Shown here: one piece after another, positions 1-64,000 of the stretch
Numbering within the stretch: the stretch's first letter is position 1
How the letters are laid out: the number at the start of each line of letters is the position of its first letter
Origin: Thermoleophilaceae bacterium
Lineage (GTDB): Bacteria; Actinomycetota; Thermoleophilia; Solirubrobacterales; Thermoleophilaceae
DNA length: 64,000 bases
Assembly: GCA_014534235.1 (NCBI GenBank)
Contig: JACVRW010000001.1
Coordinates: forward strand, 32,114 to 96,113
Reading direction: 5' to 3'
The notes under the pieces: generated by a model
What the model was told of the DNA's origin: nothing
What the model saw: only the letters and a program-made list of their open reading frames with translations
Database searches by the model: none
Made by a program: the position numbers and the translations under genes

Positions 1-102
1 AAGCTGGTCCTCCAGGGCCGGCTCGACCAGCAGTTCGAGCCGCTCGACCAGCGCTTCCGCCCGCTCACAGCCGGTGACGAGACGCAGGAGCCCCCGCGGT
101 GA
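1..102 (+). CDS. 3' end of an unidentified CDS (truncated by window start)
   Basis: Open frame from base 1 to TGA 100-102 (KLVLQGRLDQQFEPLDQRFRPLTAGDETQEPPR*), overlapping the next GTG start (GTGA). Confidence 0.5.
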   Translation, partial: KLVLQGRLDQQFEPLDQRFRPLTAGDETQEPPR

Positions 103-275
103 GGGAGCGGCTCGGGGCCTTCACGCTCGCCGCGCTCGTCGTCGCGCTCGTGCTGATGCTCCTTTTCGAGACCACACTCACGCGCATCGGCGGGGTGGTG
201 GCCATGTTCACCTTCATCGTCTCCGGGATCTTCCTGATCGCGAGCCCGGCCTTCCTCGACGCCGAGGAGGAATAA
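99..275 (+). CDS. Small hydrophobic protein, about 58 aa, two predicted TM segments
   Basis: GTG start overlapping upstream stop; VRERLGAFTLAALVVALVLMLLFETTLTRIGGVVAMFTFIVSGIFLIASPAFLDAEEE*. Confidence 0.5.
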   Translation: MRERLGAFTLAALVVALVLMLLFETTLTRIGGVVAMFTFIVSGIFLIASPAFLDAEEE

Positions 276-321
276 CATCCGCGACTGCCGCCCGGTTCTC
301 CGGGTAGCCGAGGCGAAGGGC

Positions 322-3300
322 ATGGAGAGCGACGGCGAGCAGCGAGGCGACCGCGGCGGGGATCGCCCGCGGCTGTTCCAGCGGCTTCGCGAGCTCCCGG
401 TCGTGGGGCGCGCCGCGGACTGGGGGCTCGGCCCGGCGGCGGTGTCGAAGAACACGAAACGGGCGGGAGCCCGCATTGCCGGTCTTGAGGTGACCGAGTC
501 GGTCTGCCCCTACTGCGCCGTCGGCTGCGGGCAGCTCGTGTACACGCGCGACGGCGAGCTGGTCGACATTGAGGGCAACCCTCGCTCGCCGATCAACCAG
601 GGGACGCTCTGCCCGAAGGGCCAGGCCTCGCGGCAGCTGATCCAGCAGCCCGGCCGGCTGACCAAGGTCCTCTACCGCCGCCCGCACGGCACCGAGTGGG
701 AGGAGCTCGACCTCGAGCGGGCGATGGACATGATCGCCGAGCGGGTGATCGCCGCCCGCGAGAACCACTGGCAGGAGACGCACGAGAACGGCTGGCGGGT
801 CGACCGCACGCTCGGCTTCGCGCACCTCGGCGGCGCGACGCTCGACAACGAGGAGAACTACTTCATCAAGAAGCTGTTCACGGCGCTCGGCGCCGTGCAG
901 ATCGAGAACCAGGCCCGCATATGACACTCCTCCACGGTGCCCGGTCTGGGCACCTCGTTCGGTCGCGGAGGGGCCACCAACTTCCAGCAGGACTTCCAGC
1001 AGTCGGACTGCGTCTGGATCCAGGGCTCGTCGCTGGTGGAGGCACACCCGGTCGGCTCCCGCTGGATGATGAAGGCGCGGGAGCGGGGCGCGAAGATCAT
1101 CCACGTCGACCCGCATTACTCGCGCACGAGCGCCGTCGCGGACGTCTACGTACAGATCCGCGCCGGAAGTGACATCGCGTTCCTCGGCGGGTTGATCCGC
1201 CACATCATCGAGACGGAGTCCTACTTCAAGGACTACGTCGTCAACTACACGAACGCGCCGGTCATCATCAACGAGCGCTACCAGGGGCCGGAGGAGCTCG
1301 ACGGCCTCTTCTCCGGGTTCGACCCCGGCAGCGGGACCTACGACACCACCACCTGGCTGCCCGAGAACGCCGAGGCCCCGTCCGCCTCCGGGCAGCCCGA
1401 GCACGCGACGCAGGCGTTCGACGAGAAGACCGGCGCCGGCATGGGCGTGAGCGAGGTCCCGGAGGACCCCACGCTCCAGCACCCGCGCTGCGTCTTCCAG
1501 ATCCTGAAGCGCCACTACGCCCGCTACACGCCCGAGATGGTGGAGCGGATCTGCGGCTGCTCGAAGGAGGACCTCCTGCACGTGGCCGAGACGCTGATCG
1601 AGAACTCCGGTCGCGAGCGCACCAGCATGCTCGCCTACGCCGTCGGCTGGACGCAGCACAGCACCGGCGTCCAGACGATTCGCGCCGGTGCGATCATCCA
1701 GCTCCTCCTCGGCAACGTGGGGCGGCCCGGCGGCGGGATCATGGCCATGCGCGGCCACGCCTCGATCCAGGGCTCGAGCGACATCCCCACGCTCTACGAC
1801 ATCCTGCCCGGCTACCTGCGCATGCCGCGGGCGCGCGAGCAGCACCTGACGCTCGCGGACTACATCGAGGCGGGCAGCACGAAGCGCGGCTGGTGGGCCA
1901 ACTTCGACAAGTACATCGTCTCCCTCTTGAAGGCCTGGTTCGGCGACGCCGCCACCGCCGAGAACGACTACGGCTTCCCCTACCTGCCGAAGATCTCCGG
2001 CAACCACTCCCACTTCCCTACGATGCTGCGCGCTGTCGACGGCGGTCTCGACGGCCTGTTCGTCATGGGCCAGAACCCGGCGGTCGGCTCGCAGCACTCG
2101 GGCCTGCAGCGGCGCGCGCTGGCCCAGCTCAAGTGGCTGGTCGTACGCGACCTCGCCGACCTCGAGACCGCGAGCTTCTGGAGGGAGTCGCCGGAGGTGC
2201 GCTCGGGGGAGCTTCGGCCGGAGGACATCGGGACGGAGGTCTTCCTGATGCCAGCCGCCACGCACGTCGAGAAGGCGGGCCACTTCACGAATACCCAGCG
2301 GCTCCTGCAGTGGCGGGACAAGGCCCTCGAGCCCCCGGGCGACGCCCGCTCCGAGCTCCACTTCACCTACCACCTCGGCAAGAGGATCAAGGCCCACTAC
2401 GCGAACTCCGACCGCGAGCGCGACTGGCCGATCCGCAACCTGACGTGGGACTACCCCGAGCACGGCCCGCACGCGGAGCCGAGCGCCGAGGACGTGCTGC
2501 GCGAGATCAACGGCTACGAGCTCACCACCGGCAAGCTCGTGAACTCGTTCACGGAGCTGCGGAACGACGGCACGACCTCGTGCGGGTGCTGGATCTACTC
2601 GGGCTGCTTCGCCGACAACGTGAACCAAACCCGCCGCCGCAACCCCGGCGACATCGACTCGCCGGGCGGCTGGGTCTCCCCCGAGTGGGGCTGGGCCTGG
2701 CCCGCGAACCGCCGCATCTTCTACAACCGCGCCTCGGCAGACCCGGAGGGCAGGCCCTGGTCCGAGCGCAAGAAGTACATCTGGTGGGACGAGGAGCAGG
2801 CCCGCTGGACGGGCTACGACGTCCCCGACTTCCCGCCCAACAAGCGCCCGGACTACCGGCCGACCGACGACGCGGCCGGCGTCGAGGGCATAGGCGGCGA
2901 CGACCCGTTCATCATGATGCCCGACGGCCGCGCCCAGCTGTTCGCGCCGACCGGCCCACTCGACGGGCCGTTGCCGACCTATTACGAGCCGTTCGAGTCG
3001 CCGTTCACGAACGCGCTCTACCCCAAGATCGGCGGCAACCCGTGCGGCGTCTACTGGAGCCGGCCGGACAACCCGCTGAACGTGTCCCGCAGCCGGGAGT
3101 ACCCGGTGGTCGCGTCCACGTTCCGGCTCACGGAGCAGCACACGGCGGGCGCGATGAGCCGCAACCTGCCGTGGCTGGCGGAGCTCCAGCCGGAGATGTT
3201 CGTGGAGATCAACCCCCAGCTCGCGCGCGAGCGGGGGATCGAGGACGGCGGCTGGATGACCGTCATGACCGAGCGCGGGGAGATCGAGGCGCGGGCGAAG

Positions 3301-3717
3301 GTCACGAGCCGCCTGCAGCCGCTGCGGATGGGCGACGAGGTCGTGCACCAGATCTCAATGCCCTGGCACTGGGGCACCTACCGGAGCTCGGAGCAGGGCG
3401 TGACCGGCGACAGCGTCAACGACATCATCCCGCTGAGCGGCGACCCCAATACCACGATCGAGGACAAGACCTTCTCGTGTGACGTGCGCGCCGGGCGGCG
3501 CCGTGGCGAGTCCACGTGCCGGCTGGCGCACGAGCACGAGCACGTGGACCAGATGACTCGCGAGGGTGACCACGAGGCCGAGCTGCCGCATAAGGCGGTG
3601 CACACGCTGTCGAGCCTCTACGAGCTGCCCGTTCCGGGCGACAGGGAGGCCCGCGAGCCGCCCGAGGGCTGGGAAGCGGCCCGCGAGCTCGCACGCGACC
3701 CGGGGAGGACCGGATGA
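322..3717 (+). CDS. fdhA: Formate dehydrogenase alpha subunit, selenocysteine-containing; in-frame UGA at 922-924
   Basis: ORFs 322..924 and 937..3717 are in the same frame, separated only by TGA 922-924. The junction reads ENQARI-U-HSSTVPGLGTSFGRGGATN, matching the FDH selenocysteine active-site motif. N-terminal Fe-S motif CPYCAVGCGQ. C-terminal half is molybdopterin oxidoreductase-like. Confidence 0.95.
922..960 (+). promoter_or_regulatory. Bacterial SECIS element (UGA plus stem-loop)
   Basis: TGA, 11 nt, then perfect 7-bp stem GGTGCCC (936-942)/GGGCACC (948-954) with loop GGTCT, resembling the E. coli fdhF SECIS apical loop. Confidence 0.9.
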
Positions 3718-4814
3718 CGAGCGCGGCGCCCACCGAGATCGCCGTCCGCCGGGACGGAGCCGTGCGCATGGGCTTCTTCACGGACACGACGGTGTGCATC
3801 GGCTGCAAGTCATGCGAGGTGGCCTGCAAGCAGTGGAACGACCTGCCCGCCGACGGCTATCAGTTCCGCAAGGGCGGCTCGTACGACCACACGGGCGCGC
3901 TCGGCGCGTCGACGTGGCGGCACGTCCGGTTCGTGGAGCGGCTCGAGCCTTCGCCGGCGGCGCGGGCGGACGCGGAGGCCGCGCTCGCTGCGGGCGGCGG
4001 CGGGCACGTGCCGAACATCCCCGCCACCGGTGGCGGGCTCCCGAGGCCGGAGGAGCTCGGCGGCGCGGGCGGCGGCGGGCTTCCCACCCCGGAGGAGCTC
4101 GGCGGCGCGGGCGGCGGCGCGCGGCCGGAGGAGGTGCCGGACCTCGTCCAGTGGGCTGAGCAGAACGGCGACACGCCGGTGGTGGGCGAGGGCGACGTGG
4201 ACGTCGGGGCCGCGGTGGCCGCCATGGACCGCTGGCTCTTCATGTCCGACGTCTGCAAGCACTGCACGAACGCCGGCTGCCTCGACGCCTGTCCCACCGG
4301 GGCGATCATCCGGACCGAGTTCCAGACCGTCGTGATCCAACCGGACGTGTGCAACGGCTGCGGCTACTGCATCCCGTCCTGCCCGTTCGGCGTGCCGAAT
4401 CGCGACCCCTACGACGGCCGCGCCGCCAAGTGCACGCTCTGCTACGACCGCCTGCAGGACGGGCTCGAGCCGGCGTGCGCCAAGGCATGCCCCACCGACT
4501 CGATCCAGTTCGGCCCGTACGACGAGCTGGTCGAGACGGCCAAGGGGCGGGTCGTCGCGCTGCACGAGCGCGGCGTCGAGTCGGCCTACCTCTACGGCGC
4601 CGGCGACGAGCCGGGCGAGCAGCTCGCGGGCGGCCTCGGCGCCTTCTTCCTGCTGACGGAGGCGCCCGAGCGCTTTGGGCTGCCGGCGCGGGCGGATTCG
4701 CCGGCGCAGGAGAACGGCCCGTACGCCACGGCGGCTGGCCTGGCCGCCGCGGCGCTCGCGGCGCTCGGCACGATCGCGAGCTTCGCGGTCGCGCGCCGGC
4801 GGGGGCGCGGATGA
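3714..4814 (+). CDS. fdhB: Formate dehydrogenase iron-sulfur (beta) subunit with C-terminal TM helix
   Basis: 4Fe-4S cysteine motifs (CIGCKSCEVACKQW, CKHCTNAGCLDACPTGAI, CNGCGYCIPSCPFG, CTLCYDR); starts overlapping the fdhA stop; C-terminal hydrophobic helix. Confidence 0.92.
   Translation: MTSAAPTEIAVRRDGAVRMGFFTDTTVCIGCKSCEVACKQWNDLPADGYQFRKGGSYDHTGALGASTWRHVRFVERLEPSPAARADAEAALAAGGGGHVPNIPATGGGLPRPEELGGAGGGGLPTPEELGGAGGGARPEEVPDLVQWAEQNGDTPVVGEGDVDVGAAVAAMDRWLFMSDVCKHCTNAGCLDACPTGAIIRTEFQTVVIQPDVCNGCGYCIPSCPFGVPNRDPYDGRAAKCTLCYDRLQDGLEPACAKACPTDSIQFGPYDELVETAKGRVVALHERGVESAYLYGAGDEPGEQLAGGLGAFFLLTEAPERFGLPARADSPAQENGPYATAAGLAAAALAALGTIASFAVARRRGRG
4031..4125 (+). repeat. 42-bp tandem repeat within fdhB encoding GGGLPxPEELGGAG
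   Basis: ggaggagctcggcggcgcgggcggcggcg at 4049-4077 recurs exactly at 4091-4119 (period 42 bp = 14 aa). Confidence 0.85.
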
Positions 4815-6004
4815 CCCACGCGCACGGTCCGCCGCCCGAGAAGCGAATCCTGCGTCGCTTCTCCGAGGAGGGAGACAAGCCCCCGGGGCGCGACATGCCG
4901 CCGGCGGTGGGCACCCGCGGCCAGCCCGCCAGCTGGCGGCGCGCGGTGGAGGGAGCCGCCGTGGCGCTGGCGCGGCGCGCCTGGGAGGACGCCCGCTGGT
5001 CGTACCTCTACAAGGACGACACTGACTACGCGAAGCGGGCGGCCGCGGACGGCCAGGTCCCCGAGGCGGCGCGGCGGATGCGCGGTGGTGCGGAGCCCCC
5101 CGAGGTGATCCAGGGGCCGTTCATCCACCCCGCGGTGTGGACGTGGGAGGTGCCGCTCTACTTCTGGTTCGGCGGGATCGCCACGGGGTCGTCGTTCGTC
5201 GCGCTGGCGGCCGACCTGGCCGGGTACCCCCGGTCGGCGGCCACCGCGCGCAAGGTCGCGCTCGGCGCCATCATGCCCTCGGCCCCTCTGCTGGTCCTCG
5301 ACCTCGGCCGCCCGCTGCGCTTCCTCAACATGCTGCGGATCTTCAAGCCGCGCTCGGCGATGTCGATGGGCGCCTGGTGCCTTACCGCCTTCACGAACGC
5401 GGCGGGCGCCGCGGTCACGGCCGACGTGCTCGGGCGCACGCGGACCGCTCGCGCGCTCGGTGCCGTCACCGCGCTCTTTGGCACCTACCTCGGGTCGTAC
5501 ACCGGGATGCTGCTCGCGTCGACGGCGGTGCCGGTGTGGGCCCGCAGCCGCCTGTTCCTGCCGCCGATCTTCGTCTGTACCGCCACGGCGACGGGCGCGG
5601 CGGCCACCAGGCTCGCGCTCGCCGCCACCGGGCTGCCGCCCGGCCACCCCACGCGCGTCGCCCTCGGCACGGTCGAGACGGCCGCGATGGGGATGGAGCT
5701 CGCGCTGTCGAGCGTGAACGAGCGTCGCCTCGGACGGCTCGCCCACGCGCTCGAGGAGGGGCGGCCCGGCTCGCTCTTCAAGCTGGCCAAGTGGGGAGTT
5801 CGCGCGGGGCTCGCCCTGCGCCTGGCGCGGGGGCGCGGCGGCCCATGGGCGCACCACCTGGCTAGCGTCCTCTACATCCTCTCGGGGCTCGCGTTCCGCT
5901 TCGCCTGGGTCGGCGCCGGACGCAGATCGGCGACCGACGACAGGGCGGTCGCGTGGGCGGCGCGGACGGCTCGTCAGCCGGCCAGCCGCTCGACGCCCGC
6001 GTAG
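4811..6004 (+). CDS. nrfD: NrfD/PsrC-like polysulfide reductase family membrane subunit
   Basis: ATGA overlap with fdhB; multi-TM protein with WTWEVPLYFWFGGIATGSSFVALAADLAG...LVLDLGRPLRFLNMLRIFKPRSAMSMGAWCL; operon position. Confidence 0.88.
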   Translation: MTHAHGPPPEKRILRRFSEEGDKPPGRDMPPAVGTRGQPASWRRAVEGAAVALARRAWEDARWSYLYKDDTDYAKRAAADGQVPEAARRMRGGAEPPEVIQGPFIHPAVWTWEVPLYFWFGGIATGSSFVALAADLAGYPRSAATARKVALGAIMPSAPLLVLDLGRPLRFLNMLRIFKPRSAMSMGAWCLTAFTNAAGAAVTADVLGRTRTARALGAVTALFGTYLGSYTGMLLASTAVPVWARSRLFLPPIFVCTATATGAAATRLALAATGLPPGHPTRVALGTVETAAMGMELALSSVNERRLGRLAHALEEGRPGSLFKLAKWGVRAGLALRLARGRGGPWAHHLASVLYILSGLAFRFAWVGAGRRSATDDRAVAWAARTARQPASRSTPA

Positions 6005-6786
6005 ACGTTGAACGAGTCGCCGCGGACGAAGCCGCACAGGAGCATGCCGCGCTCCCTGGCCAGGTCGACGGCGAGCGTCGACGGCGCGCCGACCGCCACG
6101 ACGCCGGCCATGCCGGCCACGCCCGCCTTCTGCACGAGCTCGAAGCCCGCTCGCCCGCTGAGACAGGCGATGACGCCCGGCAACGGGTAGCTGCCCTCGA
6201 GCAGGAGGGCCCCCACTGCCTTGTCGATCGCGTTGTGACGCCCGACGTCCTCGCGGAGGGCGAGCAGCCGCCCGTCCGCGTCGAAGAGCCCGGTGGCGTG
6301 GAGGCCACCGGTGCGCTCGAAGCCGGCCTGGGCCGCGCGCGTCGCGCTCGGCAGGCGGAGGACCAGCTCCGGCTCGACCGGCCGGCCCGGCTCGACCGGC
6401 GGCGCCGCCCGATCGACGAACTCGAGCGCCGCCTTGCCGCACACCCCGCAAGCCGAGGTGAGCGAGAACCGGCGCTCGCCGGCCGGGTCGCGGCGGAGCC
6501 CGTTCCGCGTGCGCAGCTCCACGATGTTGGCCGCGAAGTCCTCCGTCGGGCCGACGGACGCGACGTCCTTGCGGCCCCCTATCAGCGCCTCGCCCGCGAG
6601 AAAGCCGACGGCGAGCTCCTCGTCCTCGCCGGGCGTGCGCATCGCCACCGCGATCGGCTCGCCGTCCACGCGGATCTCGAGCGGCTCCTCGACGGCCACC
6701 TCGTCGCGTACGCGCTCGCGCCTGCCCTCGCTGCCGACGCGCTCGATCCAGGCGCGCGCCACGTGCGGCTCGATGGTGACGGTCAC
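5974..6786 (-). CDS. fdhD: Formate dehydrogenase accessory sulfurtransferase FdhD
   Basis: ACGVCGKAALE, LREDVGRHNAIDKAVG and SGRAGFELVQKA motifs; adjacent to FDH operon. Confidence 0.95.
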   Translation of the reverse strand: MTVTIEPHVARAWIERVGSEGRRERVRDEVAVEEPLEIRVDGEPIAVAMRTPGEDEELAVGFLAGEALIGGRKDVASVGPTEDFAANIVELRTRNGLRRDPAGERRFSLTSACGVCGKAALEFVDRAAPPVEPGRPVEPELVLRLPSATRAAQAGFERTGGLHATGLFDADGRLLALREDVGRHNAIDKAVGALLLEGSYPLPGVIACLSGRAGFELVQKAGVAGMAGVVAVGAPSTLAVDLARERGMLLCGFVRGDSFNVYAGVERLAG

Positions 6787-6976
6787 GGAACCCGGCTACC
6801 CGCCGGTGCCTGGCCGCAAGCACCGGGAGCAGGAGCGCCGCGCGGCGACGGGCGTGAGGCGCCGGCGGGCGTGTGAGATTGCTCACAGACGACTCGCACG
6901 TGTCTCCAAGCAGGGGTAGTCTGGATTTAGAGGACTCGCCGGCGACTCGTGACCAGCGGGACGCCAATTGCGGACT

Positions 6977-7186
6977 ATGGACACCGCGGAACAAGCATCA
7001 TTAACGCGCGCAGCGTCGCCGGTCGCCCGGTTGGAGCTGACTCAGGCCAAGCCGTTGAGGCTTGCGCCCGCCAAGCCCGAGCTGAATCGGCAGGAGCGGG
7101 CGGTCTTGACCGCGTATCTCCTGATGATTGCGCTGATCGTTGCGTTCCTAGCGGTAACGGGCCTCGTGGCATCGCCATGGGCATGA
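6977..7186 (+). CDS. Small putative single-TM protein
   Basis: Short ORF MDTAEQASLTRAASPVARLELTQAKPLRLAPAKPELNRQERAVLTAYLLMIALIVAFLAVTGLVASPWA*; one hydrophobic helix; no family recognised. Confidence 0.4.
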   Translation: MDTAEQASLTRAASPVARLELTQAKPLRLAPAKPELNRQERAVLTAYLLMIALIVAFLAVTGLVASPWA

Positions 7187-7588
7187 TCCGCCCGGTGGGC
7201 TCGAGCATCACGGGCGTCTGAGCGCGAGGCGCAACACTCCTCTTCCAGCCCCGTCGGCGGCGACTCGACGGCGTCGGTCGCGACTCCCACCGGCCGGTCC
7301 GTTCCGGCGGGCAAGCACCACAAGCTGCGCGGTGACCCCGCCGGCCACGGGGCCTGGGCGGGCTGGCCGCGGCGGCCCCGTCGTCCGGCGCGCCCTGAGC
7401 GTTACCCGCTCCTCGAGTGCGCCGTCGTCCTCGCCGCGCAGCACGGCCACGAGCCGTTCCACGCCGCGCCGGCCACTCTCCTCGAGGGGCTGGTGGCGGG
7501 CGCCGGTTCTTCCGAGGCTCCGCGCAGCGGGCCTCGTCCGCGCTGCGGCTATCGCTTATTCACGAACCGAGCGGGAACACTCGTCGCA

Positions 7589-8437
7589 ATGACGACGGAC
7601 ACAGGCCGGCCCGACCAACCCCGTCACGCGGAGCTGGGCGACGGTAGGACGATCCCCCGCATCGGCTTCGGTGTCTTCCAGGTGCCCCGTGAACAGACGG
7701 TCGACGCCGTCGGCTACGCGCTCCGCACGGGATACCGAGCCGTGGACACGGCCGCGGCCTACGGGAACGAACGCGAGGTCGGGGAAGCTATCCGCGGAAG
7801 CTCGCTCGACCGGGAGGAGGTCTTCGTTACGACGAAGCTCTGGAACAGCGACCACGGCCGTAGATCCGCGGATCGGGCCCTCGCTCGGAGTCTCGACCGT
7901 CTCGGGTTCGACTACGTCGACCTCTACCTGATCCACTGGCCGGCCCCGGCCCGCGGCCTGTACGTGGACACCTGGGAGGCGCTGATCGAGCTGCAGGTCG
8001 CCGGGCGTGCGCGGTCGATCGGCGTCTCGAACTTTGACATCGAGCACCTCGAGCAGGTCATCGATGCCACCGGAGTGGTGCCCGCGGTCAACCAGGTCGA
8101 GCTGCACCCGCGCCTCCAGCAGGCGGAGCTACGCAGGTTCCACGCCGACCACAGCATCGTCACGGAGGCTTGGAGTCCGATCGCCAAGGGCAGGGTGCTC
8201 GACGACCCGGTGGTCAGGGAGCTCGCCGCGAGCTATGGCAAGACGCCCGCACAGATCGTCCTGCGCTGGCATCTGCAGCTCGGGAACGTCGTAATCCCGA
8301 AGTCCGTAACGCCGGAGAGGATCGGGGAGAACTTCCGGATCTTCGACTTCACGCTCGACGACGAGGCGATGGGGAGGATCGACGCCCTCGATGCGGGGGA
8401 GCGCACCGGTCCCGAGCCGGCCACGTTCAACGGCTGA
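7589..8437 (+). CDS. Aldo/keto reductase
   Basis: IPRIGFGVFQVP, RAVDTAAAYGNEREVGEAI, YVDLYLIHWP, SIGVSNF and VVIPKSVTPERI motifs. Confidence 0.93.
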   Translation: MTTDTGRPDQPRHAELGDGRTIPRIGFGVFQVPREQTVDAVGYALRTGYRAVDTAAAYGNEREVGEAIRGSSLDREEVFVTTKLWNSDHGRRSADRALARSLDRLGFDYVDLYLIHWPAPARGLYVDTWEALIELQVAGRARSIGVSNFDIEHLEQVIDATGVVPAVNQVELHPRLQQAELRRFHADHSIVTEAWSPIAKGRVLDDPVVRELAASYGKTPAQIVLRWHLQLGNVVIPKSVTPERIGENFRIFDFTLDDEAMGRIDALDAGERTGPEPATFNG

Positions 8438-8562
8438 GGCGCCGGCTCGCGTGCCAGCTGCGGCACGCCGCCGCCCGTGCCCCGGGACGCTGTGCGTCGC
8501 GCGCTCCCGTTAGGCTGCCGGTCGGCTCGGACGCCGCGACCGGCACGATCATCCGCAGCCGA

Positions 8563-8595
8563 GCGGAGGGACGACCCCTAGGGTCGTCCCTCCGC
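8563..8595. terminator. Perfect 15-bp inverted repeat at the AKR/MMPL convergent junction; putative bidirectional terminator
   Basis: gcggagggacgaccc-cta-gggtcgtccctccgc; 15-bp stem, 3-nt loop; the loop is the stop codon of the minus-strand gene. No T-tract. Confidence 0.6.
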
Positions 8596-10722
8596 CGTCG
8601 CCACACGCTCCACGTCGATCCGTGGCAGCAGGCGCTCGAGCCAATCAGGGATCCACCAGTTCCGGTTGCCGAGCAGCTGCATCACGGCGGGGACGAGCAC
8701 CATCCGCACGAGCGTGGCGTCGAGGAAGATCGCGGTGGCCAGCCCGATCCCGAACAGCTTCAGGAAGACGTCCGGCGCCGCCAGGAAGGCGAGGAAGACG
8801 ACCACCATGATCGCCGCCGCGGCGGTGATCACGCGCGCGGTCTTGGCCAGGCCGTCGGCAACCGCCCGGCGGGTGTCCCCGTGTTTCAGGTACTCCTCGC
8901 GAATCCGCGAGACCAGGAAGACCTCGTAGTCCATCGAGAGGCCGAAGAGGATGGCGAACATCATCACCGGCATGAACGGCGCCACGGGCACCTCGTGGTC
9001 GATCCCGATCAGCTTGCCGACCGCACCGCCCTTCGCGACAAGCGTCATCACGCCGTAGGCGGCCCCGACCGACAGCAGGTTCATCACCGCGGCCTTGAGC
9101 GAGATCAGGGGCGAGCGGAAGGCGACGAGCAGGAGCACGAACGACAGGCCCACCACGCCCGCGATGAACACCGGCATGCGGTCGGTGATGTATTCGCTCT
9201 GGTCCTCGAGCGCGGCCGTCACGCCGCCGATGTGGGCGGTGATGCCGGCGGCCCCGAGCGTCTCGGGCACGACGTCCTCGCGGAGCCGGCCCACCAGCTC
9301 CTCGGTCTCCTGGTCCTGGGGAGAGCCGCTCGGAATCACCGTCAGGAGGGCCGCGTCACCCTCCGCGTTGATGCGCGGCTGCGCTACGAAGGCCACCCCA
9401 GGCTCGCTGCGGAGCCGCTTCACGAAGGAGTCGACCTCCGCCTTCGCGCCGCGGCCCGGAAGCTCGGCAGCGATCACGAGCGGCCCGTTCGTGCCCGGCC
9501 CGAAGCCCTCGGCGTTCAGGTCGTAGGCCTGGCGGGTCATGGTGTCGGGCGGGTCGTTCCCGGCGTCGGGGAACCCGAGCCGCATGCCGAGCGCCGGGGC
9601 CGCCAGCGCGAGCAGCACCGCGGTGGCCACGATCGCCGCCGCCCAGGGCCGGCGCTGGACGGCGTGGCTCCACCGCGCCGCGGGCGACTCACCATCGCCC
9701 TCGGCCTTCAGTGTGCGACCGAGGAAGGGGAGCCGGAGCCGGTCGACCCTCGGCCCGAGGTAAGAGAGCAGCGCCGGCAGCAACGAGATCGCGGCGAGCA
9801 TCACGACAAGCACCGCGAGGGACGCCGCGATCGCGACGCCGTACATGTAGGGCAGGCCGGTCAGGAGCAGCCCGAGGACGGCGATCACGACCGTGCCGCC
9901 GGCGATCACCACGCTCCGTCCGGCGGTCGTGACGGCCTCGACGACCGCGTCGTGGCGGTCCTTGCCCTGCTTCATCGCCGTCCGGAACCGGGTCAGGACG
10001 AGCAGCGCGTAGTCGATGCCGACCCCGATCCCGATCAGGCCGGACACGGCCGTGGTCCAGTCGGGCACGTCGACGACGTTGGCGAGCAGGAGGATCAGTC
10101 CCCCCGACGAGATTCCGAGACCGACCAGCGCGATCGCGAGCGGCAGACCGGCGGCGACGATCGAGCCAAAGGCGATCAAGAGCACGACCGCGGCGGCGAG
10201 GAACCCGATGCCCTCGGGCGTGCTCTGCGACTGCGCCTGGTAGATCGGATCGCCGCCGAGCTTGATCTGGAGCCCGTCGCCGCTGTGCTCTTCGGCGGCC
10301 GCGATCAGCTTCTCGCCGTCCTCCTTGGGGACGTCCCAGCCCGGGACGGTCAGCGGCAGCGTGGTCGACCCGATCGTGCCATCGCGTGAAATGCGGATGG
10401 GAGTCTCCTCGGCGACGTGATCGACCTTCTTCGCCTCCGCGAGGAAGGCGTTTACGCCCTCGCGGGCGGCCGGGCTCCTCGCGCCGGCCTCGTCCTTCCA
10501 GACGACGTAGATCTCCTGGCCGGAGTATCCGTCGAACCGCTTCTCGGTCAGCTCGCTCGCAGCCTTCGACTCAGACCCAGGCGTGTTGTAGTCGGCGTCG
10601 TACTCCCCCGCGAGCGAGGACCCCACTCCGATCAGCACCACCAGCGCCGCGATCCACGCGAGCACCATGCGCCCGCGGCGACGGTAGGCGACATCGGCGA
10701 GTCGGACCAGAAAACGCGTCAT
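8578..10722 (-). CDS. MMPL/RND family transporter
   Basis: 714 aa, multi-TM; GVGIDYALLVLTRFR and GLSMDYEVFLVSRIREEY repeats typical of the MMPL family. Confidence 0.93.
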   Translation of the reverse strand: MTRFLVRLADVAYRRRGRMVLAWIAALVVLIGVGSSLAGEYDADYNTPGSESKAASELTEKRFDGYSGQEIYVVWKDEAGARSPAAREGVNAFLAEAKKVDHVAEETPIRISRDGTIGSTTLPLTVPGWDVPKEDGEKLIAAAEEHSGDGLQIKLGGDPIYQAQSQSTPEGIGFLAAAVVLLIAFGSIVAAGLPLAIALVGLGISSGGLILLLANVVDVPDWTTAVSGLIGIGVGIDYALLVLTRFRTAMKQGKDRHDAVVEAVTTAGRSVVIAGGTVVIAVLGLLLTGLPYMYGVAIAASLAVLVVMLAAISLLPALLSYLGPRVDRLRLPFLGRTLKAEGDGESPAARWSHAVQRRPWAAAIVATAVLLALAAPALGMRLGFPDAGNDPPDTMTRQAYDLNAEGFGPGTNGPLVIAAELPGRGAKAEVDSFVKRLRSEPGVAFVAQPRINAEGDAALLTVIPSGSPQDQETEELVGRLREDVVPETLGAAGITAHIGGVTAALEDQSEYITDRMPVFIAGVVGLSFVLLLVAFRSPLISLKAAVMNLLSVGAAYGVMTLVAKGGAVGKLIGIDHEVPVAPFMPVMMFAILFGLSMDYEVFLVSRIREEYLKHGDTRRAVADGLAKTARVITAAAAIMVVVFLAFLAAPDVFLKLFGIGLATAIFLDATLVRMVLVPAVMQLLGNRNWWIPDWLERLLPRIDVERVATAEGRP

Positions 10723-10876
10723 GGTTTGCGCACCCCTTCGGTTCTCATCCAGCTTGCTTCCTCTTACAGACCGCAGACCGCAGCCGAATTCATCGGCACA
10801 GGGATACGGTCAGGTCGCGGCGCCGGCCAGGGGGCTTCCCGGTGAATCGGGGTGCGGATAACCGAACCGCGGCGCG

Positions 10877-11495
10877 ATGAGTGGCGCACGCTTCCACGTC
10901 TTCGCCCCCGAACGGCGCGGCCACGGGCGCACGCACGACGTCGAGGGCCCTATCACCTACGAGCCGATGGCCTAGGACACGATCGCGTTCCTCGAGCACG
11001 TGGTCGGCCGCGCGGCGCACCTCGTCGGGTGCAGCGCCGGCGCGACCGTGGCGCTGTTCGTCGCGCTCCGCCGCCCCGACCTCGCCCGATGAGTGGTGCT
11101 GGTAAGCGGCGTCTTCCACCGCGACGGCTGGGTCCCCGGTGCGATCGACCCGGACGCAGGCCCGCCGGAGGTTCTCGCACGTGGATACGCGGAGCTATCA
11201 CCGGATGGTCCCGATCACTTTCGGGTGGTGAGCGCCAAGCTGGCGCGCATGAACCACGAGGAGCCGCCGCTCACCCCATCGGAGCTCGGCTGGGTGGCTA
11301 GCCGAACGCTCGTGATGATCGATGACGATGACGAGGTGACGCTCGAGCACGCGGCGGCGATGTACCGGGCACTCGCTCACGCCGAGCTCGCGGTCGTGCC
11401 GGGTACGTCGCACGGCCTGCTCCACGAAAGTCGACTTCCTCACGACGGAGGCGGCGGCAGCGATCGCCCCCGCGCGCCGCGCGGTCGACGGCTGA
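10877..11495 (+). pseudogene. Alpha/beta hydrolase relic (5'-truncated, two in-frame stops, one frameshift)
   Basis: One frame reads MSGARFHVFAPERRGHGRTHDVEGPITYEPMA*DTIAFLEHVVGRAAHLVGCSAGATVALFVALRRPDLAR*VVLVSGVF...VVPGTSHGLLHE, then shifts near 11429 to VDFLTTEAAAAIAPARRAVDG* (stop 11493-11495). Stops: TAG 10973-10975 and TGA 11090-11092. Confidence 0.85.
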
Positions 11496-11527
11496 TCCAA
11501 ACGACGCGCCGCAGCGAAAATGTCGAC

Positions 11528-12481
11528 ATGCTGAACATGGATCCACTTGGCGTGCGGGTGGAGCTGCTGCGCACGGCCCGGGAGACCGGCGGAGAGCTGC
11601 TCGAGTTCGACGTCATCGGGCGTGCCCGCGGCCTCCGCGCGCAGAGTCACGTCCACACGACGCAGGCGGAGCGGCTCGAGGTGATCTCCGGGGCGATGCG
11701 GCTCCGCATCGACGGGCGGGAGCGTCTGCTGACAGAGGGCGAGTCGATGGAGGTCCCGCCCGGCAGCCCACACAGCCAGCTGCCCGCGGGAGAGGGGGCG
11801 GGACGGGTGCGCGTTCAGGTCCGCCCCGCCGGCCGGACCGAGGCCTTCCTCGAGCGCCTGGCGGAGCTTTGCCGCGAGGGCCAGATCAACCGCTTCGGCT
11901 TTCCTCGCCCGGTGGCGGGCGCGCACCTCGTGCGCGACTTCGCCGACACCGGCCACGCGACGAGGCCGCCGCTCCCGGTCCAGCGTGCGCTCGCTGGGTT
12001 CGTGGTCGCGCTGACCCGGACGCTCCGCCCCTACGTCTTCGTGGACCAGTGGGAGGTCGCCGCCCCGGCCGAGGCCGTCTTCGACGCCGTCGCCGACGCC
12101 CGCACCTACCCGGAGTGGTGGCGCCCGGTCTACCTCGATGTCGAGGCGGACGGGCCGCCGGCGCTCGGCCAGGAGTCGCGCCAGCACTTCAAGGGCCGGC
12201 TCCCGTACAGCCTGCGAACGCGCTCCGTGATCGTGGCTCTCGACCGGCCGCGGACCATCACCGCCGACGTGGACGGCGACCTGCGTGGCAGGGGAACGTG
12301 GACGCTCACGCCGACCGCGCGCAGCACGCATGTGCGCTTCGACTGGCAGGTGCACGCGGACCGCCGGCTGCTCCGCGTGCTGACGCCGGTCCTGCGCCCG
12401 CTCTTTCGCTGGAATCACAACTGGGCGATCGCCCGGGCGGTGGAGGGCCTCGAACCCTACGCCAGGCGGAGCGTGGCATGA
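11528..12481 (+). CDS. Cupin domain plus SRPBCC/polyketide cyclase-like protein
   Basis: HVHTTQAERLEVISGAMRLRIDGRERLLTEGESMEVPPGSPHSQ (cupin), then VDQWEVAAPAEAVFDAVADARTYPEWWRPVYLDVE...WTLTPTARSTHVRFDWQVHADRRLLR (SRPBCC). Start chosen after the hydrolase relic. Confidence 0.8.
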   Translation: MLNMDPLGVRVELLRTARETGGELLEFDVIGRARGLRAQSHVHTTQAERLEVISGAMRLRIDGRERLLTEGESMEVPPGSPHSQLPAGEGAGRVRVQVRPAGRTEAFLERLAELCREGQINRFGFPRPVAGAHLVRDFADTGHATRPPLPVQRALAGFVVALTRTLRPYVFVDQWEVAAPAEAVFDAVADARTYPEWWRPVYLDVEADGPPALGQESRQHFKGRLPYSLRTRSVIVALDRPRTITADVDGDLRGRGTWTLTPTARSTHVRFDWQVHADRRLLRVLTPVLRPLFRWNHNWAIARAVEGLEPYARRSVA

Positions 12482-12857
12482 CCGCCGGCTTCGCACGACT
12501 CGCCGGCGCCTGCACGCTGCTCGTCGCAGCCGCCAACTCGGTTACGCCGTCTCGTTCCTGATCGTGCGGCCCGAGGGCCCCGACTCTGGCAGTGCCGCGG
12601 CGTCCGCCCGCGTGCTCGCCGCCTTTGGGCTCCGAGGCCTGGCGCTGCTCGCCGTCGCGCGCCTGGTCGAAGCTAGCCCGCAGGTGCCCCGCTAGCTCCG
12701 GACCGTCGCCGCGATGCTCGGCGCGCTGCTGGTAGCCCTGTACGTGCTCCGCCTCGCGATGCTCGACGCGGACAGCGTGGCGATCGTCGTTCCGGCGGCG
12801 GTCGCCGGCTTCGTCCTCAGGCCACTGTGGTACTCGCGGCTCGGGCTGGCGCTGTAG
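12478..12857 (+). pseudogene. Small membrane protein relic (frameshift plus internal stop)
   Basis: MTAGFARLAGACTLLVAAAN, then a frame change to GYAVSFLIVRPEGPDSGSAAASARVLAAFGLRGLALLAVARLVEASPQVPR*LRTVAAMLGALLVALYVLRLAMLDADSVAIVVPAAVAGFVLRPLWYSRLGLAL*; internal TAG 12693-12695. Confidence 0.7.
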
Positions 12858-13163
12858 GCGCGGGCGAAGCGCCCCGCTGAGCGGCTGCCGGGCGCATCGC
12901 TGACCCCTTGCGGGCGTCGCGCACGTTCCGTCGGTTATGGCGACGCTTCGTAAGCAACCCCTACCGCGCTTCCCGGCAGGCTGCCGCCGGGCCGCGAACG
13001 CTCGGCGCGACTGCATAACCGATCAGGGTCGCTGAGCGGAGCGATCTTCCGACTTACGGGCGCTCTACCGGCAGCTCGCCGAGGCGAATACGAGCTCGAC
13101 ACTCCGTACCGGGCGCTGCTGCGGCCGATCGCCGAGCGTACCGTCAACTGCGGAGCCGCCTGG

Positions 13164-13571
13164 ATGTCCTCGCTTCAGGGCATGGCGAATGGCTCGTCGT
13201 TCCCGGCCCGCATCGGTTCATTCGAAGCGTCTGCGTGCGCGAGCGTGATCCCGTCGCCTTTGGTGGTCCCGGTCATGGACGTCCGTAATCTCGTGGTCGA
13301 TAGACGAAACCGCAGGCGTGGCCTGGGTCGGGCCCTGCTCGAGCGCGCGTTTGCGTGGTGCATCGAGCGGGGGATGCGCGGCGCATTGCTCGAGGTGGCA
13401 GAGGCCAACACGGCGGCGTCGCGGCTGTACGACGCGTACGCATGTACCGGACAGGCCGGACGCTCGTTCGTTGCCTCTCGGACGGCGGCTAAGGGAGTCA
13501 CGGTTTCTCGGTCGCGCACCGGTTTGCCGCCGCGGTCGCGCCGCGCTCGGTTCGACTTCTCGGCCACGTAG
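13164..13571 (+). pseudogene. Probable GNAT acetyltransferase relic (C-terminal half only)
   Basis: VRNLVVDRRNRRRGLGRALLERAFAWCIERGMRGALLEVAEANTAASRLYDAYACTGQAGRSF matches GNAT acetyl-CoA loop and C-terminal half; no recognisable N-terminal half. Confidence 0.55.
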
Positions 13572-13661
13572 ACGAAGCGCGCTGGCGCAGGAGACCCGCC
13601 GCTACCGCACTCCGGTGCGGCGACTGGGGCGAGATTGCCCCTCGTTGTGCTTCTTGCAGTT

Positions 13662-14369
13662 GTGAACGAGCAGCGCCTGGTCCTGGTAGTGGAAGACGAC
13701 GAGCCGACGCGCTCGTTCCTACTCGAGAACCTGGCCGCCGACGGCTTCCGGGTGGCCGGCGCCACCGGTGCGACCGAGGCGCTGCGAGCGATCGAGGTCC
13801 GCCAGCCCGCGCTCGTCCTCCTCGACCTGAGGCTCGAGGGCGGCAGCGGCCTCGAAGTGCTCGACCGCGTGCGCTCGGCGGACGGCCTAGCCTCGCGCCT
13901 CGACCCGGATCTCCCCGTGATCGTCCTCACCGGTCGGTCGGGCGAGGCAGACCGCGTGCGGAGCTTCGCCCGTGGAGCGGACGATCACCTGTGCAAGCCA
14001 TTCCTCTACGCGGAGCTGCTCGCGCGCATCCGCGCCGTGCTGCGTCGCGCGGACGGACGTCGCACCCGCGGAATCCTTCGTGTGGGCGAGCTGACCTTGG
14101 ACCCGATGACGAGGACGGTCCGACTCGGCGGGCGGCGCGTGGAGCTTTCCGCGAAGGAGTTCGCGCTGTTGCATGCCCTCGCGGAGCAGCCGGCGCGTGT
14201 CTACGGGAAGCAGGAGCTCCTGCGCGACGTGTGGGGTTTCCTCTCCGAGGGGAACACGCGGACACTCGACGCGCACGCGTGCCGGCTCCGCAAGAAGCTG
14301 CGGCCCTCCACGCGGCCGTGGATCGTGAACGTGCGGGGGGTCGGGTACAAGTTGACGGAGGCGGTGTGA
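13662..14369 (+). CDS. OmpR/PhoB-type response regulator
   Basis: Receiver domain LVLVVEDDEPTRSFL...VLLDLRLEGGSGLEVL...LTGRSGEADRVRSFARGADDHLCKPF plus winged-helix C-terminus LSAKEFALLHALAEQPARVYGKQELLRDVWGF...VRGVGYKL. Confidence 0.92.
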   Translation: MNEQRLVLVVEDDEPTRSFLLENLAADGFRVAGATGATEALRAIEVRQPALVLLDLRLEGGSGLEVLDRVRSADGLASRLDPDLPVIVLTGRSGEADRVRSFARGADDHLCKPFLYAELLARIRAVLRRADGRRTRGILRVGELTLDPMTRTVRLGGRRVELSAKEFALLHALAEQPARVYGKQELLRDVWGFLSEGNTRTLDAHACRLRKKLRPSTRPWIVNVRGVGYKLTEAV

Positions 14370-15301
14370 GCGGCGCCGGCATGGCGTGCCTCGTCCTCGC
14401 CGCGGCCTGCCTCGCGATCGGGCTGCTCGCGTTGCGGACGCTGCGCCGCCGGCTCGAGCTCGTCGCCCGGGCCGAGCACGAGCTGCGTGGCCCGGCGACC
14501 GCGCTGGAGCTGGCATGCCAGCGCATGAGCCGCGATCCCGCCGCGTCGCGTCACGCCGAGGTGCTCGAGGCGCAGCTCGAGCGTCTGCGCGCCGGTCTGG
14601 ATGACCTAGGCGTCGCTCGACGGGGCGGTCGGGCGGCTCGGGAAGCGTCGTCGCCGGTCGAACTCGCTTCGTTCGTTCAGGCCACGGTCGCGCCCTGGCG
14701 GGCGAAGCTCAGACGCTGCTCCGTCGAGTGGCGGGCCGGGCGCGCCACCGCTGTCACAGACCGCGGCCGCCTCGCCCAGGCGCTTGGAAACCTCGTCGCC
14801 AATGCGGCCGAGCACGGGGCCGGCGACCTGTCGCTCCGGGCGGGGCGAGTGCCGGGTGCCGTTCGCGTGGAGCTGCGGAACGGCAACCGGAGCGACCCCG
14901 GGGGCGCGCCGGGCACGCAGCGCCAACGGCTGTTTGCTGGACCGCGGGAGCGAGGCCACGGGCTTGCGATCGCCGCGGCGGCGGCCCGCGACCTCGGTGG
15001 ACGGCTGCTCGTTCGGTCCGACGGCGCCGCAACCGTCGCCGTCCTCGAACTGCCGGAGAATCCGCCTCCGCGGGTCCAACGGGGTGCCGCAGGACCGCCG
15101 CCTGCGCCTGTGGCGCCTGGTGTCGCGCGACCCCCGGCCGCCGCGGGACCGCCCGATACCGCCGAATCACGTGGTGCCGCGGAACCGCGAGCTACGCCCC
15201 GGTCATCCGCAGCCCTCCCGCCCGCGGCTGTCGGCTCGGAGGTAGCTGCCGCTGACGCGGACGTGGCTGCCGACGACGCGGAGCGAGACTTCGTCAGGTG
15301 A
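14366..15301 (+). CDS. Short sensor histidine kinase (one TM, no sensor domain, Pro/Ala-rich tail)
   Basis: H-box ARAEHELRGPATALELA, N-box ALGNLVANAAEHG, G-box RERGHGLAIAAAAARDLGGRL; GTGA overlap with response regulator. Confidence 0.85.
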   Translation: MSGAGMACLVLAAACLAIGLLALRTLRRRLELVARAEHELRGPATALELACQRMSRDPAASRHAEVLEAQLERLRAGLDDLGVARRGGRAAREASSPVELASFVQATVAPWRAKLRRCSVEWRAGRATAVTDRGRLAQALGNLVANAAEHGAGDLSLRAGRVPGAVRVELRNGNRSDPGGAPGTQRQRLFAGPRERGHGLAIAAAAARDLGGRLLVRSDGAATVAVLELPENPPPRVQRGAAGPPPAPVAPGVARPPAAAGPPDTAESRGAAEPRATPRSSAALPPAAVGSEVAAADADVAADDAERDFVR

Positions 15302-16014
15302 GCGCGCGGCGGCGGCGCGGTTTGCTCCTCCTGGCGCTGGCGGTCGCGAGCGGCGGTTTCGCGGCGTCGCAGGTGAGCACCCGCCTGCGAAACGTCGAGG
15401 CGCGGGTCGGGCCGCTGCTTCCGGTGCTGGTGGCGGCCCGCGACCTTCCGGCCGAGGCCAGGATCCGCCCGGGGGCTATCGAGCCAAAGCGCGTACCCGC
15501 GCGCTTCGTCCCACCCGATGCGTTGACGACCGCAGCGCAGCTGACCGGAGCTCGGACGGCGGTGGCCGTGGCCGCCGGCAGTTATCTGACCGCGGGACAT
15601 CTCCAACGCCGGGGCCGCGGGGGAGCCGGTGACGGATCACCGCTCGGCCGGGGAGAGCGCGCGGTCGAGGTGGCGGTCACCGGCGGCGGGGCGCTCGCCG
15701 GCGCGGCGCCCGGAGCGCGCGTCGACGTCATCGTCTCCGCGGAACCACACGACGGGGCCGGCCGGACGTTCGTGGCCCTGGAGGACGTCGACCTGCTCGA
15801 TCTGCGGAGCGGGGTTGACGCCGTGGACTACCGAGCGGACGCCCAGAGTGGCGCCCCGACGGCGACTGCGCTCGCCACCCTGCGGGTCAGCCTCCGCCAA
15901 GCCGTCTACCTCACCGCCGCGGAGAACTTCGGCCGCGAGATCCGTCTGCTGCTGCGGCCGCCGGGCGACCGGAGCCGGTCGCGCGGGGCGGTGATCGGAG
16001 AGAACGAGCTGTGA
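15298..16014 (+). CDS. CpaB/RcpC-like SAF-domain protein (Tad pilus assembly family)
   Basis: VLVAARDLPAEARIRPGAIEPKRVPARFVPPDALTTAAQLTGARTAVAVAAGSYLTAGHL (SAF), RVDVIVS and later CpaB-like region; GTGA overlap with the kinase. Confidence 0.75.
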   Translation: MSARRRRGLLLLALAVASGGFAASQVSTRLRNVEARVGPLLPVLVAARDLPAEARIRPGAIEPKRVPARFVPPDALTTAAQLTGARTAVAVAAGSYLTAGHLQRRGRGGAGDGSPLGRGERAVEVAVTGGGALAGAAPGARVDVIVSAEPHDGAGRTFVALEDVDLLDLRSGVDAVDYRADAQSGAPTATALATLRVSLRQAVYLTAAENFGREIRLLLRPPGDRSRSRGAVIGENEL

Positions 16015-16096
16015 TCGGCGAGGGCGCAGCGAACGGTGATCAGCGGACCAGCAAGGCTGGAATTGCGGTCAACCCGCCGATGGGCCGGAGCGGTGA

Positions 16097-16912
16097 TCAG
16101 CGGCGCGGCGCAGCTTCGAGCGTCTCGACGCCGCCGTCCGGCCGGCCCAGCAGCGCGCGCTCCGCCAGGCCGATGAACAGGCCGTGCTCGACCACCCCTG
16201 GCACGTCGTTCAGCTCGTGGTCGAGCGCGTCGGCGTCGGCGTCGGCCGGGAGAACGCAGTCGAGGATGTAATGGCCCTCGTCGGTCACGTAGGGCTCGCC
16301 GTCGGCTGTCCGGAGGACGGCATCCGGGAGCAAAGGCGTGAGCCGGCGGCGGGTGTCGCGCCACGCGAATCGCACGACCTCGACCGGTAGGCGGAAGTGT
16401 TGCCCGAGGCGCTCAGCGCGCTTGGGCGTCTCCGCCACGACGACGAAGCGTCGCGCGGCCGAGACCACGATCTTCTCGCGCAGCAGCGCGCCGCCCCCGC
16501 CCTTGATGAGACGCAGCTCCGGGTCCACCTCGTCGGCGCCGTCGAGCGCGAGATCGAGCTCGAGCGAGCCGTCCAGCTCCACGACGTCGATCCCAAGGCC
16601 CCGCGCCAGCTCGGCGGTTCGGTCGGATGCCACCACCGCTCGCACGCCACCGCGCGGGCCGAGCAGCCGCGCGACTTCCCACACCGCCCGGCCCGAGCCG
16701 AGACCGATCGTCATTCCGGGCTCGACCAGCTCGACCGCGGCGGCCGCCGCGGCGGCCCTGGCCCTCCCGCTTCCGTTCGCCGCCTGCACGAAAGGAGCAT
16801 CGCACGGCGCTCGGCGGGAGCAAAGCCTGGCTGCGAAGGCGCGGGTCGCCGACGCCTGCACCGTCCTGGCTAACTGTTGTAGGGCAACAGCAATCCGGGA
16901 CGTTGAGCGCAC
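16097..16912 (-). CDS. rpiA: Ribose-5-phosphate isomerase A (start uncertain, possibly near 16790)
   Basis: MTIGLGSGRAVWE, LDLALDGADEVDPELRLIKGGGGALLREKIV motifs. Confidence 0.92.
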   Translation of the reverse strand: MRSTSRIAVALQQLARTVQASATRAFAARLCSRRAPCDAPFVQAANGSGRARAAAAAAAVELVEPGMTIGLGSGRAVWEVARLLGPRGGVRAVVASDRTAELARGLGIDVVELDGSLELDLALDGADEVDPELRLIKGGGGALLREKIVVSAARRFVVVAETPKRAERLGQHFRLPVEVVRFAWRDTRRRLTPLLPDAVLRTADGEPYVTDEGHYILDCVLPADADADALDHELNDVPGVVEHGLFIGLAERALLGRPDGGVETLEAAPRR

Positions 16913-17021
16913 CGGGCCCCGGCCGGCGAGGCGGAGCGTCCCGCCGCGGCAGATCTAAGCCGCGGCCGCCTAGATTTCCGGGGCCCGCGTCGACGGTAAA
17001 GTCGCCTGACCATCGCTACAC

Positions 17022-17041
17022 TTGACTTACCCAACGTAAGT
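17022..17041. promoter_or_regulatory. Inverted repeat ACTTAC-N5-GTAAGT immediately upstream of lon
   Basis: ACTTAC 17025-17030, CCAAC, GTAAGT 17036-17041; overlaps a TTGACT -35-like hexamer and lies just upstream of the lon start. Confidence 0.45.
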
Positions 17042-17046
17042 TGCTG

Positions 17047-19344
17047 ATGGAGAAGCCAATGGAAACACTGCTCCTTATCCCGGTGGACGACTCCGTCGTC
17101 TACCCCAACATGCAGGTGACGCTGGCCGTGGACACCGGCTCGGAGGAGCGGATTGTTCTCGTTCCCCGCAAGGGCGACGAGTTCTCGAGCGTCGGCACCG
17201 TCGCCGAGGTGGTGGACCGCGTCCGGCTGCCCGGGGGCGCCGGAGCCGTCGCGCTCAACGGGCTCTACCGCGGGCTGATCGGCGCCGCCAGCACCGACGC
17301 GAGCGGGGCGCTGCGCGTGGAGGTGACCGCACACCCGGACGACATCCCGGTGGACGGCCGCACCCGCAACCTCGAGCGCGAGTACCGCGCCGTGGTCGAG
17401 GAGATCCTCGAGCTCCGTGGCGACGATGGCCGCATCGCGGCGTTCGTGCGCTCCATCACGGAGCCCGGCGCGCTCGCCGACACCTCCGGCTATACCCCCG
17501 ACCTCTCCTATGAGCAGAAGGTGGAGCTGCTCGAGACGCTCGACGTCAGGGAGCGGCTCGAGCTGGCCCTGCGCTTCCAGCGCGAGCGTCTGACAGAGCT
17601 TCAGGTCAGGCGGCGGATCCGCGACGACGTGCAGTCCGGCGCCGAGAAGCAGCAGCGCGAGTACTTCCTTCGCAAGCAGATGGAGTCGATCCGCAAGGAG
17701 CTCGGCGACGACGACGCCTCGGTCGTCGAGGAGTACCGGGCGAAGATCGAGGAGGCCGGCATGCCGGAGGCCGTGCGGGAGCAGGCCGAGCGCGAGCTCG
17801 GCCGGCTCGAGCGCATGGGCGAGGCCTCCGGTGAGGCGTCGATGATCCGCAGCTACCTCGACTGGCTCATCGCCGTGCCGTGGTCGAAGCGCTCGGAGGA
17901 GCGGCTCGATCCGGTGCACGCGCGCGAAGTGCTCGACGCCGACCACGCGGGCCTCGAGGACGTGAAGGATCGCATCGTCGAGTACATCGCCGTTCGCAAG
18001 CTCCGGCAGGAGCGCGGCATCGCCGAGGACAAGCGCTCCGGGGCGATCCTCACGCTGATCGGCCCGCCCGGGACCGGCAAGACCTCGATCGGTGAGTCGA
18101 TCGCCCGTGCGACCGGGCGCGAGTTCGTCCGCATGTCGCTCGGCGGTGTCCGCGACGAGGCGGAGATCCGCGGTCACCGGCGCACGTACATCGGCGCACT
18201 GCCGGGCCGGCTCGTCCGCGCCCTGCGCGACGCCGGGACGATGAACCCGGTGATCATGCTCGACGAGGTCGACAAGGTCGGCGCCGACTGGCGCGGCGAT
18301 CCGAGCGCGGCGCTGCTCGAGGTGCTCGACCCGGCGCAGAACCACTCGTTCCGCGACCACTACCTCGACGTCGAGCTCGACCTGTCGCAGGTCGTGTTCA
18401 TCGCGACCGCGAACGTCGCCGAGACGATCCCCGCGCCACTGCTCGACCGGATGGAGATCATCCGCTTCGACGGGTACACCACCGACGAGAAGGTTGCGAT
18501 CGCGCGCGGCTACCTGTGGCCGCGCCAGCGCGAGCGCAACGGCCTCCGCGAGGACGAGGTCACGATCGACGACGCCACCCTGCGCGCGGTCGTCACGGAT
18601 TACACCCGCGAGGCAGGCGTGAGAAACCTCGAGCGCGAGCTCGGCACGCTGCTGCGCAAGACCGCGACGAAGCTGGCCGCCGGCCAGGTCGAGGCCCCCG
18701 TGACCATCGACCTCGACGCCGTCCGCGACGCGCTCGGGCGCCAGCGCTTCTTCCAGGAGTCGGCGGAGCGTACGGCGGTTCCGGGCGTGGCCACCGGGTT
18801 GAGCGTCACCGGCGCCGGCGGCGAGGTGCTCTTCATCGAGGCCACCTCGATGCGCGGCAAGGACGGGCTCGTGCTCACGGGCCAGCTGGGCGACGTGATG
18901 AAGGAGTCGGCACGGATCGCGCTGTCGTACGTGCGCGGCCACGCCGACCACCTGGACATCGACGAGGACGCGTTCGACGGGCGCGAGTTCCACCTGCACG
19001 TCCCGGCGGGCGCGATCCCGAAGGACGGTCCGAGCGCGGGCATCACGATGACGACCGCCCTGGCGTCGCTGCTCAGCGCGCGTCCGGTCAGGCACACCGT
19101 CGGCATGACCGGCGAGGTCACGCTCCAGGGCCGGGTCCTGCCGATCGGGGGCGTGAAGCAGAAGGTGCTGGCGGCCCACGCGGCGGGGCTCACCGACGTG
19201 ATCCTCCCTGAGCGCAACCGCGGCGATCTCGATGACGTGCCCGAGGAGGTGCGCGCCGAGATGACCTTCCACCCCGTGATGACCGTGGACGAGGTGCTCG
19301 ACATCGCGCTCGAGCCCGCTCCCGCGAGGGCGCTCGCGGCCTGA
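17047..19344 (+). CDS. lon: ATP-dependent Lon protease (start uncertain; ATG at 17047 or 17059)
   Basis: Walker A LIGPPGTGKTSIGESIA, GGVRDEAEIRGHRRTYIGALPGR, catalytic DGPSAGITM and K-containing motif. Confidence 0.97.
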   Translation: MEKPMETLLLIPVDDSVVYPNMQVTLAVDTGSEERIVLVPRKGDEFSSVGTVAEVVDRVRLPGGAGAVALNGLYRGLIGAASTDASGALRVEVTAHPDDIPVDGRTRNLEREYRAVVEEILELRGDDGRIAAFVRSITEPGALADTSGYTPDLSYEQKVELLETLDVRERLELALRFQRERLTELQVRRRIRDDVQSGAEKQQREYFLRKQMESIRKELGDDDASVVEEYRAKIEEAGMPEAVREQAERELGRLERMGEASGEASMIRSYLDWLIAVPWSKRSEERLDPVHAREVLDADHAGLEDVKDRIVEYIAVRKLRQERGIAEDKRSGAILTLIGPPGTGKTSIGESIARATGREFVRMSLGGVRDEAEIRGHRRTYIGALPGRLVRALRDAGTMNPVIMLDEVDKVGADWRGDPSAALLEVLDPAQNHSFRDHYLDVELDLSQVVFIATANVAETIPAPLLDRMEIIRFDGYTTDEKVAIARGYLWPRQRERNGLREDEVTIDDATLRAVVTDYTREAGVRNLERELGTLLRKTATKLAAGQVEAPVTIDLDAVRDALGRQRFFQESAERTAVPGVATGLSVTGAGGEVLFIEATSMRGKDGLVLTGQLGDVMKESARIALSYVRGHADHLDIDEDAFDGREFHLHVPAGAIPKDGPSAGITMTTALASLLSARPVRHTVGMTGEVTLQGRVLPIGGVKQKVLAAHAAGLTDVILPERNRGDLDDVPEEVRAEMTFHPVMTVDEVLDIALEPAPARALAA

Positions 19345-19356
19345 ATCTCCGGGCTC

Positions 19357-19394
19357 CCCGGTGGGCCGGGCGGCAACGCCCCCGGCCCACCGGG
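19357..19394. terminator. 14-bp inverted repeat between convergent lon and SDR genes
   Basis: CCCGGTGGGCCGGG (19357-19370), 10-nt loop, CCCGGCCCACCGGG (19381-19394). Confidence 0.7.
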
Positions 19395-19397
19395 AAC

Positions 19398-20144
19398 TCA
19401 CACGCTGCGAGTGAGCCCGCCGTCCACCGCCAGCGACACGCCGGTGATGTAGCCGGCGTGCTCGGAGCACAGGAACGCGGCGGCCGCGGCCATCTCCTCG
19501 GCCCGGCCGAGCCTCCCTGCGGGCACCTCCTCGCGCGCCTGTTGCTCGGCCGCCTCGAGCGACCCGTAGAGCTCGCCGAGGCGGTCGGTGGCGATCCGGC
19601 CCGGCAGCAGGGTGTTGAGCGTGATCCCGTCGGAGGCGAGATCGCGCGCGAGCGTCTTGAAGGCCGTCACGATCGCGCTGCGGTGCGCGTTCGAGAGCAT
19701 CAGCGTGGGCGCCGGCTCGCGGACGGTGGTCGAGGCGACGTTCACGATGCGCCCGAAGCCTCGGCTGCGCATGCCCTTCACGGCGACCTCGATCAGGGCC
19801 ATCGGCGCCAGGACGAGGTTGCGGTATGCGCTCTCCCAGTCGCTGCGCGGCATCCCAAGCGGCCCGCCGGCGGGTGGCCCCCCGGTGTTCGTGACCAGCA
19901 CCTCGAGCGGTCCGAACTCAGCCTCCACTCGCTCCACCAGCCCGGGTGCGGCGTCGAGATCCGCGGAGTCGTGGACGAAGCCCCGGGCCCGGATGTCGGC
20001 GGCCGCCGCGTGGACGCGGTCGGCCGATCGCGAGCTGATCGCAACGCGCGCTCCCTCCGCCGCAAGCTCCCGGGCGATGGCCAGACCGATCCCCCCCGAT
20101 GCGCCCGTGACGAGCGCGACCCTTCCCTCGAGTGCGAGGTCCAT
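19398..20144 (-). CDS. SDR family oxidoreductase
   Basis: VALVTGASGGIGLAIARELAAEGARVAI (Rossmann) and FLCSEHAGYITGVSLAVDGGLTRSV. Confidence 0.93.
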   Translation of the reverse strand: MDLALEGRVALVTGASGGIGLAIARELAAEGARVAISSRSADRVHAAAADIRARGFVHDSADLDAAPGLVERVEAEFGPLEVLVTNTGGPPAGGPLGMPRSDWESAYRNLVLAPMALIEVAVKGMRSRGFGRIVNVASTTVREPAPTLMLSNAHRSAIVTAFKTLARDLASDGITLNTLLPGRIATDRLGELYGSLEAAEQQAREEVPAGRLGRAEEMAAAAAFLCSEHAGYITGVSLAVDGGLTRSV

Positions 20145-20210
20145 GGCGAGGCAGCGTAACCGTGGCGGGTGGGCCGCGGCCTGACAGCAGCCCCGGATCT
20201 GCTTGGATAC

Positions 20211-20364
20211 GCGCCCTCAAACGTCGAACTGCCGAGTCTCCGCCGTCCCGGCGGCGGGGAGCGGGGGACCCAATGGCGGCCGTCCAGGCCGCGGGGGCGA
20301 ATCGCGGCGCCTGGTCGCGTAGCGCACTTTCCGGCGCGAGCCCGTCAGCTCACCTCGTAGGCGC
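20211..20364 (+). ncRNA. c-di-AMP riboswitch (ydaO/yuaA type)
   Basis: Conserved blocks GAGCGGGGGACCCA...GGGGGCGAATCGCGG...GAGCCCGTCAGCTCACCTCGTAGGCG recognised from the ydaO consensus; closing helix GCGCC 20211-20215/GGCGC 20360-20364; located directly upstream of a cell-wall hydrolase gene. Confidence 0.9.
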
Positions 20365-20382
20365 TTGGAAGGGGAACGACAA

Positions 20383-20958
20383 GTGCAAGCGATTGTCGAC
20401 GCCGTACGACGTCCGCGATGGGCGGCGCTGGTGATTGCCGTGTCCATGATGGCCCCCGCCGGCGCGGCCTCCGCCGACCGCGGCAGCGTCGTGGGCGGGG
20501 CGTCCAGTGAGGTGGTCGTGGAGCGCGGCGACCGGGGCAGCGCCGTGCGCGCCATTCAACGCGCCCTTGGCATTCCCGCCGACGGAATCTTCGGTCGGGG
20601 GACCGAGCGGGCGGTGCGGCGGTTCCAGCGCAGCAAGGGCCTCGTCGCGGACGGGGTCGTCGGTCCGCTGACGCGGCGGGCACTCGGGCTTGCGCCGTTC
20701 AGCCACACGGCAATTCGCGGCGGGAGCGTCCGCGTACCGAGCGTGCTCGAGCGGATCGCGCAGTGCGAGTCGGGTGGAAATCCTCACGCCGTCTCCCCCG
20801 GCGGCACCTACCGCGGGAAGTACCAGTTCAGTCGCGAGACGTGGCGGAGGCTGGGCGGCACGGGCGACCCGGCGGACGCGCCGGAATGGCTACAGGATCG
20901 GCTGGCCCTCAAGCTGTACCGGCAGAGCGGCACCGCGTCCTGGCCGAACTGCGGCTGA
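20383..20958 (+). CDS. Secreted peptidoglycan-binding plus transglycosylase-like (Rpf-family) protein
   Basis: GTG start after GGAAGGGGAA RBS; signal peptide; PG_binding_1 repeat (RGDRGSAVRAIQRALGIPADGIFGRGTERAVRRFQRSKGLVADGVVGPLTRRAL); VLERIAQCESGGNPHAVSPGGTYRGKYQFSRETWRRLGGTGDPADAPEWLQDRLALKLY. Confidence 0.9.
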   Translation: MQAIVDAVRRPRWAALVIAVSMMAPAGAASADRGSVVGGASSEVVVERGDRGSAVRAIQRALGIPADGIFGRGTERAVRRFQRSKGLVADGVVGPLTRRALGLAPFSHTAIRGGSVRVPSVLERIAQCESGGNPHAVSPGGTYRGKYQFSRETWRRLGGTGDPADAPEWLQDRLALKLYRQSGTASWPNCG

Positions 20959-21016
20959 GGGCGGCCGCGCGTCGGCGCTTCGCGACGACCCCGCTAGTCG
21001 GCTGTCAGATGCCTAT

Positions 21017-21060
21017 GCGTTCGACCTTTTGCTGCCTATGGCCGCGGAACGTCGAACACG
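21017..21060. repeat. Dispersed palindromic element, copy 1 (degenerate arm)
   Basis: CGTTCGACCTTTTGCTGCCTATGGCCGCGGAACGTCGAACACG; same length and arms as copy 2 at 62170-62213; between convergent genes. Confidence 0.6.
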
Positions 21061-21173
21061 TCGGCTGGCGCGTTGGCGGAGGCGGCGCTTTCGGCGCGGC
21101 GATCCGACACTGGCTCGGCGACTCCCTCGACGGCACGCTCCCGCGGGTTCGCAAGTGTCGCGGGGAGCGCCAC

Positions 21174-22322
21174 TCACCCCGCCGCCGGCATCCGCTCGCG
21201 CCCCAGCCGCATGACCCCGGCCAGGGTCGCCGCGCAGATCGCGCCTAGGAGCGCGTACGGCACGGCGTCGGCGGTCGCCTCGGCGAGCGCCCCGCCGCCC
21301 CCGGCGCCGACGAGATGACCCACCGCCCACGCGAGGTTCGACAGGGCGAAGGCGAGGCCCTGGTCCAGCCCCGACGCCTCTGCCGCGTCGGAGAGCATGG
21401 CCATCGCCGGCGCCCAGAGCACGCCGAGCGCGGCGATCGCCAGCAGGACGGCGCCGGCCACCAGCACGGCCGTAGCCGGAAGCGGCAGCAGCATGGCCAT
21501 GATCGCGGCTCCGATGAGGCCCGCCCGGATCGGCGCGAGCCGTCCGCGGCGGTCCGAGGCCCTTCCCGCAACGGGGCTCAGCGCCGCCTCCACGGCCGCG
21601 GTGATCAGGAACACCGCGCCGATGGCGGCCCCGCTCGCACCGAGCTCGTCGAGGCGCAGCGGCGCCAGCACCTCGATCACTCCGGCGAAGACGGCCGGCA
21701 GCGTGAACAGCCAGAACCCGGCCAGGACCGCCGGTCGCCGGAACGCCGAGCGGAGCGCTGCCAGCGGGTTCGCGTCCTCGGGCGCGACCCCCCGCATCGT
21801 CCACGCCCACGCCGCCAGCGCGGCCGCGACGACCGCGACGGCGCCGAAGACGACCTCCGGGCTGAGGACGCTCGCGGCGCCGCCCAGCACCGGACCGAGC
21901 AGCACGCCGACGATGGCGGCCCCGAGCGCCGAGCCGATCAGCTCGCCGCGGCGCTCCGGCGGCGAGGCGGACACGAGCCACGCCATTCCCGCCGCCCACA
22001 TGCACGCTCCGCCGAAGCCCTGGACGAAGCGGGCGGCGTCGAGCAGCAAGATGTGCTGGGCGAACGCGAACACGAGGCTGCTCGTCCCGAGCATCGAGAG
22101 CCCGAGCAGCAGGGTGGGCTTGACCCCCCAGCGCGCCGCCAGCCACCCGGACGGCAGCGCGCCGGCGAAGGTGCCCGCCGGATAAGCGGCGGTGAGGACG
22201 CCGGCGCCGGTCTTCGACAGCTCAAACTGATCCGCGTAGTGCGGCAGCAGCGGGGCGACCGCGGCGAAGAACATGGTGTCGACGAGCACCACCGCCGCGA
22301 CCAGCAGGAACAGGCCGCGCAT
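21174..22322 (-). CDS. MFS transporter
   Basis: About 12 TM; GAGVLTAAYPAGTFAGALPSGWLAARWGVKPTLLLGL motif A-like loop. Confidence 0.92.
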   Translation of the reverse strand: MRGLFLLVAAVVLVDTMFFAAVAPLLPHYADQFELSKTGAGVLTAAYPAGTFAGALPSGWLAARWGVKPTLLLGLSMLGTSSLVFAFAQHILLLDAARFVQGFGGACMWAAGMAWLVSASPPERRGELIGSALGAAIVGVLLGPVLGGAASVLSPEVVFGAVAVVAAALAAWAWTMRGVAPEDANPLAALRSAFRRPAVLAGFWLFTLPAVFAGVIEVLAPLRLDELGASGAAIGAVFLITAAVEAALSPVAGRASDRRGRLAPIRAGLIGAAIMAMLLPLPATAVLVAGAVLLAIAALGVLWAPAMAMLSDAAEASGLDQGLAFALSNLAWAVGHLVGAGGGGALAEATADAVPYALLGAICAATLAGVMRLGRERMPAAG

Positions 22323-22366
22323 GCCCCGATGCTACGGCGTGCGCGATCCGCGAGAATGGTGCGCCT

Positions 22367-23686
22367 GTGCCCGCCGTGATCGAGGAGCTCGTCGACTGGC
22401 TGCGGATCCCGTCCGTCTCGACCGGCGGCGGCCACACCGCCGCGCTCCGGCGCGCCTGCGAGTGGGTCTGTGAGCGGATCGAGGCGGCGGGGGGCACGGT
22501 CGCGGCCGAGACCCTGGACGGCGGCAACCCCATGGCGGTGGGCGAGCTGGCGGCGGCCCGCCCCGGCGCGCCGACCGTGCTCGCCTACGGGCACTACGAC
22601 GTGCAGGATCCCGGCCCGCTCGACGCCTGGGAGAGTCCGCCGTTCGAGCCGACCGAGCGCGACGGCCGCCTCTACGCCCGCGGCGCGGCGGACGACAAGG
22701 GGAACTTCCTCCCGCTGCTGCATGTGGCCTGCGAGATGGCTCGCTCCGGCGAGCTGCCCGTGAACGTCCGCTTCCTCGTCGAGGGCGAGGAGGAGATCGG
22801 AAGCGCCTCGGTGCTTCGCCGCCTGCGCCACGACGACATGGGCGCGGACTGCGCGATCGTGTTCGACTCCCTGATGGCGGACGAGCGGACCCCCGCCATC
22901 TCGCTCGGGGCGCGGGGCCTGGTCCGGGCGAGCGTCGAGGTCCGGACGGCGGCGCGCGATCTTCACTCCGGGCTCTACGGCGGAGCCGTGCTAAATGCCG
23001 CTCACGTGCTGGTTGCGATGCTGGAGCAGGTGAGGCCCGGGCCGGACGGGCGCGTGCGGCAGGAGCTGGCCGGCGGGGTCACACCGGTCACCGCCGAGGA
23101 GCGGGCCTCGTGGGCTCGGCTTCAGTCGGGACCCGAGGTGCTCGCGGCGGTGGGCGCGCGGCCGGTCGCCCCGGACGCGGGCGAGGACTTCTACGAGCGG
23201 ATCGGAGCGGCGCCCGCGCTGGACGTCAACATGATCGCCACCGGCGAGCCGCGGACGATCGTGCCCGCGCTGGCGCGCGCTCAGGTGAGCGTGCGACTGG
23301 CGCCCGGACAGCGGGCCGTCGAGGTGGCCTCCGAGGTGGAGCGCCTCCTGCGCTCGGCGGTGCCGGAGGGGGCGGAGCTCGCCCTCGACGTCGACCTCGC
23401 AGACCCGGCGCTGTTCGACCCGACGCACCCAGCCCTCCGGATCGCCGCGGAGGCGCTCGAGCGCGCCTGCGATAGGGCGCCGGTGCTCATGCGTCTCGGC
23501 GGCACGCTGCCATTGCTTGCGGTCCTCGCCGAGCGCGGCATCCCCACGATCGTGAGCGGCTTCGTCCTAGACGCCGACGCGATCCACGCTCCGAATGAGA
23601 GCTACCGCCTCGAGAGCCTGCGCCTCGGCGAACGGGCCGCCCGCGAGCTCTACCTGGCGCTCGGGGGGCTCGAGGCGGACGCCTAG
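22367..23686 (+). CDS. M20 family metallopeptidase/dipeptidase
   Basis: VLAYGHYDVQDP, YARGAADDKGNFLP, VEGEEEIGSAS motifs. Confidence 0.93.
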   Translation: MPAVIEELVDWLRIPSVSTGGGHTAALRRACEWVCERIEAAGGTVAAETLDGGNPMAVGELAAARPGAPTVLAYGHYDVQDPGPLDAWESPPFEPTERDGRLYARGAADDKGNFLPLLHVACEMARSGELPVNVRFLVEGEEEIGSASVLRRLRHDDMGADCAIVFDSLMADERTPAISLGARGLVRASVEVRTAARDLHSGLYGGAVLNAAHVLVAMLEQVRPGPDGRVRQELAGGVTPVTAEERASWARLQSGPEVLAAVGARPVAPDAGEDFYERIGAAPALDVNMIATGEPRTIVPALARAQVSVRLAPGQRAVEVASEVERLLRSAVPEGAELALDVDLADPALFDPTHPALRIAAEALERACDRAPVLMRLGGTLPLLAVLAERGIPTIVSGFVLDADAIHAPNESYRLESLRLGERAARELYLALGGLEADA

Positions 23687-24300
23687 ACTCGCCGGCGGAG
23701 GCGGTGGATCGAGACCCGCGGGACCCGGCGGCTCTCCCGGCTGACCACGTGCCAGTCGCATGCCGCGCGGTCGAGGAAGTCCGCGGCGGGCGGGCGGCCT
23801 GGGTCGGCGACGAGCACCAGTCCGCGCTCGTCGACCAGGCGGGGCAGGACCGCCAGTAGCTGGTCGACGTTGCGGCGCTCGTAGAGCACATCCGAGGCCA
23901 GAACGAGGTCCCATGGGCGCCGCTCGACGATCGGCGCGGGCGCGGCCCAGGAGCAGAGCAGCGTCTCGACCGCGACGCCGTTTCGCTCGGCGTTGGCGGC
24001 GGCCGCCCGGAGCGCGTCGCGCGACCAATCGGTGGCCACGACGCGCCCGCCGGCTCGCGCCGCGGCGATGCTCGGCAGCCCCAGACCGCATCCCAGCTCG
24101 AGCGTCCGCTTGCCGCGAAGCGAGCGCATCGAAACGTCGTGCGCGAGCGCTACCCCGCTCGCCCACAGCTCGGCCCAGTACGGGAGGAACTCCTCGTGGT
24201 CGAACGACTCCTCGCTGAGGAGCGACTCGGCGTCGCGGGGCCGGGCGACCTCGACGTCCCCGCCGGGCAGGGGGATGCTCTCGCAGACCGCTTCGATCAC
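23683..24300 (-). CDS. Class I SAM-dependent methyltransferase (METTL/lysine methyltransferase-like)
   Basis: KRTLELGCGLGLPSIAAARAGGRVVATDWS, LVLASDVLYERRNVDQLL; GTG start overlapping the upstream M3 peptidase stop. Confidence 0.82.
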   Translation of the reverse strand: MIEAVCESIPLPGGDVEVARPRDAESLLSEESFDHEEFLPYWAELWASGVALAHDVSMRSLRGKRTLELGCGLGLPSIAAARAGGRVVATDWSRDALRAAAANAERNGVAVETLLCSWAAPAPIVERRPWDLVLASDVLYERRNVDQLLAVLPRLVDERGLVLVADPGRPPAADFLDRAACDWHVVSRESRRVPRVSIHRLRRRV

Positions 24301-26090
24301 TCGAGCCGCCCGGCCTCCCGCGCGGCCGCCTCGGCGGCCTCGAGCTGGCGCTCGATGAGGTCGAGGCCGGAGCTCCAGAAGCCCGGATCCGACAGGTCGA
24401 CACCGACGATCGCGCCGAGCTCCTCGGGCGGACGCGAGCCGCCGGCCCGGAGCAGGTCGAGGTAAGACGACACGAAGCCGTCGCCCTGCTCCTCGTAGCG
24501 GCGGTAGACCGACAGCGCGAGCAGGTGCCCGTACGCGTAGGCGTAGACATAGCCGGGCGCGTCCACGAAGTGCCAGATGTAAGACCACCAGATGCCGTAG
24601 GCGGCGTCGAGCTCGACGCTGTCGCGGAGGAGGTCGGCCTGCGTCTCGAGCCATAGCTCGTTGAAGTGGTCGATGGAGAGCTCGCCCGAGTGGCGGCGCT
24701 CGTTGTGCGCGGCGTCCTCGAAGCGGTTCATGGCCACCTGGCGGAAGACGGCCGCCACCGCCCCGTCGAGCGATCCGGCCAGCAGATCCAGCCGTTCGAG
24801 CGGGCCGGGGGCGCGCTCGAGCAGTCGCTCGAGCACGATCGTCTCCCCGAATATGGACGCCGTCTCCGCCACGGTGAGCGGAGTGGTGAAGTGGAAGATG
24901 CCCTGTGGGCGGGCGAGCGAGGCGTGGACGCCGTGTCCGAGCTCGTGTGCCATCACGAGCACGTCGTGCGGTCGCGACGTGTAGTTCAGCAGCACGTACG
25001 GGTGCGCGGACGGGACGGTATACGAGCAGAACGCGCCGCCCCGCTTGCCGGGCCGCGGCGGGCCGTCCACGTAGCCGTTCTGGAAGAACGCGGCCGCGGT
25101 CTCGCCCAGCTCGGGCGCGAAGCGCGAGTAGCAGTCGAGGACGATCTCGCGGGCCTCGCCGTACGGGATCTCGTCCTGGACCTCGATAACCGGCGCCATG
25201 CGGTCGAAATGAGCCAGGCGGTCGATGCCGAGCAGCGACGCCTTGAGCCGGTACCAGCGCCGCGCCAGCTCATACCTCGACCGAACAGCCTCGATCAGGG
25301 CCTCGACGGACTCGTCGCTGGCCTCGTTGGCGAGGTTCCGGGACGCGAGCCAGTGCGGGTACGAGCGCAGCCGATCCTTCGTGGCCTTGTCCTGGAGCAG
25401 CGTGTTGAAGACGAAGGCGCGCGTCCGAAGGCCGGGGCGAAGCGCCTCCGTCAGCCCGGAGGCCGCTTGCGCACGTCGGTGGCGGTCGGGGTCCTGCAGG
25501 CGGCTGAGCGCTTCCTCGAGCGGCACGGGCACGTCGCGGTCCGGCAGGCTGATCTCGAGCGCCGAGGTCTGCTCGGTGAACAGGCGCCTGAACGCCGATG
25601 CGCCGGTCACCTCTGTCTCGGTGAGGATCCGCTCCTCGGGCTCCGACAGCTGGTAAGGGCGATAGCGGCGGAGCGTTCGCAGGTAGTGGCGGCAGAAGTC
25701 GAGCCCGTCGGAGCGGAGCAGCTCGTCCGCCCGCTCGTCGGGCACCTCGTTCCACGCGAGCTCGAGGAAGAGCAGCCTGGTCTCGATAGCCGCGCTCAGC
25801 TCCCGGGCGCGCTGCATGAGGGCACCGCGCTCCGGGTCGGCGGTGTCGAGCGAGAACCGCAGCATGGCGTATGAGCCGGCGCGGCCGGCGAGGTCATGGA
25901 TGGCGGCGAGCTCGTGCATGGCGTCGGCGAGCCCCTCGGCGCCCAGCTCGCCGACACGACCCCTGTGCCGCTGCGCAAACGTCTCGGCGCGGTCGCGCGC
26001 CTCGACGAGCATCTCCTCGACGCCCTCGGCGCCGCGCCCGCCGACGAGCGGCTCGAGGTCCCATACGGCGGCTTCGAGTGTGGCGTCCAT
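24297..26090 (-). CDS. M3 family oligoendopeptidase (PepF-like)
   Basis: Zinc motif VMAHELGHGVHASLAR; FHFTTPLTVAETASIFGETIV. Confidence 0.93.
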   Translation of the reverse strand: MDATLEAAVWDLEPLVGGRGAEGVEEMLVEARDRAETFAQRHRGRVGELGAEGLADAMHELAAIHDLAGRAGSYAMLRFSLDTADPERGALMQRARELSAAIETRLLFLELAWNEVPDERADELLRSDGLDFCRHYLRTLRRYRPYQLSEPEERILTETEVTGASAFRRLFTEQTSALEISLPDRDVPVPLEEALSRLQDPDRHRRAQAASGLTEALRPGLRTRAFVFNTLLQDKATKDRLRSYPHWLASRNLANEASDESVEALIEAVRSRYELARRWYRLKASLLGIDRLAHFDRMAPVIEVQDEIPYGEAREIVLDCYSRFAPELGETAAAFFQNGYVDGPPRPGKRGGAFCSYTVPSAHPYVLLNYTSRPHDVLVMAHELGHGVHASLARPQGIFHFTTPLTVAETASIFGETIVLERLLERAPGPLERLDLLAGSLDGAVAAVFRQVAMNRFEDAAHNERRHSGELSIDHFNELWLETQADLLRDSVELDAAYGIWWSYIWHFVDAPGYVYAYAYGHLLALSVYRRYEEQGDGFVSSYLDLLRAGGSRPPEELGAIVGVDLSDPGFWSSGLDLIERQLEAAEAAAREAGRLE

Positions 26091-26135
26091 GGCCGCCCAC
26101 GATAGTGGTGGTATCCGCTCCTCTACGCTCGACCG

Positions 26136-27027
26136 ATGCCGACCCCCCTCGAGGAGGCGCCGGCCTCGCTCGCCGGCGGCCGTAGCCTGTTCCTGAAGCG
26201 CGAGGACCTGCACGAGCTGGGCGCGTTCAAGTGGCGCGGCGCCCTGCCCGCGCTGCGCCGCTACAGGGACGACGGCGGGGATGCTGTGGTGACGGCGTCG
26301 ACGGGCAACCATGGCGCCGCCACCGCCTGGGCCGCGGACCGCGTGGGCGTTCGCGCCGTGGTGTTCGGCCCTGAGGACGCAAGTCGGGCCAAGGTCGCGG
26401 TCATGGAGGAGCTGGGCGCCGAGCTCCACCTGGTCGGCGCCGATCTGGACGAGGCCAAGGAACGCGCCCGGGCGTTCGCCGCGGAGCGGCGGCTGCCGTT
26501 CTTTGAGGACGCCGCTGAGCCGGCGCAGTTCGACGGGTACGCCGAGATCGCCACCGAGCTGGTCGAGCAGCTGGGACGGCGGCCGGCGGCCACGGTGGTG
26601 CCGGTGGGGAACGGGGCGCTCCTGATCAGGATCGCACGCCAGCTGCGCGAGGGTGAGCGGGTCGGTGTGGTGGCGAAGGAGGCCCCGGTGATGGCGCTGA
26701 GCGTGGCGGTCCGGTGTCCCATCGAGTGCGACAGGTGCGCGACCTTCGCAGACGGGATGGCCGATTCGCGTGGCGGTCCCCCTCGCCGTGACCGAGCTCG
26801 TAGGCCTGGGAGTGCGCATGGTCGAGGTCTCGGAGCGGGCCCTCGCGCGCGCCGTCAGCGCCTTCGACGCGGCCTTCACCCGCGCGGAGGGCTCGGCCGC
26901 GGCGCCGCTCGCCGCGCTCACCGAGATCCCGGAGGTCGACGGTCCCGTCGTGCTGATCGTGACCGGCCGCAACATCGACGACGAGCTGCAGCGGGCGGTG
27001 GAGGACCCGGAGAGCTTCCCGCCGTAG
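26136..27027 (+). pseudogene. PLP-dependent threonine/serine dehydratase-like gene with a frameshift near 26760
   Basis: LFLKREDLHELGAFKWRGA...VTASTGNHGAATAWAA...; homology-like frame changes from ...CATFADGMA to IRVAVPLAVTELVGLGVRMVEVSERAL...DDELQRAVEDPESFPP* (ORF 26770..27027). Confidence 0.75.
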
Positions 27028-27096
27028 GGCGTTGGCGCAGGCGATCCGAGACACTGGGGCCGTGCCCGTCCCCCAGCTAGCGTCCCGGACGCGCCC

Positions 27097-28020
27097 ATGA
27101 GCGCGATCGGCCTCGGACTGGCGGCCCTGGGACGCCCCGGCTACCTGAACCTCGGCCACGGCGCCGACCTGGGGGTGGACCGTTCGGTCGAGGCGCTCGA
27201 GCGTCGCTGCCACGAGGTCCTCGACGCCGCGTACGAGGCCGCTGTGCGTCACTTCGACGCGGCGCGGTCCTACGGCCGGGCCGAGGAGTTCCTCGCCTCG
27301 TGGCTCGAGGCGCGCGGGATCGAGCCGGGGGCGGTCACGATCAGCTCGAAGTGGGGCTACACCTACACCGCCGACTGGCAGGTCGACGCCGATCCGCCGG
27401 AGGTCAAGGACCTCTCGGTAGCGACGTTGCGCCGGCACCTGGTTGAGACGCGCGCGTGGCTCGGCCGCTGGCTCTCGCTGTACCAGATTCACTCCGCCAC
27501 CGTGTCGAGCGGTGTGCTCGATGATGCCGCCGTGCTCGGCGAGCTGGGCGCGCTGCGATCGAGCGGGGTGGGGGTCGGGCTGACGGTGACCGGCACCGAT
27601 CAGGCCGAGACCATCAACCGTGCCCTCGAGCGGGGCGGCTTCGACTCCGTCCAGGCCACGTACAACCTGCTCGAGCCCTCGGCGGGTCCGGCGCTCGAGC
27701 GCGCGCATGCCGCGGGGCTCCGAGTGATGGTGAAGGAGGCGCTCGCCAACGGGCGGCTGACGCCGCGGGGCGATTGCGCGCCGCTCGAGGCCGCCGCGAA
27801 GCGGCTCGGCGCGACGAGCGACGCCGTCGCGATTGCCGCCGTCCTCGCGAAGCCCTGGGTGGACGTCGTCCTCAGCGGCGCCGCCACCCGGGAGCAGCTG
27901 CGCAGCAACCTGAGCGCGCTCGAACTCGAGTGGTCTGCCGAGCTGGACGACGAGCTGGCCGGCCTCGCGGAGCCGAGCGAGCGCTACTGGTCCACGCGCT
28001 CGAGCCTTCCCTGGACGTAA
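27097..28020 (+). CDS. Aldo/keto reductase family protein
   Basis: RHFDAARSYGRAEEFLASWL, ISSKWGYTYTADWQVD, LSLYQIHS, WVDVVLSGAATREQLRSNL. Confidence 0.85.
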   Translation: MSAIGLGLAALGRPGYLNLGHGADLGVDRSVEALERRCHEVLDAAYEAAVRHFDAARSYGRAEEFLASWLEARGIEPGAVTISSKWGYTYTADWQVDADPPEVKDLSVATLRRHLVETRAWLGRWLSLYQIHSATVSSGVLDDAAVLGELGALRSSGVGVGLTVTGTDQAETINRALERGGFDSVQATYNLLEPSAGPALERAHAAGLRVMVKEALANGRLTPRGDCAPLEAAAKRLGATSDAVAIAAVLAKPWVDVVLSGAATREQLRSNLSALELEWSAELDDELAGLAEPSERYWSTRSSLPWT

Positions 28021-28092
28021 GGGCGGCGCGCGTCCGCCGGGCGTCGCCCGCCCCCGGGGGCGAATTTCGCGTGTTCGGGTCTTGTCCTCCGT

Positions 28093-29382
28093 ATGGAGGC
28101 ACTCGACGAGCTTGCGGCGGCGCTTCGCGGCCGGCTGATCGAGCGGGCGCGCTCCGGGGAAATCCCGGGGGCGGGGCTCGAGGACGAGGTGCGGAGCCTC
28201 GTCGACCGCGAGGCGGCGCCGCTACCGGAGGAAGATCGCGCGGCGCTGTGCCAGCGCGTTGTGCTTCTCGCACGCGGCCTCGGTCCGCTCGAGCCGCTGC
28301 TCTCGGACCCGCGGGTCGACGAAGTCATGGTCAACGGCCCGAGCGAGGTGTACGTGGAGCGTCACGGCCGGCTCGAGCGGACGGGCGTGGCGTTCGACGG
28401 CGAGGGCGAGTTGCTCCACGCGATCGAGCGGATCCTCGCCCCGTTGGGCCGCCGCGTGGACGAGGCGTCGCCGCTCTGCGACGCCCGCATGCCGGACGGC
28501 TCGCGCGTGCACGTCGTCATTCCGCCGTTGTCGCTGTCGGGCCCGTGCCTCACGATCAGGCGCTTCCGCCGGGAGGGGTTCTCGCTGCGGGAGTTGGTGA
28601 CGCGGGGCACGCTGACGCCCGAGCTCGCGGAGTTCCTTGCGCTGTGCGTGGCGGCGCGTGCGTCGATGCTCGTCAGCGGCGGGACGGGCTCGGGCAAGAC
28701 GACGACGTTGAACGCACTCTCGGGGGCGATCCCGGGTGAGGAGCGGATCGTGACGATCGAGGACGCCGCGGAGCTCCGCCTGCGCCAGCGACACGTGGTG
28801 CGCCTCGAGGCGCGCCCGCCGAACCTCGAGGGACGCGGCGAGGTGACGATCCGCACCCTGGTGCGGAACGCTCTGCGCATGCGGCCCGACCGGATCGTCG
28901 TCGGCGAGGTGCGCGGCGCCGAGGCGCTCGACATGCTCCAGGCGCTGAACACCGGTCACGACGGCTCGCTCACCACCGTCCACGCCAACTCGCCCGCCGA
29001 CGCACTCCGGCGGGTTGAGACGCTGGCCCTCATGGCGGGCGTGGGGCTGCCGCATAGCGCGGTCCGCGAGCAGGTGACGAGCGCGCTCGATGTGGTCGTG
29101 CACCAGGCCCGGCGCCCGGACGGCATGCGCGTCATCGAGTCCGTGACCGAGGTCGTGCGCACCGCCGGCGGAACGGGTACCCGCGAGCTCTACCGCCGAG
29201 GCTCGCCGCTGCGCGCGCCGGGAGACGGCCCGCTCGGCGCGCGGCTGGGCGCGCTGCAAGACGGGGAAACGCGCTTGGGGCGCGTAGGGGAGGCGGCCGG
29301 CAGCCGGCCGCTCTCGGAGGCTGTCGGCGTGGGGCCGCCGGAGGATGCAGCGACGGCCCGACGCCCGCGGGAGTCGGCGTGA
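28093..29382 (+). CDS. tadA: TadA/CpaF-type secretion ATPase
   Basis: VDEVMVNGPSEVYVERHGRLE, Walker A LVSGGTGSGKTTTLNALS, IVTIEDAAELRL, VVGEVRGAEALDMLQALNTGHDGSLTTVHANSPADALRR. Confidence 0.95.
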   Translation: MEALDELAAALRGRLIERARSGEIPGAGLEDEVRSLVDREAAPLPEEDRAALCQRVVLLARGLGPLEPLLSDPRVDEVMVNGPSEVYVERHGRLERTGVAFDGEGELLHAIERILAPLGRRVDEASPLCDARMPDGSRVHVVIPPLSLSGPCLTIRRFRREGFSLRELVTRGTLTPELAEFLALCVAARASMLVSGGTGSGKTTTLNALSGAIPGEERIVTIEDAAELRLRQRHVVRLEARPPNLEGRGEVTIRTLVRNALRMRPDRIVVGEVRGAEALDMLQALNTGHDGSLTTVHANSPADALRRVETLALMAGVGLPHSAVREQVTSALDVVVHQARRPDGMRVIESVTEVVRTAGGTGTRELYRRGSPLRAPGDGPLGARLGALQDGETRLGRVGEAAGSRPLSEAVGVGPPEDAATARRPRESA

Positions 29383-30245
29383 GCTCGCCCACCGGTCTGG
29401 CGTTCCTTGCCGGGGCGGCCGGGGCCATCGGTGCCTTGGACCTGCTTGGGCCCCTTGCCGCACGCCTGTGGCGCGGCGCGCCGGCGCTGCTCCGCGGCCA
29501 TTTGGGCCTGGTCGACGTGCTCGGTCGGCTGGGCACGGAGGGCCGGGATCCCGGCGCCGTGGAGCGCCGGAGGCTGCTCCTCGCGGGTGCTGTTGCGGCT
29601 TTCCTCACGGGAAGCGTGCTGCTCGGGCCCCTCCTCGGGTTGGCACTCGCGGCCGGCGGTCCCTGGGTCGTCTCCCGCGCGCTCAGGGCGCGGCGGGAGC
29701 GCTACCGCCGCGCCGTCGATGAGGGCGCCCCGCAGGCGGCGATCGCGATAGCGGACGCCATCGGGGGCGGACACTCACTGCGCGGCGCGCTCGAGCAGGC
29801 CGCCGGATCCGTCCACGGCGAGGCGGGACACGAGTTGCGCCGGGCGGTGGCCGAGCTGTCAGCGGGGGCGACCACCGACGCTGCGCTTGAGTCGATGCGA
29901 GTGCGTGTCCGGTCTGCACGCCTCGACGCGATCGTCGCGGCGTGCTTGCTCCAGCGCCGAGCCGGAGGGGACCTGGCGCGCCTGCTGCGCCACAGCGCCC
30001 GTTCGATGGAAGAGCAGGCACGGCTGGAGGGGGAGGTGAGGTCGGCGACCGCCCAGGCGCGTTTCACCGGCCTGCTTGTGGCGCTCCTGCCTCTGGGCGG
30101 CGCTCTGCTCACGGAGCTGGCGAGCCCCGGCTGGTTCGCGGGGCTCTGGAGCTCTTTCCTGACCGCCTGGCTCGTGGGAATGGCCCTCTTCCTCCAGCTG
30201 GTGGCGGCGGTCCTGGTGCGCAGGCTGGGTCGGGTGAGGTGGTGA
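29379..30245 (+). CDS. tadB: TadB-like type II secretion F domain membrane protein
   Basis: ATGA overlap with tadA; ALEQAAGSVHGEAGHELRRAVAELSAG...LLQRRAGGDLARLLRHSARSMEEQARLEGEVRSATAQARFTG. Confidence 0.88.
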   Translation: MSSPTGLAFLAGAAGAIGALDLLGPLAARLWRGAPALLRGHLGLVDVLGRLGTEGRDPGAVERRRLLLAGAVAAFLTGSVLLGPLLGLALAAGGPWVVSRALRARRERYRRAVDEGAPQAAIAIADAIGGGHSLRGALEQAAGSVHGEAGHELRRAVAELSAGATTDAALESMRVRVRSARLDAIVAACLLQRRAGGDLARLLRHSARSMEEQARLEGEVRSATAQARFTGLLVALLPLGGALLTELASPGWFAGLWSSFLTAWLVGMALFLQLVAAVLVRRLGRVRW

Positions 30246-31225
30246 GTGCCGGTGCCGGAGGGTGGAGCCCCGGCGCCGAGCTGGCGAGCGCGGCCGCGGG
30301 GGTGCCGGCCGTCTCCGGGATGTCGACCGCCGGCGCCGGGGTACCCAGCGTCGCCACCGTACTGGCCTTTGCCGCCGGCGCCCTCGGGGCCGTCGGCGCC
30401 GCCCTCGTGATCCGACCGCGGCGCGTCGCCTCGCGCGATTCGCCGCGGCGCCGGCCGCGCGCCTTGCGGGGCGCGCGCCTCCTTCGGGCATTCGCGGCCG
30501 CCGGGGCGCGCCTGCCGCCCGGTCCGGCCGCCGCGCCGGCGGACCTGGCCGCGAGGATCGCCGCCGCCGGCCACCCCGCCGGGCTCGGTCCCCGCGAGCT
30601 GATGGCGGCCAAGGTCGCCGCGGGCCTCGCCGCCGGCGTCGCCGGCACGATGCTGGGGACCAGCACCCCGGGGAGGCTCGGTCCACTGGTCGTGGTCGCC
30701 GCACCCCTCGCCGGATTCCTCGCGCCCGATTTGTGGCTGGCGCGGCTGGCCGCCGACCGTGCCCGGCGCGTGCGGCGCGAGCTGCCGATGCTGTTGGATC
30801 TACTCCGGGTGACGGTGGAGGCCGGGACCTCTCTGCCCGAGGCACTGCGGCAAGTGGGTGAGCGTGCCGATGGACCGCTCGCCGCGGAGTGGCAAGCCGT
30901 CGGCCGCCAGGTCGCCCTCGGTGTCCCGCTGGCGACGGCGCTCCCCGGCATGGTCGAGAGCGTCCCGCTTCCGGAGGTGCGGGCGCTCGTGGCCGCACTC
31001 GACCGGGCCCGCCGGCACGGCGCGCCGCTCGCCGAGACCTTGGCCGCCCAGGCGCGCGACTCCCGCTTCGCGCTCGCGCGGCGCGTCCGCGAGGACGCCG
31101 CCAGGGCTGGGCCAAAGATGCAGCTGGTCGTCGCTCTGCTTCTCGTCCCGTCCGTCCTGCTGCTCGTGGCGGCCGCGCTCGCATCAGCGCTCCTCGGCCG
31201 CGACGGGGAGGTCGTGCCGGTGTAG
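30242..31225 (+). CDS. tadC: TadC-like type II secretion F domain membrane protein
   Basis: GTG overlap with tadB; RRELPMLLDLLRVTVEAGTSLPEALRQVGER...LVAALDRARRHGAPLAETLAAQARD...AARAGPKMQLVVALLLVPSVLLL. Confidence 0.88.
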   Translation: MSAGAGGWSPGAELASAAAGVPAVSGMSTAGAGVPSVATVLAFAAGALGAVGAALVIRPRRVASRDSPRRRPRALRGARLLRAFAAAGARLPPGPAAAPADLAARIAAAGHPAGLGPRELMAAKVAAGLAAGVAGTMLGTSTPGRLGPLVVVAAPLAGFLAPDLWLARLAADRARRVRRELPMLLDLLRVTVEAGTSLPEALRQVGERADGPLAAEWQAVGRQVALGVPLATALPGMVESVPLPEVRALVAALDRARRHGAPLAETLAAQARDSRFALARRVREDAARAGPKMQLVVALLLVPSVLLLVAAALASALLGRDGEVVPV

Positions 31226-31260
31226 CTTGCGCGCGGCGCAGGCCGGACAAGGAGGAAAAC

Positions 31261-31575
31261 GTGACTGCACGCCTCTGGCGAGGGGCCGTCCGCCGAGACG
31301 ACGGCGACGCATACGCGGAGTACATCGAACGCACGGGCGTGGCGGGCTACAGGAGCACGCCGGGGAACCGGGGGGTCACGATGCTGCGCCGCGACGTGGA
31401 CGACCGCTGTGAGTTCCTCGTGCTCTCGCTCTGGGACTCCATCGACGCGGTCAAGGCGTTCGCCGGCGAGGACTACGAGACGGCCATGTTCTACCCCGAA
31501 GACGAGCGCTTCCTCATCGAGCGCGACGAGAAGTCGTCGCACTGGGACGTGGCCACGCACGTCGCCTCCGGCTGA
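31261..31575 (+). CDS. Antibiotic biosynthesis monooxygenase-like (dimeric alpha/beta barrel) protein
   Basis: VTARLWRGAVRRDDGDAYAEYIERTGVAGYRSTPGNRGVTMLRRDVDDRCEFLVLSLWDSIDAVKAFAGEDYETAMFYPEDERFL. Confidence 0.75.
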   Translation: MTARLWRGAVRRDDGDAYAEYIERTGVAGYRSTPGNRGVTMLRRDVDDRCEFLVLSLWDSIDAVKAFAGEDYETAMFYPEDERFLIERDEKSSHWDVATHVASG

Positions 31576-31673
31576 CCCCGCCGCCCGCCGATGCAAGAAC
31601 GCTGCGCCCGGCCCGGCACGGTCGTCTCGAACGCGCGTAAGCTGCCGACCGCCCAATTCACGAAGGAGGGAAC

Positions 31674-31961
31674 GTGTACGCGCGCGTAGCGACATTCGAG
31701 AGCGATCCCGCCAAGGTCGACGACGCCATCGCGATGGTCCGTGCCGAGGTCGAGTCCGGCGACACACCGGCCGCACTCGAGGGCACGAAGATGCTGATGC
31801 TGGTCAACCGGGAGAGCGGCAAGGGCCTCGGCATCACGCTGTTCGAGAGCGAGGAAGCGATGCGCCGCGGGGACGAGGCGCTTAACGCCATGAACCCCGG
31901 CTCGACCGAGCGCCGTACGTCGGTCGAGTTCTACGAGGTCCCCGTCCAGACCGTGACGTAG
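31674..31961 (+). CDS. Small conserved hypothetical, dimeric alpha/beta barrel-like
   Basis: GTG start after GAAGGAGG RBS; VYARVATFESDPAKVDDAIAMVRAEVESGDTPAALEGTKMLMLVNRESGKGLGITLFESEEAMRRGDEALNAM. Confidence 0.7.
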   Translation: MYARVATFESDPAKVDDAIAMVRAEVESGDTPAALEGTKMLMLVNRESGKGLGITLFESEEAMRRGDEALNAMNPGSTERRTSVEFYEVPVQTVT

Positions 31962-32220
31962 CGAGCGCGGAGGCGCCCGGCCGCCGGCGACGCCGGCTGG
32001 GGGACGCTACCCGGAGATTCGTCGTGCGATGGCGGCAGGTGCCGGCGCCGAAGCCGGCGCGCCGGTCCCCGCCCGGTGCGCGTCCCTGCACGCTGCAACG
32101 CCGCTTGCAGCGCGGCCGCTGGACCGCCCGCCCGCGGGCGGCCGTCCCACCGTCGGATTTCCCTACGGGACGCGGAAACCAAGCGCCCGTTGGGCCCAGT
32201 TCACCTCCGTCGGACGGAAA

Positions 32221-32270
32221 AGTGGGATGAAGTGTTGCAAAGTGGGAGGGAGTGGGGTACGGTGGCCCAC
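32221..32270 (+). promoter_or_regulatory. Tandem 10-bp AGTGGG direct repeats upstream of mraZ (putative MraZ operator)
   Basis: agtgggatga/agtgttgcaa/agtgggaggg/agtggggtac/ggtggcccac: five units in exact 10-bp register. Confidence 0.8.
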
Positions 32271-32344
32271 GTAGATCGACCGGAGTGGCGGGGCTCCTCC
32301 CACTCCGCCACTCCGGTCCGAGCCCTCGCGGGGGACAATGCACT

Positions 32345-32779
32345 TTGGCGTTTCGGGGCCACTTCGAGCACTCACTCGACGCGAAGAACCGGTTGAGCAT
32401 CCCGGCCCGGTTCCGCGCCGCGTTCTCCGGTGGAGTCGTTCTCGCCAAGGACCCGGAACCCTGCGTCGCCGTGTGGACGCCGGAGACGCACGAGGCGATC
32501 ATCGCGCGCGCGCTTGGCGACCTGAACCCGATGGGGTCCGAGTACCGGAAGCTCTCGCGCTTCTACCAGGGCAACTCGTTCGAGATAGATCTCGACGCCT
32601 CCGGGCGGGTCACGCTCCCGCCCCCGCTCCTGGCGCACGCGGGGATCGAGAAGGAGGTCGTGGTGGTCGGCGTGGGTGACCACCTGGAGGTATGGGGCCG
32701 ACCACGCTGGCAGGAGCAGCAGGACGCGTTGGACGTCGAGATCGGGGAGGTGACGGAGCGCCTTGGCAATCCTTCTTGA
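32345..32779 (+). CDS. mraZ: Transcriptional regulator MraZ
   Basis: TTG start; LAFRGHFEHSLDAKNRLSIPARFR...GNSFEIDLDASGRVTLPPPLLAHAGIEKEVVVVGVGDHLEVW. Confidence 0.95.
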   Translation: MAFRGHFEHSLDAKNRLSIPARFRAAFSGGVVLAKDPEPCVAVWTPETHEAIIARALGDLNPMGSEYRKLSRFYQGNSFEIDLDASGRVTLPPPLLAHAGIEKEVVVVGVGDHLEVWGRPRWQEQQDALDVEIGEVTERLGNPS

Positions 32780-32780
32780 C

Positions 32781-33737
32781 ATGAGCCGCACGCACGTCCC
32801 GGTGCTGGCCGGGGAGCTGACCGACCTGGTCGCCCCGCGCGCCGGCGAGACCGCCGTCGACTGCACGTTCGGCGCGGGCGGTCACGCGCGGCTCGTCGCC
32901 GAGCGGCTCGGCCCCGGAGGAACGCTCGTCTGCATCGACCGGGACCCGGCGGCCGAGGAGCGCTTCGACGAGTTCGCCCGCGAGGCGCCTTGCGAGACGC
33001 GGTTTCTCCGCCTCGACTACGCGGACGCCCTCGGGCTTCTCCGCGACGAGAACCTTGCGGCCGATCTCGTGTACCTCGACCTCGGCGTGTCGTCGATGCA
33101 GGTCGACGCGCGAGAGCGTGGCTTCTCGTACTCCTACGACGCGCCGCTCGACATGCGCATGGATCCCGGCCAGGCGCTCGACGCCCGGGCGATCGTCAAC
33201 GGCTGCGACGAGCGGGAGCTCGCCCGGCTGTTCCGTCGCTACGGAGAGGAGCCGAATGCGCACCGCATCGCGCGCGAGATCGTGAAGCGCCGCGCGCGGG
33301 CGCCGATCGAGACGACGGGAGGGCTCGTCGCGGCGATCGAGGCGGCTCTGCCGGCCGCGGTGCGGCGCGGCTTCGGCGGCGGCCATCCCGCAAAGCGGGT
33401 CTTCCAGGCTGTCCGTATCGCCGTCAACGCCGAGCTCGATTCGCTCGACCGGGCGCTGCCGCTTGCGTGGGACCTGCTTCGAGCGGGCGGCCGCCTGTCG
33501 GCGATCTCGTTCCACTCGCTCGAGGATCGTCGCGTCAAGCGCTTTCTTGCCGAGCGGGCACGCGGCTGCATCTGCCCGCCTGACTTTCCTGTCTGCGTGT
33601 GCGGTCGGGTGCCCGAGGCGGAGCTCCTGACGGCGCGTGCAGTCGCTCCTACGGCGGGTGAGGTGGCCCGGAACCCACGCGCGAGGTCGGGTCGGCTGCG
33701 GGCGGCCCGCAAGCTCCCGGTTGGCGAGCCGGCTTGA
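32781..33737 (+). CDS. rsmH: 16S rRNA m4C1402 methyltransferase RsmH
   Basis: HVPVLAGELTDLVAPRAGETAVDCTFGAGGHARL, LDLGVSSMQVD, RGFSYSYDAPLDMRMD, LSAISFHSLEDRRVKRF. Confidence 0.97.
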   Translation: MSRTHVPVLAGELTDLVAPRAGETAVDCTFGAGGHARLVAERLGPGGTLVCIDRDPAAEERFDEFAREAPCETRFLRLDYADALGLLRDENLAADLVYLDLGVSSMQVDARERGFSYSYDAPLDMRMDPGQALDARAIVNGCDERELARLFRRYGEEPNAHRIAREIVKRRARAPIETTGGLVAAIEAALPAAVRRGFGGGHPAKRVFQAVRIAVNAELDSLDRALPLAWDLLRAGGRLSAISFHSLEDRRVKRFLAERARGCICPPDFPVCVCGRVPEAELLTARAVAPTAGEVARNPRARSGRLRAARKLPVGEPA

Positions 33738-34684
33738 CCGGAGCCGCGGCGACAGCGGCCCGCGCGCGGCCAGAGCGGACAGCGGTCACGGACGGCGCCG
33801 GAGCGGACGCCGCGGCGAACTGGCGGAACAGCGCCGCGACGGCGAGCCCCGGGGCGCGCCGGGCGTCGAAGCGCGCGGGCATCCGCCGACCGTCCGGGCG
33901 CGCGGGCATCGGCCGGCGGACCCGCGCGGCGACCGGCAGGGCGCCGTGGATCGCACTGCCCATCCGCATCCTGAACGCGCCGTTCGCCCGGGCGCTTCGG
34001 ACGCGGACGGCCGGCGTCCTCGACGCGCTGCTCGCCGGCCGGGGCTGGATCGCCTTGATCGGCGTGCTGCTCGCGGGGATCGTGTTCTTCAACGTCGACC
34101 TGCTCCAGATGAACCGCGACATCGCCCGGGACGCCGAGAGGGCGTCGGCCCTGAAGCGCGAGAACGCGCGCCTGCGGCTCGAGGTGGCGCGGCTTGCTTC
34201 GAGCGAGCGCATCCAGGAGGCCGCCGCGGCGCTCGGGCTGGTGCTGCCCGCGCCCGGAGAGGTGCGGTACTTGAAGGCTCGTCCCGGGCGAGACGCCCGC
34301 CGCGCCGCGAAGCGGATCATCGAGCCCGACGGCACCCTGGCGCCCCCGCCGGCGCCGGCGTGGGATTCGGCGGCGCCGCCCGCAACGACGACCACGCCGG
34401 CTGCGCCGGCCGCGACGACCCCGCCGATCTCAGGCCCGCCGACGACCACGCCGCCCACTACAGCGCCGCCCACCACCGCCCCCCCGACGACCGCGCCGGC
34501 CCCGCTCGGCACGACGCCCCCCTCGGGAGCGACGACCACGACCACGCCGCCCGCCGCCACCGTGCCACCCGCGACCACGACCCCAACCGTCCCGCAGGCG
34601 ACCGCTCCACCCGGCGCGGGCGGTCAGCCGGCCCCGACCACGACCGGTCAGATGGCGCCCGCCACGACCGGTCCCGCGGGCTAG
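33734..34684 (+). CDS. ftsL: FtsL-like septum protein with Pro/Thr-rich C-terminal tail
   Basis: Position between rsmH and ftsI; single TM (WIALIGVLLAGIVFFNVDLLQMN) followed by coiled coil and LGLVLPAPGEVRYLKA; about 100 aa Pro/Thr-rich tail. TTG start overlapping the rsmH stop; start uncertain. Confidence 0.75.
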   Translation: MTGAAATAARARPERTAVTDGAGADAAANWRNSAATASPGARRASKRAGIRRPSGRAGIGRRTRAATGRAPWIALPIRILNAPFARALRTRTAGVLDALLAGRGWIALIGVLLAGIVFFNVDLLQMNRDIARDAERASALKRENARLRLEVARLASSERIQEAAAALGLVLPAPGEVRYLKARPGRDARRAAKRIIEPDGTLAPPPAPAWDSAAPPATTTTPAAPAATTPPISGPPTTTPPTTAPPTTAPPTTAPAPLGTTPPSGATTTTTPPAATVPPATTTPTVPQATAPPGAGGQPAPTTTGQMAPATTGPAG

Positions 34685-34686
34685 CC

Positions 34687-36420
34687 GTGCGCACGAGAGC
34701 GCCGGAGCGGCGAGGGCGCCGGCGCGCGGCGTCCGTACCGCGCCGTCGCGGCCGCGCCGGCGCCGGGCGCGTGCCGCTCGAGCTGATCCAGCGACGGATC
34801 GGGCTCCTGTTTGCGCTCTTCCTGGCGCTCCTGGCGCTGGCCGCGGTTCGAGCGGCCTGGCTCGGCACGGTCAAATCCGGGTCGCTGGGCGAGCGTGCGG
34901 CGAGCCAGCAGATCGAGGACCTGACCGTGCCGGCCCGGCGCGGCACGATCTACGACAGAAACGGCACCGAGCTGGCCGTGTCGGAGGACTCCGTCACGGT
35001 CTTCGCAAATCCGCTCTTGATCGACGACCCGGCGGCGGTCGCCGCGCGGCTCGCGCCCATGGTCGGGCGGACGAAGGACGAGCTGCTGCGCACGCTGTCG
35101 GACCGGGACGCCGGCTTCGTATACCTGCGCAGGAAGATGAACGCCTCGCTGGGCGCGAAGGTCGAGCGGCTCGAGATCGAGGGGATCGGCACGGTGGTCG
35201 AGCCGAAGCGCGCGTACCCGCAGGGCCACCTGGCCTCCCAGGTGCTAGGCACTGTGGGCACGGACAACTACGGGCTGTCCGGCCTCGAGCACGCTCGTGA
35301 CGACCGGCTGGCCGGCGAGGACGGCCGGCGCCGGTTCGTCAAGGACGCCCTCGGCGAGCCCGTGAGCATGATTGAGATCGAGCGCGCCGAGGCGGGCGAG
35401 GACCTGCGACTTACGCTCGACGCGGCCATCCAGGAGCGCACCGAGGCCGTCCTCGCCGAGGTCGGGAAGACCTATCAGCCGGCGGGCGCGACGGCGCTCG
35501 TCATGGACCCACGCACGGGTGAGATCCTCGCGCTTGCAAACTGGCCGCGCGTGAACGCGAACGACGTCGGCTCGGCGCCGACATACGCGCGGCAGAACCG
35601 TGCCATCGAGGCGAGCTACGAGCCGGGTTCGACCTTCAAGCCCATCACCGTCTCGGGGGCGCTCGAGGAGAGGATCATCGAGCCGCAGACGAAGCTGAGC
35701 GTCCCGCCGGCGCTGCAGGTCGCGGACCGCACGATCGGCGAGGCCCATGACGGCGGTGGCGGAATCCTGACCGTCGCGGACATCCTCGCCCAGTCGTCGA
35801 ACGTCGGCTCGGTCATGATCGGCCTGAAGCTGGGGGCGAGGCGCTTCGACCGCTGGGTGCGGCGCTTCGGCTTCGGCAGGCCTACGGGCGTCGACCTGCC
35901 GGGGGAGCAGCGCGGCATCGTGCTGAGACCCGAGGAGTACTCCGGCTCGTCGATGGGCAACATGCCGATCGGCCAGGGCATCGCGGTCACGCCGATACAG
36001 ATGGCGACCGCCTATACCGCCATCGCGAACGGCGGCCGGCTTCGGCAGCCATACGTCATCGCCGGAAACGGTCGCCCGGGGAGACGCGTGCTCTCCCGCA
36101 ACAACGCCGATCGCGTCTCGAGGATGCTCGAGGGTGTGCTCGCCGCGGGCGGTACCGCGCAGGAGGCACAGGTCGAGGGCTACCGGCTGGCCGGGAAGAC
36201 CGGCACCGCCGAGAAGGCGGAGAACGGTGGCTACTCGAAGACCGACTTCGTGGCCTCCTTCATCGGCTATGCGCCGGCGCGTGACCCCCGCCTCCTCGTG
36301 GCCGTCATGGTCGACGAGCCCAGGGGCTCGATCTACGGGGGCGTGGTGGCGGCACCCGCGTTCGAGCGGATCGTGGAGTTCGCCCTGCCGTACCTGAAGA
36401 TCCCGCCTGGCCCTAGATAA
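34687..36420 (+). CDS. ftsI: Penicillin-binding protein 2/FtsI transpeptidase
   Basis: VPARRGTIYDRNGTELAVS; SxxK EPGSTFKPIT; SxN AQSSNVGSV; KTG LAGKTGTAEK. Confidence 0.95.
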   Translation: MRTRAPERRGRRRAASVPRRRGRAGAGRVPLELIQRRIGLLFALFLALLALAAVRAAWLGTVKSGSLGERAASQQIEDLTVPARRGTIYDRNGTELAVSEDSVTVFANPLLIDDPAAVAARLAPMVGRTKDELLRTLSDRDAGFVYLRRKMNASLGAKVERLEIEGIGTVVEPKRAYPQGHLASQVLGTVGTDNYGLSGLEHARDDRLAGEDGRRRFVKDALGEPVSMIEIERAEAGEDLRLTLDAAIQERTEAVLAEVGKTYQPAGATALVMDPRTGEILALANWPRVNANDVGSAPTYARQNRAIEASYEPGSTFKPITVSGALEERIIEPQTKLSVPPALQVADRTIGEAHDGGGGILTVADILAQSSNVGSVMIGLKLGARRFDRWVRRFGFGRPTGVDLPGEQRGIVLRPEEYSGSSMGNMPIGQGIAVTPIQMATAYTAIANGGRLRQPYVIAGNGRPGRRVLSRNNADRVSRMLEGVLAAGGTAQEAQVEGYRLAGKTGTAEKAENGGYSKTDFVASFIGYAPARDPRLLVAVMVDEPRGSIYGGVVAAPAFERIVEFALPYLKIPPGPR

Positions 36421-36435
36421 CCTGCGGCGCCGACC

Positions 36436-37881
36436 ATGACCCTTCGCGAGCTGATGGGGAATGGCGCCCCCGAGGTGGAGGTCACGGATCTCGCCTATTC
36501 GAGCCAGAGCGTCACGCCGGGGGCGCTCTTTTTTTGCGTGCCCGGGTTCCGCGCGGACGGCCATGACTTCGCTGCGGCCGCCGTCGAGCGCGGCGCGGTG
36601 GCGCTCGTCTGCGAGCGCCCGCTGGGGCTCGGCGTGCCGGAGGTGCTGGTGCCTGACGTGCGGGCCGCGATGGGGCCCGCCGCGGCGCGCTTCTACGGGG
36701 ACCCCACCTCTCGGCTCCACGTGGTCGGCGTCACGGGGACGAACGGCAAGACCACGACCGCCTTCCTCGTACGTCACCTGCTCGAGGCGGACGGCCGGAG
36801 GTGCGGTCTGCTCGGCACGGTGAAGCGGGTCGTCGGCGGCGTGGAGGAGGAGGTCGAGCGGACGACGCCCGAGGCCATCGACCTCCAGGCGACGTTCAGG
36901 CGCATGCTCGACCGGGGCGACGCCGCGTGCGCGATGGAGGTCTCCTCTCATGCGCTCGCGCTCGGCCGGGTGGCCGGTATCAGGTTCGCCTGCCGCGTGT
37001 TCACGAACCTGACCCAGGACCACCTCGACTTCCACGAGACGATGGAGGCCTACTTCGCGGCGAAGAGGCGGCTGTTCGAGGAGCCGGGCACGTCGGTCGT
37101 CAACGTCGACGACGCCTACGGCCGGCGGATCGCCGAGGAGGTCGACTCCGTGACGTTCGCCATCGACCGCGACGCGGACTACCGCGCGCGCGACGTCGAG
37201 TTCGACCTGACGGGCTCCCGCTTCGTGTGCCAAACGCCGGACGGTCCGCTCGAGCTCGAGTCGCCGCTGCCGGGGCTGTTCAACGTGCAAAACGTGCTGG
37301 GGGCGGTCGCCGCCGCCCGCTCGCTCGGCGTGCCGGCCGCCACGATTGCCGCGGCGCTGCCAGCCTTCGGGCGCGTCCCCGGCCGCTTCGAGCCCGTGGA
37401 CGAGGGCCAGCCGTTCGGCGTGCTCGTGGACTACGCGCATACCCCCGACTCGCTCGAGAATGTCCTGCGGGCGGCCCGTGAGGTGACCCGCGGCCGGCTG
37501 CACGTCGTGTTCGGCGCGGGCGGCGACCGCGACCGCGGCAAGCGCCCGCTCATGGGCGCGGTGGCGCGGCGGCTTGCCGACCGTGTGCTCGTGACCTCGG
37601 ACAACCCGAGGAACGAGGACCCGAACGCGATCATCGACCAGGTGATGGAGGGAGCCGGCCCGGACGCCGAGCGCGAGGTGGACCGGCGCAGGGCGATCGC
37701 GATCGCCGTGGAGACGGCGGAGCCGGGCGACGTCGTGGTGATAGCGGGCAAGGGGCACGAGCAGGGGCAGGAGTTCGAGCGGGGTCGCAAGGAGCCGTTC
37801 GACGACGTCACGGTTGCGCGCGACGCGTTGCGCGCCAGCGTTGGCGCAGGCGCCGGAGCGCGCCGCAGGGGCTCCGCATGA
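36436..37881 (+). CDS. murE: UDP-MurNAc-tripeptide synthetase MurE (DNPR motif consistent with meso-DAP)
   Basis: GVTGTNGKTTTAFLVRHLL, TPEAIDLQ, MEVSSHALALGRV, TSDNPRNEDPNAII. Confidence 0.96.
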   Translation: MTLRELMGNGAPEVEVTDLAYSSQSVTPGALFFCVPGFRADGHDFAAAAVERGAVALVCERPLGLGVPEVLVPDVRAAMGPAAARFYGDPTSRLHVVGVTGTNGKTTTAFLVRHLLEADGRRCGLLGTVKRVVGGVEEEVERTTPEAIDLQATFRRMLDRGDAACAMEVSSHALALGRVAGIRFACRVFTNLTQDHLDFHETMEAYFAAKRRLFEEPGTSVVNVDDAYGRRIAEEVDSVTFAIDRDADYRARDVEFDLTGSRFVCQTPDGPLELESPLPGLFNVQNVLGAVAAARSLGVPAATIAAALPAFGRVPGRFEPVDEGQPFGVLVDYAHTPDSLENVLRAAREVTRGRLHVVFGAGGDRDRGKRPLMGAVARRLADRVLVTSDNPRNEDPNAIIDQVMEGAGPDAEREVDRRRAIAIAVETAEPGDVVVIAGKGHEQGQEFERGRKEPFDDVTVARDALRASVGAGAGARRRGSA

Positions 37882-39233
37882 TCGACCTGCCCGCCGGGCG
37901 CCTGGCGGCGGCCGTCGGTGGGAGCCAGCTGGCGGGCGATCCGGAGCGGGCGGGCCCGCACCGCGCCGTGATCGACTCTCGCGCCGTCGAGCCTGGCGAC
38001 CTGTTCGTCGGGCTGCGGGGCGCGCACGCGGACGGCGGGGACTTCGCCCCCGGCGCGCTCGAGTCGGGCGCATGGGGTGTGCTCGTGGGGAACGACCGCC
38101 GGGGGCCCGCCCTCGCGGCGGTCGAGGGTACGGTCGGCGACTCGCCGTGCGCGCAGGCCGTCGTGATCGCGGCCGACGACCCGCTCGCCGCGCTTCAGCG
38201 GCTCGCCACCGCATGGCGGCGCGAGCTCGGCTGCAAGGTCGCCGGGATCACGGGCTCCACCGGCAAGACCTCCACGAAGGACATCCTCGCCGCACTGCTG
38301 CGTCCCCGCACCCGCACGCACCAGAGCCGCGAGAACTTCAACACGGAGATCGGGTTGCCGCTCGCCATCCTCGAGGCGCCGCGTGACACCGAGGTGCTCG
38401 TGCTCGAGATGGCCATGCGAGGCGAGGGCCAGATCGCCGAGCTCACGGCGATCGCCGAGCCGGACGTAGGGGTGATCGTGAACGTGGGCCCCGTCCACCT
38501 CGAGCTGCTCGGCACGATCGAGCGCGTGGCGGCCGCCAAGGCCGAGCTGATCCGCGACCTGCCCGCGGGCGCCGCCTGCGTTGTGCCGGCAAGCGAGCCT
38601 CTGCTCGAGGCCCACCTGCGCGAGGACCTCGACACGTGGACCTTCGGCCCCGGCGGGCACGTACAGCTCCTGGCGATGGACGGCCCGCGCGCGGAGATCG
38701 AGGCCCGCGGCGAGCGAATCGAGCTCGAGCTGCCCTTCCGTGAGCCGCACAACCTGCTGAACACACTGGCCGCGGTCGCCGCGGCACGCGCCCTGGACCT
38801 AGCCGTCGGCGGCCCGGTCGACGTGCGCTTCTCTTCGCTACGGGGCGAGGTCGTGGAGCTCCCCGGCGGGGTGGTGGTGGTAAACGACTGCTACAACGCC
38901 AACCCAATGTCGATGCGGGCCGCCCTCGACCACCTCGCGGAGAGCCCGGCCGAGCGGCGCGTTGCGGTGCTGGGGACGATGGCGGAGCTCGGCGAGGGGT
39001 CCGCCCGCTACCACCGCGAGATCGGCGAGCTGGCCGCCGACCTCGGCGTCGACGTCCTCATCACAGTCGGCGACGCCGCCCTCGGCTACACCGAGGGCTT
39101 CGACGGCGAGACGCACTCGGTGGCGACCCCGGAGGAGGCCGGCGCCCTGCTCGAGGAGGTCGCGCGCCCCGGCGATCGGGTCCTGGTGAAGGGATCGCGC
39201 TCGGTCGGCCTTGAGCGAGTGCTCGGTGGTTAG
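37878..39233 (+). CDS. murF: MurF ligase
   Basis: GITGSTGKTSTKDILAALL, LEMAMRGEGQIAELTAIAEPDVGVIVNVGPVHLELLGTIE, NDCYNANPMSMRAALDHL. Confidence 0.96.
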   Translation: MIDLPAGRLAAAVGGSQLAGDPERAGPHRAVIDSRAVEPGDLFVGLRGAHADGGDFAPGALESGAWGVLVGNDRRGPALAAVEGTVGDSPCAQAVVIAADDPLAALQRLATAWRRELGCKVAGITGSTGKTSTKDILAALLRPRTRTHQSRENFNTEIGLPLAILEAPRDTEVLVLEMAMRGEGQIAELTAIAEPDVGVIVNVGPVHLELLGTIERVAAAKAELIRDLPAGAACVVPASEPLLEAHLREDLDTWTFGPGGHVQLLAMDGPRAEIEARGERIELELPFREPHNLLNTLAAVAAARALDLAVGGPVDVRFSSLRGEVVELPGGVVVVNDCYNANPMSMRAALDHLAESPAERRVAVLGTMAELGEGSARYHREIGELAADLGVDVLITVGDAALGYTEGFDGETHSVATPEEAGALLEEVARPGDRVLVKGSRSVGLERVLGG

Positions 39234-39259
39234 ACGGATTCGCGGAGACCGCGGATAGG

Positions 39260-40234
39260 GTGCTCGGCGAGATCCTCATTGGGGGCATGGCCTCCCTGCT
39301 GATCTGCGTGTTCATCGGGCCGCGGTTCATCGAGTACCTACGCCTCAAGGAGTTCGGCCAGCACATTCGCGAGGAGGGACCGGCCGGGCACGCCGGCAAG
39401 GCGGGTACGCCGACGATGGGTGGGCTCGCCGTGCTCGTGTCCGTGCTGGTCCCGTTCCTGATCCTCTCCGAGTACCGCGCCCAGAGCGTCGCGGTGCTGG
39501 GCACGACCCTCGCGATGGCCGCGCTCGGCTTCGCAGACGACTGGATCAAGCTCCGAAAGCGCCGCTCGCTCGGGGTCTCGGGCCGGACGAAGCTCGTGAT
39601 CCAGGCGCTGACCGCCATCGCGCTGTGGCTCGCCGTGTCGGAGTACGTAGGGGTCGAGGACACGCTGCGACTGCGCGTGGTCGACGCCTCGATCGACCTC
39701 GGGATCGCGTACCCGGTGCTGATCTTCCTGGTGCTGGCGGGCGCCACGAACGGCGTCAACCTGACGGACGGCCTGGACGGCCTCGCCGCGGGCTGCGCCG
39801 CGATCGTCTTCCTCGCCTTTACCGCCATGACGTTCATCACCGCCGGCCAGCAGGACCTGGCGCTCCTGTCGGCGTGCCTGGTCGGCGCCTGCGTGGGCTT
39901 CCTCTGGTTCAACTCCTTCCCCGCCTCGGTCTTCATGGGCGACACCGGCTCGCTCGGCCTCGGCGGGGCGATCGCGGGGCTCGCCGTGCTGACCAAGTCG
40001 GAGATCCTGCTGATCCTGATCGGGGGCATCTTCGTCATTGAGGCGCTGTCGGTGGCGATCCAGGTGTTCGCCTTCCAGCGCTTTCGAAAGCGCGTCTTCC
40101 TGATGGCGCCGATCCACCACCACTTCGAGCTCCTGGGGTGGTCGGAGACGAAGATCATCCTGCGCTTCTGGATCGTCGCCGCGATCTGCGCGGCGATCGG
40201 GTTCACGCTCTACCAGCAGTCGGTCACCCCCTGA
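39260..40234 (+). CDS. mraY: Phospho-MurNAc-pentapeptide transferase MraY
   Basis: AGTPTMGG, FADDWIK, NGVNLTDGLDGLAAG, PIHHHFELLGWSETKIILRFW. Confidence 0.97.
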   Translation: MLGEILIGGMASLLICVFIGPRFIEYLRLKEFGQHIREEGPAGHAGKAGTPTMGGLAVLVSVLVPFLILSEYRAQSVAVLGTTLAMAALGFADDWIKLRKRRSLGVSGRTKLVIQALTAIALWLAVSEYVGVEDTLRLRVVDASIDLGIAYPVLIFLVLAGATNGVNLTDGLDGLAAGCAAIVFLAFTAMTFITAGQQDLALLSACLVGACVGFLWFNSFPASVFMGDTGSLGLGGAIAGLAVLTKSEILLILIGGIFVIEALSVAIQVFAFQRFRKRVFLMAPIHHHFELLGWSETKIILRFWIVAAICAAIGFTLYQQSVTP

Positions 40235-41514
40235 TGCGGCCGCCGCTCCCCGACGGGCCGTACCTGATCATCGGGCTCGCCAGGTCGGGCGCGGCGGCGG
40301 CGCGGATGCTGCTACCGCGCGGTGAGGTGATCGCGGCCGACAGCGGCCATCCCGAGCGGCCGCCGGGCGTGGAGGCGCACCTCGGCACGGACGGGGTCGA
40401 GCTGCTCGAGCGGGCGAGGTGCGTCGTGAAGAGCCCGGGCGTGCCGAACGACGCGCCGGCGATAGTCGCGGCGCGCGAGCGGGGGCTGCCGCTGTTCGGC
40501 GAGCTCGAGCTCGCCTGGCGCCTCCTGCCGAATCGCTTTGTAGCGGTCACCGGGACCAACGGGAAGACCACCACCTGCGAGCTCCTCGGGGCGGTGTACA
40601 GGGAGGCCGGCCGTCCGGTGGCGGTGGCGGGGAACGTGGGGACGCCGCTCTCGTCGCTCGTGGGCGAGGTCGATGGGGAGACCGTGATCGTCTGCGAGGT
40701 GTCGAGCTTCCAGGCCGAGGACTCGGAGGCGTTCGCGCCCGAGACGGCGCTGCTCCTCAACCTGACCGAGGATCACCTCGATCGCCACGGCAGCTTCGGC
40801 GCCTATCGCGAGGCCAAGCTGCGCCTGTTCGCGAACCAGACCGCCGGACAGGCTGCCGTCGCCCCGCCGGGATTCGAGCTTCCCGGGGCCGGGCGCCGGG
40901 TGACTTTCGGCGGCCCGGACTGCGACCTGTGGCTGCGCGACGGGGTGCTCGGCTGGGGCGAGCACGCGCTGATGCCGGCCGGCGAGCTCCGCCTGCGCGG
41001 CGCGCACAACCTGGAGAACGGGATGGGCGCGGCGGCGGCCGCCCTGAGTGACGGCGTATCGCGGGAGGCGGTCAGGGGCGCGCTCCGGACGTTCGCCGGC
41101 GTTCCACACCGGCTCGAGGAGGTGGGCACCGTCGGGGGCGTCCTCTATGTGAACGACTCGAAGGCCACCAACGTGGCGTCGGCCGCACGCGGAATCGAGG
41201 CCTTCGACGGGGTGCATGCCATCCTCGGCGGCAGCCTCAAGGGGGGCGGGTTCGAGGGCCTGCGGGGACCGGTCGCCTCGCGCTGCCGGGCCTGCTACCT
41301 CATCGGACAGGCCGCCGAGCGGCTCGAGCGGGACCTGGCCGGCACGGTCCCGCTGCGACGCTGCGGCGACCTCGAGCGTGCCATCCGCGCCGCGTCCGCC
41401 GCGGCGGCGCCGGGGGAGGTCGTGCTGCTCTCGCCCGCGTGCGCCAGCTTCGACCAGTTCCGCGACTTCGAGGAGCGCGGCGACCGCTTCCGGGAGCTGG
41501 TCCGGAAAGCATGA
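40234..41514 (+). CDS. murD: MurD ligase
   Basis: VAVTGTNGKTTTCELLGAVY, CEVSSFQAEDSEAFAPETALLLNLTEDHLDRHGSF, NDSKATNVASAARGIEAF, LLSPACASFDQFRDFEERGDRFRELV. Confidence 0.96.
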   Translation: MRPPLPDGPYLIIGLARSGAAAARMLLPRGEVIAADSGHPERPPGVEAHLGTDGVELLERARCVVKSPGVPNDAPAIVAARERGLPLFGELELAWRLLPNRFVAVTGTNGKTTTCELLGAVYREAGRPVAVAGNVGTPLSSLVGEVDGETVIVCEVSSFQAEDSEAFAPETALLLNLTEDHLDRHGSFGAYREAKLRLFANQTAGQAAVAPPGFELPGAGRRVTFGGPDCDLWLRDGVLGWGEHALMPAGELRLRGAHNLENGMGAAAAALSDGVSREAVRGALRTFAGVPHRLEEVGTVGGVLYVNDSKATNVASAARGIEAFDGVHAILGGSLKGGGFEGLRGPVASRCRACYLIGQAAERLERDLAGTVPLRRCGDLERAIRAASAAAAPGEVVLLSPACASFDQFRDFEERGDRFRELVRKA

Positions 41515-41544
41515 TGTCGGCGAACCGCGTCGAAGAGCGTTCGG

Positions 41545-42756
41545 ATGGTGCGTCGCACTGCCGCTCGAAAGCGCCCCGTCGAGTACTCGATTCTCTACAC
41601 GGCGACCCTGTGCCTCCTCGCGGGCGGGGCGGTGATGGTCTACTCGGCGAGCTCCGCCGAGTCGCTCCTCGACGGCAGCGGAGATCCGTCCTTCTACCTC
41701 AAGCGATACGTAATGTTCGGCGCGGTCGGGCTACTGGTGCTGCACGCAGCCTCGCGCTACGGCCTCGCCGTGCTCCGGGCGATCACCCCGATCCTGCTCA
41801 TGGCCTCCTTCGTGCTCACGGTCGCGGTGATGCTGCCGGGCATGGGGGTGACCGTGAACGGCGCCACGCGCTGGCTTGGAGCAGGCCCGCTCCAGTTCCA
41901 GCCGTCCGAGCTGCTCAAGGTCTCGCTGATCCTGTACGCGGCCCAGGTGCTCGCCGCGCGACCGCGGGCGACGAAGACGCTGGAGGGGCTCCTGAAGCCC
42001 CTGCTGCTTGTGGTGGGGGCGGCCTGCCTCCTGCTCTTGAAGCAGCCGGACATGGGGACCGCGATGGTCATCTGCTTCGCGGTCGGCGCGCTCTTGATCG
42101 CCACCGGCACGCCGCCCCGCCACCTCGCGCTGATCGCCGGCGTGCTCGTCGGGCTCGCGCTGATCGTGGCACTCATCGAGCCGTACCGCCGGGAGCGGCT
42201 CACCTCTTTCCTCGACCCCTTCTCGGACGCCGGCGACAGCGGCTTCCAGGCGGTGCAGGCGCTCACGGCGATTGGATCGGGCGGGTTCTTCGGCGTGGGC
42301 CTCGGCGAGTCGGTGCAGAAGATCTTCTACCTGCCCGAGGCGCACACCGACATGATCCTCGCGATCATCGGCGAGGAGCTCGGACTGCTCGGGATCCTCG
42401 GCGTGGTCGGGCTCTACGGCATGATCGCCTACGCCGGGCTTCGCGCCGCCAAGCTCGCCCAGGACCTGCACTCGAAGCTGCTGGCGGCGGGGGTCACCTC
42501 GCTCATCCTGTGCCAGGCGACGCTGAACTTCTTCGCCGTGCTCGGCATGGCGCCCCTGACCGGGGTCCCGCTGCCCTTTCTGTCGTACGGCAGCACGAAC
42601 CTGATCGTGTTGCTCGGGGCGATGGGGTTGCTGCTGGGCGTGGCCGGCGGCGCCGCCGACGAGAGGGCAGGCCGTCCGAGGCTCGCGGCGATCCGCGGCG
42701 GTCGGGACGCCCGCGAGCGGCGCCCGGCCCGCGCGGCGCGGGCCGGCGCACGCTGA
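41545..42756 (+). CDS. ftsW: FtsW lipid II polymerase (SEDS)
   Basis: NGATRWLGAGPLQFQPSELLKVSLILY, FLPEAHTDMI-like YLPEAHTDMILAIIGEELG, PLTGVPLPFLSYGSTNLI. Confidence 0.95.
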   Translation: MVRRTAARKRPVEYSILYTATLCLLAGGAVMVYSASSAESLLDGSGDPSFYLKRYVMFGAVGLLVLHAASRYGLAVLRAITPILLMASFVLTVAVMLPGMGVTVNGATRWLGAGPLQFQPSELLKVSLILYAAQVLAARPRATKTLEGLLKPLLLVVGAACLLLLKQPDMGTAMVICFAVGALLIATGTPPRHLALIAGVLVGLALIVALIEPYRRERLTSFLDPFSDAGDSGFQAVQALTAIGSGGFFGVGLGESVQKIFYLPEAHTDMILAIIGEELGLLGILGVVGLYGMIAYAGLRAAKLAQDLHSKLLAAGVTSLILCQATLNFFAVLGMAPLTGVPLPFLSYGSTNLIVLLGAMGLLLGVAGGAADERAGRPRLAAIRGGRDARERRPARAARAGAR

Positions 42757-42766
42757 CGGGAGGCGC

Positions 42767-43939
42767 GTGCCCCGCGTCGTGACGGGCGCCGGCGGGACGG
42801 CCGGACCCCGGGTAGTGATCGCCGCCGGCGGGACCGCCGGGCACGTGATCCCGGCGCTCGCGGTGGCGGACGCCCTCCGCGCGCGCGGCGCGTCGGTCAC
42901 GTTCATCGGCGGTGAGCGCGCCGAGGCCGAGCTCGTGCCGGCCGCTGGGTACCCGTTCCACCGGCTTCGGGTGGTCGGCCTCGACCGGCGAAACCCCGTG
43001 CGAGCGGCCCGGGGGGTGCTGCTCGCGGCCCGGGCCACCGGGCGGGCGCGGGGGCTGCTGCGCTCGATCGGCGCGGACGCGGTGCTTGGTGGCGGCGGCT
43101 ACGTGGCCGCGCCCGTGGGCGTGGCCGCCTGGACCCTGCGGCTGCCGCTGGTCCTGACCGAGGCCGACAGCCACCTTGGCATGTCGAACCGGCTGCTCGC
43201 CCCGCTCGCGAGCCGAGTGTTCCTGGCGTTCCCGCTGCGGTATGCACGCCGCGCGGGCGGCAAGTACATACTCACTGGTCGCCCGTTGCCGGCTGGCACT
43301 GGAGAGGCGGACCCGCGGGCCGCCCGAGAGCGCTTCGGCATCCCGCTCGACGCCAAGTGCCTGCTCGTGTTCGGCGGCTCGCTCGGGGCTCGCCGGCTGA
43401 ACGAGGCGGCGCTCGAGGCCTTCGGCCAGGCGGCCCCGTGCACGGTGCTGCACGCCTCCGGGCGCCGCGACCACGCTGAGCTGCGCCGGCGGCTCGACGC
43501 GCTCGGGTCGCCGCCGCACTACCGCCTCGTCTCGTACATCGAGCCGTTTGCGGACGCCCTCGCCGCGTCTGACCTCGTAGTGGCGCGGGCCGGAGGCTCG
43601 GTGTTCGAGGTCGCCGCCGCCGGACTGCCGGCGATCCTCGTCCCGTACCCGCGCGCCACCGCCGATCACCAGACCGCGAACGCGCGCCACATGGAGCGCG
43701 CGGGCGCTGCGATCGTGATCCCGGACGCCGAGCTGGACGGTGCCGCTCTCCGCCGCGAGGTGGCGGCACTGTTGGGCGCGCCAAAGCGCATGGCGGCGAT
43801 GGCCCAGGCGGCGCGCGCGGCGTCCAGGCCGGACGCTGCGGATCGGATCGCCGACGAGCTACTGGAGCTGGGTCGAGATCGCCCTCCGCGGGCCGGTCAG
43901 GGGACGCGCTCGATCAGCCGATCGAGGAACCCGGCCTGA
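42767..43939 (+). CDS. murG: MurG glycosyltransferase
   Basis: IAAGGTAGHVIPALAVADAL, GGGGYVAAPVGVAAW, LVFGGSLGARRLNEA, RAGGSVFEVAAAGLPAILVPYPRATADHQTANARHME. Confidence 0.96.
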   Translation: MPRVVTGAGGTAGPRVVIAAGGTAGHVIPALAVADALRARGASVTFIGGERAEAELVPAAGYPFHRLRVVGLDRRNPVRAARGVLLAARATGRARGLLRSIGADAVLGGGGYVAAPVGVAAWTLRLPLVLTEADSHLGMSNRLLAPLASRVFLAFPLRYARRAGGKYILTGRPLPAGTGEADPRAARERFGIPLDAKCLLVFGGSLGARRLNEAALEAFGQAAPCTVLHASGRRDHAELRRRLDALGSPPHYRLVSYIEPFADALAASDLVVARAGGSVFEVAAAGLPAILVPYPRATADHQTANARHMERAGAAIVIPDAELDGAALRREVAALLGAPKRMAAMAQAARAASRPDAADRIADELLELGRDRPPRAGQGTRSISRSRNPA

Positions 43940-44358
43940 GCGGGGACGAGCTTTTCTCGGGCCTCGTCGATGCGGAACCAGCCGGCACGGTCGACCTCCG
44001 GGAACTCGGCCATGCGGCCCGAGCGCGGGGGCCACTCCATCTCGAAGGTGTTGCTCGTGACCGCGTCGGCGTCGAGGTCGCCCTCGGCGGCGAACGCCCT
44101 AACGAGCTTGCCGCTCTTCTGCTTCAGCTCGCCGAGGTCGGACAGCTCGCCGGGCGGGAGCGCCGTGCCGGTCTCCTCCTCGAACTCCCGCAGCGCGCAG
44201 GCGCGCGGATCGTCCCCGTCCTCGTACTCCCCCTTGGGAACCGACCACACGCCGGCGTCCCGACGCGCCCAGAACGGGCCGCCGGGGTGCACGAGGAGCA
44301 CCTCGACGGCACCGCCCGCGAGCCGGTAGAGCAGGATGCCGGCGCTGCGCTTTGGCAT
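43897..44358 (-). CDS. NUDIX hydrolase
   Basis: RSAGILLYRLAGGAVEVLLVHPGGPFW; Nudix box PKGEYEDGDDPRACALREFEEETG. Confidence 0.93.
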   Translation of the reverse strand: MPKRSAGILLYRLAGGAVEVLLVHPGGPFWARRDAGVWSVPKGEYEDGDDPRACALREFEEETGTALPPGELSDLGELKQKSGKLVRAFAAEGDLDADAVTSNTFEMEWPPRSGRMAEFPEVDRAGWFRIDEAREKLVPAQAGFLDRLIERVP

Positions 44359-44439
44359 GGCCGAGAGGATGGCAGGGAACCCGGTCTGCGCCGACCCTCA
44401 AGGCGTCCCGCCGGAATGCGAGGCTATGGTCCGGCCGCG

Positions 44440-45879
44440 ATGGAAGAACGCCCGCTCGTGGGACGCACCCTTCATTTCATCGGGATCGGCGGCGCGGGAA
44501 TGAGCGGTCTGGCCCTCGTGACGAGCGCGCTCGGCGCGCGTGTGACGGGCTCGGATCGGTCCGATTCCTCGTATTGCGCTCGGCTTCGGGCCGCCGGGAT
44601 CGAGCCGGTGATCGGACACGATGCAGCCAACGTCCCAGAGGGCGCAGAGGTCGTCGTGTCGACGGCCATTCCCGACGACAACCCTGAGCTGGCCGCCGCG
44701 CGCGCGGCCGGCGCCCGGATCGTCCACCGCGGGGACCTTCTCGGGGAGCTCTCGCGTATGAAGCGGACGATCGCCATCGGGGGCACGCACGGAAAGACCA
44801 CCTCCGCGGCGATGGCTGCCCATGCCCTGCGCGAGACCGGGCGCTCCCCCGCCTTCCTCATCGGCGGTGAGCTCCGCGCCGCCCGGGCGAACGCTGGCTG
44901 GGGCGAGGGGGAGTGGGCGGTGATCGAGGCGGACGAGTCCGACCGCTCCTTCCTCAAGCTCGCGCGCGAGGTGGCGGTGGTCACCAACGTCGACCTGGAG
45001 CACCACGCCACGTACCGGAGCCTGCGCGAGCTGGAGCGGGTCTTCGCGGAGTTCCTCGAGCCGGCCGGGGTGCGCGTGGTCGGGCCGGGGGTAGAGCTGC
45101 CGGGGGTGTCCGGAGCCGTGACGTTCGGCTTGGAGGCTGGGTCCCTGCGCGCCGAGGGCCTCGAGCTGCTCCCGGGCGGCTCCCGCTTCGTTGTGGACGG
45201 CGCCGAGGTCGAGCTGCGCGTGCCCGGGCGACACAACGTGCTGAACGCCCTCGCTGCCCTGGCGGCGTGCCGGCCCGCCGGCCTCAGCCCGGCCGAGGCG
45301 GCGCCGGCGCTCGCGGGCTTCACCGGCGCGGCGCGCCGGTTCGAGGAGCACGGCCGGACCGCCTCCGGCGCGCTGGTCTACGACGACTACGCCCATCACC
45401 CGACGGAGGTGCGGGCCACGCTCGAGGCGGGGCGGACGCTGGGGCCGGCGCGCCTCGTAGCCTGCTTTCAGCCGCACCTCTACTCACGCACGCGCAAGCT
45501 CGCGCGCGAGTTCGGGCGCGCGCTCTCCGTGGCCGACCTCGTGGTGGTCCTCGACGTCTATCCGGCGCGTGAGCGGGCGGAGGACTTCCGCGGCGTTACC
45601 GGTCTCCTGGTCGCGGGCGCGACCGCGGACGCGGCGGGTGGCCGACCGGTCTGGTGGCTCCCGGGAATGGACGATGCCGAGCGCATGCTCCGCGGCGAGC
45701 TGCGCGAAGGAGACCTACTCGTAACGCTCGGGGCTGGAGACGTGGACTTGCTGGCGCGCCGCCTGGTGGGGCGGGGCGCGCGAACGGAGGCCACCGGGGG
45801 CGCGGCCGCGGGAGTTGAGGCCGGCGGCGCGGCTCCCGCAACGGCTGGCGGCACGGCGCCGGCGGAGGCCCAGCAGTGA
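44440..45879 (+). CDS. murC: MurC ligase
   Basis: LHFIGIGGAGMSGLALV, IGGTHGKTTSAAM, EADESDRSFLKL, YDDYAHHPTEVRATL, FQPHLYSRTR. Confidence 0.96.
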   Translation: MEERPLVGRTLHFIGIGGAGMSGLALVTSALGARVTGSDRSDSSYCARLRAAGIEPVIGHDAANVPEGAEVVVSTAIPDDNPELAAARAAGARIVHRGDLLGELSRMKRTIAIGGTHGKTTSAAMAAHALRETGRSPAFLIGGELRAARANAGWGEGEWAVIEADESDRSFLKLAREVAVVTNVDLEHHATYRSLRELERVFAEFLEPAGVRVVGPGVELPGVSGAVTFGLEAGSLRAEGLELLPGGSRFVVDGAEVELRVPGRHNVLNALAALAACRPAGLSPAEAAPALAGFTGAARRFEEHGRTASGALVYDDYAHHPTEVRATLEAGRTLGPARLVACFQPHLYSRTRKLAREFGRALSVADLVVVLDVYPARERAEDFRGVTGLLVAGATADAAGGRPVWWLPGMDDAERMLRGELREGDLLVTLGAGDVDLLARRLVGRGARTEATGGAAAGVEAGGAAPATAGGTAPAEAQQ

Positions 45880-46787
45880 CTGGCCCGCCCGCGGGCGTCG
45901 AGCGCGATTACCCGCTCGCCCGGCTCACCACGATCCGTACCGGCGGACCCGCGGACTTCTTCGCCCGGCCGGACTCGCCCGAGCGCCTCTCCGAGCTGCT
46001 CGCATGGGCCGATGCCGCCGAGATCCCGGTAGGAGTGGTCGGCTCGGGATCGAACCTCCTCGTAGCGGATGAAGGATTCCGAGGTCTCGTCTTGAAGCTG
46101 GACGGCCCGCTGGCGGGCATCGAGCTGGACGGCGGGCGCCTGCTCTGCGGGGGAGGGGCGCGGCTGCCGCAGGCATCGGCGCGAGCGGCCCGTGCCGGCC
46201 TGAGTGGGCTCGAGTTCGGCGTGAACATCCCAGGCACGGTCGGCGGGGCCGTGAAGATGAACGCGAACGCGTATGGCGGCGACCTGGCGCGGGTCCTCGA
46301 ATGGGTCGACGTGACGACGGCGGACGGGACCGAGCGCCGCCACCCCGAGGAGCTCGGCTTTCGCTACCGGCGCTCGAACCTCGGGCCGCGCGAGGTGGTT
46401 GCACGCGCCGCGTTCGCGCTGAGCCCGGCCGAGCCTGAGTCCGTCAAGTCGGCCCTGGCGGAGATGCGAGCCTCCCGAAAGGCCGCGCAGCCGTCGGGCA
46501 TCAAGACGTTCGGCTCGACGTTCAAGAACCCAGACGACGCACGCGCCGAGGGCAGCACTGCGGGGGTCCTGCTCGATCGAGCCGGCTGCCGCGGCCTGAC
46601 CGTCGGCGGCGCCCGCTTCTCCGAGAAGCACGCGAACTTCGTCGAGAACATGGGGGAGGCCACGACGGCCGACGTGGTGGCGCTCATGGCAGAGGGCAGG
46701 CGGCGGGTGCGCGAGCGCTTCGGGATCGAACTCGAACCCGAGGTTGAGTTCCTCGGGGAGGTCGACGCGGCGGGGCTCCGTCCGTGA
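45876..46787 (+). CDS. murB: UDP-N-acetylenolpyruvoylglucosamine reductase MurB
   Basis: TTIRTGGPADFFARP, GSGSNLLVADEGFRGLVLKL, GIPGTVGGAVKMNANAYG-like, GSTFKNPD, SEKHANFVEN. Confidence 0.96.
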   Translation: MTGPPAGVERDYPLARLTTIRTGGPADFFARPDSPERLSELLAWADAAEIPVGVVGSGSNLLVADEGFRGLVLKLDGPLAGIELDGGRLLCGGGARLPQASARAARAGLSGLEFGVNIPGTVGGAVKMNANAYGGDLARVLEWVDVTTADGTERRHPEELGFRYRRSNLGPREVVARAAFALSPAEPESVKSALAEMRASRKAAQPSGIKTFGSTFKNPDDARAEGSTAGVLLDRAGCRGLTVGGARFSEKHANFVENMGEATTADVVALMAEGRRRVRERFGIELEPEVEFLGEVDAAGLRP

Positions 46788-47995
46788 GGGGCGGCGCCGC
46801 CTCCGTAACCGGGCGCCGGCGGGCCGCCCGCCGCTCGGTTCGCCGCCCCGTGAACCGGCGCTTCGTTCGTCGGCTGGCCACCCGCCGCCCGGTTCGCCGC
46901 CTCGCCGCCGAGCGCCCGGTTCGCCGCCTGATCGCCCAGGGCGCGCTTCGCCGCCTGGTCGCACGAGGGGCAATTGGCCGGGTAGCCACCCGGCACTCCC
47001 GAGGCCTACGGGCGCTCTCGGTGCGGGCGAGGCGGCGGCTGCTCGCGCTGGCCGCCGTCTGCCTCGCGCTCGCCGGGGTCTTCCAGTTCTGGTTCCGCGA
47101 CTCCGAACTGGTCGACGTCGACCACGTGACGGTCAGCGGCCTGAGCACGCGCGAAGCGCCGCGCCTGCGGGCGGCACTCGCAGCCACGGCTCGTTCGATG
47201 ACCACGCTCCACCTGGACCGCGAGCGACTCGAGCGCGCCGTGGAGGCGTATCCCGTGGTGCGGGCGCTCGAGCTGAGTCCCGACTTCCCGCACGGGCTTC
47301 ACATCCAGGTGATCGAGCACCACCCGGCGGCGATGGCCGTCACAGACGAAGCGCGCGTGCCCGTGGCCCGCGACGGCACCCTGCTGCGCGGGGTGCCGGT
47401 CGAGGGGCGCACTCCGACGGTCACCGTCGAACGGGCCCTCAGGGGCGAGCGTCTCGAGGACCCGGCCGCCCTGCGCGCGCTCCGTGTGGCCGGCGGAGCA
47501 CCGGCAGCCATCCGCAGGCGGATCGAGAGTGTGGAGCGGCGGAAGTCGGACGGCCTCGTCGTGCCGCTGCGGGACGGTCCCGAGGTCATCTTCGGTGACG
47601 CAGTGAGGGTGCGCGCCAAGTGGATCGCCGCAGCCCGGGTGCTCGCCGACAAGGCCGCCGCCGGTGCGAGCTACATCGACGTGCGCCTGCCCGGCCGTCC
47701 AGCTGCGGGTGGCCTGCCGGCGGAGACGGTGACGCCGGTCGCTCCAGCCGGCTCCCCCACGTACTCGACGCCGGATGGGGGCGCCGCGGCGGACCCCGGG
47801 GCGCCCGGCACGGGCAGCCCGCCGCCCTCCACCACGACCGCGTCCCCGGACGCGGCCGCTGCGCCACTGACCGAGCCCGCTGAACCGGCCCCCGTTCCGG
47901 GAACTGCCCCAGGAACGGTGACTCCGGGGCAGGCGCCCGCGGCGCCCACGACCGGCGGCACCGCAGCGGACGGGGCGGCCTCGCCCTTGCCGTAA
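46784..47995 (+). CDS. ftsQ: FtsQ/DivIB-like cell division protein
   Basis: Arg-rich cytoplasmic N-terminus, one TM (LLALAAVCLALAGVFQFWF), POTRA-like VDVDHVTVSGLSTREAPRL, position murB-ftsQ-ftsZ; long Pro/Thr/Ala-rich C-terminal tail. Confidence 0.88.
   Translation: MRGGAASVTGRRRAARRSVRRPVNRRFVRRLATRRPVRRLAAERPVRRLIAQGALRRLVARGAIGRVATRHSRGLRALSVRARRRLLALAAVCLALAGVFQFWFRDSELVDVDHVTVSGLSTREAPRLRAALAATARSMTTLHLDRERLERAVEAYPVVRALELSPDFPHGLHIQVIEHHPAAMAVTDEARVPVARDGTLLRGVPVEGRTPTVTVERALRGERLEDPAALRALRVAGGAPAAIRRRIESVERRKSDGLVVPLRDGPEVIFGDAVRVRAKWIAAARVLADKAAAGASYIDVRLPGRPAAGGLPAETVTPVAPAGSPTYSTPDGGAAADPGAPGTGSPPPSTTTASPDAAAAPLTEPAEPAPVPGTAPGTVTPGQAPAAPTTGGTAADGAASPLP
46838..46999 (+). repeat. 27-bp (9-aa) imperfect tandem repeat in ftsQ, about 6 units
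   Basis: VRRPVNRRF/VRRLATRRP/VRRLAAERP/VRRLIAQGA/LRRLVARGA/IGRVATRHS; DNA core cggttcgccgcc recurs at 27-bp spacing. Confidence 0.8.
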
Positions 47996-47997
47996 CC

Positions 47998-48030
47998 CTC
48001 GACCATCGGTCGAGCCTTTTCCAAAGGCTC
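47998..48030 (+). promoter_or_regulatory. Two overlapping, mutually exclusive hairpins between ftsQ and ftsZ
   Basis: CTCGACC-ATC-GGTCGAG (47998-48014) and GAGCCTTT-TCC-AAAGGCTC (48012-48030) share GAG 48012-48014. Confidence 0.5.
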
Positions 48031-48075
48031 AACCTCTGGAGGAGGGTCGGCGTGCAGGGTTTGTTGCGGCGAGCA

Positions 48076-48105
48076 TTGACACCTGCACGGAATTCCGCCT
48101 ACAGT
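48076..48105 (+). promoter_or_regulatory. Candidate sigma70-type promoter for ftsZ
   Basis: TTGACA (48076-48081) N18 TACAGT (48100-48105), about 70 bp upstream of the ftsZ ATG. Confidence 0.55.
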
Positions 48106-48175
48106 GCCTTGCTTGCGGCGGTCTCGAAACCCTCGATGATCGCTTCAGCCAAGGCAGTAGAGAGGGAAAAACCTC

Positions 48176-49264
48176 ATGGAAACGGGCAGCTACCTGGCCG
48201 TCATCAAGGTCGTCGGGATCGGCGGCGGGGGCACGAATGCCGTCAACCGCATGGTGGACGCGGGGCTGAAGGGCGTCGAGTTCATCGCGGTCAACACGGA
48301 CGCCCAGGCGCTCGCGATGTGCGACGCCGATATCAAGCTCCAGATCGGCGAGCAGCTCACCCGCGGGCTCGGCGCCGGCGCGAACCCGGAGATCGGGTTC
48401 GCCGCGGCAAACGAGAGTCGCGACGAAATCAAGGAGTCGCTGAAGGGCGCCGACATGGTGTTCGTAACGGCCGGCGAGGGTGGCGGGACCGGCAGCGGCG
48501 CGGCGCCCGTGATCGCTGAGGTGGCAAAGCAGGAGATCGGCGCGTTGACCGTCGGAGTGGTGACCAAGCCCTTCGACTTCGAGGGCGCGCAGCGCATGCG
48601 CCAGGCGGTCGAGGGCATCGACCGCCTGCGCGAGCAGGTCGACACGATGATCGTTATCCCGAACGAGAAGCTGCTCGCGGTCGTCGAGCGGCGCACGAGC
48701 ATCCTCGACGCCTTCCGGGAGGCCGACGCCGTACTCGGGCAGGGCGTGCAGGGGATCACCGACCTCATCACGACGCCCGGCCTCATCAACCTCGACTTCG
48801 CCGACGTCCGGACGATCATGGAGGACGCCGGCTCGGCGCTGATGGGCATTGGCGAGGCTGCCGGCGAGAACCGCGCGGCCGAGGCCGCCAAGAACGCGAT
48901 CTCTAGCCCGCTGCTCGAGCAGTCGGTGGAGGGCGCCACCGGGATTCTGCTCAACATCACGGGCGGCAGCGACCTCGGCCTGTTCGAGGTCAACGAGGCT
49001 GCGGAGATCATCCAGGGCGCCGCCGATCAGAACTCGAACATCATCTTCGGGGCCGTGGTCGACGACACGATGGGCGACGGCGTGCGGGTCACGGTCATTG
49101 CCACCGGCTTCGAGCGGCCCAGCCGCCTGCCGCTGTTCACCGAGGACTCGACCGGTCGCCGACGCGAGCCGCGACGGCGCGACGTGACCATGGACGAACG
49201 TCAGCGCAGGTCGCTCGAGATCTCCGAAGACGAGATAGACGTCCCGTCGTTCCTGAAGGACTGA
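48176..49264 (+). CDS. ftsZ: Cell division protein FtsZ
   Basis: [14 protein letters not shown], tubulin signature [22 protein letters not shown]-like [12 protein letters not shown]-terminal [11 protein letters not shown]. Confidence 0.98.
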
Positions 49265-49356
49265 CCGAGCTTCGCGAGATCGTCCCGCCTGACACCGGGC
49301 TCGCGTTCGGGCGATCGCGCCCGCTTCGCGGTCACTACACCGACCGGGCGGAGTTC

Positions 49357-49707
49357 GTGCGGCGTGTGGACCAGGTCCAGCGGCCAGAGGGCTACCGGCT
49401 GGTGGGCGTATTCGAGGAGGACGGCCGCTGCACGGCTGCGGCCTGCTTCCGGGCAATCCGCAACCTGGCCTGGGGCGACTGCCTCTACGTCGACGACCTG
49501 TCGACCGTGCCGGACGCGCGCCGCCGCGGGCACGGACGCGCGCTGATCGAGTGGTGCCTGGAGGAAGCCACCCGGCTCCGCTGCGACGAGCTCCATCTCG
49601 ACTCGGGAGTAGGGCCGGATCGAGCGGACGCCCACCGGCTCTACTTCAACATGGGTCTCCGCATCACCTCCTACCACTTCGCCCGCGAGCTGCGGCGTCG
49701 CGATTGA
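49357..49707 (+). CDS. GNAT family acetyltransferase (N-terminus probably further upstream)
   Basis: RLVGVFEEDGRCTAAACFRAIRNLAWGDCLYVDDLSTVPDARRRGHGRALIEWCLEEATRLRCDELHLDSGVGPDRADAHRLYFNMGLRITSYHFARE. Confidence 0.85.
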   Translation: MRRVDQVQRPEGYRLVGVFEEDGRCTAAACFRAIRNLAWGDCLYVDDLSTVPDARRRGHGRALIEWCLEEATRLRCDELHLDSGVGPDRADAHRLYFNMGLRITSYHFARELRRRD

Positions 49708-49836
49708 GCTGAGGTCGCGCCCCGGCTAGCGCGCGCAGCTCGGTCAGCATCATGTCGGGCCGCTCGAACACGTCGCCGCCCGGTCACGACGCCGTGCGAA
49801 GAAGTCGCGATCCGCCCGATCACTCGCTCTACCGTC

Positions 49837-49879
49837 CTGGACGGGGGTCGCATATGACCCCCTAAGCAGGATCGTCCAG
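49837..49879 (+). terminator. Hairpin GGGGGTC-GCATAT-GACCCCC with flanking CTGGAC/GTCCAG arms
   Basis: 7-bp GC-rich inner stem 49843-49849/49856-49862 plus outer CTGGAC 49837-49842/GTCCAG 49874-49879; between the GNAT gene and gcvT. Confidence 0.5.
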
Positions 49880-49953
49880 AGATTCGCCCCCGGCGTGGCG
49901 GCGGACCCCAGCCGCGCTGGTCCTCCGCCCGAGGCAGTAGCCTCCCGGGGCGG

Positions 49954-51057
49954 TTGGCGTCCGCTCCAGACACCCTTGGCCGCACCCCCCTGTTCGACCG
50001 CCACGAGCGGGCCGGCGCCAGGCTCGTCCCCTTTGCGGGATGGGAGATGCCGGTGCAGTACGAGGGCATCCGCCAGGAACACGTCGCGGTGCGGACGGAC
50101 GCGGGGATGTTCGACGTCTCGCACATGGGCCAGATCGAGACCGCGGGGCCGGAGGCCGAGGCGCTCCTCCAGCGGCTCCTGTCCAATGACGTGACGCGCA
50201 TCGCCGAGCGCGGCGCCCAGTACTCCATGCTCTGCCGCGAGGACGGCGGGGTGCTCGACGACCTCTTCACCTACCGGCTGGGGCCCGACCGTTTCCTCAC
50301 CGTAACGAATGCGGCTGGCCACGAGCGCGACCTCGCCTGGTTCAAGCAACATGCCGAGGGCTTCGACGCCGAGGTCCGGGACGCCCACGCCGACTGGGCG
50401 ATGCTCGCCGTGCAGGGGCCGAACGCGCGCGCCGCGCTGGAGCGTCTCGCCGACGGCGCACTGCCGCCGCGGATGCGGACCGCCGAGGTGGCGATCAGCG
50501 GCGTGCCGTGCCTCGTGGCGGGAACGGGGTACACCGGCGAGGACGGCTGCGAGCTGCTCATCCCGCCGGACCGCGCCGGCGCGGTGTGGGACGCCCTGCT
50601 CGCGGAGGGGGTGCGGCCGGCGGGCCTCGGCGCTCGGGACACGCTGCGCCTCGAGGTCTGCTTCCACCTCTACGGCAACGACCTGTCCGAGGACCGCGAC
50701 CCCATCGAGGCCGGGCTCGGCTGGTGCTGCAAGCTCGAAACCGGCTTCATCGGCGCCGGCGCGCTCGCCGGCCTCGAGCCCGACGAGAAGCTCGTGCCGT
50801 TTGCCTTCACCGGGCCCGGCATCCCGCGCCAGGGCAACGTGGTAAAGACGGAACACGGCGACGGCGTGGTCACGAGCGGCTCGCTGTCGCCGTGTCTAGA
50901 GACCGGCATCGGGCTGGCGTACGTACCGGTGGCGGCCGGAGCGCCGGGGACGCCGATCGAGGTGGACGTTCGCGGCAAGCGGCGCCCCGCCGAGGTCAGG
51001 CAGAAACCGCTCTACGCGCCGTCGCAGAAGCCGGCGGCCGTCAAGGAAAAGAGGTGA
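49954..51057 (+). CDS. gcvT: Glycine cleavage T-protein (aminomethyltransferase)
   Basis: LVPFAGWEMPVQYEGIRQEHVAVRTDAGMFDVSHMGQ, GGVLDDLFTYRLG, GTGYTGEDGCEL. Confidence 0.96.
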   Translation: MASAPDTLGRTPLFDRHERAGARLVPFAGWEMPVQYEGIRQEHVAVRTDAGMFDVSHMGQIETAGPEAEALLQRLLSNDVTRIAERGAQYSMLCREDGGVLDDLFTYRLGPDRFLTVTNAAGHERDLAWFKQHAEGFDAEVRDAHADWAMLAVQGPNARAALERLADGALPPRMRTAEVAISGVPCLVAGTGYTGEDGCELLIPPDRAGAVWDALLAEGVRPAGLGARDTLRLEVCFHLYGNDLSEDRDPIEAGLGWCCKLETGFIGAGALAGLEPDEKLVPFAFTGPGIPRQGNVVKTEHGDGVVTSGSLSPCLETGIGLAYVPVAAGAPGTPIEVDVRGKRRPAEVRQKPLYAPSQKPAAVKEKR

Positions 51058-51058
51058 C

Positions 51059-51454
51059 GTGGCCGAAGCGAGCTACCCGGACGACCTGAAGTACCACGAA
51101 GAGCACGACTGGGCGCGCGTCGAGGGCGAGCAGGCGACGTTCGGCGTCACCTGGTACGCGCAGGACGCGCTCGGGGAGGTGGTGTTCTTCGACCCGCCCG
51201 AGATCGGGGCGCACGTCACGAAGGACCAGAGCTACGCCGAGGTGGAGTCGGTCAAGGCGGTCTCGGACGTCTTCGCGCCGCTCTCGGGCGAAGTCGTGGC
51301 CGTGAACGAGATCCTCGCCGAGAGCCCCGAGAAGATCAACGAGGACCCCTACGGCGAGGGCTGGCTCGTCAGGGTGAAGCTGTCCGACCCCTCGGAGCTG
51401 GATTCGCTCCTGGACGCCGACGCCTACGAGCGGCTCCTCGAGGTGGGTGCCTGA
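51059..51454 (+). CDS. gcvH: Glycine cleavage H-protein
   Basis: EEHDWARVEGEQATFGVTWYAQDALGEVVFFDPPEIG; lipoyl motif AEVESVKAVSDVFAPLSGEVVAVNE. Confidence 0.97.
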   Translation: MAEASYPDDLKYHEEHDWARVEGEQATFGVTWYAQDALGEVVFFDPPEIGAHVTKDQSYAEVESVKAVSDVFAPLSGEVVAVNEILAESPEKINEDPYGEGWLVRVKLSDPSELDSLLDADAYERLLEVGA

Positions 51455-51489
51455 CCGCTGCGCCCGGGTAGCTAACGTCGTAGACGCGA

Positions 51490-52836
51490 ATGAGTCGCTA
51501 CACGGGAGTAACGGACCGAGAGCTGCGGGAGATGCTCGAGGAGATCGGCGTCGGCTCGCTCGACGAGCTGTTCGCCGAGATCCCGGAGGCGCTGCGGCTG
51601 CGAAGGGACATCGATCTGCCCCCGGGACGCTCGGAGCAAGAGGTCTTCGAGGAGCTGTCGGCGCTCGCCGCCCGCAACCGGCACTGCGACGAGGAGATCA
51701 CGTTCCTCGGCGCCGGGATGTACGACCACTACGTCCCGGCGGTCATCGACACGCTGCTCCAGCGCTCGGAGTTCCTGACCCCCTATACGCCCTACCAGCC
51801 CGAGGTGTCGCAGGGCGGCCTGCAAGTGATGTTCGAGTTCCAGACCGCCATCTCGGAGCTGACCGGGCTGCCGGTCTCGAACGCATCCGTCTACGACGGG
51901 CCGAGCGCCGTGGCCGCCGCCGGCTACCTGGCCAAGCTCGAGACGAGGCGCTCCCGCCTGGTCGTCTCGCGTGGGCTCCACCCGCACTCCCGCGCCGCGC
52001 TTCGGACGCACGCCGCCGGCTACGGGATGGAGGTGGTCGAGGTCCCGCTGGGCGCCGAGGGCGCCACCGACGCCGCGGCGATCGAGGCGGCCGTGGACGA
52101 CGACACCGCCGCCGTCTTCCTCCAGCAGCCGAACTTCCTCGGCACGGTCGAGGAGCTGGGCGAGCTGATCGAGGCGGGCAAGCGCACCGGAGCTCTGGCC
52201 GTGTGCGCGGCAGACCCGCTGCCACTCGGCATCTTGAAGCCGCCCGGCGAGCTTGGCGCGGACATCTGCGTCGGCGAAGGCCAGACGCTCGGCAACCGGC
52301 TCGACTTCGGCGGCCCGAGCTTTGGCTTCTTCGCCGCGGCGGAGCGCTTCCTGCGGAAGCTCCCCGGCCGGATCGCCGGCGAGACCCGCGACGTGGACGG
52401 CCGGCGCGGTTTCGTGCTCACCCTCCAGACCCGCGAGCAGCACATCCGGCGCGAGAAGGCGACCCACAACATCTGCACCGCCCAGGCGCTCAACGCCCTG
52501 GCGGGGGTCGTCTACCTGTCCTGGCTCGGCCGCCGCGGGCTCGTGGAGCTGGCCGAGCTGATGCTGCGCCGCACACACTACGCGCGCGAGGCCCTCGGCC
52601 TCGAGGCGATCAACCCCGGGCCCGTGGTGCGCGAATTCGCGGTGCACGTGCCGGACCTCGACGCGCTCTTCGACCGCGCCCGCCGCGCGGGCATCAACCC
52701 GGGGTACCGGCTGGCGCGCGACTACGCCGAGTACGAGGACGGCCTCCTCGTCGCGATCACCGAGCGGCGCACGAGGGCGGACATCGACCGCCTGGCGGCG
52801 GTCGCGGGCTCGATCCGAGAGGCGGTGACGGCTTGA
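51490..52836 (+). CDS. gcvPA: Glycine dehydrogenase (decarboxylating) subunit 1
   Basis: FLGAGMYDHYVPAVIDTLL, EFLTPYTPYQPEVSQGGLQVMFEFQTAISELTGLPVSNASVYDG. Confidence 0.97.
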   Translation: MSRYTGVTDRELREMLEEIGVGSLDELFAEIPEALRLRRDIDLPPGRSEQEVFEELSALAARNRHCDEEITFLGAGMYDHYVPAVIDTLLQRSEFLTPYTPYQPEVSQGGLQVMFEFQTAISELTGLPVSNASVYDGPSAVAAAGYLAKLETRRSRLVVSRGLHPHSRAALRTHAAGYGMEVVEVPLGAEGATDAAAIEAAVDDDTAAVFLQQPNFLGTVEELGELIEAGKRTGALAVCAADPLPLGILKPPGELGADICVGEGQTLGNRLDFGGPSFGFFAAAERFLRKLPGRIAGETRDVDGRRGFVLTLQTREQHIRREKATHNICTAQALNALAGVVYLSWLGRRGLVELAELMLRRTHYAREALGLEAINPGPVVREFAVHVPDLDALFDRARRAGINPGYRLARDYAEYEDGLLVAITERRTRADIDRLAAVAGSIREAVTA

Positions 52837-54410
52837 GCGACCCGCTCGATCCGCGCGCGGGCGAGGACACGCTCACTATCTTCGAGCGCTCGCGGGAAGG
52901 CCGCCGCGCCTTCGTCCCGCCGCGCTGCGACGTGCCAGAGCTCCCCGTGGAGGAGCTGCTCCCGCAAAGCGCCGTGCGGGACCGGTCGGCCGAGCTGCCG
53001 GAGATCACCGAGCCGGAGCTCGTCCGCCACTACACGACGCTCTCCTCGAAGAACTTCCACCTCGACGAGGGCTTCTATCCGCTCGGGTCGTGCACGATGA
53101 AGCACAACCCGAAGCTGCATGAGCGGGTCGCGGCGGTGCCCGGGCACGCCCGCCTCCACCCGCTGCAGGACCCCGAGTACGCGCAGGGCGCGCTCGAGCT
53201 GATGTCGCGCCTCCAGGGGGCGCTGGCTGAGATCGCCGGGCTGCCGCACGTCTCGCTCCAGCCGAGCGCCGGCTCGCACGGCGAGCTCGCCGGACTGCTC
53301 CTGACGCGGGCCTACCACGAGGCGAACGGAGAGCCACGCAGCAAGGTCCTGACGCCCGACACCGCCCACGGCACAAACCCGGCCACGGTCACGATGGCCG
53401 GCTACCAGGTGGTCAAGGTGGGCACCGACCCCGACGGCGGCGTGGACCTCGACGACCTGCGGGCAAAGGCCGACGCGGACGTGGCCTGCCTGATGCTGAC
53501 GAACCCGAACACGCTCGGGCTGTTCGACCGCAACATCGAGGAGATCGAGCGGATCGTCCACGACGCCGGTGCGACGCTCTACTACGACGGCGCGAATCTG
53601 AACGCCGTCATGGGGATCGCCCGCCCCGGAGACATCGGCTTCGACATCGTCCACTTCAACCTGCACAAGACGTTCACACAGCCCCACGGCGGCGGCGGCC
53701 CGGGGGCGGGCCCGATCGCGGTCGCCGATCGCATCGAGCCGTTCCTGCCGGTGCCTCAGGTGGTGCGGCGCCCCGGCCGCAACGGGACGGAGCCGTTCTT
53801 CGACCTGGAGTACGACCGCCCGCTCTCGATTGGCAAGATGCGCGGATTCCAGGGGAACTTCGGCGTCTTCGTGCGCACCTACGCCTACATCCGCTCGCTC
53901 GGCGGCGACGGGCTCAAGGAGGCCTCGCAGGTGGCCGTGCTGAACGCGAACTACCTGAAGGCTTTGCTCGCCCGAGACGGGATCGCCGAGTATCTCCCGA
54001 TCGCCTTCGACCGCACCTGCATGCACGAGTTCGTCGTGAGTGGCCGCGGCGCCAAGGAGCGGCTGGGGGTGAGGACGCTCGACATCGCAAAGCGCATGCT
54101 CGACCACCGGGTCCACCCGCCGACGGTGTACTTCCCGCTGCTGGTCGAGGAGGCGCTCATGATCGAGCCGACCGAGACGGAGACGAAGGAGCGCCTCGAC
54201 CACTTCGCGGGCGTGGTCCGGGCGATCCTCGAGGAGGCCGGCGACGATCCCGAGATCGCCAAAGGCGCGCCGTACACTGCGCCGGTCCGCCGCCTCGACG
54301 AGGCGGGCGCGGCCAAGCGGCCGGTGGTGCGCTGGCGCGCGCGCGACGAGAACCCGGGCGATCCGGCCAGGGCGCAGGACGCACCGGCGAGCGGCACGGG
54401 GGCGATGTAG
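52833..54410 (+). CDS. gcvPB: Glycine dehydrogenase (decarboxylating) subunit 2
   Basis: TTG start overlapping the gcvPA stop; GFYPLGSCTMKHNPK, TPDTAHGTNPATVTMAG, HFNLHKTFTQPHGGGGPGAGP. Confidence 0.97.
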   Translation: MSDPLDPRAGEDTLTIFERSREGRRAFVPPRCDVPELPVEELLPQSAVRDRSAELPEITEPELVRHYTTLSSKNFHLDEGFYPLGSCTMKHNPKLHERVAAVPGHARLHPLQDPEYAQGALELMSRLQGALAEIAGLPHVSLQPSAGSHGELAGLLLTRAYHEANGEPRSKVLTPDTAHGTNPATVTMAGYQVVKVGTDPDGGVDLDDLRAKADADVACLMLTNPNTLGLFDRNIEEIERIVHDAGATLYYDGANLNAVMGIARPGDIGFDIVHFNLHKTFTQPHGGGGPGAGPIAVADRIEPFLPVPQVVRRPGRNGTEPFFDLEYDRPLSIGKMRGFQGNFGVFVRTYAYIRSLGGDGLKEASQVAVLNANYLKALLARDGIAEYLPIAFDRTCMHEFVVSGRGAKERLGVRTLDIAKRMLDHRVHPPTVYFPLLVEEALMIEPTETETKERLDHFAGVVRAILEEAGDDPEIAKGAPYTAPVRRLDEAGAAKRPVVRWRARDENPGDPARAQDAPASGTGAM

Positions 54411-54420
54411 CATCGCGCCC

Positions 54421-55500
54421 ATGGAGGGCACCCTCTCCGGCACGATCGGCTCGCGGGACATCACCCCGGATGAGCTGCGGCTGGCGGCCCGCAACCACGG
54501 TCTCCCGCTCGAGGCGCTCCGGGAGCCGATCACGCCCGCCGGGCTCCACTACCTGCTGATCCACTACGACATCCCCGCGGTCAGTCCGGAGGCGTTCCGG
54601 CTGGAGGTTGGCGGCGCGGTCGAGCGCCCGCTCTCGCTCTCGCTCGACGACCTCGGGGCGAGGGAGCGGGTCAGCATGCCGGTGACGTTCGAGTGCGCCG
54701 GGAACGGCCGCGCCCTGCTCGCGCCGCGACCGCTCAGCCAGCCCTGGCTCACCGAGGCGGTCGGCACCGCCGTGTGGACCGGCACGGCGCTCCGGCCGCT
54801 GCTCGAGGAGGCGGGGGTGCAAGCAACGGCGGTCGAGGCGCTCTTCACCGGGCTCGACAGCGGCGTGGAGGGCGGCATCTTCCAGGCCTTCGAGCGCGCG
54901 CTCCCGCTCGCGGAGGCGGAGGGGGCCTTCCTCGCCTACGAGATGAACGGGGCGCCGCTGCCGCCCCAGCACGGCTTCCCGCTCCGCCTGATCGTGCCCG
55001 GCTGGTACGGGATGACGAACGTGAAGTGGCTCGCCAGGATCACGCTGCTCGAGGAGCCCTTCCAGGGCTTCCAGCAGCGCGTGGCGTATCGCTTCTACTC
55101 GGAGGACGGCGAGCCGGGCGAGCCCGTTACGCGGATGATGCCCCGCTCCTTGATGGTGCCGCCAGGGGTCCCCGACTTCCTGACCCGGAGGCGCCATCTG
55201 CAGCCGGGGCCGGTGACTCTCCGCGGCCGCGCGTGGTCCGGCTGGGCGCAGATCGCCGCCGTGACGGTGTCCACCGACGGCGGCGCGAGCTTCGCGGAGG
55301 CCGAGCTCGAGGAGCCGGTCGGCGAGGCGGCCTGGCGCGGCTGGAGCTTCGAGTGGGACGCCCCCGAGGGCGAGCACGTCCTGTGCTCACGGGCCACCGA
55401 CGCCGCCGGCAATACGCAACCGCTCGATCCGCCCTGGAACCTGAAGGGCTACGCGAACAACGCCCTGGAGCGGGTGCCCGTGATCGTCGGGCGGCCGTAG
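54421..55500 (+). CDS. Sulfite oxidase-like molybdopterin-dependent oxidoreductase
   Basis: FRLEVGGAVERPLSLSLDDL, VTFECAGNGRALL, LAYEMNGAPLPPQHGFPLRLIVPGWYGMTNVKWLARI. Confidence 0.93.
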   Translation: MEGTLSGTIGSRDITPDELRLAARNHGLPLEALREPITPAGLHYLLIHYDIPAVSPEAFRLEVGGAVERPLSLSLDDLGARERVSMPVTFECAGNGRALLAPRPLSQPWLTEAVGTAVWTGTALRPLLEEAGVQATAVEALFTGLDSGVEGGIFQAFERALPLAEAEGAFLAYEMNGAPLPPQHGFPLRLIVPGWYGMTNVKWLARITLLEEPFQGFQQRVAYRFYSEDGEPGEPVTRMMPRSLMVPPGVPDFLTRRRHLQPGPVTLRGRAWSGWAQIAAVTVSTDGGASFAEAELEEPVGEAAWRGWSFEWDAPEGEHVLCSRATDAAGNTQPLDPPWNLKGYANNALERVPVIVGRP

Positions 55501-55521
55501 CGCCCCTCGACTGGCGCGCCC

Positions 55522-56511
55522 GTGCGCATCTTCAGCGGCATCCAGCCCACGGGGCGAAAGCACGTAGGCAACTACATCGGCGCCATTCGGGGCTACCTGG
55601 AGGGGCAGGAGCGCGGCGATCCCGCGATCTACTGCATCGTTGACCTCCACGCCACGAGCGTCGCCTACGACCCCAAGGCCCTCCCTCGCTACGTGCTCGA
55701 CACGACCGCGATGCTGATGGCCGCCGGGCTCGATCCAGACCGCTGCATCCTGTTCCGGCAGTCCGACGTACGCGAGCACTCCGAGCTCACGTGGCTCCTG
55801 TCGTCGGTCACCGCTTACGGCGACCTCCAGCGCATGCACCAGTTCAAGGACAAGTCGGAGCGCGAGCAGGAGCTCGTGCGGACGAGCCTCTTTCTGTACC
55901 CGGTGCTCCAGGCGGCGGACATCCTGATCTACAAGACCGACGAGGTACCCGTGGGCGACGACCAGCGCCAGCACCTCGAGCTGGCGCGCGAGATCGCCCG
56001 CCGGTTCAACTCGACCTATGCCGAGGTGTTCGTCGAGCCGCGCCACGTGATCCCCGACGTCGGTGCCCGCGTGATGGACCTCCAGGACCACGTGGCGAAG
56101 ATGTCCACGACCTACAGCAGCGACTCCGGCCTCGTCTACATCGACGACCCGCCGGATGCCGTTCGCCGCAAGGTGAAGCGCGCCCAGACCGACTCCGGCA
56201 CCGAGGTCGTCCGGGCGCCGGAGAAGCCCGGGATCACGAACCTGATCGAGATCATGGCCGTCTCCCGCGGCGTGGAGCCCGAGGACGTCGAGCGCGAGTT
56301 CGACGGCCAGGGCTACGGCGCCTTCAAGGAGGCCGTGGGCGAGGCGCTCGTCGAGCTGCTCGCGCCGGTCCGCGGGCGCTACGAGGAGCTCCGCCCCGAC
56401 GAGGACGCGCTCCGGGAGACGCTGCGCGGGGGCGCCGAGCGGGCCCGCACGATCGCCGCCGGCACGATGACCGAGGTACGCGCGGCCATGGGAGTGGGCG
56501 AGCTCGGCTGA
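55522..56511 (+). CDS. trpS: Tryptophanyl-tRNA synthetase
   Basis: FSGIQPTGRKHVGNYIGAI, FLYPVLQAADILIYKTDEVPVGDDQRQHLELARE, KMSTT. Confidence 0.96.
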   Translation: MRIFSGIQPTGRKHVGNYIGAIRGYLEGQERGDPAIYCIVDLHATSVAYDPKALPRYVLDTTAMLMAAGLDPDRCILFRQSDVREHSELTWLLSSVTAYGDLQRMHQFKDKSEREQELVRTSLFLYPVLQAADILIYKTDEVPVGDDQRQHLELAREIARRFNSTYAEVFVEPRHVIPDVGARVMDLQDHVAKMSTTYSSDSGLVYIDDPPDAVRRKVKRAQTDSGTEVVRAPEKPGITNLIEIMAVSRGVEPEDVEREFDGQGYGAFKEAVGEALVELLAPVRGRYEELRPDEDALRETLRGGAERARTIAAGTMTEVRAAMGVGELG

Positions 56512-56542
56512 CGTCGGGGTGCCCCTCTAAGGTGCCCGGGCG

Positions 56543-57268
56543 ATGACGATCGCGGCGCTCGACCTCGATCTCGAGGTCTTCCAGGGTCCGTTCGACCTGC
56601 TGCTCACGCTGGTGCTGAAGGAGGAGATCGACCTGCTTGAGGTCGACCTCGCCGAGGTCGTGCTCGCGTACGTCGAGCACCTCGACTGGGCCGGGGAGCT
56701 GGACCTCGAGGCCGCGACGGAGTTCCTCGTGCTGATCGCGGCCCTGCTCGAGCTGAAGTCCCGCCTGATGCTGCCGGCGGACGAGGAGCCGGGGCTCGAG
56801 CTCGAGCCGCAGCAGGCCGCCGACGAGCTCCTGGCGCGGATGCTCGAGTATCACCGCTACCGCGGCGCGGCCCGGCACCTTCATGAGCTGCTGGCCGCCG
56901 AGCAGGGCTTTCGGTACCGCTCGGCCCCGCTGCCGCCGGCGCTGCGGCGGGTCTCGATCGAGGCGGCGGAGCGCGCCTACGAGCCGGAGCGGCTCGCCTC
57001 GGCGATCGGCGAGCTGCTGCGCGCCCCCGCCCCGCTCGACCTGCGCCACGTGCGCCGCCCGGCGGTGTCGCTGGAGCAGCGCCTGCGGCACCTCCGAGGG
57101 CTGCTTGCTCGCCGCTCACGCTTCTCGTTCGACGAGGCCGTCGGCGACTCCGACCGGCTCACCGAGGCGGTCACCCTGTTCGCGCTCCTCGAGCTCTACA
57201 AGGCCGGCGAGGCGGAGTGGGAGCAGGAGGTCCCGTTTGGGCCGATCACGGTGCGAGCGACGCCGTGA
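56543..57268 (+). CDS. scpA: Segregation and condensation protein A
   Basis: LEVFQGPFDLLLTLVLKEEIDLLEVDLAEVVLAYVEHL...ELDLEAATEFLVLIAALLELKSRLMLP. Confidence 0.96.
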   Translation: MTIAALDLDLEVFQGPFDLLLTLVLKEEIDLLEVDLAEVVLAYVEHLDWAGELDLEAATEFLVLIAALLELKSRLMLPADEEPGLELEPQQAADELLARMLEYHRYRGAARHLHELLAAEQGFRYRSAPLPPALRRVSIEAAERAYEPERLASAIGELLRAPAPLDLRHVRRPAVSLEQRLRHLRGLLARRSRFSFDEAVGDSDRLTEAVTLFALLELYKAGEAEWEQEVPFGPITVRATP

Positions 57269-57846
57269 ACACCCTCGCGCGCACGGTCGAGGCGCTGCTT
57301 TTCCTGTCCTCCGAGCCGGTCTCCGCCGAGCGGCTGGCCGACGCCTGCGAGGTCTCCGAGGCCGAGGTGATCGAGGCGCTTGCGCGCCTGCGCGAGCACT
57401 ACGCGGAGGGCTTCCGAGGAGTGGTGCTGCGGGAGGTCGCGGGCGGCTTCACGCTCGCCACCGACCCGGTCGCGGAGCGCGCGGCCCGCCGCCTGCTCGC
57501 GAAGCCGCGTACTCCGCCGCTCACCCAGGCCCAGGCCGAGTGCCTCGCGATCGTGGCCTACCTCCAGCCCGTGTCCCGGCCCGAGCTCGCCCGCATCCGG
57601 GGGGTGGCGTCGGAGTCCGCGGTCGGCACGCTGCTCGACCGCGGTTTGATCGAGGAGTCTGGGCGCTCGCGCTTCGGCGCGGTGCTCTACCGGACCACGG
57701 AGCTCTTCGAGAAGCTCTTCGGGCTCTCCGGCCTCGACGCGCTGCCCGACCCGGCGCGCTTCGACCCGACGCCCGAGGAGGAGGGAGAGCTGCGCGAGCG
57801 GCTATTGCGCGCCGGGGACCAGCGCGCGCAGGGGCCGCTCCGCTAG
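57265..57846 (+). CDS. scpB: Segregation and condensation protein B
   Basis: VEALLFLSSEPVSAERLADACEVSEAEVIEAL...PPLTQAQAECLAIVAYLQPVSRPELARIRGV...LFEKLFGLSGLDALPD. Confidence 0.95.
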   Translation: MNTLARTVEALLFLSSEPVSAERLADACEVSEAEVIEALARLREHYAEGFRGVVLREVAGGFTLATDPVAERAARRLLAKPRTPPLTQAQAECLAIVAYLQPVSRPELARIRGVASESAVGTLLDRGLIEESGRSRFGAVLYRTTELFEKLFGLSGLDALPDPARFDPTPEEEGELRERLLRAGDQRAQGPLR

Positions 57847-57877
57847 CGGCGCGGCGCGGCTCGATACGACCGAGCGC

Positions 57878-59641
57878 TCACCGTCGGTGAGGGCGCGGCA
57901 GCCTCACCGCCTTTCCGTCCATGTCGTTCTTCTCATAGTCGATCCCCATCGCCCGGAGGATCGTCGGCACGACGTCCACCAGCCGGATCTGCCGACGGGA
58001 GTCCCGCGAGCCCACGCCCGGCCCGCTGAAGATCATCGGAATGTTCTGGACGAGGCGGGTGTGGCCGCCATGGTCCCCCATGACGCCGTAGGTCACGTCC
58101 GTCTCCAGCAGGGCGGTGACGTCGGGGCCGTACGGGGCCGCCATCGTGTCGACGAGCTCATCTCCGTGCCGCCTGAACCACCTGCGCTCCGCTCGGCTCA
58201 TCCGGTTCGTCGCGAACAGCCTGTAGCCATCCTGCGCGCGGTTCAGATAGAAGCTCGCGATGACGCCCGGCAGGTCGAGGGCGGCGCCGGCGGCCTGGCG
58301 CTTTGCGGCCCGCGAGTTGTCGTTCAGCCAGGCCGCGATGTGGGCGTCCTGGTAGGAGAAGCGGAGGTTCGTCGCCCCGCCCGGTGGGGTGAGCGCGTCC
58401 CTGAAGGCGGCGATCGCCGGGCTCGGATCGAGGTAGACCTCGTCGGCGTCGCGACCGTAGTACCAGTTGCAGTCGGAGCGCAGCCCGGTGGAGCCCGTGG
58501 CCGGATCGCACCCGATGCCGTCCGGTGGGGGGAAGCCGTCGAAGCGTCCGTAGAACGGTCGTCCGGTCTGTGCGCCGTGGTCGGCGGTGATGACGATCAG
58601 CGTCTCGTCCAGCAGCCCCCGTGCCTCGAGCGCATCCACGATCCGGCCCACCTGGACGTCGGCGTTCTTCGCCACGAACGGCAGGTGCCGCATCTCCTGG
58701 TCCGATCCGGGGGGACCGGTCTCCATGTCCTCCGGGCCCCACATGTGGCCGAGCTTGTCGATGCCGCCGAGGCTCACGAGCATGCCGCGCCAGCCGGGGT
58801 CGTTCTGGATGACCGTGATGGCCGCGTCGGCCGACCAGGTGTCGCCGCCGAGGTGCGCCGGGTCGCGGCCGGGCACGAAGCGGTTGCCCTCGAGCGGATA
58901 GATGCGTCCGGGCAGGATCGACTCCGTGCCGTAGGCGCCCAAGGCCTGCCAGGTCCACCAGCGGTTGCACGGCGTGGCGAGGCCGAAGTAGAGCGGCGCC
59001 GGCGGGTTGGCGTCCTCGGGCTGGCGCCAGCCCGAGGCGCCGTCACAGGACGGCGCCGAGCTACCGCGGATCTGGAGGATGATGTCCTCGGGGTCCGTCG
59101 GGGTCCCGTCGGCGGCCGAGCTGGTGGGGCCGGCGGGGCACACCGCGGTTCGCTTCTGCGCTATCGACACGAACTTAGACTCGGCGCCGAAGCGGTCGTC
59201 GAGGTAGTCGGGCAGCTTCTTGTACCCGCCGTGCTCGATCAGCGCCTTGAACTGGGCGCACGACATGCTCGAGGTGACGTAGTAGTCGCCCGGCGCCCCG
59301 AGCACCCCGGCCACGTCCCTGTGGACCTCGTTCGACCAGCCCATGTGCTTCGGGAACAGCCCGCTCGTGATCACGCTGTGGCTCACGACGGTCTCGGCCG
59401 CCATGTGGCCGACGAGCGCGTTCGGGAAGCTCGCGCCCTCGCGCATGAGCTCCTTCACGTTCTCCATCCCATAGCGCTCGATCGTGTCGGGCCGGGCCTG
59501 GTCGAGCATGATGATCAGCACCCGCGACGGCTTCTTCCGGTCTCCGCCGCCGCGTCCACCCGCCGCCGCGGATGGAGCGAGCGCCGCCGCGACGAGCGCG
59601 GCCGCGAGCATCGTCCAGCCGATGGACTGCCGACCCCTCAT
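57878..59641 (-). CDS. Secreted type I phosphodiesterase/alkaline phosphatase superfamily protein
   Basis: Signal peptide; RVLIIMLDQARPDTIERYGM, ITSGLFPKHMGW, LIVITADHGAQTGRPFYG, YGVMGDHGGHTRLVQNIPMIFSGPGV. Confidence 0.92.
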   Translation of the reverse strand: MRGRQSIGWTMLAAALVAAALAPSAAAGGRGGGDRKKPSRVLIIMLDQARPDTIERYGMENVKELMREGASFPNALVGHMAAETVVSHSVITSGLFPKHMGWSNEVHRDVAGVLGAPGDYYVTSSMSCAQFKALIEHGGYKKLPDYLDDRFGAESKFVSIAQKRTAVCPAGPTSSAADGTPTDPEDIILQIRGSSAPSCDGASGWRQPEDANPPAPLYFGLATPCNRWWTWQALGAYGTESILPGRIYPLEGNRFVPGRDPAHLGGDTWSADAAITVIQNDPGWRGMLVSLGGIDKLGHMWGPEDMETGPPGSDQEMRHLPFVAKNADVQVGRIVDALEARGLLDETLIVITADHGAQTGRPFYGRFDGFPPPDGIGCDPATGSTGLRSDCNWYYGRDADEVYLDPSPAIAAFRDALTPPGGATNLRFSYQDAHIAAWLNDNSRAAKRQAAGAALDLPGVIASFYLNRAQDGYRLFATNRMSRAERRWFRRHGDELVDTMAAPYGPDVTALLETDVTYGVMGDHGGHTRLVQNIPMIFSGPGVGSRDSRRQIRLVDVVPTILRAMGIDYEKNDMDGKAVRLPRPHRR

Positions 59642-59760
59642 GACTTGATCTCCTCTCTCGACGGGTCGGGAGACTTCTATCCGACCCGGCACCCCGAGGT
59701 CAACCGCGCGCGCCTTGACCCGGGCACCCCGGGCCGGTTGTACGTGCGCGAGACTCGCGC

Positions 59761-60101
59761 CCGACCCAGCAGGTCATGGTGAGCCAGCTCGAGACCACAA
59801 CCGCGGCGACCCGCGGATCTACTGGCACGACTCATGGGACGGCTTACCCGGTCGCCCGCCAGCGGCTCATCGACCACCTGGTGCGGGCGCGGGTCCGCAA
59901 CCCGCTAATGATCACGGGCGACTGGCACTCCACTTTCGTCAACGACATCAAGCTCGACTTCTCCAATCCGGACTCCTCGACCGGCGGCAGTGGTGCACGG
60001 ACCTGCGCGTGGTGACCACGGTGAGCCGCCCGGACGCGCCCGCGTACACGTTCGCGTCGTTCGTCGTGGAGGACGGAAGACCGGGAGCTCAGCAGGTCTG
60101 A
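59761..60101 (+). pseudogene. PhoD-like alkaline phosphatase relic (3' fragments in two frames)
   Basis: PTQQVMVSQLETT...YPVARQRLIDHLVRARVRNPLMITGDWHSTFVNDIKLDFSNPDS in one frame, DLRVVTTVSRPDAPAYTFASFVVEDGRPGAQQV* in another. Confidence 0.8.
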
Positions 60102-60119
60102 GGACCCCGAGCTTCCGCG

Positions 60120-61049
60120 TCAGGACGCCGCCAGCGCGAGCCGCGTCCCCCTGAAGTCCTCGGACACGTCCTGGAGGATCTGCACCATCGCCGTGCTCGC
60201 GGGCGACCGGTAGGCGCCGGCTGTCCGTGCAGCGAGCACCTTCCGCACCGGCGCGTCGCGCAACGGGCGCGGCACGACGCCGGGGTGGATCGACGTGAGC
60301 GCGAGCCGGGGGAGCATGGTGACGCCCACGCCGGCCGCGACCAGGGCCTGCGCGGCGAGTGTCTCGTCGGCCTCGAACGCCACGCGCGGCTCGAACCCGG
60401 CCTCACGGCAGACGGTGTCGGTGACGCGGCGGCACCCGCACCCCCTGGTGGAGGCGATCCAGGGCTCCTCGGCGAAGTCGGCGAGCGAGAGGCGGCGACG
60501 GTCGGCGAGCGGATGCCCGCTCGGGACGATCACGTCGTAGCGGTCGTCGATCAGCTCGGTCAGCTCGAGCTCGGGCGGCAGCAGGCCCGGCGTGGACTCG
60601 TGGTCGTAGACGATCGCGACGTCCGCCTCGCCGGCACGAAGCCGATCGGCGGCCTCGTCCGGCTCCGCCACGACCATGCCGAGCTCGACCCGGGGGTGGC
60701 GCTCGTGGAAGGCGGCTACGGCCCGCGGCGCGAGCGTGGCGCCGGCGCTCTGGAAGCAGGTCAACCGCAGGCGACCGCCACGAAGGCCCGCGATCGCCGC
60801 GAGGTCTTCCTCGGCGCAGTCGATGCGGGCGAGTATCGCGTCGGCGTGGTCGACCAGCACGCGGCCTGCCTCGGTGAGCCGGACGCCACGAGAGCCACGG
60901 TCCACCAGCTGCGTGCCCGCCTCGCGCTCGAGCGCGGCGATGTGCTGGCTCACCGCCGACTGCGTGAAGTTGAGCGCCTCGGCCGCCGCGGAGAAGGAGC
61001 CGCGGGTGGCCACCTCTCGCAGCACCTTCATCCGACGCACGTCGAGCAT
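60120..61049 (-). CDS. LysR family transcriptional regulator
   Basis: MLDVRRMKVLREVATRGSFSAAAEALNFTQSAVSQHIAALEREAGTQLVDRGSRGVRLTEAG; substrate-binding domain follows. Confidence 0.95.
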   Translation of the reverse strand: MLDVRRMKVLREVATRGSFSAAAEALNFTQSAVSQHIAALEREAGTQLVDRGSRGVRLTEAGRVLVDHADAILARIDCAEEDLAAIAGLRGGRLRLTCFQSAGATLAPRAVAAFHERHPRVELGMVVAEPDEAADRLRAGEADVAIVYDHESTPGLLPPELELTELIDDRYDVIVPSGHPLADRRRLSLADFAEEPWIASTRGCGCRRVTDTVCREAGFEPRVAFEADETLAAQALVAAGVGVTMLPRLALTSIHPGVVPRPLRDAPVRKVLAARTAGAYRSPASTAMVQILQDVSEDFRGTRLALAAS

Positions 61050-61118
61050 TAGTCGATCTTATCCCATGAGAAGAACGCTTCATTTGGACTGATGGCCTCG
61101 ATGTGCCATCCTCGACCG

Positions 61119-62108
61119 ATGTCGCGCCGGTCCTGGGTCATGTTCGGCCTGCTCTCGGCCTTCTGGGGCGCTTCCTACCTCTTCATCAAGGTGGCGCTCG
61201 AGGACGGCGTCGCGCCTGCCTTTATCGTCTTTGCCCGCTGTGCGCTCGCGGCGCTTGTTCTTCTCCCGCTGGCGGCGCAGATCGGCGCCCTCGAGGGCCT
61301 GCGCGATCGGCTCGGCTCGCTCGTCGCGCTGGCGCTCGTCCAGGTCACGCTCCCCTTCATGCTGATCACGGCCGGCGAGCAGGAGATCTCGTCCTCCCTC
61401 ACCGGGATCCTCGTGGCCTCCGCGCCGATCTTCACGTTCCTGCTCGCGTTCGTGCTGCCGGGCGCCGAGCGGGCCGGGCGGCTCAGCCTGCTCGGGGTGG
61501 CGATCGGCATCGGCGGCGTCGCCCTCCTGCTCGGCGTCGACACGCCGGGTGGCACGTCCGCGGTCGTGGGCGGCCTGCTCGTAGTGCTAGCCACATTTGG
61601 GTACGGCGTTGGCGCCTGGTTCCTCAAGCGGCGGCTCCCGGGCGTGCAGCCCGTCGGTGCCGTCGGCGCGACCTCCGCCGCGACCGCCGTGATGGTGCTG
61701 CCGCTGGCGGCGTTCGGCGTCCCGGATCACGCGCCGGGAATCGACGCGCTCGGCTCGCTCGTCGCGCTGGGCGTCATGGGCACCGGGCTGGCGTTCGTCT
61801 TCTTCTACTCACTGGTGGCCAGCGAGGGGCCGGCGAAGGCGTCGCTCGTCGCCTACGTGGCGCCGGGCTTCTCCGTCTTGTACGGCGTGACGCTCCTGGA
61901 GGAGCGCTTCACTGCCACGACCGCCGCCGGCCTCGTGCTGATCCTGGGTGGCTCGTGGCTGGCCGCAGAGGGCCGCCTGCCCTGGCGGCGCCGCGCTCCG
62001 GTGCCTGCCGAGCCGCTCCCCCCGGCGGGGACGGGAGCGCCGGCCGGCTGCGAGCCGACGCCGGCCGGGCACGAGCCGGCCCCGGCCGAAGCGCGGGCGC
62101 GGGCGTGA
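61119..62108 (+). CDS. EamA/DMT family transporter
   Basis: Two EamA repeats (GLLSAFWGASYLFIKVALEDGVAPAFIVFARC...; ...APGFSVLYGVTLLEERFTATTAAGLVLILGGSWLA); divergent from LysR. Confidence 0.93.
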   Translation: MSRRSWVMFGLLSAFWGASYLFIKVALEDGVAPAFIVFARCALAALVLLPLAAQIGALEGLRDRLGSLVALALVQVTLPFMLITAGEQEISSSLTGILVASAPIFTFLLAFVLPGAERAGRLSLLGVAIGIGGVALLLGVDTPGGTSAVVGGLLVVLATFGYGVGAWFLKRRLPGVQPVGAVGATSAATAVMVLPLAAFGVPDHAPGIDALGSLVALGVMGTGLAFVFFYSLVASEGPAKASLVAYVAPGFSVLYGVTLLEERFTATTAAGLVLILGGSWLAAEGRLPWRRRAPVPAEPLPPAGTGAPAGCEPTPAGHEPAPAEARARA

Positions 62109-62169
62109 AGCCGGCGCGGGGCGGGGCCCCGGCCGGCCCGGTGCCTCTACCCCGTCCGGCCCGCTCGAT

Positions 62170-62213
62170 GCGTTCGACCTTCTGCGGCTATATCCGGCAG
62201 AAGGTCGAACGCG
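62170..62213. repeat. Dispersed palindromic element, copy 2 (perfect 16-bp arms)
   Basis: GCGTTCGACCTTCTGC (62170-62185), 11-nt loop, GCAGAAGGTCGAACGC (62197-62212); between convergent EamA and rlmN. Confidence 0.75.
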
Positions 62214-62295
62214 TCCCGCGGGAAGCGGAAAGCACCGCGGCAACCCCCTACCCGGCCTGGACCCGGCCGGCGGAGGACCTGAAGCCCGCCGCGCC

Positions 62296-63279
62296 CTACG
62301 CCCGCGCCGCCAGCTGACCGCAGGCCGCGTCGATGTCGCGGCCGCGGGTGAGCCGCACGGTGGTGCGTACGCCGCGCTCCTCGAGCGTTGAGCGGAAGGC
62401 CGCAATCGCGGCGCGCCCGGAGCCGCGGTAGGACGCGTCCGTGGGGTTGTACGGGATCAGGTTCACCTTGAAGGCATGCCGGGGGACGAGCAGCACGGCG
62501 AGGGCGACCGCCTGCTCGTACCGGTCGTTCACGCCGTCCAGCATCAGGTACTCGACGAATACCGGGCGCCGGCGGCGCTCGTGCCAGCGCCGGCATGCGT
62601 CGAGCACGTCGTTCAGCGAGTAGCGCTCGTTCACCGGCATGATCTCGGACCGAAGCGACTCATCGGCGGCGTGCAGGGACAGCGCGAGCCGGACCGGGGG
62701 CCCTTCGACCGCCATCCGCTCGATCCCCGGCAGCCAGCCGACGGTGGAGACGCCGATGTTCGAGTGGGCGATGCCCAGGTCGGGCAGCAGCTCGCAGGCG
62801 CGGAGGACCGCGTCGAGGTTCATGAGCGGCTCACCCATCCCCATGAAGACGGCGTGGTTGACGCGATCCTTGCGGCGAAAGTGCAGCGCCTGGTCGAGGA
62901 TCTCAGACGCGGTGAGGTTGCGGCCGAACCTCATCCGCCCGGTGGCGCAGAAGGTGCAGGTGAGGGGACAACCCGATTGGCTCGACAGGCACACGGAGCG
63001 GCGCCCGTCGCGGTAGCGCATCAGCACTGCTTCCACCGGCCGGCCGTCGGCCGTCTCGAACAGCGCCTTCTCGGTGCCGTCCGAGGCGAGCGCCTCACGC
63101 ACCGGCCGCAGCGACGAGAACGGCACGTCCTCGGCCAGCCGCCGCCGCAGGCCGAGAGGCACGTTCGTCATCGACTCGTACGCGCAGGCGCCCTGCGCCG
63201 CCCACTCCCAGACCTGGCGTGCGCGGAAGGCGGGCTCGCCCCGGGCGGATAGGTGCTCTTCGAGTCGCACGAGGTCCAC
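62296..63279 (-). CDS. rlmN: 23S rRNA (adenine2503-C2)/tRNA methyltransferase RlmN
   Basis: Radical SAM motif QSGCPLTCTFCATG; FMGMGEPLMNLDAV; NIGVSTVGWLPGIERM; LALSLHAADESLRSEIMPVN. Confidence 0.96.
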   Translation of the reverse strand: MDLVRLEEHLSARGEPAFRARQVWEWAAQGACAYESMTNVPLGLRRRLAEDVPFSSLRPVREALASDGTEKALFETADGRPVEAVLMRYRDGRRSVCLSSQSGCPLTCTFCATGRMRFGRNLTASEILDQALHFRRKDRVNHAVFMGMGEPLMNLDAVLRACELLPDLGIAHSNIGVSTVGWLPGIERMAVEGPPVRLALSLHAADESLRSEIMPVNERYSLNDVLDACRRWHERRRRPVFVEYLMLDGVNDRYEQAVALAVLLVPRHAFKVNLIPYNPTDASYRGSGRAAIAAFRSTLEERGVRTTVRLTRGRDIDAACGQLAARA

Positions 63280-63305
63280 GACGCAAGATTGGCACGCTCT
63301 CGGCC

Positions 63306-64000
63306 GTGCGCCTCGCGAAGTTCCTCGCCCATGCCGGAGTGGCATCCCGCCGCGCGGCCGAGCGGCTCGTGGCGGAGGGCCGCGTGTCGGTGGGCGGCCA
63401 GGTCATCACGGACCCGGCGCGCGACGTCGACGAGTCGAGCGGCGTCGCCGTCGACGGCCGGCCGGTGGAACCGGAGCCGCGCGAGGTCTACGCGCTGAAC
63501 AAGCCCGCCGGGGTCGTGTCCACCGCGCGCGACACCCACGGGCGGCCGACCGTCGTCCAGCTCGTCGGCTCGCGGCGGCGGCTCTACCCGGTCGGGCGCC
63601 TCGACGCCGACTCCACTGGCCTGATCCTGCTGACGAACGACGGCGAGCTGGCCGAGCGGCTGACTCACCCCCGCTACGGCGTGTGGAGGGTGTACAGGGC
63701 GCGGGTGCGCCCGCCGCGGCTCTCGCCGCGGGCGCTGCAAACGCTGCGCGAGGGTGTCGATCTCGAGGACGGCGTCTCCGCGCCGGCGCGCGTTCGCCAG
63801 CCGCGCCCGGGGGTGCTCGAGATCGCGATACGCGAGGGTCGGAAGCGTCAGGTGCGGCGCATGTGTGAGGCGGTGGGCCATCCGGTGGTCGAGCTCGAGC
63901 GGGTGGCCTTCGGGCCGCTCGGCCTCGGCGGCCTCGCCCCTGGCGAGAGCCGCCGGCTGACTAAGGCCGAGGTCGACCGCCTCCGCCGCGCGGCGGAGCC
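63306..64000 (+). CDS. RluB/RsuA-family pseudouridine synthase (3' end outside window)
   Basis: S4 domain VRLAKFLAHAGVASRRAAERLVAEGRVSVGG; LNKPAGVVSTARD; YPVGRLDADSTGLILLTNDGELA; EGRKRQVRRMCEAVGHPV. Confidence 0.95.
   Translation, partial: MRLAKFLAHAGVASRRAAERLVAEGRVSVGGQVITDPARDVDESSGVAVDGRPVEPEPREVYALNKPAGVVSTARDTHGRPTVVQLVGSRRRLYPVGRLDADSTGLILLTNDGELAERLTHPRYGVWRVYRARVRPPRLSPRALQTLREGVDLEDGVSAPARVRQPRPGVLEIAIREGRKRQVRRMCEAVGHPVVELERVAFGPLGLGGLAPGESRRLTKAEVDRLRRAAE

What the first reader, a model, noticed from the sequence alone, without database searches (positions are those of the whole stretch)
46838..46999. Arg-rich 9-residue tandem repeat in the cytoplasmic N-terminus of FtsQ
Six imperfect copies (VRRPVNRRF, VRRLATRRP, VRRLAAERP, VRRLIAQGA, LRRLVARGA, IGRVATRHS) from a 27-bp DNA repeat give a highly basic, possibly amphipathic segment just before the TM helix. 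It could bind membrane, nucleoid DNA or FtsZ; no ftsA was found in the cluster. Repeat decay toward the 3' end suggests expansion from a single module.
Basis: partly seen in the sequence, partly recalled or inferred. Interest (0 to 1): 0.6.

Follow-up and report, generated by a model that had tools for sequence, protein, structure and literature searches.

The report
Repeated arginine-rich tail on FtsQ
A cell-division protein (FtsQ) of an uncultured soil-type actinobacterium carries a positively charged, mostly unstructured tail that was lengthened by tandem copying of a 27-base unit; charged FtsQ tails are already known, and the copying looks like a local, species-specific event rather than a new device.

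Summary
A 27-bp tandem array lies in frame in ftsQ at the stated coordinates, with a seventh, unreported copy at 46811-46837. The periodicity exceeds all 20,000 codon shuffles. The gene is a genuine FtsQ (POTRA_1 and FtsQ_DivIB_C), in a mur/fts cluster of a Solirubrobacterales-type actinobacterial MAG. GTG 46784, overlapping the murB stop, is the best-supported start. In non-redundant relatives the FtsQ frame agrees with that start in 54 of 76 murB-linked loci despite very different tail lengths, so the tail is translated.

The repeat is not conserved. The congener's tail is 45 aa with no array. Of 119 tails tested across the order, three others carry tandem arrays, all with unrelated units (45, 33 and 12 bp). 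What is shared is net positive charge: all 65 tails of at least 10 aa are positive, this one the most (+26).

AlphaFold calls the tail disordered (pLDDT 44-65). The array is not a continuous amphipathic helix. The best precedent is M. tuberculosis FtsQ, whose Arg/Ala-rich tail helix binds acidic membranes and FtsZ (PMC10036325). Most likely here: lineage-specific expansion of a tolerant, membrane-hugging basic tail. FtsZ or DNA binding is untested. FtsA absence is order-wide, with SepF present.

The parts
46784..47995 (+). ftsQ, 403 aa, GTG start overlapping the murB stop (GTGA)
   Evidence: Pfam POTRA_1 and FtsQ_DivIB_C above cut-off; fold match to FtsQ structures
46784..47020 (+). coding part of the N-terminal cytoplasmic tail, 79 aa, strongly basic
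   Evidence: 21/27 identical to copy 1; inside TRF array 46814-46930
46838..46864 (+). repeat copy 0, VRRPVNRRF
46865..46891 (+). repeat copy 1, VRRLATRRP
46892..46918 (+). repeat copy 2, VRRLAAERP
46919..46945 (+). repeat copy 3, VRRLIAQGA
   Evidence: falls in low-confidence helix, residues 46-60
46946..46972 (+). repeat copy 4, LRRLVARGA
46973..46999 (+). repeat copy 5, IGRVATRHS (most diverged)
   Evidence: mostly in low-confidence helix, residues 63-75
47012..47041 (+). juxtamembrane segment ALSVRARRRL, alignable with relatives upstream of the alternative GTG 47021
47021..47102 (+). predicted membrane-spanning helix region (model residues 80-106)
   Evidence: AlphaFold model
47117..47686 (+). 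extracytoplasmic POTRA and FtsQ/DivIB C-terminal domains (residues 112-301)
   Evidence: Pfam; pLDDT mostly above 90
45876..46787 (+). murB, directly upstream, overlapping the ftsQ start by 4 nt
48176..49264 (+). ftsZ, downstream

Best explanation
The array is a lineage-specific expansion, by tandem duplication in units of 27 bp, of the N-terminal cytoplasmic tail of an ordinary FtsQ. Across this order the tail is a fast-evolving, mostly disordered, net-positive segment whose sequence and length are free but whose reading frame and charge are kept. Its most likely job is generic: arginines keep the N-terminus inside (positive-inside topology) and hold the tail on the acidic inner leaflet beside the divisome, with a possible weak contact to FtsZ as in M. 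tuberculosis. Shown: the repeat, translation in frame (by comparison), charge, lack of conservation, recurrence of unrelated arrays. Inferred: disorder (from a model), membrane contact (from charge and from the M. tuberculosis work). Not shown: any benefit of the repeat itself.
For: Array well beyond chance. Among 136 non-redundant loci, 42 of 76 murB-linked ones have their first start at -4 relative to the murB stop. The FtsQ frame is the one set by that start in 54 of 76, and in 38 of 56 where the gap is at least 60 nt (p = 1.4e-7 against 1/3), so tail lengths vary in multiples of three. All 65 tails of at least 10 aa are net positive (median +8); this one is +26, the highest. Net charge is higher in the FtsQ frame than in the other two forward frames. 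Tails do not align between genera, and the congener (L003) has a 45-aa tail with no array. Three other tails have unrelated arrays: 45 bp in L028, 33 bp in L066, 12 bp in L211. AlphaFold: tail pLDDT 44-65 against above 90 for most of the folded domain. M. tuberculosis FtsQ1-99: disordered apart from an Arg/Ala-rich helix that binds acidic membranes and FtsZ (PMC10036325).
Against: Codon statistics of the tail are weak: the coding score is near zero, and the same DNA scores slightly better on the minus strand, as expected for Arg-rich GC-rich DNA. One minus-strand frame is also as basic as the FtsQ frame. Retention of a V/L-R-R-L core in four of seven copies, and pN below pS between most neighbouring copies, could hint at some selection on the repeat unit. 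No population data exist for the species. The frame test treats related species as independent.
Confidence: 0.72

Rival explanations
1. The array is a selected, multivalent FtsZ- and membrane-binding segment, an extended version of the M. tuberculosis FtsQ Arg/Ala-rich helix, that helps SepF anchor the Z-ring in bacteria without FtsA.
For: M. tuberculosis FtsQ tail helix binds acidic lipid and the FtsZ GTPase domain, and that organism also lacks FtsA (PMC10036325). No FtsA over the cut-off here. Low-confidence helices predicted at residues 46-60 and 63-75. Highest net charge of 65 tails.
Against: FtsA is absent across the order, including species with tails under 20 aa. SepF is present. There is no acidic N-tail, no Pro-free 29-mer of comparable Arg+Ala content (at most 14 of 29, against 21 of 29 in M. 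tuberculosis), and no amphipathic ridge. The array is absent in the congener.
Confidence: 0.15
2. The array is not translated: FtsQ starts at GTG 47021 (or another downstream codon) and the repeats are an intergenic or 5' untranslated tandem repeat.
For: GTG 47021 is in frame just before the TM helix. Codon statistics of the tail are weak.
Against: The murB-ftsQ 4-nt start/stop overlap and frame preservation across relatives. Residues upstream of 47021 align with relatives. The unit length is a multiple of three. The other in-frame start, GTG 46850, would still include five copies.
Confidence: 0.08
3. The basic tail binds nucleoid DNA or RNA and works as a division-nucleoid sensor.
For: High Arg content only.
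Against: No nucleic-acid-binding domain found by Pfam. No conserved motif between species. Charge alone explains it no better than membrane contact.
Confidence: 0.04

Closest known systems
M. [quoted passage not shown]
   Same: Long, Arg-rich, mainly disordered cytoplasmic tail before a single TM helix and a POTRA domain, in an actinobacterium that lacks FtsA and has SepF.
   Different: M. tuberculosis has an acidic first 44 residues (net -14), a measured 29-residue helix with an Ala ridge, and no 9-residue tandem repeat described in the sections read. Here the tail is nearly all basic (one acidic residue), made of tandem copies, and not amphipathic.
FtsQ/DivIB family (Pfam PF08478 + PF03799)
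   Same: Domain order, gene neighbourhood and fold; matches FtsQ structures 8hhf, 6h9o and 2vh1.
   Different: Tail of about 79 aa, against 27 residues reported for E. coli in PMC10036325.
Other tandem-expanded FtsQ tails of the same order (L066/L194 33 bp, L211 12 bp; L028 45 bp, perhaps 5' of its start)
   Same: In-frame tandem arrays in or next to the same tail region.
   Different: Unrelated units and sequences, so independent events.
Disordered N-terminal regions of M. tuberculosis ChiZ and SepF (PMC9416665)
   Same: Disordered divisome segments that associate with acidic membranes.
   Different: Different proteins, no tandem repeat described; a parallel in how it may work, not homology.

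Membership tests
FtsQ/DivIB | POTRA_1 and FtsQ_DivIB_C domains above curated cut-off | tested here: met
   26.2 vs 23 bits and 24.9 vs 21 bits
FtsQ/DivIB | NCBIfam FtsQ equivalog model (a stricter subset, not a defining feature of the whole family) | tested here: not met
   PRK05529 matches at E 1.1e-6 but 28 bits against a cut-off of 353; Pfam domains, fold and gene order decide membership here
FtsQ/DivIB | FtsQ fold and single TM helix before POTRA | tested here: met
   model with TM-like helix 80-106 and POTRA; best PDB matches are FtsQ, E 7e-8
FtsQ/DivIB | mur/fts gene cluster between murB and ftsZ | tested here: met
M. tuberculosis-type Arg/Ala-rich FtsQ tail | long cytoplasmic tail (99 aa in M. 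tuberculosis) with high Arg content | tested here: met
   79 aa to the TM helix; 33% Arg over the first 82 aa
M. tuberculosis-type Arg/Ala-rich FtsQ tail | acidic N-terminal segment that pairs with the helix | tested here: not met
   one acidic residue in the whole tail
M. tuberculosis-type Arg/Ala-rich FtsQ tail | a ~29-residue Pro-free Arg/Ala-rich alpha-helix | tested here: inconclusive
   low-confidence helices 46-60 and 63-75; best Pro-free 29-mer has 14 Arg+Ala
M. tuberculosis-type Arg/Ala-rich FtsQ tail | nonpolar (Ala) ridge on one helix face | tested here: not met
   moment at 100 degrees 0.002 for the array; best 18-mer not above shuffles
M. tuberculosis-type Arg/Ala-rich FtsQ tail | binding to acidic lipid and to the FtsZ GTPase domain | not testable with these tools
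   needs vesicle pulldown, NMR or co-elution

The most novel reading that the evidence does not exclude
The array is under selection as a multivalent, length-tunable FtsZ/membrane tether, so that tandem repeat number in the FtsQ tail sets how firmly the Z-ring is held in FtsA-less actinobacteria; repeated independent arrays in the order would then be adaptive.
Probability: 0.07. Interest if true: 0.7.

Novelty: new variant of a known kind. Interest (0 to 1): 0.27.

Why it matters
It adds a clear example of how the cytoplasmic tail of an important division protein changes: by in-frame tandem duplication, with charge kept and sequence free. If the FtsZ-tether idea from M. tuberculosis holds in this order, the natural range of tails (from almost none to over 80 aa, with and without arrays) would be a ready test set. 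If not, it is neutral growth of a tolerant tail.

Tried and rejected
A mobile or genome-wide 27-bp element: rejected, the rest of the own genome and the congeners give only short, weak, CG-rich matches. An amphipathic helix: rejected for the array as a whole, and only 9 of 53 order tails of at least 28 aa have an 18-residue moment above shuffles at p<0.05. Ancestral module still present in congener G002: local protein alignment of tails has a weak signal (10 of 300 shuffles as good), DNA none (42 of 200), so undecided. Assembly artefact: unlikely, longest exact internal repeat is 17 nt. FtsA replacement: weakened by order-wide absence of FtsA with SepF present. A first scan of genome contigs with FtsQ found nothing; repeated with a MurB alignment, which gave named relatives.

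Full report
Observation. The window holds murE-murF-mraY-murD-ftsW-murG, then murC-murB-ftsQ-ftsZ on the plus strand (genes upstream of murC were named by reading the ORFs, not by profile). ftsQ (46784-47995, 403 aa) passes the Pfam cut-offs for POTRA_1 and FtsQ_DivIB_C, its family profile finds FtsQ chains in the PDB, and its model matches FtsQ structures first. A seventh copy (GRRRAARRS) precedes them at 46811-46837, so the array is 46811-46999. Lag-27 identity is 0.60 against 0.35 +/- 0.03 in codon shuffles, 0 of 20,000 as high at any lag of 4-15 codons. TRF scores of 134 and 106 exceed the best of 20 dinucleotide-shuffled windows, 86. The longest exact internal repeat is 17 nt.

Is it translated? 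GTG 46784 overlaps the murB stop as GTGA. The closest in-frame alternatives are GTG 46850, inside copy 0, and GTG 47021, just before the TM helix. To decide, FtsQ tails were collected from whole-genome searches and from named Solirubrobacterales and Thermoleophilaceae MAGs found through MurB. After removing loci fetched twice there are 136. Of 76 with murB directly upstream, the first start is at -4 in 42. The FtsQ frame is the frame of that start in 54, and in 38 of 56 with a gap of at least 60 nt (binomial p 1.4e-7 against one third; relatedness not corrected). Tail lengths therefore vary in multiples of three, which an untranslated spacer would not do. Residues directly upstream of 47021 also align with relatives. 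Codon statistics alone do not settle it, because Arg-rich GC-rich DNA looks coding on both strands.

Is the repeat conserved? No. The genus has three held genomes: the congener G002 (L003) has a 45-aa tail without an array, and G001 gave no ftsQ or murB match. Tails do not align between genera. Of 119 tails long enough to test, four have tandem arrays clearly above codon shuffles: this one; a 33-bp array in L066 (also fetched as L194; LLGAAQRIHLP); a 12-bp VGGA array in L211; and a 45-bp array in L028 that may lie 5' of its start. The units are unrelated, so these are separate events. The 27-bp array is not found elsewhere in the own genome.

What is kept? Charge. All 65 tails of at least 10 aa are net positive, median length 34 and median net charge +8; this one is +26, the highest, and sixth in length. 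Net charge in the FtsQ frame exceeds that in both other forward frames (p 8e-6 and 5e-10), though one minus-strand frame is equally basic (that set and the tail statistics still held some loci fetched twice). Copies differ at pS 0.42 and pN 0.36 over all pairs, ratio 0.85: at most weak selection on the unit.

Structure. The model of residues 1-314 (17 sequences) is confident for the POTRA and C-terminal domains (blocks mostly above 90) and the TM region, but 44-65 for the tail, with low-confidence helices at 46-60 and 63-75. A continuous helix would not be amphipathic: the array's moment at 100 degrees is 0.002, since nine residues turn the helix by 900 degrees, that is half a turn off. The moment found at 80 degrees is a harmonic of the 9-residue period, not a helix.

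What is known. In M. [quoted passage not shown] It binds acidic vesicles by mainly electrostatic contacts and binds the FtsZ GTPase domain, and the authors propose FtsQ as a second Z-ring anchor since M. tuberculosis has SepF but no FtsA (PMC10036325). The same tail was used to train a predictor of membrane association (PMC9416665). In this order too no FtsA passes the curated cut-off (0 of 41), and SepF is present in 18 of 21. But short-tailed species share the FtsA absence, so it does not single out this array. The window's tail lacks the acidic N-segment and the Ala ridge of M. tuberculosis: it may work like that tail through charge, but is not shown to be the same device.

Conclusion. This is a well-supported, in-frame tandem expansion in the labile, basic cytoplasmic tail of a normal FtsQ. 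The most likely effect is electrostatic hugging of the inner membrane and topology, with the copies themselves tolerated rather than required. A selected multivalent Z-ring tether is possible but has little evidence. Two searches of the open-access literature with FtsQ and repeat or tail terms brought up no report of tandem repeats in FtsQ, though only titles and abstracts of most hits were seen. Interest is modest.

Noticed in passing
42770-42840: 36-bp direct duplication (two copies, 82% match, TRF score 100) at the 5' end of murG, doubling the N-terminal GTAG glycine-loop region (PRVVTGAGGTAG / PRVVIAAGGTAG); the true start may be the second copy.
   Followed up: no
43897-44358 (-): A minus-strand ORF that reads like a Nudix hydrolase sits between murG and murC, against the direction of the mur/fts cluster.
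   Followed up: no
47760-47995: FtsQ ends in a long Pro/Ala/Thr-rich low-complexity extracytoplasmic tail (about the last 80 residues), beyond the conserved domain.
   Followed up: no
L028 (G034): 45-bp tandem array (RGQSPASHAGPVVRR) directly before or inside the ftsQ start.
   Followed up: partly
L066 / L194 (G147): 33-bp tandem array (LLGAAQRIHLP, three copies) in the FtsQ tail just before the TM helix, more hydrophobic than the window's array.
   Followed up: partly
4028-4119: 42-bp tandem repeat (90% match, TRF score 149), the highest-scoring in the window.
   Followed up: no
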